DNA of 64,000 nucleotides from Schizochytrium sp. TIO01. Lineage: Eukaryota > Sar > Bigyra > Thraustochytrida > Thraustochytriidae. Shown piece after piece: positions 1-64,000 of this stretch. Under the pieces are notes generated by a model that made no database searches, was not told the DNA's origin, and saw only the letters and a list, made by a program, of their open reading frames with translations. The stretch's first letter is position 1, and the number at the start of each line of letters is the position of its first letter. The stretch is from contig SMSO01000037.1 of NCBI GenBank assembly GCA_004764695.1, forward strand, positions 666,247 through 730,246. The letters are read 5' to 3'. The position numbers and the translations under genes are program-made.

Positions 1-3000
1 GATACACAAAGGTTTGGTCATGAGGAGTTTTTCGAAGCTGAGAATATGGCATCAGAAAGCAGCTATAGCGGTGAGGATGACTCTCATCGCGACGAAGATA
101 GTTCTGAAAGTGAGGACAACAACATTGTTCAAGGACTTGTTTGGCTCTTATATGAGGACCGGACTATTGTATGCGTTACGCTAAACGAGCTCGTCACATG
201 CCCAAGTTGGTCAGAACCGGAATCCATGCGCATTTGGAAACTTAAACAACAGCGCGATGTTCAAGCGTTTGCTCCATTTCGTTGGAACCCCTCATACTAT
301 GCACCAGAAGCCCTCCTTTGGGACCAGTCAACAATAGAATCTTGCAATGCTTACGCAATTCTTACAGTAGGCGTGCGTCCTGCATGGGCAGTTCATGTGA
401 CTGAGCAATATGACCCGCACCATATCCATGCAGCATCACACTCCAATGGAGCTTCGTCACTTGTTCGTAGTGTTGTTTCATCAGTTGCAACCTCACTAGG
501 TAACCGCGTATTCTCTATGGCTAGGATGTGGGGTTATGGTGGTGGAAGCTCGGCCACACCAGAGAATGAAAATGAGTCATCGCCATCGAGGTCTCCGAGT
601 ACGTCTAATGCTAATGAAGAAGCTCCTGATGGCCTTGCCGAAGAAGATGATCGGAGGAGCCAAGGATCTTTGGAGGATGAGCAGACATCGCGACCTCCCA
701 AACTGAATATGAAAGAACGAGCGGTTGATGCTCGCTCGAGTCGAGGACTTTTAACCAATCTTTCTGCTAGGCATGCAATTTTTGATTCGGTAAACCGTGT
801 TATTAGCGGCCATTTAAATGGATTTGACCCGTCTCAGCGCTATGGAATCACAGTGGACTCTTTAGGTCGCGTCACGTTGCTGGACACATGCGGACTGAGA
901 CTCCTACGGGTCTGGAAAGGTTATCGGGATGCCCAGACGGGATGGTTAACAAGAAGTGAACAATGGAAAAGTTCTGCTACAGCTGCTGCAGATGATGATG
1001 ATGCCGATGATGGCAGCGATGGCAAAAACAAACATAGAGATGTGAATGCTGGTAGTATTGATCAAAACATGGAGAGAGAATCACTTGATCAAGATACGGA
1101 TATACCACATGGACAATATCTTGTGATTCTTGCACCGTGGCGTGAAACAGTACAGATTTGGCGGGTTCCGGGGTGTGTGCTTGTAGCAAGTCTTCGTTTG
1201 CCAGAGTGCAGGGTAGGTGGCGCGCAGCTCGTAACTCAAGTGAATGGGGTGACAGGTGAAGCTCGGTGCTTTCTCGTCCGCGATGGAGCAGAGGATGACC
1301 TTCTTGATGTGCAAGAAATCATAGCTTCACGGAAGAATCTGGAACGTCTTATGACACACTTGAGTAAGGGAAAGAATCAGCAAGCTGGGTTTATGACTCA
1401 TCAATTCAGACAGGCTCTCGTGAATGGTCGTTTGAAGCAAGCCGAAACCGTATTCCTGGAAACCTCCCAAGCAGATGTAGTGTGGCGATTATTACTGGCT
1501 ATGGATACGGATATGACTGGTGACTCTCTCCCACCAGCTGTAGTACATTTGCGACTTATCAAGCATGCCCAAAAGGTAATCAGCGACATGAATCAAGATG
1601 CAGCTTGCGAGCGCCTTGCAAAGCTACTTGTGGCAAGAGAGAAACTTGTTAGATTGTACAAATCATTATCTAGTAAACGGAAGATCAACAATGTCTTATC
1701 GAGAGTTGGCAGTACAATTGACGACGTAGACATTGATACTTCGGTTATTCCATATACAGCTGATTCTCTGTTACCGTTTTTCCAATCTGAGAATCTCGAG
1801 CAAGTAGTAGACGCAATCAGTGAGCATGATTTTCTTCTAAATTTTCAAGCGCTCGTGATGCGGGACATGGATGATCTCTGTTGGACCGATCCATCAAATG
1901 TACAACCAAGTGTATCGGAGGCATGGGTTCATCTGAATGATGGTCCCTCTTCAGCATTGTTCGCTGCGTGGTTATTCGAGCCTCTCCTCATTGATGTATT
2001 TCAATATTCAGTTGTACTAGAGACTATGACAGCATTAGGTGGAGTGAGGCTTAGATTTTTGGAGCTCTTCATCGACTGGTGGTTTAAACTTCCCTTATTG
2101 CGTGTTTTGGATGCTCTCAGTAATACATCAAGTGTGCTTGTCCGCGCACTGAACCATTTTCTTTCTGACCAGGTTTCTGAAAAAAGCACTGGCGATGAAA
2201 CTTTGGATGATGTAGATAAGGCTGACAACGACAGCGCGGGTGATACCAATGCTGATTGTGGCGAGACAGAAGTTGATACTTCTTCTTCTTCTGATAATAG
2301 CACAAGGGGTATTTTGATGATAACGAAGAAAGCTCAAGCTAACACAAGGGTGTGCCACGCACTTGTTCTGGTACGTCTAGCACTTCGTGCGCGTCCCGAT
2401 GAGGAGATTTTCGAAACAGCAGTTGATCGATTAGAAGATGTACTATGTATATGTTGTAATACTTGTCGGAGCGACTTGAGTGTTGATATGCTGGCTGATG
2501 TTTCCCAAGCTCCATTCACGAAAGTTGTCGCCAAGGCCTTAACGGAGCAAATAGATATATCAGGAATCCTGGATCGCTTTCCTTTGCATTTGCAGCTGGG
2601 TGATGATTTAGTTCGTTTTCACCAATCAATGTATTTGTGCGCAGCAGGTGATCTCTCAAGGATTATCAACATCGTAGAAGGAATAAAAAACAGCGGGGTG
2701 GCTCAGGGTATCGCGTGCCAAGTTCGAGAGAAGGCAGTTCTTCCCCGTTTGCACAACATTGCATTGGACGAAGAGTTTTGCGAAGCTGCAATGCGTTTAC
2801 TGTACTTGATGCTTCCAGCTGATAAACGGGATGGGCTTTTGCCAAGTCAACCTCAAAACGATTATAAATCTACACAAGCAGATATAGTGAGCGAGAATGA
2901 AGACTCCAAAAAGAACAACACGGTTGTGGAGTTTCCTCCGCTTGATGATGGCGTGCGCGAAGAAATGTATCATATCTCTGCTCGTGTTGCACCAGACTAT

Positions 3001-3969
3001 GTCCAGCGCGAGTATGTGGCTTTTCAAGCCTTGAAAGGTTTACTACGTGTTTCAGGTCCCGGTTCTCCAGACGGTCCATCTCCCGTAAGGTTGGTGCAAA
3101 GTTTGTTTACGCGAAGTCCTGAATTGTTTAGCGCGAGATCAATCTATCAAGAGGAAGAGTTTCAGCAGGGAAATACGGCTTCTACTCCATTAGGCTCGCT
3201 TTCTGATGATGCAGCCAGGGGATTAATTAACGAAGAAGTAATTGCTCAAGCCTATCAGAAGGATCATTCGGAGGAAGCAAGTTCTTCTCGAGATAGTGAA
3301 GAAGCACAAATCATATCGCGTCGTATCAACCTTGTACAACGTGTTCTACGTTCTAACCTGGATGATCCTAAGTATGCCTTTGAGCTCGCAAGGGCGCTTG
3401 AGGTATCTGAAGATAAAGTGAATGTTGAACTTGCCTATGGGCTTTATGCACGTGGTCAAGATGACGCAGGTAAGGCGATTGCTGAACGCGTATCCGATCA
3501 AGAAGCTCTTGCGTTGTTACTCCTTTCAGTTGCTCGGCAGCGAATGGCTTCTGTGTTGCAGGTACTGGAGGATCTTCCACAGTACAGGCACTTGCTAGCT
3601 GTAATTTCTGCCGACACCTCGAGATGGATTAGAGCTGCTGCTATCAACAGGTCTCACTCTACACAACAACGATATCCACAAGATGGAGCCAATTCAACAA
3701 CTTCACGATCGGGTTCTCCAGCGGCAGTGTCTCTGGAATCGACTGGGACGTCTACATCTGACTCATCATCAATATCAAGCCAACAACACCAGCACCAACA
3801 ATCCGCAGTAAAGGTTGGGGCACAGACTTCGGCATTGTCGTCAACCTTGGTACTTTTGCACCAGATTCTTATGCATCTTTCAGGTTCTCCATCAGCTCAG
3901 CGCCGGGCATCGCAGATGGCAACAGCTGCTGATGCTCTATTTCGTCGCGTTCAGGATGCCCTTCGATAG
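1..3969 (+). CDS. RAB3GAP2: Rab3 GTPase-activating protein regulatory (non-catalytic) subunit, RAB3GAP2-like; 5' end probably outside window
   Basis: In other eukaryotes this subunit pairs with the catalytic RAB3GAP1; the complex regulates Rab3 and activates Rab18 in membrane traffic and autophagy. The frame is open from base 1, and the first ATG is at 46 (1307 residues from there). Because family members have a longer N-terminus, I treat the gene as cut by the left edge, although ATG46 could be the true start. Counting from ATG46, a family hallmark WKGYRDAQTGW lies near residue 288, followed by APWRETVQIWRVPG near 365; both belong to the N-terminal beta-propeller-like region. The C-terminal region has AFELARALEVSEDKV near 1108 and the helical stretch after it, matching the family's conserved C-terminal domain. 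An acidic, serine-rich insertion sits at about 175-225 and a Ser/Gln/His-rich tail after 1210. It ends in TAG. The catalytic partner is not in the window. Confidence 0.85.
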   Translation, partial: DTQRFGHEEFFEAENMASESSYSGEDDSHRDEDSSESEDNNIVQGLVWLLYEDRTIVCVTLNELVTCPSWSEPESMRIWKLKQQRDVQAFAPFRWNPSYYAPEALLWDQSTIESCNAYAILTVGVRPAWAVHVTEQYDPHHIHAASHSNGASSLVRSVVSSVATSLGNRVFSMARMWGYGGGSSATPENENESSPSRSPSTSNANEEAPDGLAEEDDRRSQGSLEDEQTSRPPKLNMKERAVDARSSRGLLTNLSARHAIFDSVNRVISGHLNGFDPSQRYGITVDSLGRVTLLDTCGLRLLRVWKGYRDAQTGWLTRSEQWKSSATAAADDDDADDGSDGKNKHRDVNAGSIDQNMERESLDQDTDIPHGQYLVILAPWRETVQIWRVPGCVLVASLRLPECRVGGAQLVTQVNGVTGEARCFLVRDGAEDDLLDVQEIIASRKNLERLMTHLSKGKNQQAGFMTHQFRQALVNGRLKQAETVFLETSQADVVWRLLLAMDTDMTGDSLPPAVVHLRLIKHAQKVISDMNQDAACERLAKLLVAREKLVRLYKSLSSKRKINNVLSRVGSTIDDVDIDTSVIPYTADSLLPFFQSENLEQVVDAISEHDFLLNFQALVMRDMDDLCWTDPSNVQPSVSEAWVHLNDGPSSALFAAWLFEPLLIDVFQYSVVLETMTALGGVRLRFLELFIDWWFKLPLLRVLDALSNTSSVLVRALNHFLSDQVSEKSTGDETLDDVDKADNDSAGDTNADCGETEVDTSSSSDNSTRGILMITKKAQANTRVCHALVLVRLALRARPDEEIFETAVDRLEDVLCICCNTCRSDLSVDMLADVSQAPFTKVVAKALTEQIDISGILDRFPLHLQLGDDLVRFHQSMYLCAAGDLSRIINIVEGIKNSGVAQGIACQVREKAVLPRLHNIALDEEFCEAAMRLLYLMLPADKRDGLLPSQPQNDYKSTQADIVSENEDSKKNNTVVEFPPLDDGVREEMYHISARVAPDYVQREYVAFQALKGLLRVSGPGSPDGPSPVRLVQSLFTRSPELFSARSIYQEEEFQQGNTASTPLGSLSDDAARGLINEEVIAQAYQKDHSEEASSSRDSEEAQIISRRINLVQRVLRSNLDDPKYAFELARALEVSEDKVNVELAYGLYARGQDDAGKAIAERVSDQEALALLLLSVARQRMASVLQVLEDLPQYRHLLAVISADTSRWIRAAAINRSHSTQQRYPQDGANSTTSRSGSPAAVSLESTGTSTSDSSSISSQQHQHQQSAVKVGAQTSALSSTLVLLHQILMHLSGSPSAQRRASQMATAADALFRRVQDALR

Positions 3970-4080
3970 ATGTGACCATTATTCTTGATTTTTGTTTTGT
4001 TTTGTTTTGTTTTGTTCTTTAATTAAGTGAGAGAAAGGGTCACATTTTGTTTCTTTGTACTGATCTCATCGAGCTCACTC

Positions 4081-4366
4081 CTCATAAATCTTCTCAATTA
4101 TATCGCAAATTTGGAGAGCGACTGACTGTTCGCGATTCAACTTTCAGCGAGCCATCTGTCGTGTAGCTAGAGACGCCTAGGCCTGCCTACTCTGAGAGTT
4201 TCTATTCACCCTTACCGGTCAGGGTATCAGATCAAATTTGTCATAAATTCCCCAATGATATCGCAAATTTGGAGAACGACTGACTGTTCGGGATTTCCAC
4301 TCTTAGCGAGCCCTCTGTCGTGTACCTAAAGACGCCTAGGCCTGCCTACTCTGAGAGTTTGTTTCT
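4081..4366. repeat. Imperfect tandem duplication, period about 159 bp
   Basis: The segment at 4081-4205 recurs at 4240-4366. Both copies begin with TCATAAAT, continue with ATATCGCAAATTTGGAGA and CGACTGACTGTTCG, and end with GACGCCTAGGCCTGCC followed by TACTCTGAGAGTTT. Differences are scattered substitutions, so the duplication is not recent. It has no coding content and its function is unknown. Confidence 0.85.
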
Positions 4367-4725
4367 ATATACTCTTGCGTAACTCATTAAGTTTGTCTGG
4401 ACTTGGGTAAAACAACAAAAGCTCATACAATCAATCACCAATTGCTCTACAGCAGGTACTACGCTCGGTAGTAGACATAGCTAGCTACCTCCAGCTAGAA
4501 AACTCATCATCGCGTAACGGGTGATTGCTTTTGCTTTGCCCAACTTGGAGAAAGATTCTAACTTATTAACTTCGACCAAAGAGAGTCGAGTGTCTTTGCG
4601 TCTGTTCAGTATCAGTTAAAACGAAAACACTGTTACAGCACCCTATAGGTCGCGGGGACTACTAACTGCTTCTTTCTTGTAGGCGACGTTGCAATTTTGT
4701 CTCTACTGCATATGCGATTCTACAT

Positions 4726-4749
4726 CCTCTAGAGGTACACCTCTAGAGG
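4726..4749. repeat. Perfect 11-bp inverted repeat, 2-nt spacer
   Basis: Arm CCTCTAGAGGT (4726-4736), spacer AC, arm ACCTCTAGAGG (4739-4749). Each arm also contains the palindrome CCTCTAGAGG, so the site is at once a direct and an inverted repeat. No gene is nearby. Confidence 0.8.
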
Positions 4750-5643
4750 TAGCTCGTTAGCTCTAGCTAGCTCCTATTTCTTCCCTGTAAATTCGCCCAC
4801 ATGCATCCCTGGCGGTTTCCTCGATGTGCATTTCATCTAGAACTTTTTTGCGTATCGGTCAGTTGCATGGTTATTGTGCCACTGCTTGTCAGTCACGAGA
4901 TTGGTTTTATCTTACGCGAGCCAAGCCAAGGACGACCTGCAACTAGGTTGCTTTAATCACCTCTTCGAGCCAGCGAACATGAGACGAGATCGATTTTCCA
5001 AAGTTCAATTTAGTTGAAGAAAAAAAAGAAAAGAAAAAAGAAATAAGTTAATGACAAGACATAATAATCAAAATAAACATCGAGCTGGATACCCGTATGC
5101 ATCCGTAGCAGCTTCTACTCATAAGTTCTTTGGCGCGGTTGCCGATTACATATCACAATTGAAATTTATCTCCCATCCAACAACCACTCACTTCTAAACT
5201 AGTGCTTATTAGGCAGTTTTACTCAACAAATAAGCCCACATCTCATTGATTCATTGATTCATTCGCTTATTTATCTGCAATAACCACGTACTACGCAAAT
5301 GCATCACAAATTCGCCAATCATTCATTCATTGATTCATTCATTCATTCATTCATTCGTTACTTTATTTGCAGTACCTTTATAACCAAATAACTGCACAAA
5401 TGCATCAGCGAATACGTCAATCTACACATGGAGGCGCGGTCTTCACCTCGTACTCTACCAGGTCGTAGATTTCTGTTTGCGCCGCCAACGCACGAGCGAA
5501 AGCATCAAAGGCGATCTGCTTAATTAATTATTAATTCATCCATCCATTTATCCTTTCAATTATCCTTTCGCTCCTCCATATGCACGGCAGTGCAGACCTT
5601 TAGATATTACCCTTCTCTATCTCCTCCTCCATTTTCGTGCTTC

Positions 5644-5644
<1 letters not shown>

Positions 5645-5687
<43 letters not shown>

Positions 5688-5689
5688 GT
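5645..5689. repeat. (CTG)15 microsatellite
   Basis: Fifteen uninterrupted CTG units in non-coding sequence. Confidence 0.95.
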
Positions 5690-5890
5690 CGCAGAATGAA
5701 TGAATGCACCAGCCGTCCCATCTTCTTAGAGGGTGCTACGGCTCCTATCGAAACACGGAGCTGATGGGAGGGCGGCCATCGATCTTTTGTGTCTGTGGAG
5801 CTTGCTTGCTCTGTGGCGCGGCCTCGAGGCTCGACTCAATGCCGGCCAGAGCGAAGAAATGCCGGCCAGCACGAGGAATTTGAGACGGCA

Positions 5891-5944
<54 letters not shown>

Positions 5945-5945
5945 C
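5891..5945. repeat. (TTTC)n microsatellite
   Basis: About 14 CTTT/TTTC units, followed by a degenerate TTG/TTTC pyrimidine-rich tail to about 6010. It generates spurious Ser/Phe/Leu-rich ORFs on one strand and Lys/Glu-rich ORFs on the other. Confidence 0.95.
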
Positions 5946-7354
5946 TTTTGTTGTTGTTTCTTTCTTTTGTTGTTGTTGTTTCTTTCTTTTTCCCTTTCTT
6001 TTCCTTTGTTTTGGTCTTTCTTGAGACGATCGATTACCGTTTGTAAAGGAGGTGGGGTTCTCTGGCTCGCCTGGAAATGCGGTTCGATGCAGCGACCACG
6101 GTCCGTCGCGAGCGGCGCGTCCGTGGGCAATCAAAGTCGCGGCCAAGTGCGCCACCATCCGTTGCAACGCATGGAATCGCATGATATTGCATGTTTCCTT
6201 TCTAAACTCGAAGTTATTATCTATCATTATTATTGTCATTAATTAAAATTAAAATTGGAAAACGATTTTAACAAAATAACAAAATAACAAGATGGAAAAC
6301 TTCTTGACAGCAGGTACGTAGCAATACTGCGCTGGTTCATGAGCTGCTCTAAGTGGTCAGAGCGAGAGGCGGCCATTACTCGTAGTAGGTTCAAAAGCAG
6401 GGAACAGTTCGCAGCAGTGGTCGTCGCAGCAGCAGAGTGAGAGTACTCGAGCCTGTTTTGCGATTTCCTTCCTCGCGCGTCAAGACCCTCTTTCCTTTTA
6501 AAGTTAAAAAGGACGGGAATGAATGAAAGAACCTCATCGAAATCGAATCGAAATCGAAATCGAAATCGAAATCAAAGAAGAAGAAGAAGACGCAATTGAT
6601 ATTTGATCGATAAATTTTCATTTAAAATATAATTGAATAAAAATATACCAAGTGCCATCTCCTCGCTCCTTCACTGCCCGTCCATCCATGCACTCACTGG
6701 CTGGTCCCTCCGTTGGCTTCGCAGCCCTCTCTCCACGACCTCGCGCCCTGAGACTGCGCAGCAGAGCAGAGTTTGCAAACTTATCATCATCATCAGGCAG
6801 GTCTGTCAGAACCAACCTCAACAGAAAGGAAAGTATTCCTTCTGCCCAAGTGCAATTGATCCTTTGTGCGGAGGAGTTTTATTTTCTTCCAAAGCAGTAA
6901 GTGCAGTCTACCCAGATAGTGAGGGGAAAAACCTCCGCCTGCTAGGCCTGTATAGCGCCTTTCCTAGGCCACCGCATGTGAACATGCGGAGATCTGTTTA
7001 TTTTCTGCGACAGTGTGGCCCTCAGAAAGAAGGCTGTTCGCTTTGGCCTTTTCTTTGTTGTTTCAGGCAAGTTGATTGATTGACAGGCTGACGGATCGAC
7101 TGACTGACTGACTGACTGACTGGTTAACCAAGAGAGCACCAGCGAAAGACAGAAATCTGCCCTATCGCTCGGGATTCCCTGTCCAGCACACCTGGTCAAC
7201 AAGGAGGGTTTATATAGTTTCACAATTAAGAATTATTTTCGGTCGGGTTTTATCTTCGGCTCCTTCCGCTACCTACCTATGCGGGGCATAGCTGACTCCT
7301 AAGCGCCTAGAGATCTACTTTAGTCAATTCGTGCTGTATTTTTGTAGAACACAC

Positions 7355-7356
<2 letters not shown>

Positions 7357-7388
<32 letters not shown>
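7357..7388. repeat. T32 homopolymer followed by AT-rich tract
   Basis: A run of 32 T residues followed by about 70 bases of almost pure A/T. Length is likely to be unreliable in any assembly. Confidence 0.95.
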
Positions 7389-7390
<2 letters not shown>

Positions 7391-8922
7391 TATTTAAATT
7401 ATTATAATTAAATAATAATCAAAGGGACAAAAATATCTCTCTTTTGATTAACAATGCTAAATAAATAGAATCAAAGATAGAAAAGGAAAGAACAAAGCTT
7501 CAGATTGCAAGCTGGTGCCTACCTACCTACCTACCTACGTACCTACCTACCTATATAGCCAGCTATCCTGGAGAAAGGAAGGGTTTTCTCGTTTCTCTCT
7601 CGTGTATTTTGCTTCTGTTTCTTTGATTGTTCGTCTGTTTTGAGGTAAGGGGTTGAAATGAATTGGAACGCTGCCTAGCGCGCAAGCTAGAACGTCTTAG
7701 CGGAAGGACTGCTAGAAGGTAGATAGATACACCTAAATATCACATAAAGTAGGTAGCTCATAACAATACCTACTAGTAGACGGTAGCTGGGCGACATTCT
7801 TGGTTTCCGCTGTGTTAAGGAAAGTATGAGTGATGCGACGATGCTGTGATGAGGAGCATCAGGACGTGTCGGGGTATATCCTGTCCTCAAGTACTAGCAC
7901 TACCAGCGGCGGGCGAGGAGGCTTTTCAAGCAACCATTAGACATTGTAACGCTTCGACAATTGCGAGAAACCTGTTTTTCTTCTCGTCTCCTTCTCTTCC
8001 ATTTTCTAGAGCTAAAAAGCAACAAAAAAACGAGTTGGAATTCCAAACATTGAAATGAAAACCGAAACTAGGCTCAAGAAAAAACCATCGTATACCCAGG
8101 CAGACATATAACAGTAGGTAGGTAGTAGGTAGATAGTAGGTAGGTAGTGTCAGGCGCCTTAGTGTCTGCAAGGAATTAAAGATCACAGACGGATAGCTAA
8201 GCTACTTAGCCTACTAGTGGTAGAAGGTACCTCCTATCGGTTTTCCCTTTATCCATCCTTTTGAACAGCACTCGCTCATTATTGGGGTGGCGAGCAAAGA
8301 AAGCTTCGAGGGAGGTAGTGATTTCTCAAAGTTCAAGCAAAATTCCTTGAGCTTCTCCTTTCGGGTTCCGGGTTTCTTCTCTTCTTTCTCAATGAGGCTC
8401 GGTCTGAGAGGAAAGAGAGGAAGAGGGCACTCGGAGAGGTAGAAGCTGAAGGCTGCCAGCGTCTGTCGATTTGTCGCCCTCCACGCCGCCTTGGGAGGGC
8501 AGAAAACCGCACGCTTTGATTCCACGGAGCGGTTCTACCGCACATTGGTGGAAGGGGATGCCCTCCTCCCCACACTGCGGTGATAAACTGTGGGAACCTC
8601 TCTGAGCGGCGCACGGCTCCACTGCTCCACACAGCCAATCGAACGCACGGAGGGAGACTCTTCTTCTCCTCCTCCCCTCGCCTCCTTCCTGCGCCTCTCT
8701 GCAGCCGCCCTCGGTGGCTGGCTGGTCACCGTCCATCAGCCGGCAGTCAGGCGCTCAAGAGGGGCGGTCAGCGGCATGGATGGGCCTGTGTACCACTCCA
8801 GCTCTCAGTTTGACTGGCTCATTGACCTATCTATAACAGTAAAAAAACAAAAACAAAAACAAAAAAACAGGTTGCTTGGGCTAATGGACTAACTAATAAA
8901 GAGATTCTGCGCTTTATTTTAG

Positions 8923-8958
<36 letters not shown>

Positions 8959-10047
8959 CATTTAATTTATTTATTTTTAAATCTTTCGCTTCACTCGTAC
9001 ACATATTATGTATATAACATAACATATATTTATTCGTATACTGGAGAAAAAGGAGGAGAAGCATGGACAATTCGAGGGTTTCATACGATGATTCGTTGTT
9101 TGCGGCGAATGCGCTTTTGCCTGCGCATGGAGGTCCGCAGGTACGTACTCCATCTGCTAACCGTGCGAGGGGGAAACAGAAACACAAACCGCCGGTACTT
9201 GTATGTCCCGACGCAGTGACTTGAGTACGGGACTGGTTTGGAGGAGGGAGCAGCGAATAGCCGTCTGCCTAGCACCATTTACGCCTCCAGAGGGCAAGCA
9301 AGAAAGACAATCCGTTCGTTCGTTCGTTCGTCCGTTCACCCAAATGGCCAAAGAAAAATGTATGTCATCAGAGCGCGTACATCACATGCATGCATATGTA
9401 TCGTTAACTCTGCTTTAGTTTATGATAATAAATCAAACAGATAAAGCAGCGCTGCAAAGGTAAAAACGTTGATCAACTCCAAAGTCGCGAGGGGGGCTGT
9501 TCTTAGATATTCGGTAGATACGCATGGATGAATTTCGAGGAATAGCCTGAAATAAAAACCACCATCGATCAGGAAATTAAACAAGAGAATGCAAATGCGC
9601 CAGAAAAAGGAAATTCGAGCAGGCTTCGAAACTGCCCTGCAAGGCAAGGCCTACTGCCCTCGATCTCTCTCCTCAGCAGCGTAGCTTATCGAGCTTCTTC
9701 TTACGCGAATGCAGCGCGCTAAAGACAAAGTTCGTCGTGTGGCAACAGTAATACTGATGTGCCCTATCGGTTGTAAAAGCGAGACGAGGCGAATCCGCTG
9801 CTTACGCTTGTTAATATGAAGAAGGCCCTCGCAGGGAAAATAGTTTTTTCTGCTCTTTTTTTACTTTCTTTTTTTCCTTGTAGTTACAGCCGCTGTTGTT
9901 TTGCGAGCGCCAAAAGGTCTCTTACTTGCCTAGAAGCGCGCAGTGAGGTCGAGAAGCTGTTACTAGTTGGCGCGTCCCTGTGGTGGTTTTGCGGGATCGT
10001 GCGCCCGCGCCGGCAAAAAAGGGGCTATCGAAGCACCTTTCTATATG

Positions 10048-10048
<1 letters not shown>

Positions 10049-10079
<31 letters not shown>

Positions 10080-10091
10080 TTATTCATTCAT

Positions 10092-10131
<40 letters not shown>
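10049..10131. repeat. (TATC)n then (TTTA)n compound microsatellite
   Basis: TATC units at 10049-10079 pass through TTTATTCATTCA into TTTA units at 10090-10131. Confidence 0.95.
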
Positions 10132-10828
10132 ATAAGTGAAGTAATTTTAACAATTTGAAAGAAATACCTAATTGTACTGTTTAAAATTTAAAAAAATAAA
10201 AAATGTTATGTGTAAACGAGGCATTTATAATAAATGATAGATAATAGATAAATAATGATGGAAACGAGTGCTCGAAGTAACGAAAGGCCGGGAGAATCAA
10301 GGATCAGATGATATATATATATCTATACACCTGACAATGGTCGAAGAGCTGTAGTTTCTGCGAGTTCAATGAAAGTATGCGAGTTACAAAGTTATGCCAA
10401 GAAAGACCTGAGTTCTTCTCGCGAAGCAGGCACCTCGAAAGGCATGTTTGATGGACCTCAAAGCAGCAGCAGAGAATGAGAGAGAGAGAGAGAGAGAGAG
10501 CAGTTGTCTATATCTGCCTTCGGTAGAGAAGAGAAGAGGCACGGCCGCCGCGCTTAGCACTCCCTGCGATGGCTAGGCTCGAGGCCAAGCTGAAGCGGGA
10601 GTTCTTGTAATCGATGCTCTATTCACATCAAATCGCCGGTTGAGCGATCGTTCCGAGAGAGACTGAGCCTTCTTTTCATCAAGTTACTTCCTAACCAAGG
10701 TGTTCTTACCTACAGCACTGTTACTGTTACCTCTGTATTTTCCCCTATTATCACTCTGTTTTCATTTCATTTTCCAAATTTTAAATAATTCATTTAACCT
10801 TGAATCAAACCAACTTATCTCCTAGATT

Positions 10829-10950
10829 TTAAACTACAAAATTTGCAAAACTTGCATTTCATAGAAGGAGCTAAGACTCCATCACGAGCTAGTTAGACTA
10901 ACCCGCGACTCAATGAAATGATTTTTTTTAAATCATGTCCTTGGATAGGT
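10829..10950 (-). ncRNA. Candidate guide-RNA (omega/fRNA) scaffold and right end of the IS607/Fanzor element
   Basis: In TnpB/Fanzor systems the guide-RNA scaffold spans the 3' end of the nuclease gene and the element's right end. Read on the minus strand, this segment starts in the last codons of tnpB and contains GTTAGTCTAAC (10902-10892, short stem), GGAG-TCTTAG-CTCC (10880-10867, 4-bp stem) and TGCAA-GTT-TTGCA (10856-10844). The relic copy keeps GAGTCGCGG, a TGGG/CCCA stem around the same CTTAG loop core, and TGCAAGTTTTGCAAG. Conservation in a copy whose genes are dead is suggestive, but could simply reflect common descent. The RNA itself is inferred, not seen. If correct, the guide would start near 10828 and read leftwards. 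Confidence 0.45.
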
Positions 10951-12376
10951 AGCGTAAAAGGATGCCTCTGGCGGCATGGACATCACGGTCTGCTACATGG
11001 TTGCACTTGGGATTAGGGCATTGGAAAATCTTGGATGCCCCGAGGTTATGGTGGAGGGTACCACACTCATTGCATGTTTTGGAAGTGTAACTTTCTTGGC
11101 AAAGAACAAGCTTGCACCACGGGAACATCTCAGCCTTATGAATGAGAGCCTGGCGGAACCCAAAATGGGACCAACGACACATCATTCGAACAGACTTCTT
11201 GGAGATCCGTCGCTCCATCCTCCTGCTCATCTTAGAGGTTTCGAATTTGGGCAAGAGAACAACACGATAGTTTTCACAAAGCCAAAGCGCGAGCTTGCGG
11301 TGAATCTCAGTGATCTTGTTCTTGATCTTGAGTTGGGCGCGATAGAAGGCGCGCTTCAAGGGGGTGTTGAAATTGTCTTTATCACTGGATGCAGTTTTCT
11401 TTTTATCAATGCTGCTTTGGATCTTATCAACGCGGCGACAGAGATAGAATATGGTTCTAAAATCTTTCCCTGTGCCCCATTCAATGGCGCGGCCATCGGC
11501 GTCATACATCGTCTGAAACGAGCGAACACCCGGGTCTAGAGCAATGACACCATGGTGCGCCTTGGGTGCCTGGTCCATTGGACGCTTTTTTTCTTCTCGT
11601 AAGAAGCAGAAGTAGACATGCCCAAGGCGATTCATTTGCACACGCATGGCGTTCGAAATCTGGTCGGGGAACTTTTCTTTACGTGTTCGGAATTTTTTAA
11701 GAAAGTCGGAGGTCTTTGATTTCTTCAAATTCCAGGTACGTGCATTCACTTCGAAAATCTGTGATTCATCACGCTTGGTCCGAAACTTATAAAAAGATTG
11801 CTCATGAACTTTCTTTTGTACAGCGAGTTCTTCGTTTTTGGCTCGTCCCAAGTTAATAGCCTTGAAGAAATCCAGAATCCCGGAATCACGGATAGCCTGT
11901 GGGACCTCGAGAACCCATTCAGGAGCACCATTCCTTTCTTTAGATCGAACGGCTTTCTTTTCTCCATAGAGGGTACCATACGTTTGGGGATTCCCATCTT
12001 CATCTACTAAAACCTGCTTCGTCTTGGAATCCTTTTTGATGCACGCTTCTTGATGCAATTTGATGGCTTCTTTCTCGCCCTTCGCCACATCTCGATGAAA
12101 CGCAACGCCAGTATTGTAGGCTCTTCTAGTGACACCAAACCATTTAAGCAACTGTGTACGCTGATCTTTAGTAGGGTATACCCTGACCTTTCTGGCACGG
12201 ACAAGGTCATATTCTTTCTTGGAGGTCTTGCGCGCCTTCATGCGGGCTCGCTTCTTCCTCGCTGCGTCGTCGCCGTCTATTTTGCGCTGCTCGTTTTCCG
12301 TGATGCGATGCCACAAAGACGGTGATAATTCCGAGAAGGTCTTTGGTGAAGGTGTCTGAGTCTCCGGTATGTGCAT
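10928..12376 (-). CDS. tnpB: TnpB/Fanzor2-type RNA-guided DNA endonuclease (RuvC-like, zinc finger)
   Basis: TnpB/Fanzor proteins cut DNA at sites chosen by an RNA made from the element's right end. Counting from ATG 12376 (482 residues), the N-terminal part has RKVRVYPTKDQRTQLLKWFG and RRAYNTGVAFH at about 62-93, typical of the family. RuvC-I is IALDPGVRSF (Asp281), RuvC-II is LLPKFETSKM (Glu379), and the zinc finger is CNECG plus CPNPKCNH (Cys435, 438, 453, 458). RuvC-III is ADRDVHAARGI (Asp465). In RuvC-II the glutamate sits about three positions later than in the common bacterial form with Glu-Asp-Leu, which I recall as the rearranged site of Fanzor2. The frame stays open to 12865 across tnpA, so the start is ambiguous: 12376, 12403 or 12241 (437 residues; smallest overlap with tnpA). 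Confidence 0.88.
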   Translation of the reverse strand: MHIPETQTPSPKTFSELSPSLWHRITENEQRKIDGDDAARKKRARMKARKTSKKEYDLVRARKVRVYPTKDQRTQLLKWFGVTRRAYNTGVAFHRDVAKGEKEAIKLHQEACIKKDSKTKQVLVDEDGNPQTYGTLYGEKKAVRSKERNGAPEWVLEVPQAIRDSGILDFFKAINLGRAKNEELAVQKKVHEQSFYKFRTKRDESQIFEVNARTWNLKKSKTSDFLKKFRTRKEKFPDQISNAMRVQMNRLGHVYFCFLREEKKRPMDQAPKAHHGVIALDPGVRSFQTMYDADGRAIEWGTGKDFRTIFYLCRRVDKIQSSIDKKKTASSDKDNFNTPLKRAFYRAQLKIKNKITEIHRKLALWLCENYRVVLLPKFETSKMSRRMERRISKKSVRMMCRWSHFGFRQALIHKAEMFPWCKLVLCQESYTSKTCNECGTLHHNLGASKIFQCPNPKCNHVADRDVHAARGILLRYLSKDMI

Positions 12377-12905
12377 CTTGGCCGTGTACCACGAGTTTGA
12401 CATTTTTTCTTTCGAAAAGGTGTTCCAGGAGGTCGACTGCGATTCGCGCAAGTCGGTCGCGGTGCATGACCACAACTTGGCCGATTCCGCCGCGGTCACA
12501 GGCGTCCAGTAGGGAGCACAGGCCTTGGCGTTTGAAATTGACCCCACTACCGATGTCTTTGTAGACGGCGGAAGCATCTGGGTAGGCGCGCTGGAGATCG
12601 CCAACCTGGCGTTCGAGGTCCTCCTTTTGCTTGGCCGAGGACACTCTGGCGTAGATAACGGTACATCCAGAGCTGCGTTGCTCGCGGCCGATGGAACCGC
12701 AATCAAAGATGCGCTCAACATCGTCACTGGCATAGACGCGCTTGCCTCCGGGGAAGCGCGCGAAGCGCACGCGTCCGCCATCGGCCCAGCCCCGAAGGGC
12801 GCTTGCTGAGACCCCAAACTTCCGGTGAAAGAACTTTGCTGGTTTGTATTCGAGCTTTGCTCCACTTGCAGTGTTTGGAGCTTGGCGGTTCCTTGGCCTC
12901 CCCAT
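12207..12905 (-). CDS. tnpA: IS607-family serine recombinase (transposase TnpA)
   Basis: This 232-residue protein would cut and rejoin DNA through a serine nucleophile to excise and insert the element. Residues 20-68 are the MerR-like helix-turn-helix typical of IS607 TnpA (FGVSASALRGWADGGRVRF, then GGKRVYASDDVERIF). The catalytic domain follows: VIYARVSS at 83-90 holds the nucleophilic serine with KQKEDLERQ after it, IGSGVNFKRQGL lies at 118-129, and the RDRLAR arginine motif at 149-154. DLLGIITVFVASHHGKRAAQNR at 189-210 is the usual C-terminal helix region. The ATG at 12905 sits directly after GTAAGAAA and is conserved in the relic copy, which fixes the start. The 3' end overlaps the nuclease gene in another frame. 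There is no sign of a frameshift or a lost catalytic residue. Confidence 0.9.
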   Translation of the reverse strand: MGRPRNRQAPNTASGAKLEYKPAKFFHRKFGVSASALRGWADGGRVRFARFPGGKRVYASDDVERIFDCGSIGREQRSSGCTVIYARVSSAKQKEDLERQVGDLQRAYPDASAVYKDIGSGVNFKRQGLCSLLDACDRGGIGQVVVMHRDRLARIAVDLLEHLFERKNVKLVVHGQDAHTGDSDTFTKDLLGIITVFVASHHGKRAAQNRRRRRSEEEASPHEGAQDLQERI

Positions 12906-15900
12906 TTTCTTACCTAACCTCCACTTCTTATTAAAGATCTAACTAAGTATAATATATGATTAATATGAAACAAGCACATCGAAATATAAGTTATCGAAAT
13001 TTTAACGGTTTTTGTCATACTGCATATTTCGACCTATGGCGGACTTATAGATAAATTGTAGAAACACATAGATTACCTCAAGTGCTGTAAGAGACAAAGC
13101 CTTTCTTCCCTCACGGGCTTCTTGGCTTGCCATCTGCATTGAGAGGGAGGGACGGGCAGTCCTCTCCTCCGCCCCCCTCCCGCCTTGCCGCTGCTTCCTC
13201 CTCGCTCTCTGGCTCCCTCCCTCCCTTCCTCGCTTGCATGCCTGCTCGCTTGCTTGCTTGCCTGCTTGCTTACTCGCTTCTGGCTAGAACAGGCCCGAAT
13301 CAAACGCTAGAGAGCCTCGTCCTCTCTGCCTTGACACGTCCCCGCAGCTGCGGTGTTCTTGTGGAAGGAAGTGCATCGCCAACTCCCTCTCCCTCTCTGC
13401 TGCTCTGCTCTGTTTATGTGTCTCTATTACTCACTCGCTCACTCACCTATGAGGGGAAAAGGCAAAAAGGCCCTTTCGCCCTCTCAGTTTCGAAGATGGT
13501 CTCCCTGCGCAAATAAACTCACGCGTGGGTTCTTTCTTCTTGCTCTTCTCGTCCTCCTCGCCGCCATTGTCTTCGTCGTTGTCGCTGTCGTCGTTGCCGT
13601 TGTCGCTGTCGGTGTCGGTGTCGGTGTCGTCGTCGAAGCTGGAGCGAGCGGCTTCGTTTCACTGACTTTGGGGGCGGCTATAGCAGAAGCAGTACTAGCA
13701 GCAGCGGCTTTGCCAGGCCAGAGCGCTTCGGCGTTGGCAGGGGCCTCGGTACTGCCTGGCTTCCACCGTGCTCGGGAGTGGGGGAGGGGAGCGAAACGCA
13801 GCTGCCTGTTTGCTGACGGGGCGGGTTTGGCGGAGCTAGATGGAGGCCAGCGGAGGATGGCGCTGGAATCGTCTTCGTTCTTGTTCAAGACGAGCTTTGA
13901 GCGAGCGAAAGTTTCGTATAAATAAAAGCGCAGTGTGTGTGCCCGAATGCGCTGCTTTTTTCTTTTCTTTTCTTTTCTTTTTGTTTCGTTTCTTTTCGTT
14001 CCTTTCTCTTTGGCGTCTTCGTTTCATGGCTCTTGGTAGTCGGATTGCCATCGGTAGTGATAGACTCGAAGCTTCTTCTACTCAGATATCCATTTTAGCT
14101 ACCTGTCTTTTGTTTTGTTTTTGTTTGGTTTGTTTGTTTGTTGGTTGGTTGGTTGGTTGGTTTTATCGGGTCTTGCCGTGGAAATTTAGATTTCCTGGCA
14201 ACCCTGGAGCATAATGGGAAATCGAGTTTGGTCGGTCGGAGGGAGCTGAGGAGCAATTTGTTGCTATAGAGCCTCTAGCTGCCTACTGACTTGCGCTGTG
14301 TATATCCTCCATCATCTGGTGTATATTCTACTTCGGTCTGGACGCTCTCTCCTTTGTATTTTATCTTCTCTCGCTCAGTCTTCGGAGTCCTTTGTTGTAT
14401 TTTAATTCTATTGTGGCCTATATCTATGTAATTAAATAAATCCAATTAAATCAAATTATATATGCGTAATAATAATAGTAATTTAATAATCATAAAATAG
14501 CAACATAACACAATACTATAAACTTTCAAGTACGTAGAGACATGATAATGATAGATAATGCAGAAATCAAAGTGACAGCGATAGATAAAGAAAGACGAGA
14601 GCAGCCTTCGCCACAATAAAAAGCTTATCAACCACCTAGTCTCTTGATCTATCTACCAGCTAATCTTTCTTTAACTTGTAAGGGGTCGAATTTCGGGAAT
14701 ATGAATGTGACAGTGGAGGAGGCCCGACTTGCCCTCCTCGTGCCCTCTGGCGCCTTCCCCTTCAAATTGCCTCCTCAAGGCTTCTCCGCCTCGAGGCTGC
14801 TCTGAGAGAGAAAGAAGCAAGAATAAGAAGAACAGAACAGAACAACACAAACAACAACAAACGAGTTTTCTGTCACCTCTTTGTTGAGCAAGCACGCTTG
14901 CTGGCAAACCTTGCGCGCCTCCCTCCACACAGCGAAAAAGCACTTCCCAGCCGAGGGAGATATTGCTACGCTGATTTCACTCAGCATGAGAAGCACTTAT
15001 ACAGAGGCAGTGGAGCTCAGTAAAGAAACTTGAAACAACCAGCGAAATAAAGGAGTAGTTTTACAGTGCAGCATAGAGGGGGGAGGCGAATTTTGAGAGG
15101 AACGCTGCGGGAGCTTCACGAAAGGACCACAGTGAAGAAAAAAATGAAATGACACTTGGAGCTGAGCAGAGGAGATGGAAGGGATTCCAGTCCTGCAGCA
15201 AAGCACTGGTCTTTCCTTTTGAGGGGTGATGATTTTTTTAATTTATTTTTTTCTCTTTCCTTTCTTTCTTTCTTTCTTTCTTTCTTAGTTTATAAAACCC
15301 TCCTTTTCAAACTTTTATTCGCGTGAAAAAAAATAATGATCAAATGAAAAGGACCCCGAAACTCGAAGTTGAAGCAAGAAAGACAAAATTTTGCGGTGCT
15401 CGCGAAGACCTGAGAAAACGACCTGCCTGTGGATTGGGGGTGGGGAGGGAATCCACGGCGCTGGGTTAGCGTAGCCTATAATTTCCTCGAGGTGAGCGAC
15501 GCCCAAGTCGCCGTCCTCCACGCGCAACCGTCGGAGCTGTGGCGATGAATGAAGGAATGAATGAATGAATGACCTCCCCGAGAGATTTAGATTGGCAGAA
15601 ACAAATAAAGAAAAGGAAAACGATTTCCTTTCATCTCCGGCACCCCGCTCTCTTTCATTGATAACGAATAAGTACCTCACTAGCCAGCCCAACCACGGAG
15701 CGGCGGCAGGTTTTGAGATCGAGGAGAGCGTATATAGAATAGATCCATTTACAGAGAAGAAGCAATACCGATCGCGGCTTACTTCAAGTTTGCAGGAGTA
15801 ATACAAATGGTAAAGACCAAATAAAACTCGCCGCTTCTGGGAAACTGCGTGCAAGCCGCCATTGACAGTAGACGGAAAAGCCAAATTTTGTACTCTTGTA

Positions 15901-18900
15901 GGTGACTAGATTGCCTTACCAAATGACCTCCATCTTCTTCAACCCCTCCATTTCGCCTCTAGAGTAGCCCTGACTGAAATGTCTCCAGCGAGGAATTTGT
16001 TCAATTTCTAGCCAAGCAAATCTTTTGTAGTACTTGCTTTATAAAGTTCTTTTATGAAATATTTTAACTCAATTTAAAAAAGAAAGGGAAAAAAGTAACA
16101 ATTATAATTATAGTTGTTTTATAAAATAGTCGGTAGAGAGAGACATTCCATAGAGAGTACATAGAACAGATGCAGCCTTTTGACATCAATCATCAAACCA
16201 ACCAATCAACCACTCGTCAACCAACGGCCGAGGATGGTTTATAGTCAGCTATTCGAGCCAAGGCCGAGCGAGGCGTAGACAAACGGCCCTCAAGCCCACT
16301 CAGGAGGCCTGTTTTTGAGTGGAAACGCGGTGTATTTATATACCACCTCCCTCCCAAACGAACTACGTTCAATAGACAAATCGAGCGAATATATAATAGT
16401 AGCAGTGGGATGTTCTTTGTGAGGGAGCGGCCCCTCACTACAGCAAATCCCTCTCCTGTTGTATGGTGTAATAGCAGTAGTCCTTCCTTCAGAGCAATCG
16501 GAAAATTATGCTCTTTACTGATACAAGTATTCCGATTTGCCTCCCTCCTCTTCGTGCTCCACGAACTGTGCTCAGTCAGAGCGGGAGTTCCCGCGACGAA
16601 GAGACTTAGCAGCTGCAGCCTGGCACGGTGCTGCGGTGGTTGATTGATTCTTCGCCGACGCTTTGACTCTCCCCAGACTCACTCACCGCCGTTCATTGAC
16701 GAACTCGAACTCTGTTTTGGTACACAAATCGATCGATCTCTCCGTGTGTTCATCAATTATGCATCACAGCTCAACTGCAACGGACCAAAAATACTTCATT
16801 TATTTTATTTTTAAGTAATATCATATGATACACAAATATATATATATAAACTTATCTTTAGAGTGCTATAATCAGCTAGCACCCACTAACGGTTCCTGAG
16901 CTCTTTCGTTTCGCCTCGGAGGCCTACCCAGGTATCGAAATCGCCTCAAGACAGCAGCATCACACTGAGCACCGAGACCTGCTACTCGCTGCTGGCGCCG
17001 ACGAGGCTGCGCGGACCTCCAAACTCCGTGGGCTAGTTAGCTGCCGCTTCGTGCGTCTAGACCTTCACGAGGCAGGCACCGGCGGCCGTCTCGATTTGAA
17101 GACGATGGATGATGCTTCAACCCGGGTTCTTCTCCAGGCTCTGCTTGCCTTTTCTGCAGAACCCCACGAGGGTCGAGCTCGCGCGTGAGCGAATGACCGT
17201 ACAACGGCACCCTTTGGCGTCTCTTTGTGTAGGGCAGTATACCACCAGCGACAGCTTCTTCTGCTCCACCTCGGCTTTGAGTGCTGCATGAGCGAGCCTC
17301 ATCTACCTCGTGTAAGCTACCTATGGCGCTCGGTCTCCGCCATTGCCACACCCGCTGTAGCGGTGGAGAGAGATTGCGGGCGAGAGCGAGTTCTAGTTGA
17401 CGCTAGTTCTCAGTCGCCCTCGCTCTTTGCCTGCCATCTCATGATATCGTGTGCTCCGCGCACGAGGGATGGTCGCTTTGAGGCCAATTCTAATTGAAGA
17501 ACTCCGGCTCATAGACGGCAGAGCCGACAGTCTGAGGTCTTCAACGAAGGCTCTGGGGCCAGCCACGAACGGCACCCAGCTTGAAGCAAAGCTCTACTAG
17601 CTCGATTGAAAAAACAACACCAAATGGTCGTCGGGAGCGAGTTCTTCGAGTTCTTCGAAGTTCGCAGCCAGCGGCGATGCAGTATCTAAGTTAGCGCTTG
17701 CCAGCAATGCTCGCTCTCACCTTGGGTTGGGCCAGTGAAGCAGCCGGTGCTTCTCGAAGCAAATTTACGTAGGGGACACGGCGTGGAGCTGTTAGTCCCT
17801 GATCTGGCTGAGGGCATTTGTACGCAAGCGAAGAGCTTTGGCTCTAGGGCGTGCTAAACGAGCAAGCGAAAACCTCCTACGCAGGCTTTGGGCTGTAGAC
17901 AAGTCTGGCCAGAGAAGGGTTCCATTTAATTATCGAAAAAGAAAGAAATAATGTAGAATGTCACAAAATGTTTGCTCTGCAAAATAAAATAATAATTACT
18001 TTCATTACATTGTAAGTTGTTTTAATCAATAATAATTATAATAAACAGACAGAAAGAAAGGAAGAAAGAAAGAAAGAATGCCAGAATCTGCCTCGGAAGA
18101 GGGAAATCAAGAGCTTATGTACTCAAGCTTGGGGTAGCTGGAGCTCGGGAAGCCAGGGGCGCTCAAGGGCGCCCAAGCTACGCGAGCATACAGAGAGTGT
18201 GAAGTCGGGAGCAGACTTTGGGCTACGCGTATTTCAGGCGCATCGAGTATTCCATCAAAGTCTGTTGAAAACTTTGGGAAGAACGTTTCTTATTCTCTGT
18301 TTACCCTATGGTCAATTGTGATGTCGCGGTATACATACATACAGACAGACATACATACATACCTCTGTTCGACTGCCATAGCCGTACTTAGCATCATCGT
18401 TTCAATTAGGTACCCACAGTACCATTTACTTACCTAGCACGCTATGTATGGATGGCAGTTTGAGAAGGAGAAAAGAAGAAGAGAAAAGGAAAAGAAAAAG
18501 GAGAGAGAAGGAAAGAACTTTGAAAGAAAGAGAGGCTTTGCCAAATTGGTGACCGCGATGATGAATCTCAACAACAAAATATTGCGTTGGAGTCCGCATT
18601 ACAGCGCCAAGCGAGTCCAGGAAACCTTCGTGAAGACGGGAGGAAGGCACATGCCCTGGAGAAGAATCAAAGAGAGGCATAATATAGTAACACGCCGAGG
18701 GCGGCCCGGAGCCCTCGGAAGCCTCTGAGTCCCGGCGAAAAACGCTCGCCGATGATGGTCCTATCAAGTCGGAGGTGCGCGTTGAAAATCTTGGATGTGC
18801 TTTCCACAATTGAGGTTATTTGTGTGGAGAGAGATTCCCACAACAGTGCTTCCCCCGATAGAAAATTGAACGACTTCTTACAGCACACGCCCGGCCATAA

Positions 18901-19608
18901 TTTCTTTAACCCGGGTTCACAGCGTAGGCCTGGCTGCCCCTCACATCACGAATCAAACTCTCTCCCGGAGAGACTCTCCAGTACTTTTAATACCTGCACA
19001 CTCTTGTTGTGAGGGGCGAATCCCAAAAATGCCCCGCAGAGATTTTCGTGACTGAAGATACTTGGCAACGCACCTCGCTCGATGCGGGGAGATGAATCGA
19101 GCTGCGGTAGAGGACTGCGGTGAAGCGATTAGGCTTTGCGGGGCACTTGTTGTGAGGAGAGTCAAAAGTCCTTTTGGTCGCCGCAGCGTATCAACAGCAG
19201 CAAACCAAAAGGTGCCTCACGACAGCGCTAAACAGAGCTCTCAGCGCCTTCGCAAGCGAGTTTCTTCACCGCAAAAGAAACTGGAAGCCGCAGTGATCCT
19301 CTCATCGTCGCGTATATATCAAGCAATGCTTCGATTGCCCAAGATTTGTTCATCGAAGCAAAGCTTTCTTCCGTTCCATCAATCGGTCTCATCGATCAAT
19401 CAATCAATCAATCAATCAATCAGCCAATCGATCTATGAATTCTATTTTCGGCCAATTTATACCTAGCTACTTCTTAGGCTCCCAAGCGATCATCCACCAA
19501 GCGAGCAATAGTTGACTGCGCCCTTTGGCTTCTTTCTTTCTTGAGCTTGAATTCATTCGCCTATCGTCACGCTGATCAGCGGATCAAAAAAAGAAAAAAA
19601 AAAAAAAT

Positions 19609-19645
<37 letters not shown>
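19609..19645. repeat. (GA)n microsatellite
   Basis: GA-rich run preceded by a poly-A tract (about 19586-19606). Confidence 0.95.
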
Positions 19646-19649
<4 letters not shown>

Positions 19650-19710
19650 TCAGAAGGAGCGAGTCTTCGCAAACACTTCGGCCTCGCACGCAGAGAGGGC
19701 AAGGCCCAGG

Positions 19711-19765
19711 CCAAGCCAAGCCAAGCCAAGCCAAGCCAAGCCAAGCCAAGCCAAGCCAAGCCAAG
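19711..19765. repeat. (CCAAG)11 pentanucleotide array
   Basis: Eleven perfect CCAAG units (55 bp). The reverse strand reads as a spurious Leu/Ala/Trp/Gly repeat in all three frames. Confidence 0.95.
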
Positions 19766-21292
19766 AGAGCGGAGCTGGAGGCTTCGGAGGGAGAAAGGAC
19801 GCATGAAGGCGCCCATCGCAGGCTTTTCTCTCTTTTATTTTCATCGCTCGCGTCCCTGAAAAATCTTTTGTTTTGCCCTTTCTCGTTTCTTTCTTCTTTC
19901 TCGATCTGAAAAGAAAGAAAGAGAAGGGAAGAGAAGAGAAGAACGCAACTGTAACTAATAAACTAACTAACTAACTAACTAACTGGCGAACTTGCCAAGC
20001 AAAAACAATCAGCAAACCGAAATTGCCCATCGCAGCGGCGCCAGGAGGCAGCAGGAGGCAACGGGAGGCAGCGGCGCGTAGGGTCGCGAAGAGAAGAGCG
20101 GGAAAGAGCAGGAACAGGTATTCATTCGCTCACTCGCGCGACGAATCAGCCCTCGTCTTGGACTTGGGGCCTGTTTTCCTTCTCTTTCCACTCCATTTCT
20201 TCGTCTTTCCTTTTAGAGTCCTCTATTTCCTCTTTCTTTCTCCTTTTCTTTCTCCTTTTCTTCTTCGCTCTCCCTCTGTGAGATAGTGATTGTCTGTCTG
20301 TTTGTTTATTTGTTTATTTGGTTGGTTGGCTTTTTGTTTGGTTTGCTTTCATATTCTTCGCTGTCCACACTCATTTTCCCAACAACAACATAGACAGAAG
20401 AAGACAACAAACATCGCGGCAGACCAGACAGCGAAGAAGGGGCGCCGCCAAAACCCTTTCTCGCTCTGAGAGGTGCTCCTGGAGATTCTCCGGAGAGATT
20501 CATCTATCTCTATCTATCTGTCTGCCTGTCTCCTTGTACGCAGTAGCTGCAAGCAGGCTCTGCAGGGATCAACAATACGAAAGAAGCAAAGAATCAGCTC
20601 AGAAACTTACACTCAGATAGAATTGAAAGCTTCCTTTCGTTCATAAGTTGTTTTATTTTGTTTTTCTTTTTTTAATTTATTCTAATCTCTTTTTTAAATA
20701 TAGAACATATAGTAAATAATTGAGGGAAAAAAGAATAGAAAGAAAAAAAAAAAAAAAAGAGTTAAAAGGAAACAATAACACAACAGCAGCACAAAACAAA
20801 ACAATAAAGAAACAGAAACAAACAAACAAACAAACAAACAATTAATTGATCGATCGATCGATCAATCGATCAATCGAAGAAGGCACCGCCAGCGACTACT
20901 GCTTCGAAGCAGCGCCGCGGCACTCACTCCGGCGGCCAGGCAGCAGCGCAGCGCAACACAGCGCAGCGGCGAAGACCCCTTCGAGCAGCAGGAAGCGGCA
21001 GCGGCAGCGCAGCGACTCCCGAGCCGTGGTCTCCTTCAGCTTGCTTGTGCTTTGGCCGCTTGCTTTCTCTGCCTCCAGACTCAACATCAAGGCGCATCAC
21101 CCCCCGCCACACCTGCTGGTGGAGGAGGAGTGCGACCAAGACGGAAGACAGCCTCGCTCGCTAGGCGCAGCACCGCTGCGGAGGGCGAGGGCGGCCACAC
21201 CAGCTTGCTCACCCCTCCGCCACGGGCGCGAGCCCCGGTGATAGTAGTGGCAGAGTTAAGCAGCACTCGCTCGCTCGTATAGAGCGTATATA

Positions 21293-21348
21293 ATACATAC
21301 ATACATACATACATACATACATACATACATACATACATACATACATAC
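21293..21348. repeat. (ATAC)14 microsatellite
   Basis: About fourteen ATAC units, roughly 420 bp upstream of the AP2 gene start. Confidence 0.95.
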
Positions 21349-21769
21349 GTACGATATATAGACATTAGAGATATCTTCTATCTGTCTGTCTGTACCTGTC
21401 GGTGGCAGCACTTTGGCATCTGACTGAGTAGGTCGCAAAGGGGCATATCGGGTCGATTGACGAGCCTGAGCTGAGCAGGCCGCGGCACTAGTTGAGAAGA
21501 GCTCAAGCCGGAAAACTTGAGCTTTTGACTTATTTAGGTGTGCCTCTCTCTTTTCTTTTCCTTTCTTATTTTTTATTCCTTCTTCCCCCTTTGTGTGTAC
21601 ATTGTTGAGGTCTAGCGAGGACCTCCTGGCGAAAACAAGCGAGTAAGCAAGCAAAAGGTCGCAGATTGGCGTTTATTTTTGTACATTGTGGTCTTCAGTC
21701 GTCTCGGATGACGATTTGAGAAACGACAAATCATTTTAGCAAATCACATTGAATGCCAATAAGCGCAGA

Positions 21770-21847
21770 ATGCAGAATAGGAACTCACAGGAAGGACATC
21801 CAGACCAGAGCTTAAGTCTTCGACATTTTAAACAATTGCAGGAACTT

Positions 21848-21879
<32 letters not shown>

Positions 21880-24010
21880 AAGAGAAGAGCAGCAAAAGCA
21901 ACTTCAGCGACTCCAAGAAGAACAGCGCCGCCAGCGCGAAGAAGGGCAACAGTCCAGCTCCCAGGAACAACAGCAGGTATATTACCAACAACAGACTGCA
22001 CACGTCTCCAACCAAAACATGATGAATCAGAACTTCTCGCAGCAACCACAACAGCAACCGCAATTCCAAACCCAGCAACAAATGGACCAGAACCAACAGG
22101 GCCAGCAGCAACAGATGATGCAGCAACCACAGCAGCAGCCCATGAATTATGGTGGCTTCTTTCCCGCCTATGGTGTCTACATGGGAGCCCCAGGTAATCC
22201 CCAAGGCACAATGATGCAGGGAAACACACCACAACCTTATATTTACTACGGTGCATACCCTATGGGAATGCAACAGCAACAGCCACAACAACTTCAGCAA
22301 CAGCCCCAACAGCTTCAGCAGCAACAACAGCAACAGCAGCCAAACCTTTCGCCACAATTACAATCTCAACAACAGAGTAGTAACGGAATGACACAACACA
22401 AACCGGAAAATAAGTCAACCTTCTCCTCATCGTCATCAATACCCAGCACATTTCAAGACTCGAATCAAAAATCATCAAACCGTCAGTCCCTCACGAACCA
22501 GAAAAACCAATTGCAACAGCTTTTGCAGAACCTGTCATCCTCACAACCGCAGCAGCAGCAGCAACAACAACAACAAAACAACCCGGCATCTCATGGAATG
22601 CCAATGTCATCGTTTACCGGACCTACCATTCGCGAGTTCGGCTCGTCGTCGGGATCTAGCAGTGGAAGCAGCGGTGGAAGCTCAAGTGATGAAGAAAGCA
22701 GTAGCAACAGCAGCAAGAGCGAGAAGAACGCCTTGACATCCGCACGCGGTATGTCTTCTTCAAGCCCCTCCTTCAATCCCAACACATCCAACAATGGTAA
22801 TTCCTCATCCCCTTCCAACGCATCACCAAACTTCAACAACGGCAACATGATCAACCACTCCGGAACACCTCCTCCAAACATGGCGTACCCGCAGCAGCAG
22901 CAACAACAACAGATGCAATTCCCCGGCATGCCAATGGGCCAACAGGCCTTTCCAATGAACTTTGTCATGCAGCCCCAGCCGCCCTATCAAGGTTACCAAG
23001 TCGATAATCAACAGAACGGTAATGATGGAAATAATGGCAAGTATGGACCAGGATTTGTCTTTGCTCCAAATAATGCTTTTCAGTCATTTGCACCTGGCTA
23101 CCCAATGTTCTACAGCCAGCCGCAAAATATGCAGCCAGGACATGTATTCATGATGCCTGGTATGCGTGCGTACGAGGAAGACCTCAACGCGCGAAGGCAG
23201 AAAAGCAATAGCTCTAAATATCGAGGAGTATCTTGGCATAAACGAGGCAAAAAGTGGATTGCGCGAATCTGGATCAACGGGAGAAGCGAACATCTCGGTG
23301 TCTACTCATCTGAGATTCAAGCAGCTCTGGCTGTCGATGAACGCCTAGTGGAACTCGGGGAGAGTGGCCACTCGTTGAACTTTCCAGATATTGAAATCCG
23401 CAAGCAGCTTGCTGAGTCGTACAAAAAGGGCGCTCGTAAAATCAATGGTTCCTCATCATCGTCTTCTTCAAATCGAGGTGGTGCTGAGCAAAATAACTCT
23501 GACTCTAACTCTAGCGATAAGAATTCCAGCACCGGTTCCACAGATAAGGACACATTATCCCAAGACCCTGGTGAAGATGGCCAAAACTTGGCAAGGAGGG
23601 CACGCTCAACCTCTTCGCATGTTTCATCCCACTCGCGCCACCATCACCACCATCACCACCGTGCGCCTTCGTCCATTACAAGTTTGCCGCAAGATCCACA
23701 AAACATTTTGTCACGAGTAGTTTCTGGATCTCAAGGTTTGAAGCGTCGTGCTCTTGACTCTTCCAATGATGAACTGACCCCTGATGTCCCTAGTGGTTCT
23801 TCCCGCTCAAGCGGTTCTGGATCCAATGGCTCGCCTGAAAAACGAAAGTCCTCGGACGAAGAAGATAACCTCGACAGTGGCGAAAACAATGGATCCCACG
23901 CGTCTCGTATCAAAGCTTCCTCGACGTCTTCAATGAAGAGCTCTTCAAGCTCAACCTCCAAACACAGTGGCACCACATCCACAACCCTCGGAAAGAGGAA
24001 ACACCCCTGA
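21770..24010 (+). CDS. AP2/ERF-domain DNA-binding protein with Gln-rich N-terminus
   Basis: Probable sequence-specific transcription regulator. One AP2/ERF domain lies at about residues 481-541: SKYRGVSWHKRGKKWIARIW, then LGVYSSEIQAALAVDERLVEL and LNFPD, with the YRG element and the conserved aromatic/basic strand residues present. Residues 20-280 are rich in Gln (CAA/CAG runs), 285-370 are Ser/Asn/Gly-rich and 370-470 are rich in Pro, Gln and Met. After the domain come Ser-rich stretches, a run of seven His near 628, and a basic KKR-type tail (GKRKHP at the end). The frame opens at 21740 after TAG; TTG at 21749 is not a credible eukaryotic start, so I use ATG 21770 (746 residues). The domain order fits an activator with low-complexity activation regions, which is inference. 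Target genes are unknown. Confidence 0.85.
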
Positions 24011-24491
24011 ATTTTTTTCTCCCCCTGATTTGCATATGTTTTATTCCCATCTACAAGTCATTTTTGATCATCATATTTTAGTGTCCTATTTTCAGTCGCA
24101 ACTGCAATTTCCCAGGATCTTGCGATCCCCCCAATTTTTTTTGCCATCTATTACCTAGGTAGAAAATGTGTGATGCCACTCAGGCCAATGTGTTACTTAA
24201 ATAAATCCAAAGGTAAAGGGGATTTTAGAATGGCCTCTGCTGATGATCGTGCACCGCAATTCAATTACAGCACTTCTTCGGTAGTCTTTCTATTAATAAT
24301 CCATATATATTTATATACATAATTATAAAACTCAAGCTTCTAAATCATCTAGAGTCCCAACCTTCAAGATTTCGCAATCTTCCGGTGCTCCTAGTTACTA
24401 AATCTATTGCCAGTATCTTTCACCCATCGCTACCGCGCTTTTTGGGCAAAAGCTCACTCATTACATCGTTCCAATGTCGTAGCGTAGGCCC

Positions 24492-24599
24492 ACATACATA
24501 CATACATACATACATACATACATACATACATACATACATACATACATACATACATACATACATACATACATACATACATACATACATACATGCATACAT
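24492..24599. repeat. (CATA)n microsatellite, about 25 units
   Basis: Almost perfect CATA units, with one TGCATACATG variation at the right end. Confidence 0.95.
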
Positions 24600-25348
24600 G
24601 AGTGCATGCATCCATTCTTACTTACCTTCATCATCGTCGCTATCCAGCTGTGGCTACAATGCCTGCGTCGTCAAACGGAGATGGAAAATGGAAAACACGG
24701 GCCTCCATCTTCAGCTTGAGTCACTCGTTGTTGGGCTCGAGACCTTGAATTTCACCCATCCTGCGAGGGGAGGTAGTGTACCACCATCTCCACGGTCGCA
24801 TTGCTCTCGCGGTCGCAGACGTCGTCGTCATCCTCGAAGCGATGAATAGGCCTAAGCAGTGCGTACAAAAGTAGAATAAAATACGCGCACTCTCAGTAAC
24901 AAATGCCTGAGCTCAATACTGGGGGTGCATATATAGGATATATATGCCATAAAATACGTGGGCTGGATATGCTGGTGAGTTTTCCTAAGAAAGCAATATG
25001 AGAGAAAGGAAAAGAAGAGTCAGAATCCAACTTTGAGATCGCAAGGGAGACTTGACAAATACAACTCTGTGCAAACCTGCATCTTCGGAGCGAGTTACGC
25101 CATACCACTCTCGCGCTGGAACCCGAGGCTCCCGCCGCGTGTGACCACGCAGAGTGGTCTGCCTTTGCGTGGCGAAGGCGTGAGAAAGACGCCCGGAGAT
25201 TCAAGGGACGAAGACCTCGCAAAGAATACCGCAGAAACAGCGGCAGCCAGTACCTAAAGAGCGAGAGCATATACTAGGGAGCCACACATCTCCGTGCGAG
25301 AACGGCAAGAAGAACTCGAAGTTGTGGCTGGGCCCACTTGCGAAGTCT

Positions 25349-25382
25349 ATCTTGCTTGTGAGCACTTCTTCACAAGCAAGAT
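25349..25382. repeat. Perfect 13-bp inverted repeat (hairpin), 8-nt loop
   Basis: Arm ATCTTGCTTGTGA (25349-25361), loop GCACTTCT, arm TCACAAGCAAGAT (25370-25382). It lies about 320 bp upstream of the UBC-like/F-box gene and could be in its promoter or 5' leader. No protein-binding site is recognised. Confidence 0.8.
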
Positions 25383-25699
25383 TCACTAAGTTCTGTGGTT
25401 CATATAAAGTTTATTTGCAATCCTCGAAGGATAGAGGTTTTTAGTTACTGAAGGTCCTGCAGGAATCTCACAGGCGGAAATTAAAGGGCCCTCCAACGTG
25501 CAGAAAAAGAAAAATAAAAACTTGCAACCCTTGCTGTGATCCCTTCTCTCCAGGTAGATGAAAACAGCAGAGCAGGTTAGAGCGGTCGAAATTCTGCAAA
25601 TCTGCTCCATCTTAAGACCTCTACGGTAAACTCCGGTCTTGACATTTCTTTTGTTCGTAAACAAAATCACATACAGCAAATCTAGGGACGGTGACGAAC

Positions 25700-27866
25700 A
25701 TGGAGGCTGCACGCACGCTTATTTTACGCGACGTACAGGATCTCCAGCTGCCAGAAGGCGTACGGCTAGACCCGGTCGCTGGCACATTCGGCCTTTGTTG
25801 GCGAGTACGATTTGCTCTAAATGACTTTAATTGTGCCAATTTTGAGTCAGATTTGCTACTACGCTTTAGTCGAAGACATCCACATGAACCGCCGCGAGTC
25901 TTTGTGCCGTGGCGTAGCTCCACAGCCAGACCAAAGTTCGAGCTAGAATGGGCTAAATCTGCACAGTTTCATGAACTCCAGGAGGTTTTTGTAAGAGCAT
26001 TTGCTTTGGACAGCTGGACACCAATTATGTCCGTAGGAAATGTCGTTGAGGAGCTCTTGCGCACGGTTCGCGAGACACCTTCAACGCCACAGCCTAATTC
26101 TTCAAATTTTCTCACAAACGAATTGCTCACCGATATTTTAACATTTCTCTCAGCGCGCGAGGTGCGGCGCCTGGCAACCGTTTCCCAAGCATTTGCAGAA
26201 GTCTGTGAGTCAGAAGTTCTATGGGCAAGACTTTTCTTCATGCAACCCCCGATCTCTGATACACTGGCGTCTTGGGGTGCAGGTATTGGCCCGTCACGTA
26301 TTTGGGTTGGACCAGGCAAATGGGAATGGGATGGCGCTCGATTTGCGTATCGCCGAGCTATGGAAATGAAATCCTCCCTTCACAGCCTCTCACTTCTTGT
26401 AACCTCTGGTGAGCGACTCGAACAAGATGCAAAAGAAGCATTTAGTGCCATATTGAAACTTCGACTTCTCTGTACAGCACCTAATAACTCCGATAGCCTC
26501 TTGAATTTTGATATGCGAAACGTTGCAAGCACAATGACAGGAGTTATTGATTCTGTGCTCACAAGGAGGCTTAGAAGTGGTGCTGACTATTTGCGTGTCG
26601 TTTCTGAAAGCTTGCGTTCGCACATCTCAGAAAGCCAGCTTATTCGTCTCATCAAGTACTTAGAATCAAAGCACTCTGCATCAGTTAGAGCATCTTCTTT
26701 TGATGAAGACACTGGCCTTGCTGCTCCCTTGACTGTCACGGAGCTCAACAAAGTAAGCAACCTACTCCGTTGCTCCTCAAAGAAGTCTGCTTGCGCCCAT
26801 GATCGCGCTTTCAAAGCATATCACGAGACAAAACAACCTTGTGGAGTAAATCAGAGTTCCTTGCGCGAAGAAGTCCAAATAAGTCCATTTCAAACCAATG
26901 CTCGTAGGTCACACCCCAATGCACATGCGGCAGCTCTTAATCATTCTTTACCATTCGACCCTGAGGAGAGTGAATTGAGATTGGAAAGGCAACATGCATC
27001 GCAATATCATTTTCAACAAGTTCAGCAGCGGCAAGAACCAGCACCACAATCACAACAGCAACAGCAGCAGCAGCAGCAGCAACAACAACAACAACGTCAA
27101 AACGCAAATGAAGAACTTCTCAATACCGTGCCTAACTTTCTTCAACGTTCAGTTGACTTTTACTTTGGTAATCCGGAAGGGCTTCGAGATGCTGAGAACC
27201 AGGGTCTGCTCCCCCAAGAATCGCAAGAAGTGGGAATCTCAAATCCATCCCGTCGACGCCATTTGGGAGATTTGTATCAAGGGAACAATGGGCCTACGCT
27301 TAGTAGCACTGGAGCAGTTGGCGCCTCTGCACGCAGAAATCGGGGGACATCTCATACTGGACTATTATCATCAGCCGCAGCACCCAACAATGGTCCCGCA
27401 AACCAGCATCTTGGAAGCCCTCGGTTTCCTGAACCAGGATCCATAGAGGCGGAACGGGACCAAATAGTGGGCACCGGGGAAGTTGCTGGTTTGACAGCTC
27501 ATGGGCCAATCGCGGAAGGTCCAGATCGATGGCTCCCCTTTGAAGGAGCAGCAAATTCTCTACAAAGTGAACATTTAGCCACTTTGGCTGATTTGTCATC
27601 TACTGTTGACCAAGGGACTGAAGATGATACCGAGGTCATATCTCAACTTCGTGATGTTTGGCGTCACTCTTTCCCAACGCTTAGACAACAGCGCAACCGC
27701 GAAATATCCAGTTCTAACCCCGCAGCTCAGTCTTTAGGAGCGGCGCAGTCCATGCATGCTGGCGAACACTTGGAGGCACGAAGGAGTAGTGTGTTAGAAG
27801 AATTCGCCTCATTCCTAACCCCTCGCATTCCCGTGCTTGAGATTTATCATCAGCAGCAACAGCAAC

Positions 27867-27926
<60 letters not shown>

Positions 27927-29424
27927 ATTTCAACGAGAGGAAGGTAATGAAGATGTTCCTATGAATGATCATAGTGATGATGACATACAAGCTACCCCGA
28001 GAACCTCGTTGTCCGTCATCCGCCATTTGCTCGTCCAGCATATGGCCCGTACTTTCAGGATGGGAGATTCGCGTGTTTCTTTCGTTCTATCTTTGGCTTA
28101 CAAAAAGCTAACTCTTTACTTGCGACTTCTGGAAAGGCAGATTGCTGGTGAATCCACCCCAGTCGAAAAGCTTGTTCTGGGAAACATTGTGCGCATGAAG
28201 CTGGGAAACCTCTTTATGTCAAACCTTTCACATGGAATGCGAGTAGATATGAAGGATACTCGCGGCGATTGGTATGCTGGCCGGCTCACTCGTAGTGTAA
28301 ATAGTACGCCAGAAGTTGATTGGCCTGCAAACACGCCACAGTGGGTCATTCGATTTGACGGATATTCTAATCGTTGGAATGAACTTGTTCCTCGACATGT
28401 GAGTGCCTTGGAGAGGCTCGCGCCTCTCCGAAGTCATACCACCTCAAATGAATATGGTACAGGTCTACACGAGGACTATCGTGAAACATTGTCGAAGTCT
28501 GTTCTCTTGCGGAAAAGCAAGCGTCAAAGGCGCGCCATCATTGAAGGTCTGCACAACGCAGCTTTTGTACTTGCCCCATCATCGCGTAATACTACATCAT
28601 CAAATGGCAATTCGGTGGCTAATAGTGCAGGTATATTTCCCATAGCTCATCTTGAAAGCAAAACTATTTCACAACCAGGTTCGGACATGGCATACGCTGA
28701 CGATAAACCGTTTGTGATCAAATTATGTGCTTTAGGGCAGCCCCTTATCTCATTTTGCACTGATCGACACCAACCGCTCTGCGAAATCGTAGACGAATAT
28801 CTCTTAGTAGTTGCTTCCTTCTGTCAGGATTCATCAAAGAATATGACTTTATCCGCGTCTGATGCTGTTGTCGTGCACTTGCCACGCCGTTCATCGTCTG
28901 AAGCATCGCTCGCCTTACGCTACTTTCAAACTAATATATTTGGAAGTCCAGTAGATGGGGATCCATCCAGGATTGCACGTGGTCGCGGAGAAGAGCATCT
29001 ACAACGCTACTTTGATATGGAATGCCACTTGCTGACGCATTTGAGCCAAGTCTTTTCTTTGTATGAGAATGCTCTGGTGACTCACGCTGATTTTGAATCT
29101 ACGCGGAATCATTTTGTGCACCCACCTACCATGGCAAACCTACCGAACGAATTTGCTGATCCCCAATTCGTATTTCTTGCATCGGAATCCCCAGATCTGC
29201 CTCGAAACGATTCTCACGCTTCTGATTGCGCTACAAGGCCCAGTCACTCTCCAAAGTTCGGTAAAACTACTTCTCAGCTTAACAGACCAAGCATCACGAA
29301 AGCCAATGCAGTTGATCAAATCCAGTCTTTGTTTGGTGACGATGCAAGAGTACTCGATATCTCCAAATCTCCCGCCGAACTCGGGCTTGAATCAGAAACT
29401 TTGCTTGATGTGGCTACTCTATAA
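25700..29424 (+). CDS. UBC-like / F-box / Tudor-like / ubiquitin-like multidomain protein, split by a 1-nt frameshift
   Basis: Probable ubiquitin-pathway scaffold. Start is ATG 25700; the GTG at 25691 is not credible. Residues 10-120 resemble an E2 (UBC) fold (RRHPHEPPRVFV; SWTPIMSVGNVVEELLRTV), but no cysteine stands at the expected active site, so it may be a UEV-like pseudo-E2. Residues 133-178 form an F-box (FLTNELLTDILTFLSAREV, then VLWARLF). A Gln run lies at about 450-467. The frame stops at 27964, but a missing A between 27866 and 27867, inside a CAA/CAG tract, turns poly-Gln into an Asn-Ser repeat; restoring it joins the frame that runs to 29424 (about 1241 residues). The second part has a Tudor/chromo-barrel-like segment (MRVDMKDTRGDWYAGRL, then FDGYSNRWNEL). 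It ends like a ubiquitin/SUMO fold (SPAELGLESETLLDV), its first strands lying near 28705-28800, about 180 residues earlier. The biochemical role is inferred. Confidence 0.75.
27851..27925 (+). repeat. CAA/CAG tract containing the frameshift
   Basis: The tract reads CAG/CAA (Gln) up to CGC at 27866-27868, then AAC/AGC (Asn-Ser) in the same frame. One extra A after 27866 would keep Gln throughout and connect both halves of the gene. Confidence 0.85.
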
Positions 29425-30759
29425 ATCCAAGAATTGCAACTTTCCTACTTTGTGAAAACTGCGGTTCATGGTCATATGGACTCAAAACAATTGCAATTTT
29501 TTTAGCCCTTCTCATTATCAGGTCGTCCCTTATTTATCACAGGAAAAATATGCTTAAAAATTAGGGATATCATAGTGTAGTTAACTTCTTTCCAGCAAAT
29601 ACCCACGATATCCATCAGCCGCCCCTTCTTTCGAACAGCTGTAAGTATTTATTTAAAAAAACTCATATGTATATATAACTTGTTTTCGATAATTGAGGTA
29701 CTGCCATAGTATGTTACTTCTATAACTTAAATGATTGGCATCCTTTTCTAAATCTGTCCACTTTCTTTTCAAACGAGCATTCGGATTATTTCGTTTATTG
29801 TTAGCGGGTGCGCACTTCGAGCGAATAGTTTGACTTGGCGAGGTATAATTAAGCCCAGAGTTTTCGTATGGTGTAATCCGCTAATCGTTATACCTTAACA
29901 ATATGAATGCCAATTCTCATCTTGCGATTGCTCACCGACAGCTGTGAGTGAGCTGAACTGGGAAGTTACTTCTCAACCCACGAAATTTGTTCCATTTGAC
30001 TCTTCTCAGCTTCTTTAACAACAAGCCAACAACTTTTCTGTTGTCCTCTTTACCGTCCAACGAGCGCTCGTTTTCGCTATAGTGAACTGCAGCTGGTACT
30101 GTTTCCATTTAGAATAACCCCCCGTTTCCTTTTGACCCATCGTTCTCCCCTTCTGGTACACTCATGCAACAAGACGTCAAAAGAGCCGTTGGGCCTTTTC
30201 TTAAGCCTTATTTTTGGGGGGGGGAGAGGCGGTCAGTCATTTTGAAACAGCTTGAATTTCACACAACAAGCATGACGTTGATTCTGTGTAACTAGTGCAA
30301 GTAAGCCTCCGTTTCAGTCCCGGTTCCCTTCCTGGTTTCTGTACATGCATGGCGCAAGTGTTGTATTGTTCATCTCTGATTAATCTTTTTGGCTCTAGAA
30401 AGCCATGGCATGATTCCGAAAAAGAAGATACTACTAGCAGTTGCGTATAAAGGGGAAGCAAGCGCTACCAGTTTCGACTTGAGCAGGAAGCTCCAAATCG
30501 CTCTTTGTTTTACCTCAGAGTGCACCAAGGTCATACTTTGGTTTGATTTGGTTGGATGGTTGGTAACCACATTATAATACTGTTACTACTTAATGAAGAA
30601 CAGTTCACGTCGCCAGCATCAAAGCCCTATTACTGAGCAGCGTGGAGAAGCAAGAGCGCGTGGTGCGCTGCCACCCGCCCTTGGCGTGGCGCTCAGCCTA
30701 TAGGTAGGCTGGGCGACCATCGAAGGCCTCGGTGTTAAAAGTGAAACCAAGCTGCGAAG
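29425..30759. other. Intergenic region before the PAS membrane protein gene, no gene seen
   Basis: About 1.3 kb, AT-rich near 29640-29760, with a G9 run at about 30217-30225. No ORF of substance and no RNA gene recognised. It must hold the 3' region of the F-box gene and the promoter of the PAS gene. Confidence 0.6.
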
Positions 30760-33700
30760 ATGAGTACATCTTTGCTCACGGGGCGCACAGAGAATGCGAC
30801 CAGTGTGAGTATTGACGCCATTCTCGTCTTCAAGAAGTGGATATTTGTTGGATTTTATGAAATATGGAAACTTGAGATCGTTGGAAAGCTGTTCTTTCGA
30901 ATCTCAACCTATGTTCAAACGCTTCAATTGATGTACCTCACTTTCGTATTCAACAAACCTGGGTACTGGTTAAATGGAGTGTCCAGCGTCATGATCAAAA
31001 TGCTTCAACCCCTAGGAGAAGTAATTGATGTAACAAATAGCTTCAATAGTTTCATCTGTGGCATTGTTGGAGTAGGAACATGTATCTGGTTCACATTTAT
31101 CGCTTTTAATGTCATCGCCCAAGATCATACACGAAAGCGCCCTCCCAAAAAGCATTTGATTACCGGAGTGGCTTGGCTTCTACGGTTGCAGCAAACTATC
31201 TTACTCCAGCCATTTCTAACTATCTTATTGCGCTCATGGGGGTGCCCAGATATTGCCACAGATATTTTTACTTGTGGCTCGCCACAGACAATACTCAAGA
31301 ACGGAGTTATTGCCACCTCTATTCTTATTCTGGTTGGCTTTTTCCCACTTAATGCATTGTTCATCATTCAAATTGCCCCCACATCGATTCACTCAGGACG
31401 TACTCAATCGCAAGGATTCCGTGCTCCGCATGGTCGTGTCGAATATGCAACAACTATGCTTCGAGCAATTGCAACCCTGGTTATTATTAGCCTTGAGGTG
31501 AGCAGCGCAACTTTTGCTTCGTTTATGGAAATTGTAGGCATTGGCACCTTAATTGCTGCTGGTATTGGCCTCGTTGGTGCTTACTGGTGGTATCTGCCTT
31601 TCTATGACATGTCTTGGAACTTGATAGGTGCAGTTACATACTCAATTTTTCTTTGGACGACAATCGCACTAGCGTGCGCACATGCAGTTAGAGACGTAAA
31701 TGATTATAGTTCTCTTTTGATATGGATTACAGGAATGCCATTTCTGCTTTATTCCACCAGTGCACAAGTTTACCAGCGCATACTGTATCTCGGGCGTTCA
31801 AAGGCTCCACTTTCCTTGAGTCCTTATGTTGCTGAGTTGCAGCTCCGGCTACGGCACATTACCCCATTAGTGAAAACTGGGATGAGACTTCCGCAAGTCG
31901 AGGAATTTTGTATGGAAGGAAACGTTTTTTCAAGTTATCGGGAGGCATTGGATGAGTTTGCCGATTGTTCATATTTTCAGCTTCTTGTAGCAACTCTAGT
32001 TTTTGTTTCCGGGAAAAAAATGGTGTTTGGATTAAATAGAATCAAATGTGCACGAGAGCTTCCTCGGCAAATCGATCTCGAATTTTCACTGTTTTGCTTG
32101 AATATGAACATTCGTGAGAAGCAAGCTACCACTGCAGGTGCCATGTCATATATGGAGTTTGATAAGCATCTACATAAATCTCGAGAGCTTATTGTAAGAT
32201 GCCTCAAACTTATGCACAATTTTTGGTTTCGAGTGATGAATGGAGGTCGTATGGATGAACTGATTCAGTCTGGACGAGCAATAAGTCAAGCCTCCAATGA
32301 GTGTCGCAAAACGATTCGTAGGCTTCTCAAAATTTCTGATTCTTCTTCTGTAGCCCTACGATGGCACGCAACCTATGTGGCGTATGTCCTGAACGATATT
32401 CCTACAGCTGTTAATATAATTTCACGCTGTCGAGCAGAAACAATGGAAAACGAAAGAGCAGGTTATGCGGTTTGTATTATTAGTGCTGATCTCGCCAGTC
32501 TAGGCAAGATTCTCGAGGTAACAGAGGCCACATGTGATCTGTTCGGGTATGAGCGTGTTGAGCTCCTGGGTCGAAATGTAAAAATGTTATGCCCCGAGCC
32601 CTTTGATGCTGTGCATGATAATTTCATTCGTCACTTTCTTGATGAAGACAGCGACTTCAGCACAAAAACACGGCGCATTTATGGCCTTCATCATTCAGGC
32701 TATCTGATTCCCGTCGACTTCGTTATCACTCCGAGCACAAATGCCAGTGGAGATTTGATTCTCATTGGAACTTTTATTGAAAGACCTTTGCCAGGTGACA
32801 CGCATCTTTTGCTTGTAAATGCATTGAATTTTATAGTTACATCAGCAAGTGAAGATAGTGTAGTGGCTCTCGGACTGAACCCCGATGAACTTTTCTCAAT
32901 GAGTCTTCGAATCACTGATGTGCTTCCTAACTTTCTTCAGCGGGATAGTAGCCTATATTATTCGACGGAACGTACAATTCTCGTTGGCGGGGTGCCGTAC
33001 GGCGTACGAGCTCGCAAAATGGAGTTCCAATCCCCGCACGATGCTAAAACGAACTTTCACATTGCAACGTTTATAGTCATCTTTACTCGGAAAGAAAAGC
33101 TTACAGAGGAAGAAGAGACTATGCTCACAATACCTCGTGTTCGCAGTAATAGATTTTCCTTCTCTAAACGCAATTCAATGAAGATGGGAGCAAGCCGTCG
33201 TGGTACTTTGAGGGCTGATACACGAGATATCATTGGTTTGAAGGCTAGTCCAAGCGCTGGGCAAATGACAGTCAAAACAGGAGCTCGTAAACGAAGCCGT
33301 CAGAGCTTTTTAGGGCTTGACTCTGGGCCTGATGGAGAAAGTCAAACCTCATCTATGCAGGACGGTTTGATCCCACTAACACGGCAGATCGAGATTCTGC
33401 GTCGCAGGTTAGCTCTTAATCTCCGTACGCAAGATCCCATCGTTGCTGCGTTTAGCCGTTTTTCTATCTATTTCAATATCACATGTTTTTTAACTGCGGT
33501 TTTGAATGCTTTTCTCGCAGTTAGATGCTATCGTGATTTTGAAGATGAAGTCAATAGCATGGCAAGAGTAATGGAAGAAGGACGTTTATTTGCACTTGTA
33601 CCGAGTTACCTTTTTCATGCTGAAAATTATCCCTTTCCAAGTGTCTTAACAATGCTATCTGAGGCCGCATCTAGCCTTTTTCAGTTACACCTTGACGTGA

Positions 33701-35469
33701 TTGATACTGCGCACTCAACATCTGTGTCAAAGCTTAATGAGTACTTGTATGCACCTAACCTAGAAATGCCGTGGCCTGTGGGCGAGAGCCTTATTGACCA
33801 GACTAGCTTTCATATGAGCGTACTTTCAGCATTGAATTACATGGATGATATTCTTGAAGACGCCAGTAATGGCACCTTGCAATGCGAGACTGAGAGGTGC
33901 GAGGCAGTCAACTCATTGATCAAAATGGAGCCCATTGTAAAGGCCCAACAGATTGCGGACTTTTATTCTGCAAGAGCTCAAAACTTGCTGCACGAGCAAG
34001 AAATCATTGATGCGATGTATTTGGGCTTAACATGTGTTATTCTAGTCTTCGCTTTTTTCATTGGCTATTTACCTCTTATGACAAATGTTAGCAACCAACG
34101 GGCTAATGTTAGGCAAGCATTTCTCAGCATTCCTTCTCACATGTGTTCATATTTAAAGCAAAAGGCCCTTGAACGTCTAAGATCTATCAAAGAAGGACGT
34201 CTTCCCACAGCAGCTCGTTTGCAAAATGATCAGAATGAGCTTAAAACAGACAGCATAAAGTTTTCTGGAGGCATCGGAGCTGCGAAAGGTGACCATATGG
34301 ATGCTAACGATGCATTTCTAACAGGAGCAGTAAGCACTGACAGTGGGACGTGGGCAACACAATTTCGAAGTCGAAAACGAATGCAAGGACCTGGGCGTCG
34401 AACAAGTAGTGGCTCAGGACCAGGTAGTAAGGCATCAAGTAAGGTTGCGCCAATGCAAGAGGTAGTCAATGAGGCTGCTATACCTCCGCCTAGCAACCAA
34501 GCAGATGATATTCAGAGAGCTCACTCAACATCATCTGCCCTTAGTCGTAAGTCGTCTGTGCGGTCTGCAGCTCATCTTTTGGAACGCATGTCGACTGTTA
34601 TCTCCATGGCCACAGATGTTAGACATACACGTCCTGACCGAGAAACTTTAGAAATCGCAGAGGAATATATTTTGATAATGTCAGCCAGGATAGTTAAGCG
34701 CTGCAAAGCCGCCTTTCGCATTGGATTTACCTATTGGTGTATGTTGGCGCAATTCTGGTTCGTCAGGGTACGAGACAGTGAACATCTTGAAGCGATGCCT
34801 AGTATGGCGTCTGCTGTCCAAGTTGCAGGCTTGCGCTATGTACATATACATGCAGTCATGTTTTGGGCTGTGCAGCCTGCTTCTGAAGAGGCCAATTTGC
34901 AGCTTAAAGAAAATATTGAAAAGGCATTGCTTTATCATCAGGCTCTTACATTCGGCAATGAAACTCTTGGAGTGAAACCCTTTAGCTCAACCGAAGGAAG
35001 TCTGTTTGAACTTTTATTTACTGATGCATGCGACGCTAACTGTACAATCTATAGCTCAAGTGTTGAAGACTTTCGAAAGGATTCCGACGTATATGTTGAA
35101 CAATGTCTTGCAACAAACTTGAAGCTTGGTTTATCGTTTGCTCTTAACGATTTTATAGGAAAAGCTTCAAATGTCCAGATAGCTCTAGATGCGTACTTGC
35201 TAGCTGAAGATATTGCAATAGAAGAGCAACTATATGTCAAATTTGAGTTGGCCCAAGCAGAACTTCTTGACTTCCGTTCGCAGATTTTCATGGGCGAGCA
35301 AATTGATCAAGCTATGCAGATATATACTAATGCTATCGAGTCTAGGGTGGCAGAGATTTTTTGGGAAAAACTCACAAGCCTTAAGTATCCTAGCTGGGTT
35401 ATTGCTGGTTGGGCGCTCAATATCACAACGAGTTTTCAAAGAATTAGATCAAGAACTAAGCAATATTAA
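30760..35469 (+). CDS. Large multipass membrane protein with PAS domain (TmcB/TmcC-like family)
   Basis: This 1569-residue protein has at least six hydrophobic segments between residues 40 and 345. A soluble middle part includes a PAS domain at about 570-690 (ILEVTEATCDLFGYERVELL, then RNVKMLCPEPFD). A PAS-like stretch follows at 690-790, then a basic, serine-rich linker. Further membrane segments lie near 900-925 (FNITCFLTAVLNAFLAV) and 1085-1110 (GLTCVILVFAFFIGYLPLM). This arrangement is typical of a protist family annotated as PAS-domain/TmcB-like proteins, thought to be membrane sensors; the signal is unknown. ATG 30760 has AAG just before it. The ORF ends in a short unconvincing tail, and the +1 frame from the T6 run at 35357-35362 continues to 35551 with a hydrophobic segment followed by an amphipathic helix, so the true C-terminus may lie there. 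Confidence 0.75.
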   Translation: MSTSLLTGRTENATSVSIDAILVFKKWIFVGFYEIWKLEIVGKLFFRISTYVQTLQLMYLTFVFNKPGYWLNGVSSVMIKMLQPLGEVIDVTNSFNSFICGIVGVGTCIWFTFIAFNVIAQDHTRKRPPKKHLITGVAWLLRLQQTILLQPFLTILLRSWGCPDIATDIFTCGSPQTILKNGVIATSILILVGFFPLNALFIIQIAPTSIHSGRTQSQGFRAPHGRVEYATTMLRAIATLVIISLEVSSATFASFMEIVGIGTLIAAGIGLVGAYWWYLPFYDMSWNLIGAVTYSIFLWTTIALACAHAVRDVNDYSSLLIWITGMPFLLYSTSAQVYQRILYLGRSKAPLSLSPYVAELQLRLRHITPLVKTGMRLPQVEEFCMEGNVFSSYREALDEFADCSYFQLLVATLVFVSGKKMVFGLNRIKCARELPRQIDLEFSLFCLNMNIREKQATTAGAMSYMEFDKHLHKSRELIVRCLKLMHNFWFRVMNGGRMDELIQSGRAISQASNECRKTIRRLLKISDSSSVALRWHATYVAYVLNDIPTAVNIISRCRAETMENERAGYAVCIISADLASLGKILEVTEATCDLFGYERVELLGRNVKMLCPEPFDAVHDNFIRHFLDEDSDFSTKTRRIYGLHHSGYLIPVDFVITPSTNASGDLILIGTFIERPLPGDTHLLLVNALNFIVTSASEDSVVALGLNPDELFSMSLRITDVLPNFLQRDSSLYYSTERTILVGGVPYGVRARKMEFQSPHDAKTNFHIATFIVIFTRKEKLTEEEETMLTIPRVRSNRFSFSKRNSMKMGASRRGTLRADTRDIIGLKASPSAGQMTVKTGARKRSRQSFLGLDSGPDGESQTSSMQDGLIPLTRQIEILRRRLALNLRTQDPIVAAFSRFSIYFNITCFLTAVLNAFLAVRCYRDFEDEVNSMARVMEEGRLFALVPSYLFHAENYPFPSVLTMLSEAASSLFQLHLDVIDTAHSTSVSKLNEYLYAPNLEMPWPVGESLIDQTSFHMSVLSALNYMDDILEDASNGTLQCETERCEAVNSLIKMEPIVKAQQIADFYSARAQNLLHEQEIIDAMYLGLTCVILVFAFFIGYLPLMTNVSNQRANVRQAFLSIPSHMCSYLKQKALERLRSIKEGRLPTAARLQNDQNELKTDSIKFSGGIGAAKGDHMDANDAFLTGAVSTDSGTWATQFRSRKRMQGPGRRTSSGSGPGSKASSKVAPMQEVVNEAAIPPPSNQADDIQRAHSTSSALSRKSSVRSAAHLLERMSTVISMATDVRHTRPDRETLEIAEEYILIMSARIVKRCKAAFRIGFTYWCMLAQFWFVRVRDSEHLEAMPSMASAVQVAGLRYVHIHAVMFWAVQPASEEANLQLKENIEKALLYHQALTFGNETLGVKPFSSTEGSLFELLFTDACDANCTIYSSSVEDFRKDSDVYVEQCLATNLKLGLSFALNDFIGKASNVQIALDAYLLAEDIAIEEQLYVKFELAQAELLDFRSQIFMGEQIDQAMQIYTNAIESRVAEIFWEKLTSLKYPSWVIAGWALNITTSFQRIRSRTKQY

Positions 35470-35551
35470 AAGCTTAGTCCTTGGACTGCCAACTGAAGTG
35501 TTTGTTCAGGTTCCACCAATGCTTGAGATCCTAAAGATGGACAAGTCCTAA
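35357..35551 (+). other. Probable C-terminal extension of the PAS protein in the +1 frame
   Basis: If the T6 at 35357-35362 were T5, the PAS protein would read on through SILAGLLLVGRSISQRVFKE (membrane segment then basic stop-transfer) and DQELSNIKSLVLGLPTEVF to TAA at 35549-35551, about 60 residues. This looks more protein-like than the 36-residue tail in the ORF frame. It could be an indel in the genome or an assembly error. Confidence 0.5.
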
Positions 35552-36085
35552 GCAACTTGGGTGATCCTTAGTTAAAAATAAAATATATTGTTTCAAATCT
35601 ATGTCATAAGATTCATCTCATATAATTCATCCCGTAAGAGCGTAATTATAATAGCAACTATGCATTACATAACTCTGGCTTCTAGTCGGCTACGTTAAAT
35701 GGAGCTCGCAGATGAATCCTCTCTCTTAGTACTGTCTATTTAGTTTTCCGGGCGTTGTTATATGGTACTAGTTGCACGCGATCTAGTCGAGGCAACCTGT
35801 GTAAAATGTCGCCTGCTTATACACATACACATATACAAATATACAAATTATCATTACAATGCTAGTTTCGCTTGAGTTTACCCAAGTGCATGGATTGCTA
35901 GAGATATCCTCTTATTAATAAAAGGTATGCTTCGTGCACAAATTCATCTTTACACATATCTTAGCCCATATGTTTCCAGCTGCGCCCGATCTTTGTTGAC
36001 AGGCTCTGTTCGGGAGAGCTTTTCTGCCTCTACTGTACTTACGGAAAAAGTAGAACTTCTCTAACCTCCAAACGGTAGTGTATAT
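35552..36085. other. Intergenic AT-rich spacer, no gene
   Basis: AT-rich, with short ACATATAC-type runs near 35820-35850. Nothing coding recognised. Confidence 0.6.
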
Positions 36086-36156
36086 TCCATATAAACGATA
36101 TGTCATAATTATTTAGGTCTCTGTCGTTTGTTAAGAAGTGGAAGTTAGGTAAGAAA

Positions 36157-36530
36157 ATGGCATGACCAAGGAATCAACAAGCTCTAAACACTATAAGTGA
36201 AGCACATATACAGTACAAGCTAGTGAAGTACTTCAACCAGAATTTTTGTGTCTCAGCGAGTGCCCTTCGGTCACTTTCCCAGAGGCAATCGCTTGTACGC
36301 AAGTGACGATATTAAGCCCATCTATGGCTGCGTTTTGTTCCGGCGGCCGCGAACAAGGCAGAACCCATTTTCTACACCAGAGACCTCTACCAAGTCCAAA
36401 GAGGATTTTCCAATGTTAGATTGGTGGCCCCCAGCGTGCTTATCCAGACACCTCCGCCGTCTACAAACACATCGGTAGAGAGATAAGCTTTAAAAGGCCT
36501 GGCTTACGCGCCCTACTGGACTAACGAGAT
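36157..36530 (+). pseudogene. tnpA: tnpA serine recombinase fragment (N-terminal half, broken)
   Basis: The helix-turn-helix region is readable in pieces (SASALR-like DNA near 36255; FPRGNRLYASDDIKPIYGC at about 36280-36340), but frameshifts and stops interrupt it. The serine-nucleophile region is diverged and the catalytic C-terminal half is missing. Confidence 0.8.
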
Positions 36531-36912
36531 TCATCGCAAGCTTCCACTTTGGGCTCTGTGAAAACTAGGGTGGAATCCTTTTGCAAACCTCAACAATTTA
36601 ACAAGACGGATCAAAACCAAGACCACTCGAACAATGTGTCTTTGGCTTCCGCCAAACGCTCATTCACAAAGCCGAGCTTTTCCCTTGCCAGTGGTGTAAA
36701 ACTAGTTTTTTGCCGAGAGGATTGCACTCTAAAGCCATGTAATGGATGCGGTACCATCCACAACAAGCTTGGAACATCCAAGGTTTGTAAATGTCCCCGA
36801 AAATTGCAAACACGTAGCCGATCGCAATATCGACGCCGCCGGAGACATCCTTTGGGGCTACCTATCCATCCAAGGGCACGCTTCAAGAATTACCTTTGAG
36901 TCGCGGCTTAGT
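36531..36912 (+). pseudogene. tnpB: tnpB/Fanzor nuclease fragment (3' third, broken)
   Basis: Begins just upstream of RuvC-II, whose PKFET glutamate region is scrambled by an early stop. The zinc finger is partly kept (CNGCGTIHNKLGTSKV), and after a frameshift KHVADRNIDAAGDILWGYL continues in another frame, which corresponds to RuvC-III. Not functional. Confidence 0.8.
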
Positions 36913-36990
36913 TTTAAACCTGCAATTGGGCCTTAGACCCACGTTGTTATCATAGAAAATGCAAGTTTTGCAAGTTTTACAGGTTAAGCT
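36880..36990 (+). other. Right-end/guide-scaffold region of the relic element
   Basis: Homologous to 10829-10950: TTGAGTCGCGG, a TGGG-CCTTAGA-CCCA stem-loop (36927-36941) and TGCAAGTTTTGCA (36960-36972). The stem sequence differs from the intact copy but is still able to pair, shifted by one base. Confidence 0.55.
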
Positions 36991-37379
36991 CTAAGTGTTT
37001 GCCTTCATTTCTTTATGATTAAAAATAATAATAAAATAGAAACATTAGCCTAGCTACCTAGACACCAACTACTAGTCCATATGTGATACATATAATAGTC
37101 AACACAGTCACGTCTGACCGTGCGGGTGCGCACGAAAAAGGTGTGTGCTCCGCGCCATGATGCCGTTTACATAAAGGCAGAAGCGGAGGAAGAGGTTTCT
37201 GAGCTCTTGATTAACAAACAATGGCTTGCATGCTTGAAGGAAAGAGGCAAAGGATCCAAGACAGATCTCTTGCGTTAAGCGTTAAGTTTGGCCTTCTGGC
37301 GCTTCGGACGTGGATAGCTGGCTGGGTAGATAGCTGGCTAACCTCTTCTGTGCTTTGCGGTCGTTTAGGTTATCTCACC
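36991..37379. other. Leader/promoter region of the PG-rich-repeat gene
   Basis: Contains an in-frame ATG at 37221 that would add 53 residues of unremarkable hydrophobic sequence. I see no conserved element; it is probably promoter and 5' leader. Confidence 0.5.
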
Positions 37380-38383
37380 ATGGGACCACCAGCAGCAGAG
37401 ATAGCTGCAGATGTGCGCTCTTTCCTTGCTGAGCTTGAGCGCGACGATACATTGGTCCCCTCGGCATCCAATGGATCTTTGCCTTCACCTACAGCAAACC
37501 GCCTGTCACTCTCACGCGCGGCGTACTCCCATGGTGCACTACTTGGAGGAAATGACCCACAAAAACTTAGGAAAGCAGATATGAAACGTATCGAGAATCT
37601 CGCCCGACCAAGGCGAGGACCAGGGAGTGCTCATTATACCCCTGGGGAAGTGAAACCATTGGTGAAGGGTAGACATGGTCCGAGCAAAGCATGGCTTGAA
37701 CAGCGTGCTCAACCTCGTAAAACAAGAACTAGAGATGATAATGATTACGAACCGGCAATTTACTTGCATGACCGTGGTGCTTGGAGTCAGCCCTGTGGAG
37801 GAAAGTTCAATGAATCACGGCCTAAGTCATGGATTGATTGGAACATTTATCTTTCTCGTAGCATTCCAGGGCCAGCTACATATGCACCCCACCTTGCGCC
37901 AAACCTACCAAAGGTAAGTTATCCAATATCTTTCGTTAATATAGAAAATCCGAACCAAGCTTTTACTAACCTCATTACACTTTGGATCGTTTCTTTACTT
38001 CCCTGGGACCGGACCGCTAGGGTGGCAAATTTAATGCTGCAAGAACACCATCTGCACTCGACATGGCCATTATGCGTGCACGAGATCTACCTGGACCAGT
38101 CTCTGCCTCAGGCCAGATCCCATCTACATTAGGAACATCTGGTGTGGGTAAAATTAATATGAAGCGAGGAAAGACTCACATTGATTGGGAGATCATTCGC
38201 GCTCGAGACCTCCCAGGCCCTGGCGAGTATAGTCGCCCCATGCCACCCACCAGCGGTGGTGGTGTTCGTTTTGGTAGCCACAATCCAAAATCGGAACTAG
38301 ACCGTATCATCTATAACGCTCGAGAGATTCCTGGTCCTTCAGAGTACTATCCAGAGCGTTCATATCTTGGCCGGCGTCTCTAA
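37380..38383 (+). CDS. Sperm-tail PG-rich-repeat (SHIPPO/STPG)-type protein, two exons
   Basis: Exon 1 is 37380-37913 and exon 2 is 38021-38383, about 298 residues. The intron 37914-38020 (107 nt) starts GTAAGT and ends CTAG; splicing in phase 0 joins NLPK to GGKFNAARTP and leads in frame to the downstream ORF. Four short PGP motifs are spaced at regular intervals: SIPGPATY, DLPGPVSA, DLPGPGEYS and EIPGPSEYY, each after a basic/acidic IxxARD-like helix. Such repeats occur in microtubule-associated proteins of cilia and flagella, which suggests a flagellated life stage. I chose ATG 37380 because CTCACCATGG is the best start context and the repeat-bearing protein follows it; ATG 37221 is in the same frame. 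This is the only intron I can demonstrate in the window. Confidence 0.8.
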
Positions 38384-40530
38384 ATGATCCTCACCGCTTG
38401 CTCATGATGTCTGATGCTACACTTTTAGTAGCTGTAGCAGCAAAGACATTGTGTGTGCATAGGATCCAACCCTTGCGAGTAATGTTGTCTGATTAAATCA
38501 AAGAATCATAAGAATGACCAAGTTGATATCACTCGTAGAAACTGTTCTCCACGGAAAGGCTTTCACAGTCTAGTACAAAATGAAGCGCTGGCTCATGTTT
38601 GCTTGTGATCATAGTTGCACTTTGTGCCGAATTCAATAATTTCCACTTGCAAGTGCATAATTACTTTGCACTTTTTATCCTTTTATCTCCTTTCACCTAG
38701 GCTGTCTAGTTTTAAAGGGTATACGTGAGCTTGATATCCTCTCCTATTTGCACCATCTTGCTTCCTGATATGATTTACAGTATAATGATTTATTCTATTG
38801 TTATTCTCCTAATCTCTCTTATATTCAAATACTAATTCCCTATATTTATATCCTGTTGCTTTGCTTGAAAAAAAATGAAAGATGAGTGCGCAGGGATGCA
38901 AGCTCACGATTTGTGTCCCATTTCTTGAGATTACACTATATACAATCCACTGAATGTACGTATCTCCAAGTGTCTCTTCAATTGGCAAGAGGTAAATTCG
39001 TCAGCATCACCTGTGGATTTCTTCGGACCACACTCAAGATGCAAGGCTGCTTGCGTGCTAGGTTTAAACACCCAAAGGACCTGCTTTTTCCGACGGAAGC
39101 TCCTTTATTGTTTTCATCGTAGCCTGACTCAATGGTCACATCAAACTACCCCATTAAGTAGGTAGTATGTACCTAAAGCAATATTTCTTGCTTTTCTGCT
39201 TGCCTAGCTTGCTTGCTCTCTGGGCAAATTTCACAAGCCCATCCTATCACTAATTTCCATCCTCGTTTGTAAAAAAGTCGCGCTCGAGCTTCAAGTATCG
39301 ATTGAGACATTGATGTGCATATCATTCTATCCTGTTATGGGATTTAATCCTTCTCCTTACACCCCGTTACCTCTTAGTCTTATCTACCTATTTGCTACTG
39401 TCTGTACCTGGCAGCGAAGAGCCCCAACGCTACCAATAGTATCAATCAATTAAGCTCCACTCTTGCACTGGATATATATTCCCACATATCTTCCACTCAT
39501 CCTTTGCACCCCTTCGCAGTTTGTATGCTGTTTATGCTATCGATCCAAGCCACATCCACGTTTCCGTCAACTTCAGTCTCTCGAAGAGCTGCATTCAATG
39601 GCTTTAATCCACGAATCATTCACTCATTCACTCATTTATCAATCATCCAATCGCTGCTTGGGTTCTTCATCGCTTGGGGCTGAGCTACAGCTTTGCCTGA
39701 CGTACCCGTAGACTCTTGAGGACGCTGTACTCTGCGTTGTTGAACACGAGAGCACTGGAAAGCGAAGCCATCGTCTCATTTCCTCCAATAAGGAAAAAAG
39801 GTGGCGACTAACAAAACCAAATACAAATACATCTTTCAATCGCCAAGAAACAAGAAACGCTGCTTCGTCCGTCCTCGCCACTCAAGCCACAAACTTCTCT
39901 CTCCCACAAACTAAACACCCGCGGCAATGGCTTGTCTGCACTCCACTCTCACACGAGCCGTGGCGCAGTACTCCTCCAACGATCCATGCCACGATGGCGA
40001 AATGCAAATGTAGTGCAATGCAATGTAGTGCAATGAAATGCAATGCAATGCAATGCAATGAAATGCAATGCAATGCAATGCAATGAAATGCAATGCAATG
40101 CAATGCAATGAAATGCAATGCAATGCAATCTTAACTTGTGCGTTCTAAGTGTAATGCGATGTAATTCAATGCACATCATTAATGAAGACACAGATCCAGT
40201 GGTAGTGCCTCCATAGGCAGTCCTAGCGGTGCTGATTGATTCTTGGAATGAATGAGTGAATGTTATTAATGATCAACTCGGAAAATAAAGAGAGAAATCA
40301 TTGGAACGAATAGATAGCGCCTGGTAGGCAGTAGTAGCGGCTAGCGAGGTCCTAGCAAATGAGGGGATCAATGCACATGAAGGAATAAGAGCAAACAACT
40401 TGAAAGGAAAAGAAATAAAGAAATGAATGATTGATTGATTGCCAAGAACAACGAGAGTTGGCTCTGCAGCGCTAGCTCGATCCGATCGAGCTGGCAGAAC
40501 CTCTCTACGTGGCTTTCGACTGGAACCACG
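38384..40530. other. Intergenic region with ATGCA-type array, no gene
   Basis: About 2.1 kb without a supported gene. AT-rich at 38770-38880. A pentamer-based higher-order repeat lies at 40002-40130. The final about 130 bases hold GATT repeats and the IF-2 leader; the frame open from TTG 40435 lacks an ATG until 40531. Confidence 0.65.
40002..40130. repeat. AATGC pentamer array with a 25-bp higher-order unit
   Basis: Built of AATGC pentamers in which every fifth unit is AATGA, giving a repeating block of five pentamers (25 bp). The reverse strand reads as a His/Cys/Ile/Ala-type repeat. Confidence 0.9.
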
Positions 40531-43524
40531 ATGCTCTCGAGGATTGTTCGGGTTGGGGCCCGTCGTGGCCCTCCCGCGCTGCTGGCACGACCTGCTCCGT
40601 CGCCTCTGCTGGCGCTCTCGCACCAGACAGGGCTGCCATGGCCACCCATGATCAGGTCCAGGACCTTGGCCATCTCGCGTAATACCAACGGGGGCGCCAA
40701 TAGAGGCGGCCGAGGTGGATCTCAGCAGCAGTCGCAGCGCCGCACCAACAACAACAATAACAACGGCAATAACAACGGCAACAATAACAATAACAACAGA
40801 GGCGGTGGCGGCAACCATTATGGAGGCCAGCGCCGCAACAACAACAATAATGGTAATAATACCAGCAGCAACAACAGCAACAACAACAACAACAACAACA
40901 ACAATCGAGGAGGCAACGGCCCAATGCAGCGTCGCGTGAACAACGGAGGCAACAACAACAACCGCAGCAATGGTGGCAACAATGGCGGTAACAACAACAA
41001 TCGCAGCAATGGTGGCAACAATGGCGGTAACAACAACAATCGCAACTATGCTGGCAACAACAACAACAACAACCGCAACAACGGCAACAACAACCGCGGA
41101 GGGAACAACAATCGTGGCGGAAGCAACAACAACAACAACAGCAACAACAGGAACTTGAACGCCATGGCAGCACGTGCCGGAGCCAACAGGAGTGCAGGTG
41201 GCGGTAATGCTGGCGCCGCAGCAGCCAATGAGCTCAATTATGCCAACGAAGTAGACAATGCTGAATATCAAGACTCTTATGATGATATGGAGTCACAGGA
41301 TGACTTCGACTCCTCGGACTCTGAAGTAACGAAAAACAAATTCACCAAGAAGAAGCGCTTCCAGAGAGAATATACGAAGAAATACGATGAAGAGGAAGCC
41401 TCCAAAGCTATCAAGGAGGAAGGCCGCAAGACTGCCAAAGTTCAGCGTAAGAAGGCTAAAGCTGCAGCAGCACCTAAGCCAACCACTGTAAAGGTGGTTG
41501 TGAACCTCCCTGAGAACCTTACTGTGCGCGAATTGTCGCTTCGTAGTGGAATTCAAACGCGCCAGATTATCACGAAGTTGGTTGAAATTGGAGGCCTTGA
41601 GAGTGATGGATCTGCAACTACCCAGGATGAAAAAGACTCTGGTGTCAAAGTAAGAACGAAGATCTCTGGGTACATGCTTCGTCAGCTCAAGTTTGAGCAA
41701 AAAAGCGGACGTCGCAAGTCTCGTATTGCTCAGCAAGAAGTCTCAGCCGTCGCTGAGGCCCTCACCATCAACACTGACGTGGCAGAGCTCCTCATGATGG
41801 AGTTTGGCGTGGAGACCAAGCGCGAATCAAACCGAATCAAGGATGAGGTTCGCACAGATCCAGATGTGGCTGCCCTTGAAAAGAATGTCAAGCTTGAGCC
41901 GCGCAGCCCCATCGTTACTGTTATGGGCCATGTCGATCACGGTAAGACCTCGCTCCTTGATGCTTTGCGTAACACCGATGTGGCCAAGGGTGAAGCTGGT
42001 GGAATTACTCAGAGTGTCGGTGCCTTCAAATTCAACATTCAAGATCAATCTATTGTGTTTCTTGATACCCCTGGTCATGAAGCCTTCACAAGTATGCGTC
42101 GTTGTGGTACCCTCCTGACTGATGTGGTTGTCCTTGTGATTGCAGCTACCGATGGTGTGAGGCCACAAACTCTCGAGTCCATCGAAATGGCCCGTGCTGC
42201 TGGAGTACCCATGATTATTGCGGTCTCCAAGGTTGACATGCCAGGCATCAACGAGGAAGATTCGCTTTCCCGTATTTCAAGTGAGTTGACAGGACACGAT
42301 GTCTTTACAGAATTACACGGTGGTTCTGTTCAGATTATTCCTATCGCTGCGCCATCTGGCCGTGGCCTGGGCGATTTGTCAGAAGCAATTCTTTTACAGG
42401 CTTCTGAAATGAACCTTATGGCAGACACGAAGAGCCGTGGCGAAGCTGTTGTTCTTGAGTCACGTATTGACCAGGGAATGGGTGGCGTCGCAGATGTGGT
42501 TACACGCTGGGGTACCCTTAAGGTCGGAGACCACGTTGTCTGTGGCGAGCAGAGTGCTCGTGTGCGTCAATTACTGGACACTGTGACTGCTGCCCCGTTG
42601 AAGGCTGCTCCGCCAGCAACTCCGGTACGACTGATTGGCTTCAAAGAACCTCCCGCACCTGCGTCTGATATTCTTGTGGTACCGAACGCGAAGCGTGCTC
42701 GTGAAGTTGTGGAACTTCGTGCCAAACGGCGCAAGGATATTGAGGCCGAGGCTATGGACAGGGCCAACTTTGAGGCTGCACAGAGTTCTCAGGCAGCTCA
42801 TTCTCGCGGTAAATCGGGTGATGCTGATGAGAAATCTGACGAAAAGCCTGACATTACTGTAAAGGTTGTGCCGATCATTCTTAAGGCTGATACTGATGGT
42901 TCATTGGAGGCTCTTCGTTACTCTGTGGAGGGTATGTCATTGGAGTTTATTCAAGCTCTTGAGGAGCGTGGTGTGGTCGTTTCCGATGCTAACGAAGCTG
43001 GCCTCAAGGTTATTCGTCGCGGTGTTGGTCCTATTACTGCGTCCGACGTGGAGTTGGCCAAGACCTTTGATGCTCACATCTTTGCCTTCAACGTTCGTGC
43101 ACCAAACTCGGTGATGCGAGAGGCAGAGAGTGCGAATGTTCAGGTGAACACACAGTCTGTTATTTACCATCTTATGGACGATATGAAGAAGCTCGTCGAT
43201 GAGGAGTTGACGAGTGGTTCAACGATCAAGGTGCTTGGTTCTGCCAAGGTGCTTCAGATCTTCAAGATGAACCCGCGCAATAGGCGCGAAGGCGAATGGC
43301 TTGTGGCCGGTTGCAGCGTCGAAAGTGGAGAGATTGCGAAGTCAAGTCGTCTGCGTGTGCGCAGAGGTGAGGACATTATCCACGTTGGTGGTCTTGATTC
43401 GCTGCGCCACTTCAAGGATGATGTTGGCAAGGTGAAACAAGGCCAGGAGTGCGGTATTACCTTGTCTGCCTTCCAAGACTTCAAGGAAGGTGATATTATT
43501 GAGGCCTATGTTGAAGAAAAGTAA
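40531..43524 (+). CDS. Translation initiation factor IF-2, mitochondrial type, with Asn/Gly-rich insert
   Basis: This GTPase places initiator fMet-tRNA on the small ribosomal subunit in organelles. ATG 40531 gives 997 residues; the first about 50 are Arg/Ala/Leu-rich without acidic residues, as in mitochondrial transit peptides. Residues about 54-207 are an Asn/Gly/Arg low-complexity stretch not usual for IF-2, followed by an acidic and a Lys-rich linker. The IF2 N-domain is at about 319-352 (NLPENLTVRELSLRSG). The G domain carries GHVDHGKTS (464), GGITQSVGAF (488), DTPGHEAF (511) and SKVDMPG (565), where Ser replaces Asn of the usual NKxD. The C-terminal domains include KADTDGSLEAL near 783 and the ending KQGQECGITLSAF plus EGDIIEAY. 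The N-terminal leader and presence in a nuclear gene block favour mitochondria over plastid, but this is inference. Confidence 0.9.
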   Translation: MLSRIVRVGARRGPPALLARPAPSPLLALSHQTGLPWPPMIRSRTLAISRNTNGGANRGGRGGSQQQSQRRTNNNNNNGNNNGNNNNNNRGGGGNHYGGQRRNNNNNGNNTSSNNSNNNNNNNNNRGGNGPMQRRVNNGGNNNNRSNGGNNGGNNNNRSNGGNNGGNNNNRNYAGNNNNNNRNNGNNNRGGNNNRGGSNNNNNSNNRNLNAMAARAGANRSAGGGNAGAAAANELNYANEVDNAEYQDSYDDMESQDDFDSSDSEVTKNKFTKKKRFQREYTKKYDEEEASKAIKEEGRKTAKVQRKKAKAAAAPKPTTVKVVVNLPENLTVRELSLRSGIQTRQIITKLVEIGGLESDGSATTQDEKDSGVKVRTKISGYMLRQLKFEQKSGRRKSRIAQQEVSAVAEALTINTDVAELLMMEFGVETKRESNRIKDEVRTDPDVAALEKNVKLEPRSPIVTVMGHVDHGKTSLLDALRNTDVAKGEAGGITQSVGAFKFNIQDQSIVFLDTPGHEAFTSMRRCGTLLTDVVVLVIAATDGVRPQTLESIEMARAAGVPMIIAVSKVDMPGINEEDSLSRISSELTGHDVFTELHGGSVQIIPIAAPSGRGLGDLSEAILLQASEMNLMADTKSRGEAVVLESRIDQGMGGVADVVTRWGTLKVGDHVVCGEQSARVRQLLDTVTAAPLKAAPPATPVRLIGFKEPPAPASDILVVPNAKRAREVVELRAKRRKDIEAEAMDRANFEAAQSSQAAHSRGKSGDADEKSDEKPDITVKVVPIILKADTDGSLEALRYSVEGMSLEFIQALEERGVVVSDANEAGLKVIRRGVGPITASDVELAKTFDAHIFAFNVRAPNSVMREAESANVQVNTQSVIYHLMDDMKKLVDEELTSGSTIKVLGSAKVLQIFKMNPRNRREGEWLVAGCSVESGEIAKSSRLRVRRGEDIIHVGGLDSLRHFKDDVGKVKQGQECGITLSAFQDFKEGDIIEAYVEEK

Positions 43525-44489
43525 ATCTTGTACTGATTGAATGGCCGCACATCATTGCTTCTTCTTGAATACATGTATTCGGCTACCCTTACACCCACTG
43601 TGCTCTCTATCTGAGGTGCTCGCGTTCCCGTCCAAAGTTATGTTGCTGTTGTATACCAACGTTAGAGAGCTTTGCTTGCAAGTTAGCAGAATGTTTTTAA
43701 AGACCGACTCTTAAAAAAGATATATCCATTTTTTTGAAACCAAAGTAAAAGCAAAGGTTATCTATCTATCTCTTCCCTGTTCTCAACCAGCGCGCAAACA
43801 AGATCTGTTTTCACGTCCTTAGCTGTATTTTTTTTATGAAGCAATTGCACTGTAATCTATATGACGATAATTTCCATGTATTTCTGATCCGTGGTACTTT
43901 TGCAGGTCTACTGTAATGAAATGCACTTCATCTTGAGGATAGATCTCAACAAAGACGACGTTGTTGAGAAAGAAAGAACACCATTCTTGAACAAGGCATG
44001 TAACAAAAATAGTGTTGATTTATCAGAGAAAGATTTTTAGAAAGATTGTATGTGTAGAGTTTATGTTTTTGTCATGTCGTCTTTATGATGTGGATAGTTG
44101 GTTGGATTTCGTTGATTAGTATGAAATCTGTCCATGCGAAGATGCGATTTTCTTTTTGAAATACAACGTTTAGAGTGCAATCTGTTGTTGGGACCATTCG
44201 CCATTTTTGGTTTTTGTTTTGTTTGCCTTTTACGTTGCAAGTCCTAGTGCGCCCACTCTTACATGGGTGAGAATGACACTTATAGGAAAGCGAAAGAGAA
44301 AGAGAAGAAGAATAGCAACAACATCAACATAAGAAGTGTGATAATTATGTTGCGCAAATCCCGTCAATTGCACGTTTTTACTCGCGCTCGCAAGCCCATT
44401 TATACCAGGCCGGTGCGCTGTGGGTAGAGTCGTTTAATGTTGAGTAGTTGTGAAGAGATTTTTGTCCGGCGAAATTGTGTCGAGCTTCT
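43525..44489. other. Region between convergent IF-2 and RPC6 genes, no gene
   Basis: About 960 bp holding the 3' regions of the two convergent genes. AT-rich and T-rich; no ORF or RNA gene supported. Confidence 0.65.
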
Positions 44490-45491
44490 TTAAAAGAGGA
44501 TACCATCAGAGCCGTTCCATGTGTCCATGTACTTACAAAGCATTGGGCTGACGACACCTCCATAGGGTGTGCACTTGTCTCTGACGGGGCATCCTCCACA
44601 CGGTGTTTCTGTAGTGAACTGGTTCGCTCTGATGGGCGGGGGTGTTTGCCAGCGGATAGAGTCAAAGGTAAACTCTGTGAGAGGGCGCATTTCCTGGCGG
44701 TGCAACTCAATCTTTCCATCCCAGTACAGAGTTTGGAGAACGCTTCGCAGATCACTGATTTCCAATTCTTGCTTGGTTGCCTGGAGGTCCATGAGTGTCT
44801 GATGCAGCTCGATCAGCGATGCTCCGCCATCATTCTCCTTACGTTGAATCAGATGCCTCAAGGCACTGGAGACTTGCTCCACAAATGCAGAATCAAATTC
44901 CTGTTCCTCGTACCAGGGTCCTCCAGTGTGTTCTCTGAGCGGCGTCACGTCATAAGTTACATACAAGTTCATTGTCTTGCTTGCAATCGTCTTGACAGCT
45001 TTAACCAATTTACGCGTTTCTAGAGATCTCAAGGCTCTTGTGAGAGCACCCTGTACAATTCCTGTGGATCTCTTGAGGTCCTTTTTATAGATTCCCTTTT
45101 GGCCAGCTTTACGAACCTCTTGGAAAACGAGCAGCTGTTCTTGCGTGGCCCCTTCGAGGGCCCTTGCTTCTTCGGGATTCCGCTTCACCCAGAGGACTTC
45201 TCCAGAGGCAGGCAAGGTCAGCATCACCAAGTAATGGTTTTCTTGAAAGAAGTTACAAGCCTCGATGACCTGTGCCTCCATTCCAACGTTTCCTTCAGCT
45301 TCATTTGCGCCAAATTTGGCCTTGATGTCCGCGAGCGAAATGCGATGATCTTGCGGGAGGCTGTCCAGCCACTCCGCCACAAGGCGTTGTTCAGGCGTCT
45401 GCGCCACAGCCTGCAGGGAGTGCCCATGACCGAGTGGGTTTGACGATGCAGAAGCACCGAGGCCGGCCATGCCCATGCCTGAAGACATCAT
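44490..45491 (-). CDS. POLR3F: DNA-directed RNA polymerase III subunit RPC6 (POLR3F/RPC34 homologue)
   Basis: Subunit of the Pol III initiation subcomplex, which helps open promoters of tRNA and 5S rRNA genes. The frame opens with GTG at 45524, but the first ATG is 45491 (333 residues), preceded by CAAG and followed by a second ATG. Winged-helix regions are visible: EWLDSLPQDHRISLADIKAK near 38, GIYKKDLKRSTGIVQGALTRA near 135, then the family hallmark KLVKAVKTIASKTMNLYVTYD and GGPWYEEQEFDSAFV near 190. The C-terminus has CGGCPVRDKC and a later LCKYMDTW, giving four cysteines as in the Fe-S-binding end of RPC6. No introns. Convergent with IF-2. Confidence 0.9.
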   Translation of the reverse strand: MMSSGMGMAGLGASASSNPLGHGHSLQAVAQTPEQRLVAEWLDSLPQDHRISLADIKAKFGANEAEGNVGMEAQVIEACNFFQENHYLVMLTLPASGEVLWVKRNPEEARALEGATQEQLLVFQEVRKAGQKGIYKKDLKRSTGIVQGALTRALRSLETRKLVKAVKTIASKTMNLYVTYDVTPLREHTGGPWYEEQEFDSAFVEQVSSALRHLIQRKENDGGASLIELHQTLMDLQATKQELEISDLRSVLQTLYWDGKIELHRQEMRPLTEFTFDSIRWQTPPPIRANQFTTETPCGGCPVRDKCTPYGGVVSPMLCKYMDTWNGSDGILF

Positions 45492-47511
45492 CTTGCAGCA
45501 GCAGTTGAAGGCCAACGACCGCACGCACGGTCAATGGCGCAAGGAATGGGCTTTTGGATGCCCAATCAATGACGATCAATCAATCAATCAATTCATCATC
45601 GATACTCAATCAACTTCTAGTGCCTATTATGTGTATTTACTAATAGTCCACGTTGAACCCAGTAGTCAAGCAATTTAGCATAGTTTTATGCGTTATTGCC
45701 TGGTCCACTGTTTTCTCTAGGTACTACTATTAACTATTGCGTACCTAGGCACAGTAATTAAAATAAGCTATTTTGCAAACTTTAGAAAGTTAATCTCGAA
45801 CTGTTAAGAGTTGGTGCAGCATTTGATGTTTTGACGCTTGATAGGAAGGCTAAAGAATATGGAAAGGACTTACTAGGAGAAACATGATGGCCATGCTTTA
45901 CTGATAAAGTTTGAAAACCCATTGAAGATATAGAAACTTATCACTTTGGGTGTAGGTGAATGTGGTATCGAATTGAATACTAGCATGCGAGCGAGGCGAT
46001 GCAGTTTTAACTTGCAGAAATCAATGGAAACAAAAACGATTCTCCTTGAGATGTCATGTAGGGGAGGTAGTAGGGGAGGTGATAGCATACGGTCTGGGAG
46101 AGACAGTAGAAATTCGTTGAAGGTGTCTGCATACTGCAATAAAATGCTTACATAAGGTTGCTTACCTTAATACTTAGATGTTCACTTTCATGTTTGCCGA
46201 TGCATAAACTAATTACTCTTTATTAATGAAATTGAGCCTGCGATCGAGCCTCAAAATCAGCGGTGCAGATCAAATTAAACTTCTCCTATTTAGTCCAGTG
46301 TTATATGCTTCAGACCCTTACAAGATCAAGTATCATCAAGCATATTTTACCAAATCACTCCACAATGCAGGCATGCTTACCAACACAGTGATTCACTCTC
46401 CAATTTTATTATAGGACATACCCTTTTGGTTGCTAGATGCGCAATACGATTCGCACCCGCATCCGCATCCTATTCGTCACCTGTTAATCAGAAATGCTCG
46501 ATATGTTTAATAACAGCTACCTTGTAACATCTGCAATTGCCTAGCCTTGGGTTATTTGAGATCAGACTGCTTCGCAAACAAATTGTTGTATGCTGTCTTT
46601 GGAGCCATGCTAGTAGGCTAGTGTTGATTGCCATACAAATTTGTCCATGGAAGCCTCAAGTAGCCGATGTGTCCACACTCTCAGTGCTTAACCCTTCTTT
46701 GTAAAGTGCTGGCGGGTGCATCTCGAACATGCATGAGAGATTGTCTTGAGCCAAAACGCATACTTTTTCAGGCGTTCATGAGGCCCCGCATCTCGGCACG
46801 TGGCCGCTGTAGCCCTCAAGGTACAGAGTCTGCACTACCTAGCGCCTGTGTCCTCGCTGTCACAAATCGTATTTCTCAGTTATCGTATATGCCTTGCGCA
46901 GTCTGTATCCCGATCTCTTCAGGTCATCATTGGTCTCCTTCTCTCTAGCTCCTGCAGTTGTCGCCCGCAACCTGCAGAATTATAACAACTGTAAGCGCAG
47001 GCTTTGTGCGATCTTCAACCTCATCAAAACCATCTTAGTCGACGTCACAACCCTTGAGAATCAGGCCGAAGCCAGTTCCTGCTCCAATCGCCATGTCGGT
47101 AAGACGATTTCGAGCGGCACCTGAAGCACGCGCCGTTGTACGATCATGATGTCTGTCGCGTCGGTTCGTGCGAAGGGCTCTGTCTCAACTAATTTCTGGT
47201 GCTCCATCGCCGTTCCATATCGAACCCAAACAATTCAGATCGCAGCAATTGCAAACGTGCAAACGGAGAGACGTCGCTGGGCCTACGAAGCGTCTGGCTT
47301 CGAGCGACACCGATGCCCGAGCGGTGATTGACATTGGAAGCACCCTCAGTGCAGGTTAGGTTCTCTTGACGGGCTTCACCGTGTCTCGCCTTGCAGCACA
47401 GCACGGCACAGGACAGCACAGCATTCCACAGATTGCTGGTGACTTCGGGGCCAAAGGATCGGCCAAGCTCCTGGCCACGATCTTGGAGTTTGGGGACAGC
47501 GACGGCGATAG

Positions 47512-47590
47512 CTGGTTGTTGTTGGTGTTGTTGTTGGTGTTGTTGTTGTTGGTGGTGTTGTCGTTGCTGTTGTCGTTGCTGTTGTCGTCC
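47512..47590. repeat. GTT/GTTGTTG-rich triplet tract
   Basis: Imperfect TTG/GTT triplets mixed with GTC and GCT. The reverse strand reads Gln/His-rich or Thr-rich in different frames. Confidence 0.85.
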
Positions 47591-50500
47591 TCCTCCTTCG
47601 CATCGTCGTCCGCGTAGTCGCCCAGTCCAGCCTGAGGATATCGCGATAACCTGCACCAGGCCCGACTTCGGGTTGAGTTGAGCTCGATCTCCGGTCGTCG
47701 CGGTGTCCACGTAGATCAGCGACTTGAAGCCATCGATCTAAGCAGCCTCTCTAGAGAATTCGAGAGGCGACTCTCGCATCGTGGCCAGTGCTGTGTGGTA
47801 ACGATAGCTGAGGGAGGACCTTGGCAGCATCAGCCGTTGTTCGTGATCTTGGACGAGATGGTCGCCTATGAGGATCGACGAAATGCCGTTCCTGATCAAT
47901 CGAGTCCCAGCCAATCCATCGATGGTGTCCTGTAAATCCAACGGCAGCGAGGGGTTTTCGAGGATGTAGTCATCGTGGCCATCGTTCGCTTCTCTGTCTG
48001 TACCAAGATCTGTTCGAGTTGACTAAAGGAACGGGTCTTTGAGAGAACGGGTTCTTGGCAGGAAAGACTTACGAGTTCCTCTCATCTCTCTTGTAGTTCA
48101 AGTTTTAACCAAATTTAATTCGGGTTTTCTAGTCAAATAGCAGGCCTATACTTTTTATTTTATTTAAATATTAATTTTAAATTAAAATATCACATGATAG
48201 GTACTTTAAAAAACATTTTTTAAAAAATTAAAATAAAAGCAGTTTATTTAAAATAAAACATGATTATTATATTTTTTAGTTAAAAATAAATAAATAAATA
48301 AATCTAATAAAAAGAAAACCTCCTCTTTGCCGAAAGGGACCTTTTACTGTTAAAACATTTAGATTAACATAATCTGTCTGTAAAAGAGAAGTGGATTTAA
48401 TTTCGAAAGAGGAGGAGAAACCAGAAACTTGGAAGAAGAGTGGATGAGATTATTTTCGACAGAGGAGGCTGTGTTTTCCTCCTCGTCTAGGTACCTTCAC
48501 TACGCTCCCTAGCTTCTACTACTGTAGTGTCGCTGGACGATCTCGTGCTGCCGTGAGGATTTCTTGCGATCTGCAGATTGGCGATCACCCTCCCTTGGCG
48601 GCGTAGCATCATTGGCTGCTGCGTGAGCATTGGTCTGCAGCGGTTGCTTTTTTGCAGCTGGTGGAGACAGCTTATGGCTACTGTCGGTGTGACCTCAGAA
48701 TACCCGCGAGTGCACCGTTCATACCAAGCACCTAGAAGATACGTACCTAAATTTACCAGTGCCAAGAATACACCAACCAGTGGCAGCCTGAGAGATGGTG
48801 CTGAGTTGAGCACAAAACTTGCGTAGATCTTCTCTGGCTGCTTCCGATTACCTTGATCGTCTCCGTCTCTCCGCCCTGTAAGGGCTCCGACTGGTTGTGA
48901 GGGAGGAAGCAGCTTATCCCCATCCACACACGAGAGAACATTATGCGAGTTTAACCTATTGACCATTCTCAAGTTTCTGCTGCTGTTACTGTCATTTACT
49001 CATTCTATCCAGCACATTTGCAGCTTCCTAATACCAGTCTCTACATATCATAGTCTCTGTATATGTTAAAACAGGTCCGACAGGGGTGCACTTACGACAG
49101 CACGCCACCATGGTAGTATGATACGAGGAAGTTCACGGCTTAAATAATCAAGACTTTCATTTTCATTCTCAATTTACAAATCCGCAAATCCGGTTTTCTC
49201 GGTGCCGACCGTAGCGTATCTTCTACGACGTGTCTTGATAAGATCAAGGAGCCGCCTCAGCCACAGGCTATCAAGTGCGGACGAAAGCTGTGACTTTTGC
49301 CGATGCGGGTTCAGTTGTGTCTCGTGGGTATTGCTTCTGTCAGGGAACTTGTAATCTCTAACTTGAGATGAATAGCTAAGCAAAGCTGATGCAAGCGATT
49401 TCTATTGGGACTTGCCCGCGTAAAAGCCGGGAACAAACTCTTTTGTTATTGTGCAAAAATATATACATAGTCGATGTATCGCAGGCAGGCATATGAATTC
49501 ACTGGCGAGACAGATTTTATCAGAAATTATCCCTGTCAAGTTGATCATGAGCTATCTACTAAGTCCTTTTAAATAGAAATTAAATTTTCTTTTGCCGAGG
49601 TGATCGACAGTGGAAACGTCTTGCCAAAGAAAATGGCATGCATAGAACATTTTGTACTTCTCAGTAGGTACCTCCAATATTACCGTCCTCAACCTACCTC
49701 CAGCTAATTTCAAGTGCATGAAAATCGTGATTTTATCAGACCAACTGTTTACTACGCCTTGCTACACATTTGATCATTCAGAGTCGACATTCAATCAATA
49801 AAAAACTACGAAATTGGTGTTTTCGTAGAAACTGTTCATTCATTGTTGAGGTTCTTCGAAGTCCATGTCGACAATTTGTAAAAATGTATGTTTCGTAGCA
49901 AGGTCAATACATCAGAGCCTCGTACCTTCTCAACGCCATTGGGCATTGCAGCAGCACAACTGCGGAGAACATAAGCAATTAGTTACAACGCACTATACGA
50001 GTTAAATCTAAATGATTTGTTCTCCAAACAATACCTTCAAATGAAGACAGCATTCATGATTGGATCGAAGTGTACCAGCAGAGATGTCGTTTAAGGTTGA
50101 GCCGTTTTCCTTTTCTTTTCTTTTACATGTGATTTGAAGTTTGCGTGCGCATCATTCGTGTGCTGACATTGGTGGGTGAAGAGCCTGTTGGAGGGACCGC
50201 TGGCTCAAATTTGCCGTTGTAGTGTCGTTCATCAAATCCTGGACCGGCAGTGTTTTGCTAAATACACGATCTAGGGACGTTCATCCACTTTCGCTCCTAC
50301 TGCTGCATCACATCATTTTACGCGCTTACCGAGATGTCAGCATGGCGAGCCGAGCAAGTCCAAGGCCAAAGCAATTCTGGATAAAATTCAATTCATTCAG
50401 AAAAGAAAGCAGTCATTCGCGTGTTTACATCCGCTCGGTTTATGGATAGGTTCTTCTTTATCTATGTTATCTATTACTCGCGCAACGATTGGGCTGCGTT

Positions 50501-51380
50501 CGTGAAACACTGCTTAAACCTAAAGAGTGAGTGGGCAAGGAATAAATTTTCATAATAGTAAAATTGCTGTAGAACAAGCTAAGCAGGAGCTAGCTGGTGC
50601 GCCAATGCCAGTCACTGCCAGATGGAAAAATAGATATTTTGCTCTAGCTAGTGTCTCTAATATGACAGCAGAGTATACTCTCCCCTTTTCTTGACAATAA
50701 TGATCAACATGCGAAGCACCTGTTTCCAATTTCAAGATGGCTAATAAGAATAGCAAAACAGAGGCATTTGATCAATGAGCCTAAATTCCAAAATGCAGCG
50801 AGTGCGAGTGCGGCATGGACTAGCTGCTAAAGCCACTTCGTTTTAGGTTGCTCGCAATAAGTGCTTTTGGAATTCCTCAGTACAGGCGACACCCTGTGTT
50901 GCTCGCGAGCGGGATGTATCATTTGCGCGATTCGTTACTAGGTAGTAGTTTGGTATTAATGTTTCACTCAAAACCTAAGTAAGTGACGAGCCCAAAATTT
51001 TGCCTAATCCAGCCAAATCCAGCCAACTAGATCCACTTTCAATTGTTTCACCAACCGCCGCAGCAGCAGTAGTGGAGGATCAAGCCGCTACGCTTCCAGC
51101 ACATCAGTGAATTCCCATTCCAGTTTACCTTCAAGTTCTCCTCGAGCGAGCGAGTGGGCGATTACATGCAAACAATTGATCGCCGCCATGAATGGAGTGC
51201 GACGGCACGAGCCCAAGTTCTGCTCTGTCCCCTAGTCCCATCCTACATGTTACCCTAGGCCTCCCCAAATACCTTCGAAAATGCGCTCTCGGCAAGACAC
51301 GTGCCGGATCCCCCGGCTTTGCATGGCCAGCAAGAAATCAGGGCACGATCAGCCTGGGCTGAAGTGTCATCGTGCCGTTG

Positions 51381-51387
51381 CAGCAGT

Positions 51388-51418
<31 letters not shown>
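51381..51418. repeat. (CAG)n microsatellite
   Basis: About twelve CAG units, one interrupted by TAG, in non-coding sequence. Confidence 0.9.
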
Positions 51419-51419
<1 letters not shown>

Positions 51420-51716
51420 CAGGGCGAGGCTGGCTGTGAGAGGGCGTCTGCGTGTTTGACTCCTCCCTTCGTTTCGTGGTTTCCATCATGCTTATTGGTC
51501 TCTGCTCTTGGCGTAGCTATTCTGCCACTCGTTCCTCTCTGTGAAACGAGGAATGAAACAGGCAAAAAGAACAGAACATCGATCGATCAGACAGAACACA
51601 AAAGAGGCCGCCAGCTGCTACTGAGTCCTGCAGTTCACGCTAGGAGCGCGCAATTTCAGGGCGTCGCCTCACTTTCCACGGCAAAAAAGGGGCGAAAAGC
51701 AGTCCTGACGGAGCTC

Positions 51717-51752
<36 letters not shown>

Positions 51753-51754
51753 TC
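51717..51754. repeat. (TTTC)n microsatellite
   Basis: About nine units. Confidence 0.95.
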
Positions 51755-52030
51755 ATTCCTTCATTATGATACAAGTGAGTGAATCGACAATGTCCAAGTT
51801 AACCAATCACATCGGCATTCTGGGTTCTTCAGGGTTCTTTCCCCGAAGCTTCGCGCTTTTCGCATTTGTGCCGCAAACTTCGAGGCGCTCGCACCTCTCT
51901 ACCCTAACTTTAGGTTTGGTTTTGACTTCGAAGAGGCGCATTTCCATCACAGTCATTTGCTTTCTTTTTCCCCCTCTCTTCTCACTGAAAGAAAGGCGTA
52001 ACAGGAAAAAGCCCAAATCGAAGCAAACTT

Positions 52031-52076
52031 AAAGGTCAAAGGTCGAAGGTTAAAGGTTAAAGGTTAAAGGTTAAAG
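52031..52076. repeat. (AAAGGTT)n heptamer array
   Basis: Six units of seven bases: the first two carry AAAGGTC/GAAGGTT variants, the last four are TTAAAGG in phase. Not a known telomere repeat. Confidence 0.85.
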
Positions 52077-52336
52077 CAGAATAACAGCGTGGATAAGAAG
52101 AAAGAGGAGAGAGCAAAACAAAAGAAAGAGACCGCCGCCAATAACAAAAATAGACAATAGAAAGGAAACGAACAAACGCTCAGTTCAGTTTTTGCGTTTG
52201 CGAAGTATCGTAACGAGCGCTGCTCAAGACTCCTCTGAAGCGCGGATGCGTGGCTCCAGAGCCGCCTCCGCCCTTCGCCTTGCCTCGAGCTGGCCTTTGG
52301 ACGTCGCCGTCGTGCGTGTCGCGTCGCGTCGCATCA

Positions 52337-52393
<57 letters not shown>
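52337..52393. repeat. (GCTT)14 microsatellite
   Basis: Fourteen uninterrupted GCTT units, preceded by GCGTC repeats. Confidence 0.95.
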
Positions 52394-54340
52394 GCAGGTT
52401 GACTGGTTTCTTTGATTCATTCTGCGCAATCTCTTCGAGGCCATTGCCACAAATCTTATTAGAACATAAGAACATGAGAACTTAAGAACATGAGAACTTG
52501 AACATGAATACATAAATACATAAATACATCGATAGATAGATAGATAGATAGATAGACCCCTGCTTAGTCTGTGGACTCCGCAGATCTCGCGAACCTCCAT
52601 AAAAGCACTGTCAGGCCCCGGCCCACCGCGAGCTGGCTGGCTTCTCGTTCATTCTTCGCCGCACCCATCTCTGTTGGAGCTGTCAGAGGGTACATAGTCC
52701 ATAGTGTGCCAGCTCCTGAATCATTTTTTGCCCTTCTTTGTTTGTTTGTTCATTACTGCTAATGTTTGGAAAGTTGTCATCGTCGAATTGATTATTATTA
52801 TTTTTTAAAATTAAAAAAAGTAAAGATCAGAGATAAATATTGAAGACCTTCTTTAGGACAGTGATATTGAAAACATTTTTTAAAATTTTCTTTTAATTTT
52901 TTTAAATAACTAAATAAAAGGTTGGAATAGTAAATCATTGATGTAGCGGAAGTTAAATAAAGGCAGATGGAGTATACAAGGTGGAAGAGCAGTCGGTAAA
53001 TAGAAACAAAGGCCTTCTGTCTGAGTGAAAGGAGAGAGAAAGAAGAAGTGAAGGTTGATAGTAGGCAGTATGGTGGCAAGATTTCTTCGCTTGGCGATCA
53101 GTGACACGACAGGTGCATGGTGGTACCTTTTTCTTTTTTTCCTTTTCTTCTTTTTTTAACTGTATGTTTATTCCTATCTACTATTTTGTTCTATGCAAAA
53201 GAAAAGGAAGAGAAGAATCGAAAACAAAAGGATTCGAAAGGGAGAGAGCGAAGGTTTCAAATTCTGGCGCTGTGCTTCGGAAAGAGCTGCATTTTACACA
53301 CGCAGAGGCATTTTATCTATGCATACGCGTGCTTTGTGCGGAACCATCGCTCCGCACATCGCAGCTCTTGAAAAGCTGCGAACCTGTCGCTTTCTGTTGC
53401 TCGGAAACTCGCTGGCTGAGGGTCGCTCGCTTTCCCTCCTCTCAGAGACTCGGTTCGACTCCACGCGACGCGACTTTCTTTGTCCACTCGGCGTTCTGCT
53501 TCTTCTCCTCCTCAAACTTAAGCCCGTTCTGTTCTTCCCTGGTTCCCTCCCCTTCAACCACCGCTGTTCCGTTTTGTTTCTCTCTTCTTCTTCTTCTTCT
53601 CCTTCTTGTTATTGCAAAAAAGACAACGAAGCGCGATGGGTGTTCTATGTCCTTTGGAGGTCTTGCTTACTGGCACTACTACTAGTAGCTAGGGGATGCT
53701 CTGTGGCGTTCTTCTCCGCTTCCTCGCATTTCCTCCTTAGCTGCCTCTTGAAACTAAGAAAGAACAGGCCAGATGTCGAAATGTGGCACAATCTTCTTTC
53801 AACAAATCAATCAATCAATCGATCGATCTGATCTATCAATCAATCGATCAATCTGATCTATCAATCAATCAATCGTTCATACAAACAAGCAAACAAACGA
53901 ACAAAACGCAAGGAAGGCAAAGCCAGAAGACGAAGGATCTTGAACGACGCTGATTCCGCCGTTTCCTTGCGATCATCGTAAACTCATTGTGACTTCGAGC
54001 GCAGTTCTCACGCTCTCTCTCTCATTCTCTCTTCTGTATCTGTCCTTCGAATCAGGGCTTAGATTAGATTTTAAAATGTTGTATGACCGGTAGAACCCTC
54101 AATCGACGAGGAGGGAGCCCGTCTGGTTTTGCCTTGCTTGAGCTTGAAGCTCGAAGGAAAGATGTTCTAAGTTTAGAAACAAACCTCATGGATGCTGTAT
54201 TTGTGATGGTCTCACGTTCCCTCCCCTGTTCTCGCTCCCTTCTTCAAGCAGCGTTTTCGAAAATTGGTTGATTTCCAGCGCTTGAATGTTATAAGTTTTA
54301 TTTTCTTAATTCCTTAATTTCTTAAAATAAATAGTATTAA

Positions 54341-54636
54341 ACAAAAACTAAAAGAAACTAAAAGAAACTAAAAGAAACTAAAAGAAACTAAAAGAAACTA
54401 AAAGAAACTAAAAGAAACTAAAAGAAACTAAAAGAAACTAAAAGAAACTAAAAGAAACTAAAAGAAACTAAAAGAAACTAAAAGAAACTAAAAGAAACTA
54501 AAAGAAACTAAAAGAAACTAAAAGAAACTAAAAGAAACTAAAAGAAACTAAAAGAAACTAAAAGAAACTAAAAGAAACTAAAAGAAACTAAAAGAAACTA
54601 AAAGAAACTAAAAGAAACTAAAAGAAACTAAAAGAA
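54341..54636. repeat. 28 perfect copies of a 10-bp A-tract repeat
   Basis: The unit AAAGAAACTA repeats without a mismatch from 54351 to 54630, with partial units at both ends. Each unit has an A4 and an A3 run on one strand, so A-tracts recur about once per helical turn. All purine-rich strands face the same way. There is no spacer, which excludes a CRISPR array. Confidence 0.95.
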
Positions 54637-55158
54637 GCTCGACTACCTATTTTTAAAAGTTAAAGCTTAGAGGAGAAGAAAGAGGTTTCCTGCGGCGCCG
54701 AATCCGCAGCAGAGGTCACCCCGCTCTTGAAAAGATAAACATAGCTATTAATATACGAAATCATAACTTAGCGAAGCAAGTTACTAACTTAAAAAAAGTG
54801 CCGGCGGCGCCTCGAAACAGAACATGAAGAAGCCTCAGGTTCGACTTCCTTTGCAGAGCCTTGCGAATGCTTTGGACTCCGTGACGAGGGCACTTCAACG
54901 CAGCATACGCTGTCCATCCGCCCACGCATTCCTCCGTTTGTCCGCGTATCCATAAAGTAAACTCGCGAGCCATCGAGGCGAAAGAGGAGTCCGCAAAAGG
55001 GTTCTCACTGCTAGCCAGGCCCGTAGGCCCTGCTACGGTGATGCACGCGTGCTTTTCCCAGCTATGTTCAGACTTCTCTTTTTATTTTATTTAAAACAAG
55101 TTTTTCTTTCTAAACTTTGTTTTTTAAAGCGTTAAAACATTGGTTGTTATTCTGGATC

Positions 55159-55182
55159 TTTCTCTCTTTATAAAGAGAGAAA
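55159..55182. repeat. Perfect 24-bp palindrome
   Basis: Arm TTTCTCTCTTTA followed directly by TAAAGAGAGAAA with no spacer. It could extrude as a cruciform or bind a dimeric protein; neither is shown. Confidence 0.85.
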
Positions 55183-55349
55183 AGCCTGTGGCGAAAGAGG
55201 AGGAAAAGAGGGCTTTCAGTTCGCCTGTCCATCGTTTCGAATGATTCGATGGCGTCATGGACGCCCAAACGAGCAATTCAGAGCGCCGCGAGAGGAAAAG
55301 GACGCCTTGCTTTCTTTATTTCTTTCTTGCTCTCTTGCTCTCTCCACGC

Positions 55350-55352
<3 letters not shown>

Positions 55353-55383
<31 letters not shown>
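55353..55383. repeat. (CAGA)n microsatellite
   Basis: About eight CAGA units. Confidence 0.95.
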
Positions 55384-55384
<1 letters not shown>

Positions 55385-56240
55385 TGCTTTGACAAAGAGG
55401 CCGCGCGTATCCAGCCTCGCAAAGGAGCGAGCGTTTGGAGCGAGCGTTGCGGAGCCCATCTGTAGGTAGGAATCCTTTCTTTTCTAAACTTTCTACTAAA
55501 TGGATGGTGACATTCTTTCGTTGTCTCGCTTACTCTTTCATTTGACTCCGGGCTGCCTACGAGCTTGCTAGCTGGCACTAGGGGCGCTTCGCTCACTTTC
55601 ATCTTCTTGCACTATGTGGAGCTAGCTGGCTGTGAAAACTTCTTTCAGAAGCAGTGAACGTTTTAAAGTGCGTAGGGCCACATAGGAGGCGCTAGCGAAG
55701 AGAGGTCGCAAGAGAAGTACCAAGTTGGCACACGGGCATCCTTTTAGGGCTCTTGGCACTTTCAACTAAAAGAATACAAAGGTCAAATCAAAACAATTAT
55801 AATCAAATAAGTTTATTTAAAACCAAAAGTTTTGAAAAGAGTTCAAAGTTTTGGGGAAACCAACCGATTTTTTAGGTGGTAATACAGCAAAACCAACCTA
55901 TCGTAGGCGCTCATTCTCTTCATCTCGAAGAGCGCTGAAAGAGCAAATGCCAAAGACCGACGAGTTGCTTCGAGTCTACGTGCAGGTCTGCTTATAATGA
56001 TCACCGTGGTATATGGACAGGCACCATCGCCATTGACGCAAGCGCATTGCGGAGCCAAGGCAGGGCAAGTGCGGCCTCGTGAACGTTATCAGAGGGTACC
56101 TCAGTGACACGTGACGGTGCAAGTGCCATTGGCGCTTCCTTCTTCTTGGCCAATATCGCGAAGATCTGACTTGAGCTGAGGACGACTCGATATCAGAGCG
56201 ACGCTTCGGGTCAGTGAAACCGACCGTTCGCAGACCGATT

Positions 56241-56397
56241 GTTTGTTTGTTTGTTTGTTTGTTTGTTTGTTTGTTTGTTTGTTTGTTTGTTTGTTTGTTT
56301 GTTTGTTTGTTTGTTTGTTTGTTTGTTTGTTTGTTTGTTTGTTTGTTTGTTTGTTTGTTTGTTTGTTTGTTTGTTTGTTTGTTTGTTTGTTTGTTTG
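56241..56397. repeat. (GTTT)39 microsatellite
   Basis: About 157 bp of uninterrupted GTTT. It gives false ORFs in all frames (Phe-Val-Cys-Leu on plus, Thr-Asn-Lys-Gln on minus). The longest simple tetranucleotide run in the window. Confidence 0.97.
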
Positions 56398-57931
56398 GCC
56401 TCAAAGAAAAGATCATTCATTACCTGCAAGGCTGACAAAGCGAAGAAATCGAGGCAACGCTCTGCAATCCCGTCTGTCGCGCTGATTGACCTGCCATAGC
56501 GGCTCCATCCGTTTCACTAAACCCTTCTTAACTCATGTGCCACGCATAACAGCCATCTTCACATCATGAGTATCACGTGAGGACATCTCGAGCTGACTTC
56601 TTTCCCAGAACAAGAGCTCTGATTATTCAATTAAGATACTGCGGACTTTCATCCCTTCATTCCTTCATTCATCATCCATTCACCATTCACCATTCATTCA
56701 TTCATCAAGTAATTAATCAAGTAATTAATCAAGTAATTAATTAATTAATTAATTGATTGATTTTAATTTACAACAACGCTGAAGAGAATTGAAAGAGAAT
56801 TGAGAGAGACGGATTATACAACTAACAAGTAACAAACAACCTGGAAAGAGAAACTAAGTAAAGTACCCACAAGCGCGTGGTACCTGCGAGCACAAGAACC
56901 AAGAAAGATTGCAGCGACGATAGGACAGCCATTCGAGAGCACGCTAGCTCTCCAGGGAGCGGTCGCAGCGCTGTAGGGTCTGCGGCTCTGGGCCGAGCGA
57001 GGAGCTAGCTTCGGAAGCCTCCCGACCGACGCCAGACAGCCAGTGAGTGAGTGGGTGGGTCGAGGCGGCCTCCAGCTTTTCTGTTCCATCCCTCTCGAGC
57101 CTAAGGAAAGTCTCCTTTGTTTGCCCCTTTTCAATTTTACTTTTAACCGTATAACATTTTAAAAGTAAACAGAAGAAATATATCCACTTAAAATAAAATA
57201 TTCCAAGGAAAGTGTTGCTGTTCCGTGTTCTATTTTGTTTCATAAATTCGAAATTCTGGTGTACCGCAGCAGGGTCATTGCTGGCTACTACTATAGAACT
57301 GCATAGGCACCCACTGCTACCAGGGAGCAGAAAGAAGAGGACACTTGACCCATGGACAATGAATTAATTTGGGCAATTTGAGGCTTTCGCTCGAAAGCTC
57401 CAACGCGGAAGGGACCGAGAGGGACCGATACGCCCTGCGGCCGATCTTGGAGAGAGCACGGCGCTGATTCTGCGCAGTTTCCCGCGGCTGCCGCCATGCA
57501 TTCTCTGGCGAGGGTGGGCTCGGAATCAAGGAATTCGAGCGCCAAGGAAGGAAGATCGCCAACATCGTTTTGCATTCAATTAATGAATGAATTCATTGAT
57601 TAATTCATTCGACCCGGTCCCTTTTCCCTTGGATTCTATCTTTCCATTCAATCCCTCAAAATTAGAACTTCTCAATCCAAAACAGAAGAAGAAGAGGACA
57701 AAAAGAAGAAGACATAGATACGTAGGTACATATGATGGTCACAGAGAAGACGGGTGTTGGAGCCAATCTATCACTCGAAACGACGCTTCAACCGCTCAGT
57801 TCTGTGTATGTATGTATCGCATCAGACCCGTCTCCGCTCGCTAGCGACCTGGCTACGCGAATGCCTACGCCTCGCCAGGCCTTCGTCCTCCTCCTTCTCA
57901 GCAGTCTTCCCTCGAAAGGCCTTCGTTCTGA

Positions 57932-57934
<3 letters not shown>

Positions 57935-57964
<30 letters not shown>
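57935..57964. repeat. (CT)n microsatellite
   Basis: About fifteen CT units. Confidence 0.95.
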
Positions 57965-57967
<3 letters not shown>

Positions 57968-58030
57968 CTGCTATTGTCGCTGCCGCGTTGAAAGGCGCCT
58001 CACTCATCTCTCAAGTCTCATGTCCACGCG

Positions 58031-58066
58031 TGTCTGTCTGTCTGTCTGTCTGCCTGTCTGTCTGTC
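58031..58066. repeat. (GTCT)n microsatellite
   Basis: About nine units with one GCCT variant. Confidence 0.93.
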
Positions 58067-58539
58067 CTGAGTGAGCGATGCATGTGCCATCCATGGAAGC
58101 GCAAGGCCATCTGAAATCGATCCCAACTCCAACAGAGAACAGGCGAGACCCTAAAAAGAACAGCACCTTGGAAAAGAACAGCACATTGAACAAGAACAGA
58201 ACAAGAACAAGATCTTGGTCGTTTCCACGAGGACGACGGAGGGAGCGTCTGCGCGAGGCGAGAGGGCGCGGAGGCAGAGCAGGGCCAGGCTGCGGCTGCT
58301 CGTAGCTGCTCGCACGCACGCACGCTCGCTCGCTCGTCCACGCGGATTCCGAGCGGATTCCTGAGGTGCTGCTCGGCGCCTCAGTTCCAAAGTGGTTTCC
58401 AGGAATCGCGATGGCACTTCTTCTCTCTCTTTTTCTTCTCTTTCTCCACGAAGTGGTTCTTTCATGATGGTCGAATATTGATATTGAGAGAGAAATTGAT
58501 CTCTGTTTATCTGTCTGTTTAGTTTCCGCAGAGAATTGC

Positions 58540-58615
58540 AATGAATGAATGAATGGATGGATGGATGGATGGATGGATGAATGAATGAATGAATGAATGA
58601 ATGAATGGATGAATG
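58540..58615. repeat. (ATGA)n/(GGAT)n compound microsatellite
   Basis: Alternating blocks of AATG, GGAT and again AATG units. Confidence 0.93.
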
Positions 58616-60367
58616 GCAAATGATAATGATACCTTCGTACGTACAAATTTGAAAACCCCTTTTTACTTTAAATAAATACATAAATAAATTTAAAATAAAT
58701 AAACATGTTTGAATTTAGGATTTTGAGGAATATAAGTAGAAATGGAACTGGATATTAAAAGTGGAATTGATGGAGGGAATGGGCAAGATAAAAGGTCGAG
58801 CACATATTCCGTATCAGGGCGATGATGACGCAGAAACTGTCCCGCGCGAACAGGACTCGAGACTCCGAATCGAGTTTGTGGCATATTTGTTCGATAATAC
58901 ATCAATACATCAATACATCATCATCATAGAAAGAAACGGAAGCACTTGCACGGCATAGAAACCAGTTAACCTCAGTTCATAAGTAAATTTACTTTTATAA
59001 ATAACATAGGAAAGTAAGTGCATGATCATTTTGTGCAAAACAAAAGCGAAGAATTGGCGAATTCGACATCGCCTCAAAAACTGTCTTTTTTCTCCAAAAT
59101 AGAAGTTGACATTGGAGCAGCAAACAAAACCCTTCGAAGCTGCACAGCAATTCTGGAAAGGAGCCTTTGCAAGGATTGGACCGCAAGAGACGGATGGATA
59201 GAAGTACTGGCGCCAACTTTTGAGCAGTTTCCTCCTTTCGTCGCATCGGGAGCTTCCCAGATCTGCTTGTTTTTAGTATATAAAAGTAAATTTGCCGTGT
59301 TTTGGAATCAGCACAGACACGAGAGTTTTGACCTTTTTTACTTACTGACCCCTATGAATTAAAAAATAAAAAACTTAAAAAACTTTTAAAAAAACTTAAA
59401 AAAACTAAATATATAATTAAGAAACTTACTTTAAATTAAAAATATAGAATGGAAAGTAGAAAACGCCTCTTTACTGCGAAGCTTTTTTGGAAAGAACTAT
59501 TGAGTTGTTTGCGCAAGATACTCAACGATAGGAGGATCAACCATCTTCTTGACCGATAAAGGTATGCATGCATGAGCCATCATTGAAAAGTTGAGATTTC
59601 ATCGCAAGCTTGAAAAAGGAAGAGTGTGCTCGAATCAGTATTCTACTCTTAAAAACTGGCTAGACACCGAAGGCCGATCTATATAAGCAGTCAAGTAAGC
59701 AAACACTTTCTCTTTTTTTTTTTTCTTTTTTTTTCTTTTTCACAAAATTGAAATTGGAGGAGTAAGTACCTGCGAACTATGTCAGATTTCTTTCAGTCAA
59801 TGTTTGGAAGGAGTTGAACCAACAGACAATCTGAATGATATGAATTAAATAACAGGTATATGAGCTATTTTTAATCTCAAAAGAAGAAGGAAAAAAGAAG
59901 AAGGAGAAAGGTCTCTAGAGTATGATTTCCACCTTTTTCAAAATAAACTTTTTCTTCAGAATTAAAAAAAGGAGACACTAATTCTCATAGACTAAAATAG
60001 AAAAATTAAAAAGGACATGCCTGGGAAAAAGAAAGCGCATTGGAACTATGATCAGAATTGATCAATACTACCCGGTACAAATGTCACTAGAATTTCCGGT
60101 AGCGGCGTGCCAACCTCGAGGCTCTCGGCAGCTCGTGCGCCGCTCGTGCAGTGACAAGAGCAAATTCGAGGCGCCAGCAAATCCAAAACTCGAATCGCGA
60201 AACGAGCAAAACTCCAAGGAGCTGCAAATCTGCAAAGCACCCTACGGACTGGAATTCCCAGTTGCAAGGTGGGGGTTATCAATCAAACAGCATCGTAAGG
60301 CGAAACAATATATATATAGATATAGATATATTTGAAGCACGACTAAGAACCAAAGTACAAATTCAAG

Positions 60368-62026
60368 ATGTCCGATGAAACGCCACCCTTCGCCTTGGGC
60401 GGCAGCATGGCACTCGTGTCGTCGTTCTCGACGCTCTTCGTGTTCATGTGGATTGGACACATTATCCGCGAATACATCTCGTGCACACGCCGGTTCATGC
60501 TACCCGCGTCGCTCATTGGTGGTCTCTTGGCCCTCATGTTCGTACAGCTTTGTACTCTAAACGACACAGTTTATGCTGTTGTCGAGAGCGACTGGATCGA
60601 CGGATGGTCCAGCATGCCCGGTTTCCTCATCAACATCATTTTCGCCACGCTCTTCATGGGTAAGTCTGTGCCCAGCGTCCGTGAAATCTGGGACACTGCG
60701 GCTCCCCAAATTGCATATGGATGGGTTATCGCATGGGGCAACTGGTTCTGGGCGTGCCTCTTTTGCGGAATTCTCTTCATTCCTGCATGGCACACCAACG
60801 TTCTCTTTGGCTCCCTTGGCCCCGTTGGTACTCAGGGTGGTCACGGTACAGCTGCTGGTGTAACAAACTCTTACACGGCTCTTGGCTTCCCTGAAGGTGG
60901 TGATCTCGGTATCACTGCTGCCACAGTTGGCATTCTCTTTGGTGTCATTGTCGGTACGATCTTGTGTAACATTGCCAACTACATGGGTTGGTCGCGTATG
61001 TCATACCTTCTTCGTATGAAGGAGGAGGGCGACATTGAAGGCGACGCCCACATCGAAACCACCAGCAGCCGTAGTAGCTCTGCTGAGCAGATCAAGGATG
61101 CCCCCCAGCATGTGAGCCCGGAGACCAAGTCTTCAGGAAACCCAATGCACGACGAGAGCTTTGCCGAAAACGATTCTCGCCAGACTGTGAAAGAGGATGG
61201 TGTTGAGGTCCGCTCATGGCGCCAACGCGCTATGATTCCTGAGTCTGAGCGCGTCCCCGGTGCCTACATTGTCGTCTCCAGTGATGCCATCGAATCCCTC
61301 GCACTGCACTTTGCCTACCTTGGCGTAGTTTTGATGCTTGCATACTGGACCAAGCGTGCTTTGATTGCTCTTGAGACGCTCAACGACTGGCTTACCCAGT
61401 ACTCATTCTTTTCTGGGTTCCCGCTCTTCCCTATGTGTCTGCTCTGGGGTCTTGCCCTTCAGGTCTTCTTCGACAAGTACTGCCAAGGTAACTCCCCTCT
61501 TGATCGTGGCATGATGGAACGCATCTCTGGCCTCGCTCTTGATGTGCTCGTGCTCACTGCTGTTGCCACCACTAACCTTCAGGTTGTCGCAGATAACATT
61601 GCCCCTCTCATGATTGTGCTCTTTGTCATCCTCTTCTGGCAGCTATTCTGCTTCTTTGTGTTGGCACCCATGATGCTCCCGAACTACTGGGTCGAGCGTG
61701 CTCTCCCCGAGTTTGGAACAAGTACTGCTACCACTTCCATTGGTCTCATGCTTTTGCGCATTGTTGATCCTCAGTACGAAACCCCTGCCGCCAAGGCCTT
61801 TGCAGCCAAGCAGCTCATTACAGAGCCCTTCCTAGGTGGTGGTGTCTGGACTTCCCTTGCCCTTCCCCTGATCGTTTCTGTTGGCAACTTTGCTGTTATG
61901 GGTATCTCTGCCGGTGTTATGCTCTTCTTTATGGGCCTCTGGTTCTTCCTTCTTCGTCGTCAGAAGGAGGGTCCTATGCTTCGCTGGAAGTTCGATGCCC
62001 GCTATGACCGTCTTGAGGGCGAGTAA
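60368..62026 (+). CDS. Sodium/glutamate symporter, GltS (ESS) family
   Basis: A 552-residue multipass membrane protein that would import glutamate with Na+. It has two halves of about five hydrophobic segments each. The first half has RFMLPASLIGGLLALMF near 40, then GTQGGHGTAAGVT near 155 and FPEGGDLGITAATVGILFG, the glycine-rich hairpin hallmark of GltS. A hydrophilic Ser/Glu-rich loop of about 85 residues (220-305) separates the halves, longer than in the bacterial proteins I know. The second half has GTSTATTSIGLML near 455 and ITEPFLGGGVW near 485. ATG 60368 follows TTCAAG and no in-frame upstream ATG exists nearby. GltS is mainly bacterial, so an old transfer is possible, but codon use looks like the neighbouring host genes and the loop suggests long residence. 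Plasma membrane or organelle location is not evident. Confidence 0.8.
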   Translation: MSDETPPFALGGSMALVSSFSTLFVFMWIGHIIREYISCTRRFMLPASLIGGLLALMFVQLCTLNDTVYAVVESDWIDGWSSMPGFLINIIFATLFMGKSVPSVREIWDTAAPQIAYGWVIAWGNWFWACLFCGILFIPAWHTNVLFGSLGPVGTQGGHGTAAGVTNSYTALGFPEGGDLGITAATVGILFGVIVGTILCNIANYMGWSRMSYLLRMKEEGDIEGDAHIETTSSRSSSAEQIKDAPQHVSPETKSSGNPMHDESFAENDSRQTVKEDGVEVRSWRQRAMIPESERVPGAYIVVSSDAIESLALHFAYLGVVLMLAYWTKRALIALETLNDWLTQYSFFSGFPLFPMCLLWGLALQVFFDKYCQGNSPLDRGMMERISGLALDVLVLTAVATTNLQVVADNIAPLMIVLFVILFWQLFCFFVLAPMMLPNYWVERALPEFGTSTATTSIGLMLLRIVDPQYETPAAKAFAAKQLITEPFLGGGVWTSLALPLIVSVGNFAVMGISAGVMLFFMGLWFFLLRRQKEGPMLRWKFDARYDRLEGE

Positions 62027-63558
62027 ATCTATTTATGATTCTACTACTCCATATTGCAAACTCAATCTGATGGGATTGAATGAGTGTTTCCCGCTCAGCT
62101 CAAATCACCAGTATTTTCAGGCTCATCTATCCTCCGTATCTTTTCTTTTTATTTCCATTCCAGTTCCAGACCTACATCACATGCATACCCACTTCACACA
62201 TCAAGCACTCCAGTTGTAATAATATCCATCCCAAAATTCGATGGTATTCCAATCACCCAAAGGTGCTGATATATCGTTCTGTAAACCGTTAAAATAACAC
62301 CAAATTATATCTTAATATTATGACTTGAATTACTCATGTTTGTTTATCTCTTCTCGAACGCGAACTCAGTCCCAGATCGAGAAATGCCTCATTTAGTCTA
62401 CAGGAAATAAAGGTACACCGGTCTGGTTTTTACATAGATACTTTGAAACTGTTGATTCCAGCATCCAGAATGTCTTCACACGGGTGACCTAAATGAACTT
62501 ACATTGCATAAACTGCTGGGTCGTGTCTTGCATGAGACCTAATTTCATGAAAGTGCAACGAACCGAACAGTAAATACTCATCAGTTTAACAAGAAAGCCG
62601 CATAAAACGTGTTTCCTAGGTCAAAAAATGATTGGAAGGACATGTTCAAAACGTGTTTTTTTTTTTTTTAATAAATCTCAAGAACAAAAGGCAGTTTCAG
62701 CCGCACTTATATCACAGTAAAAGCGAGAGATCTATAAGCTGAGAGTTGAAGTAGGAGCTAATACTCGGTGCTGCAAAGCTTATTGTTATTGTTGTTGTTG
62801 TTGCTGCTGCTGCTGCTCCTGTAAGGATACAAAACTTTATAGCCACGTTAGTGAATTACTATGGTTTTATAGTAGAGACTCTTGTGAAATTTGAAGCTAT
62901 GGTACCTTGTGGAAAACGGGGCTTTTTAATTTATTCAAAAAAATATCTCTTCGAACGTTTTTGTCACACTATATTTATCAATCGAATTTCGACGATTGTG
63001 AAAGTAGACAGGGATAAGCTTCATAGAGTGTATTTTATTTCATATATCACTAAATCCAGAGGAAGCTAGACTTATCTTCTTCTCATTCGACCACATAGCG
63101 CACCCTGCACCTAAAGTCACTTTAGACCTGAAACGAAGTCATATAAAACCCCTAAAATAGAACAATAAGAACAATAAGAACAACAAGAGATAAAAACCTC
63201 CTTTTCTTTTTAATGTTCTCTGTTCTTTTATAAATGATTGCATTTTTATAAAATTTTAAACCTCAAAAGTAAAAATTGTGAAGAAAAGGTAACATGCAAA
63301 AAAAAAAACACAAAAAAAATATTTGGAAAGGGCTCTGATTGAAGAAAGATAAATCATATTATACTTTTATACACGAAGATGCACTAATGTTCACACGGAC
63401 AATTATTTTACCTTGAAACCTTGTTTAAAAGCTTGGCATCTACTTCGTTTAACACATCACTATTCAAAACATTGCAAAGGACTACGTCCGGATAAGGCTC
63501 TCTACAAATTACAGAAAGAAAAAAATGGCAAAGAGAAACGTATTGGACCTCTGTTTAT
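62027..63558. other. Intergenic region, no gene
   Basis: About 1.5 kb, AT-rich, containing a T-run (about 62658-62669), a TTG/CTG triplet run (about 62788-62817), AACAATAAG repeats (about 63160-63190) and an A-run near 63298-63308. Short ORFs (such as 62851-63069) have no support. Confidence 0.6.
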
Positions 63559-64000
63559 TCAACGTCCGAAAAGTAGTACTGCATCTTGGGTAGAGCTTGG
63601 GTGAGATTCGATCTGCAAATCTCGTAGAAACCGAGCAAAATTACCCTCAAACTCAGATGGCCAGTTCACTAAAATTGGTCCCCCCCCGCGACATAGGGAT
63701 ATGAGAATACGAAGACAGTGGAAATGAAGGTCAACTGATACAGAGTGAAGGACGCCAAGACAAACCACCGCGTCGAAAGATTTATAAGGAAACTTTGTAA
63801 AAATTTCTGCAAGATTCGCATGCACAAACCCTGCACGTTCAAGTTCATCCTCTTCCTCCACACCAAAGGCTGCTGCAGCTTTCTCCAAGGTCGTTGCCGA
63901 CACATCAGCACTAGTTACATCGTAGGTTAGACTGCTTAAAGCAGCTCTTACAGGTGCATGCGGTCCACATCCCATTTCTAGTACCTTCATCCTCTGATCA
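63559..64000 (-). CDS. Class I SAM-dependent methyltransferase, 5' end beyond the window
   Basis: On the minus strand the frame is open to base 64000; the ATG at 63990 is probably internal because DQRMKVLEMGCG reads through it and class I enzymes have sequence before motif I. Motif I is VLEMGCGPHAP (SAM-binding glycine loop); motif II-like VTSADVS with an acidic residue follows about 18 residues later; SFDAVVCLGVLHSVS is motif IV with the post-motif helix; GGGPILVNWP is the later strand. The visible part is about 143 residues, ending in a TAG-type stop at 63559-63561. The substrate cannot be told from this fragment. Confidence 0.75.
   Translation of the reverse strand, partial: DQRMKVLEMGCGPHAPVRAALSSLTYDVTSADVSATTLEKAAAAFGVEEEDELERAGFVHANLAEIFTKFPYKSFDAVVCLGVLHSVSVDLHFHCLRILISLCRGGGPILVNWPSEFEGNFARFLRDLQIESHPSSTQDAVLLFGR

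Follow-up and report, generated by a model that had tools for sequence, protein, structure and literature searches.

A resident IS607-type Fanzor2 transposon of a thraustochytrid-like genome with a nuclease front domain apparently overprinted on its transposase gene

The window (the whole stretch of 64,000 nucleotides that was analysed) was first given a preliminary description as carrying an apparently intact IS607/Fanzor2 transposon within a eukaryotic genome, with a serine recombinase and a nuclease in IS607 order, and this was borne out: both genes are present, in that order. All features reported below lie on the minus strand. The tnpA gene (12207..12905) encodes an IS607-family serine recombinase of 232 aa, which matched the Resolvase model PF00239 (E 3.1e-20) and, as an IS607 recombinase should, the IS607 transposase model NF033518 (144.2 bits, cut-off 110). 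The nuclease ORF ending at 10928 matched PF07282 (E 1.4e-13) and PF12323 (E 1.2e-9). Against the NCBIfam guided_TnpB model NF040570 it scored 88.8 bits, below the cut-off of 100 that was passed by a cyanobacterial relative (162.3) and a viral relative (152.3). Using Foldseek, Fanzor1 chains were matched at E-values from 1.3e-5 to 2.8e-4.

The longest ATG-started form of the nuclease (10928..12781) has 617 aa followed by a stop, with further in-frame ATGs at 12733, 12721, and 12577, the last giving 549 aa. The RuvC-I Asp in the DPG motif (D416; 11534..11536) and the RuvC-III Asp in DRD (D600; 10982..10984) are invariant among the aligned proteins, and the Cys residues of the four-Cys zinc finger (CNEC...CPNPKC; 11003..11074) are conserved. 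The preliminary description had listed Asp281, Glu379, Asp465, and four Cys as the motifs of the nuclease. The Asp and Cys residues stand (Asp278 and Asp462 in the numbering of the 479-aa form), but Glu379, which by the same offset is Glu376 at the canonical TnpB position, falls outside the invariant and nearly invariant columns. Invariant instead is Glu425 (E563 of the 617-aa form; 11093..11095), which lies in QESYTSKTC directly before the zinc finger and is the RuvC-II Glu in its alternative position. According to Yoon et al. (2023, PMC10711439), who also provide the motif definition, an invariant Glu near the zinc finger together with DPG is the Fanzor fingerprint, and the window nuclease shows it as D278-P279-G280 and E425. 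The alignments thus support the view that the nuclease carries the motifs of a working enzyme.

From the aligned copy ends and the empty site of a sister copy, the full-length element was placed at 10819..13019 (2,201 bp, tnpA first) instead of the span 10829 to 12957 proposed earlier. The copy alignment also gave the left non-coding end (12906..13019). The left flank reads CAG (13020..13022), in which AG would be the crossover dinucleotide and CAG the candidate TAM; across 17 copies, in four of which the boundary was placed by hand, the C was found in 14, the A in 14, and the G in 16. The right end carries an AG dinucleotide (10819..10820) and reads CTAGGAG in the window and CTAAGAG in most copies. 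When the insertion of the sister copy L013 was compared with paralogous empty sites, a single shared AG and no longer target duplication were found, as in IS607 crossover at matching dinucleotides, the comparison being that of one insertion with two paralogues of 82% identity whose core reads AA. The structured right end (10819..10940) is a candidate omega/reRNA scaffold, with the guide probably starting in the flank below 10819. Its fold had a minimum free energy of -34.9 kcal/mol (z -4.20), and 97.2% of the cells were paired across 16 distinct younger copies, with covariation no higher than in shuffles. RNAalifold on the right ends of 27 copies gave five pairs, none with two-sided change, and Rfam at gathering scores had no match in the window. 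In the putative cycle of the element, TnpA would excise it as a circle, and the AG of the circle would recombine with the AG of a CAG-type target. The right-end transcript would serve as guide scaffold, with the right flank supplying the guide; Fanzor2 would cut the restored empty site at a TAM of about CAG, and repair of the cut site would regain the copy.

The Fanzor ORF had been taken to start at the end of tnpA, but its frame is open far inside tnpA and runs on through the 3' half of that gene into the Fanzor2 core. The resulting N-terminal extension comprises about 100-120 residues with the motifs P[YF]W, LW, and SW[FY]S. In the window it occupies the +1 frame of the tnpA 3' half (12212..12577; residues 69-190 of the 617-aa form), with its putative start at the ATG at 12577 that is kept in 20 of 21 aligned copies. 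The codon of Trp92 (12506..12508) is nearly invariant among 67 aligned proteins, as are the codons of Ser130-Trp131 in the SW[FY] motif (12389..12394), where the +1-frame Trp was found in 30 of 34 cases against 6.9 expected. Across the 3' half, the Fanzor frame was free of stops in all 59 full-length tnpA genes of the clade (33 bacterial, 25 viral, and that of the window), compared with a mean of 7.2 stops in the third frame. Permuting codons while keeping the tnpA protein and its codon use gave an expectation of about 101 stops where none was seen. From the second quarter onward the +1 frame of tnpA is mostly open, and in the 3' half it is fully so. In the first quarter no stop depletion was found (17 vs. 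18.0; 34 vs. 25.8), and an extension beginning at the start of tnpA was therefore dropped as a candidate.

The frame sits inside a conserved gene, and in the three long forms tested the NCBIfam TnpB models begin at residues 185-202, as would be expected if constraints on tnpA itself (from codon bias, from RNA structure, or from DNA sites in the gene) kept the +1 frame open as a by-product and the nuclease started at the tnpA end, as usually annotated. The +1-frame residues were conserved beyond codon choice at 21 of 195 columns (none of 201 in the 14 genes taken from ordinary IS607 elements); 15 of 195 columns were significant in the +2 frame too, which also fits a by-product. Such +2 columns would be expected if the same bases are conserved, and the column test alone cannot name the frame. 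We nevertheless consider this explanation very unlikely given the permutation result and the behavior of control genes and ordinary IS607 tnpA, which had no comparable stop depletion overall, although 2 of 68 and 1 of 34 control genes also had p < 0.05. It also conflicts with the survival of frame and motifs where tnpA is broken: at locus L069 the tnpA frame has 10 stops and no tnpA match, yet the extension frame and its motifs persist. Scored with a profile that was itself derived from the window plus 41 of the same loci, and counted over phylogenetically non-independent loci that include some near-copies, the extension was kept without a full-length tnpA at 39 loci, some of which may be contig ends, and the converse was found at one. 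At eight of 80 bacterial loci the extension was absent, one of these (L192) having an intact tnpA.

Where a gene pair was detected, the nuclease is read in the +1 frame relative to tnpA at all 45 viral loci and at 64 of the 66 bacterial ones, and the decayed copy L025 reads from tnpA into the Fanzor frame; such a constant relation would suit a single TnpA-TnpB protein made by programmed frameshifting, with the open frame serving the fusion. One slip site, however, requires an open frame only beyond it, so that the openness from the second quarter onward and the persistence of the frame after tnpA loss make a fusion extremely improbable. We conclude that the front domain of the nuclease appears to be overprinted on the transposase gene; the point at which its translation begins, and its role, are our inference.

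No Pfam family matched the extension at E-values up to 1, and a PDB profile search with it at E-values up to 10 found one chain. In structure alignments the extension matched an N-terminal region of mimivirus Fanzor2 L79, whose structure has been solved (PDB 9b0l), a match that further weakens the by-product explanation. Among the structure matches listed, 9b0l alone spans the extension at high Z; of the lower-ranked matches, some begin at model residue 120-154. L79 has a like core fold, and its NSWY-motif region is what aligns with the extension, in a comparison at the protein level. The extension is predicted to form a helix and a strand beside the nuclease core, in models whose confidence is low for residues 1-82 and for some stretches of the extension (window) and for 66-85 and 99-136 (cyanobacterial). 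Its retention beside the nuclease after the death of tnpA suggests that it probably serves to stabilize the protein or to bind the right-end RNA or DNA.

The cyanobacterial "pro-Fanzor" IS607 TnpBs (Yoon et al., 2023, PMC10711439) likewise have DPG, the alternative Glu, and an IS607 TnpA, and most of these loci were found here to have the same overprinted extension; they differ in their bacterial host and in sequence (27-36% identity, best core segment, 80 loci kept). Several of these loci belong to Arthrospira sp. PCC 9108. Fourteen ordinary IS607 elements carried by plasmids, among them L201 of H. pylori, share the TnpA/TnpB order and the short overlap or gap at the gene border. Their tnpB frame is open only 6-174 nt upstream, with no overprinted domain, and their TnpBs show D-hydrophobic-G in 9 of 14, the other five, one of them truncated, having no pattern match. 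We hold it to be likely, with good confidence, that throughout the DPG/alternative-Glu IS607 lineage, which takes in cyanobacterial pro-Fanzors as well as the Fanzor2s of viruses and eukaryotes, the N-terminal domain of the nuclease is encoded in an alternative frame of the element's own transposase gene. If so, the two genes would be locked together, base changes in the shared region being tested in two proteins, which may explain why Fanzor2 travels with IS607 tnpA. The overlap would then rank as an old and extensive one between two genes on the same strand, widely retained among mobile elements, and would tie a transposase to an RNA-guided nuclease within the lineage from which Fanzors arose. 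Proteins annotated from the tnpA end would be truncated, expression constructs starting there are predicted to be without a conserved domain, and only where tnpA has been lost, as at L069, would the domain become an ordinary part of its gene.

New here is the Fanzor frame continuing through the tnpA 3' half; the IS607/Fanzor2 pairing itself was already known. ACa-1 and ACa-2 (Acanthamoeba), ISvMimi, and CRv-1 likewise combine a serine-recombinase TnpA with Fanzor2 and have no target site duplication (Bao and Jurka, 2013, PMC3627910), and the window family is, as far as searched, in another host group. The overlap is unmentioned in sections 5 and 13 of that paper, while copies, an empty site, and the overprinted domain are described here. 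A literature search with little coverage of subscription journals gave no description of a tnpA/Fanzor2 overlap, and no paper joining Fanzor with a thraustochytrid was found.

Large viruses are known to carry Fanzor2 together with IS607 TnpA (PMC3627910), and the pair was seen on IMG/VR contigs, some of which may be mis-sorted bacterial contigs; it had been suggested that a giant virus recently brought the element in, in a single import. We regard such an import as a remote prospect. The viral relatives listed were at most 37% identical over long segments (up to 45-47% over short or partial ones), a single-protein scan of viral contigs gave no relative, and profile scans gave distant ones. In a quick tree the window copy fell in a clade of 19 metagenome or eukaryote rows (support 98) without virus rows, although the metagenome rows could hide viruses; bacterial rows fell in other clades, contrary to what a bacterial contaminant TnpB would show. 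The deep layers of relics that this genome contains also speak against recent import; the family may still descend from a viral or bacterial element of the distant past.

We regard it as very likely that the element is an IS607-type transposon that resides in a thraustochytrid-like nuclear genome and has been active there recently, with a nuclease front domain overprinted on its transposase gene and with the putative TnpA/guide/TAM cycle given above. The assembly comprises 64 Mb in 37 contigs, the window lying in a contig of 5.0 Mb, and the host looks thraustochytrid-like: IF-2 from the same genome is 71% identical to that of Hondaea (77% of the query covered). The nuclease thus stands beside an IS607 tnpA in a eukaryote, as expected of Fanzor2. 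A contaminant is unlikely given the contig context and the copies across the assembly. A count of copies, which the preliminary description had called for, gave 22 younger ones on 11 contigs and many relics, some strongly decayed; this mixture in one genome indicates that the family is a long resident. One or both ORFs are not intact in 14 of the 22 younger copies, and the pN/pS of the Fanzor core is 0.43 (17 younger copies), as might be seen in a family that is dead or dying and in which some ORFs have stayed open by chance. This we consider unlikely, since both ORFs are open in 8 of 22. Recent movement is moreover supported by sequence comparison of L012 and L016, which are at different loci and differ at 5 of 2,201 sites (0.23%). 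Fanzor2 biology may thus be open to study in its own host, a protist with recent copies. A protein 95% identical to that of the window (P0001) was present in a transcript-derived set, which also argues against a dying family.

The preliminary description had read this locus as an IS607/Fanzor2 transposon, which was borne out by an IS607 transposase match and by the DPG, Glu, DRD and four-Cys motifs of the nuclease, and the element is of the IS607/Fanzor2 kind. Its ends were placed at 13019 and 10819 by alignment of the copies. The tnpA gene (12905-12207, minus strand) encodes a resolvase/IS607 transposase of 232 aa according to Pfam and NCBIfam, and the nuclease ORF, ending at 10928 on the same strand, encodes a Cas12f1-like TNB/OrfB protein according to the same collections, with 88.8 bits against the NCBIfam TnpB model (below its cut-off of 100). 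Yoon et al. (PMC10711439) recognise Fanzors by DPG together with a Glu directly before the zinc finger, both present here. The right end of the element is predicted to fold strongly, and covariation in this region showed no excess over shuffles.

The nuclease frame of the window copy is open through tnpA up to 12865, a stretch for which permutation of tnpA codons predicted 3.3 stops and gave none in 0.8% of permutations. The same behaviour was found in relatives with tnpA-tnpB pairs. The comparison was limited to tnpA genes that have a start, a length of 450 nt or more and a tnpB at most 300 nt away. Such genes came from 25 of the 46 viral and 33 of the 80 bacterial loci (the latter mostly with cyanobacterial titles), and together with the window gene they were reduced to 34 genes at <70% amino acid identity. 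Synonymous codons were permuted gene by gene to obtain expected stop numbers. The +1 frame contained 54 stops in 19 viral genes (123.9 expected) and 27 in 14 bacterial genes (80.0 expected), while the +2 frame stood at 0.97 (viral) and 0.98 (bacterial) of expectation. Control genes gave ratios of 1.02 (68 genes of viral loci, 2 at p <0.05) and 1.01 (34 genes of bacterial loci, 1 at p <0.05). Counted by quarters of tnpA, +1 stops numbered 17, 3, 0 and 0 in viral genes (expected 18.0, 18.7, 25.5 and 14.4) and 34, 10, 0 and 0 in bacterial genes (expected 25.8, 28.3, 38.4 and 23.1). The 3' half was without a +1 stop in all 59 undeduplicated genes, none of which had a third frame free of stops.

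Residue conservation was examined by comparing the modal +1 residue of each tnpA column with the frequency expected from the gene's own codon use (Bonferroni p <0.01). Across the 34 genes 21 of 195 columns exceeded expectation, among them Trp in 30/34 (expected 6.9), Trp in 33/34 (8.7) and Leu in 34/34 (12.2), and all except one lay from alignment column 139 on, approximately the 3' half of tnpA. Bacterial genes alone (14) gave 9/198 and viral genes alone (19) 16/196 such columns. The +2 frame also yielded significant columns (15 in all genes, 6 bacterial, 4 viral). The most significant of these fall for the most part on codons already picked out in +1, as is expected when the same bases are conserved; it is the stop counts that decide for +1. 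In 14 ordinary IS607 tnpA genes, taken from 40 listed of 204 plasmid records, 0/201 columns exceeded expectation and the stop ratio was 0.94.

The N-terminal extension of the nuclease encoded in this frame was present in all 46 viral loci (36 with and 10 without a full-length tnpA ORF) and in 72 of 80 bacterial loci (43 with, 29 without), some of the loci scored as lacking full-length tnpA possibly being contig ends; one of the 8 bacterial loci missing the extension had tnpA. Counting near-copies, 32 of 118 extension-bearing loci had tnpA-frame stops inside the extension, and one (L069) had 10 of them and no tnpA match. The extension profile matched 60 of 120 listed homologues and 39 of the 40 of those with at least 560 aa; it had no match in viral contigs L240-L273 and L275-L289, which carry distant TnpB relatives (best segments 21-47%). 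Judged from these sequence comparisons, the +1 frame belongs to the nuclease. The role of the overprinted domain is probably to stabilise the nuclease or to position it on its RNA, a guess that agrees with the persistence of the domain.

Within the host family (17 younger copies), changes that were synonymous in tnpA yet altered the nuclease frame were seen at 15 of 587 weighted chances, and silent changes in single-frame stretches at 102 of 1,347, so that variation was lower in the overlap (p 6.6e-6); changes silent in both frames (1/13) were too few to judge. A tnpA stop occurred in 6 of the 17 copies and a nuclease-frame stop in the overlap in none, and the third frame held 84 stops in total. 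Across 12577-12210, 21 copies including decayed ones had no nuclease-frame stop in the register of the younger copy L009, although decayed copies have as many as six codons gapped there, and the ATG at 12577 was present in 20 of 21.

The host assembly (64,063,054 bases, 37 contigs) contained at least 27 places matching the resolvase model, at least 62 matches to the element DNA on 13 contigs and at least 108 to the nuclease protein, all lower bounds since only the best candidates were scored; older nuclease matches had many stops. The transposon family is resident in the host genome. The younger set comprised 22 places (L009-L030, 80-100% identity, 11 contigs), of which eight had both ORFs open (L009, L010, L012, L013, L014, L016, L018 and L019, the last with a lengthened nuclease C-terminus), six a nuclease ORF without intact tnpA (L011, L020-L024) and one tnpA but no intact nuclease (L015); the remaining seven were truncated or broken in both ORFs. 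L012 and L016 differed by 0.23% over 2,201 sites. The MMETSP set holds a 95% identical protein of 601 aa (P0001), named there as a transcript ORF. In five copies (L021, L022, L023, L026, L030) the left part of tnpA is interrupted close to codon 27 by the same 294-bp insert, which carries telomere-like CTAACC repeats; as these copies occupy different genomic sites, this tnpA-dead form seems to have moved in trans. Internally deleted derivatives retaining both end regions were seen as neighbours of L010, L016 and L017 and at G000:C7:537100-537999 and G000:C36:1580277-1581076. An older copy lay <1 kb from 3 of the 22 younger copies (chance 0.0055 each, P 2.3e-4, the chance figure being understated because the 72 older places listed are not all that exist).

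Flanks were compared for 17 of the 22 younger copies, with the boundary placed by hand in four. The left flank ended in C (14/17), A (14/17) and G (16/17), and the first right-flank base was A or T in all 17. When the flanks of L013 were joined at one AG, two other genome places matched straight across (82%); the empty sites read AATTAACA-ATAA and the filled site AATTAACAG...AAGAG-TAAC. We infer the ancestral AG, because both empty-site paralogues have AA at the core. The junction is consistent with an IS607-like exchange at a dinucleotide common to both partners; joined flanks of the remaining copies had no such spanning match in the genome. From the anatomy of the element and published IS607 TnpB work (PMC10711439), TnpA would most likely move the element by AG/AG crossover, and Fanzor2 with a right-end RNA would recognise a CAG-type TAM beside the restored empty site and cut that site.

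The IF-2 gene in the window matched Hondaea fermentalgiana at 71% identity across 77% of the query, the matches after it standing at 52-53%, and the host was therefore taken as a thraustochytrid; it may be an Aurantiochytrium. A quick tree (SH-aLRT support only) was built on the 170 rows that remained when the 244 sufficiently long sequences, out of 255, had been deduplicated at 80%. Seven canonical IS607 TnpBs grouped together in it (support 100), and the window copy fell in a supported 19-row clade (98) of metagenome or eukaryote origin, nested in a 90-row set with a single virus row. Thraustochytrid contamination may account for row P0017, which bears the label Durusdinium trenchii; this is suspected because the second IF-2 match carries the same label; P0242, likewise so labelled, may also represent such contamination of that assembly.

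As far as we found in the literature covered, the overprinted N-terminal domain was not previously described: the main text of PMC10711439 makes no mention of overlap, N-termin, open reading frame or frameshift, and PMC11423790 none of overlap or tnpA. IS607 structural types with overlapping or separate ORFs are distinguished in PMC9956272. Elsewhere in the window, 30760-35469 holds an uninterrupted ORF of 1,569 aa with, by eye, a PAS-like stretch and what look like numerous membrane spans, and 21749-24010 a Gln/Ser-rich ORF of 753 aa with, also by eye, an AP2-like stretch.
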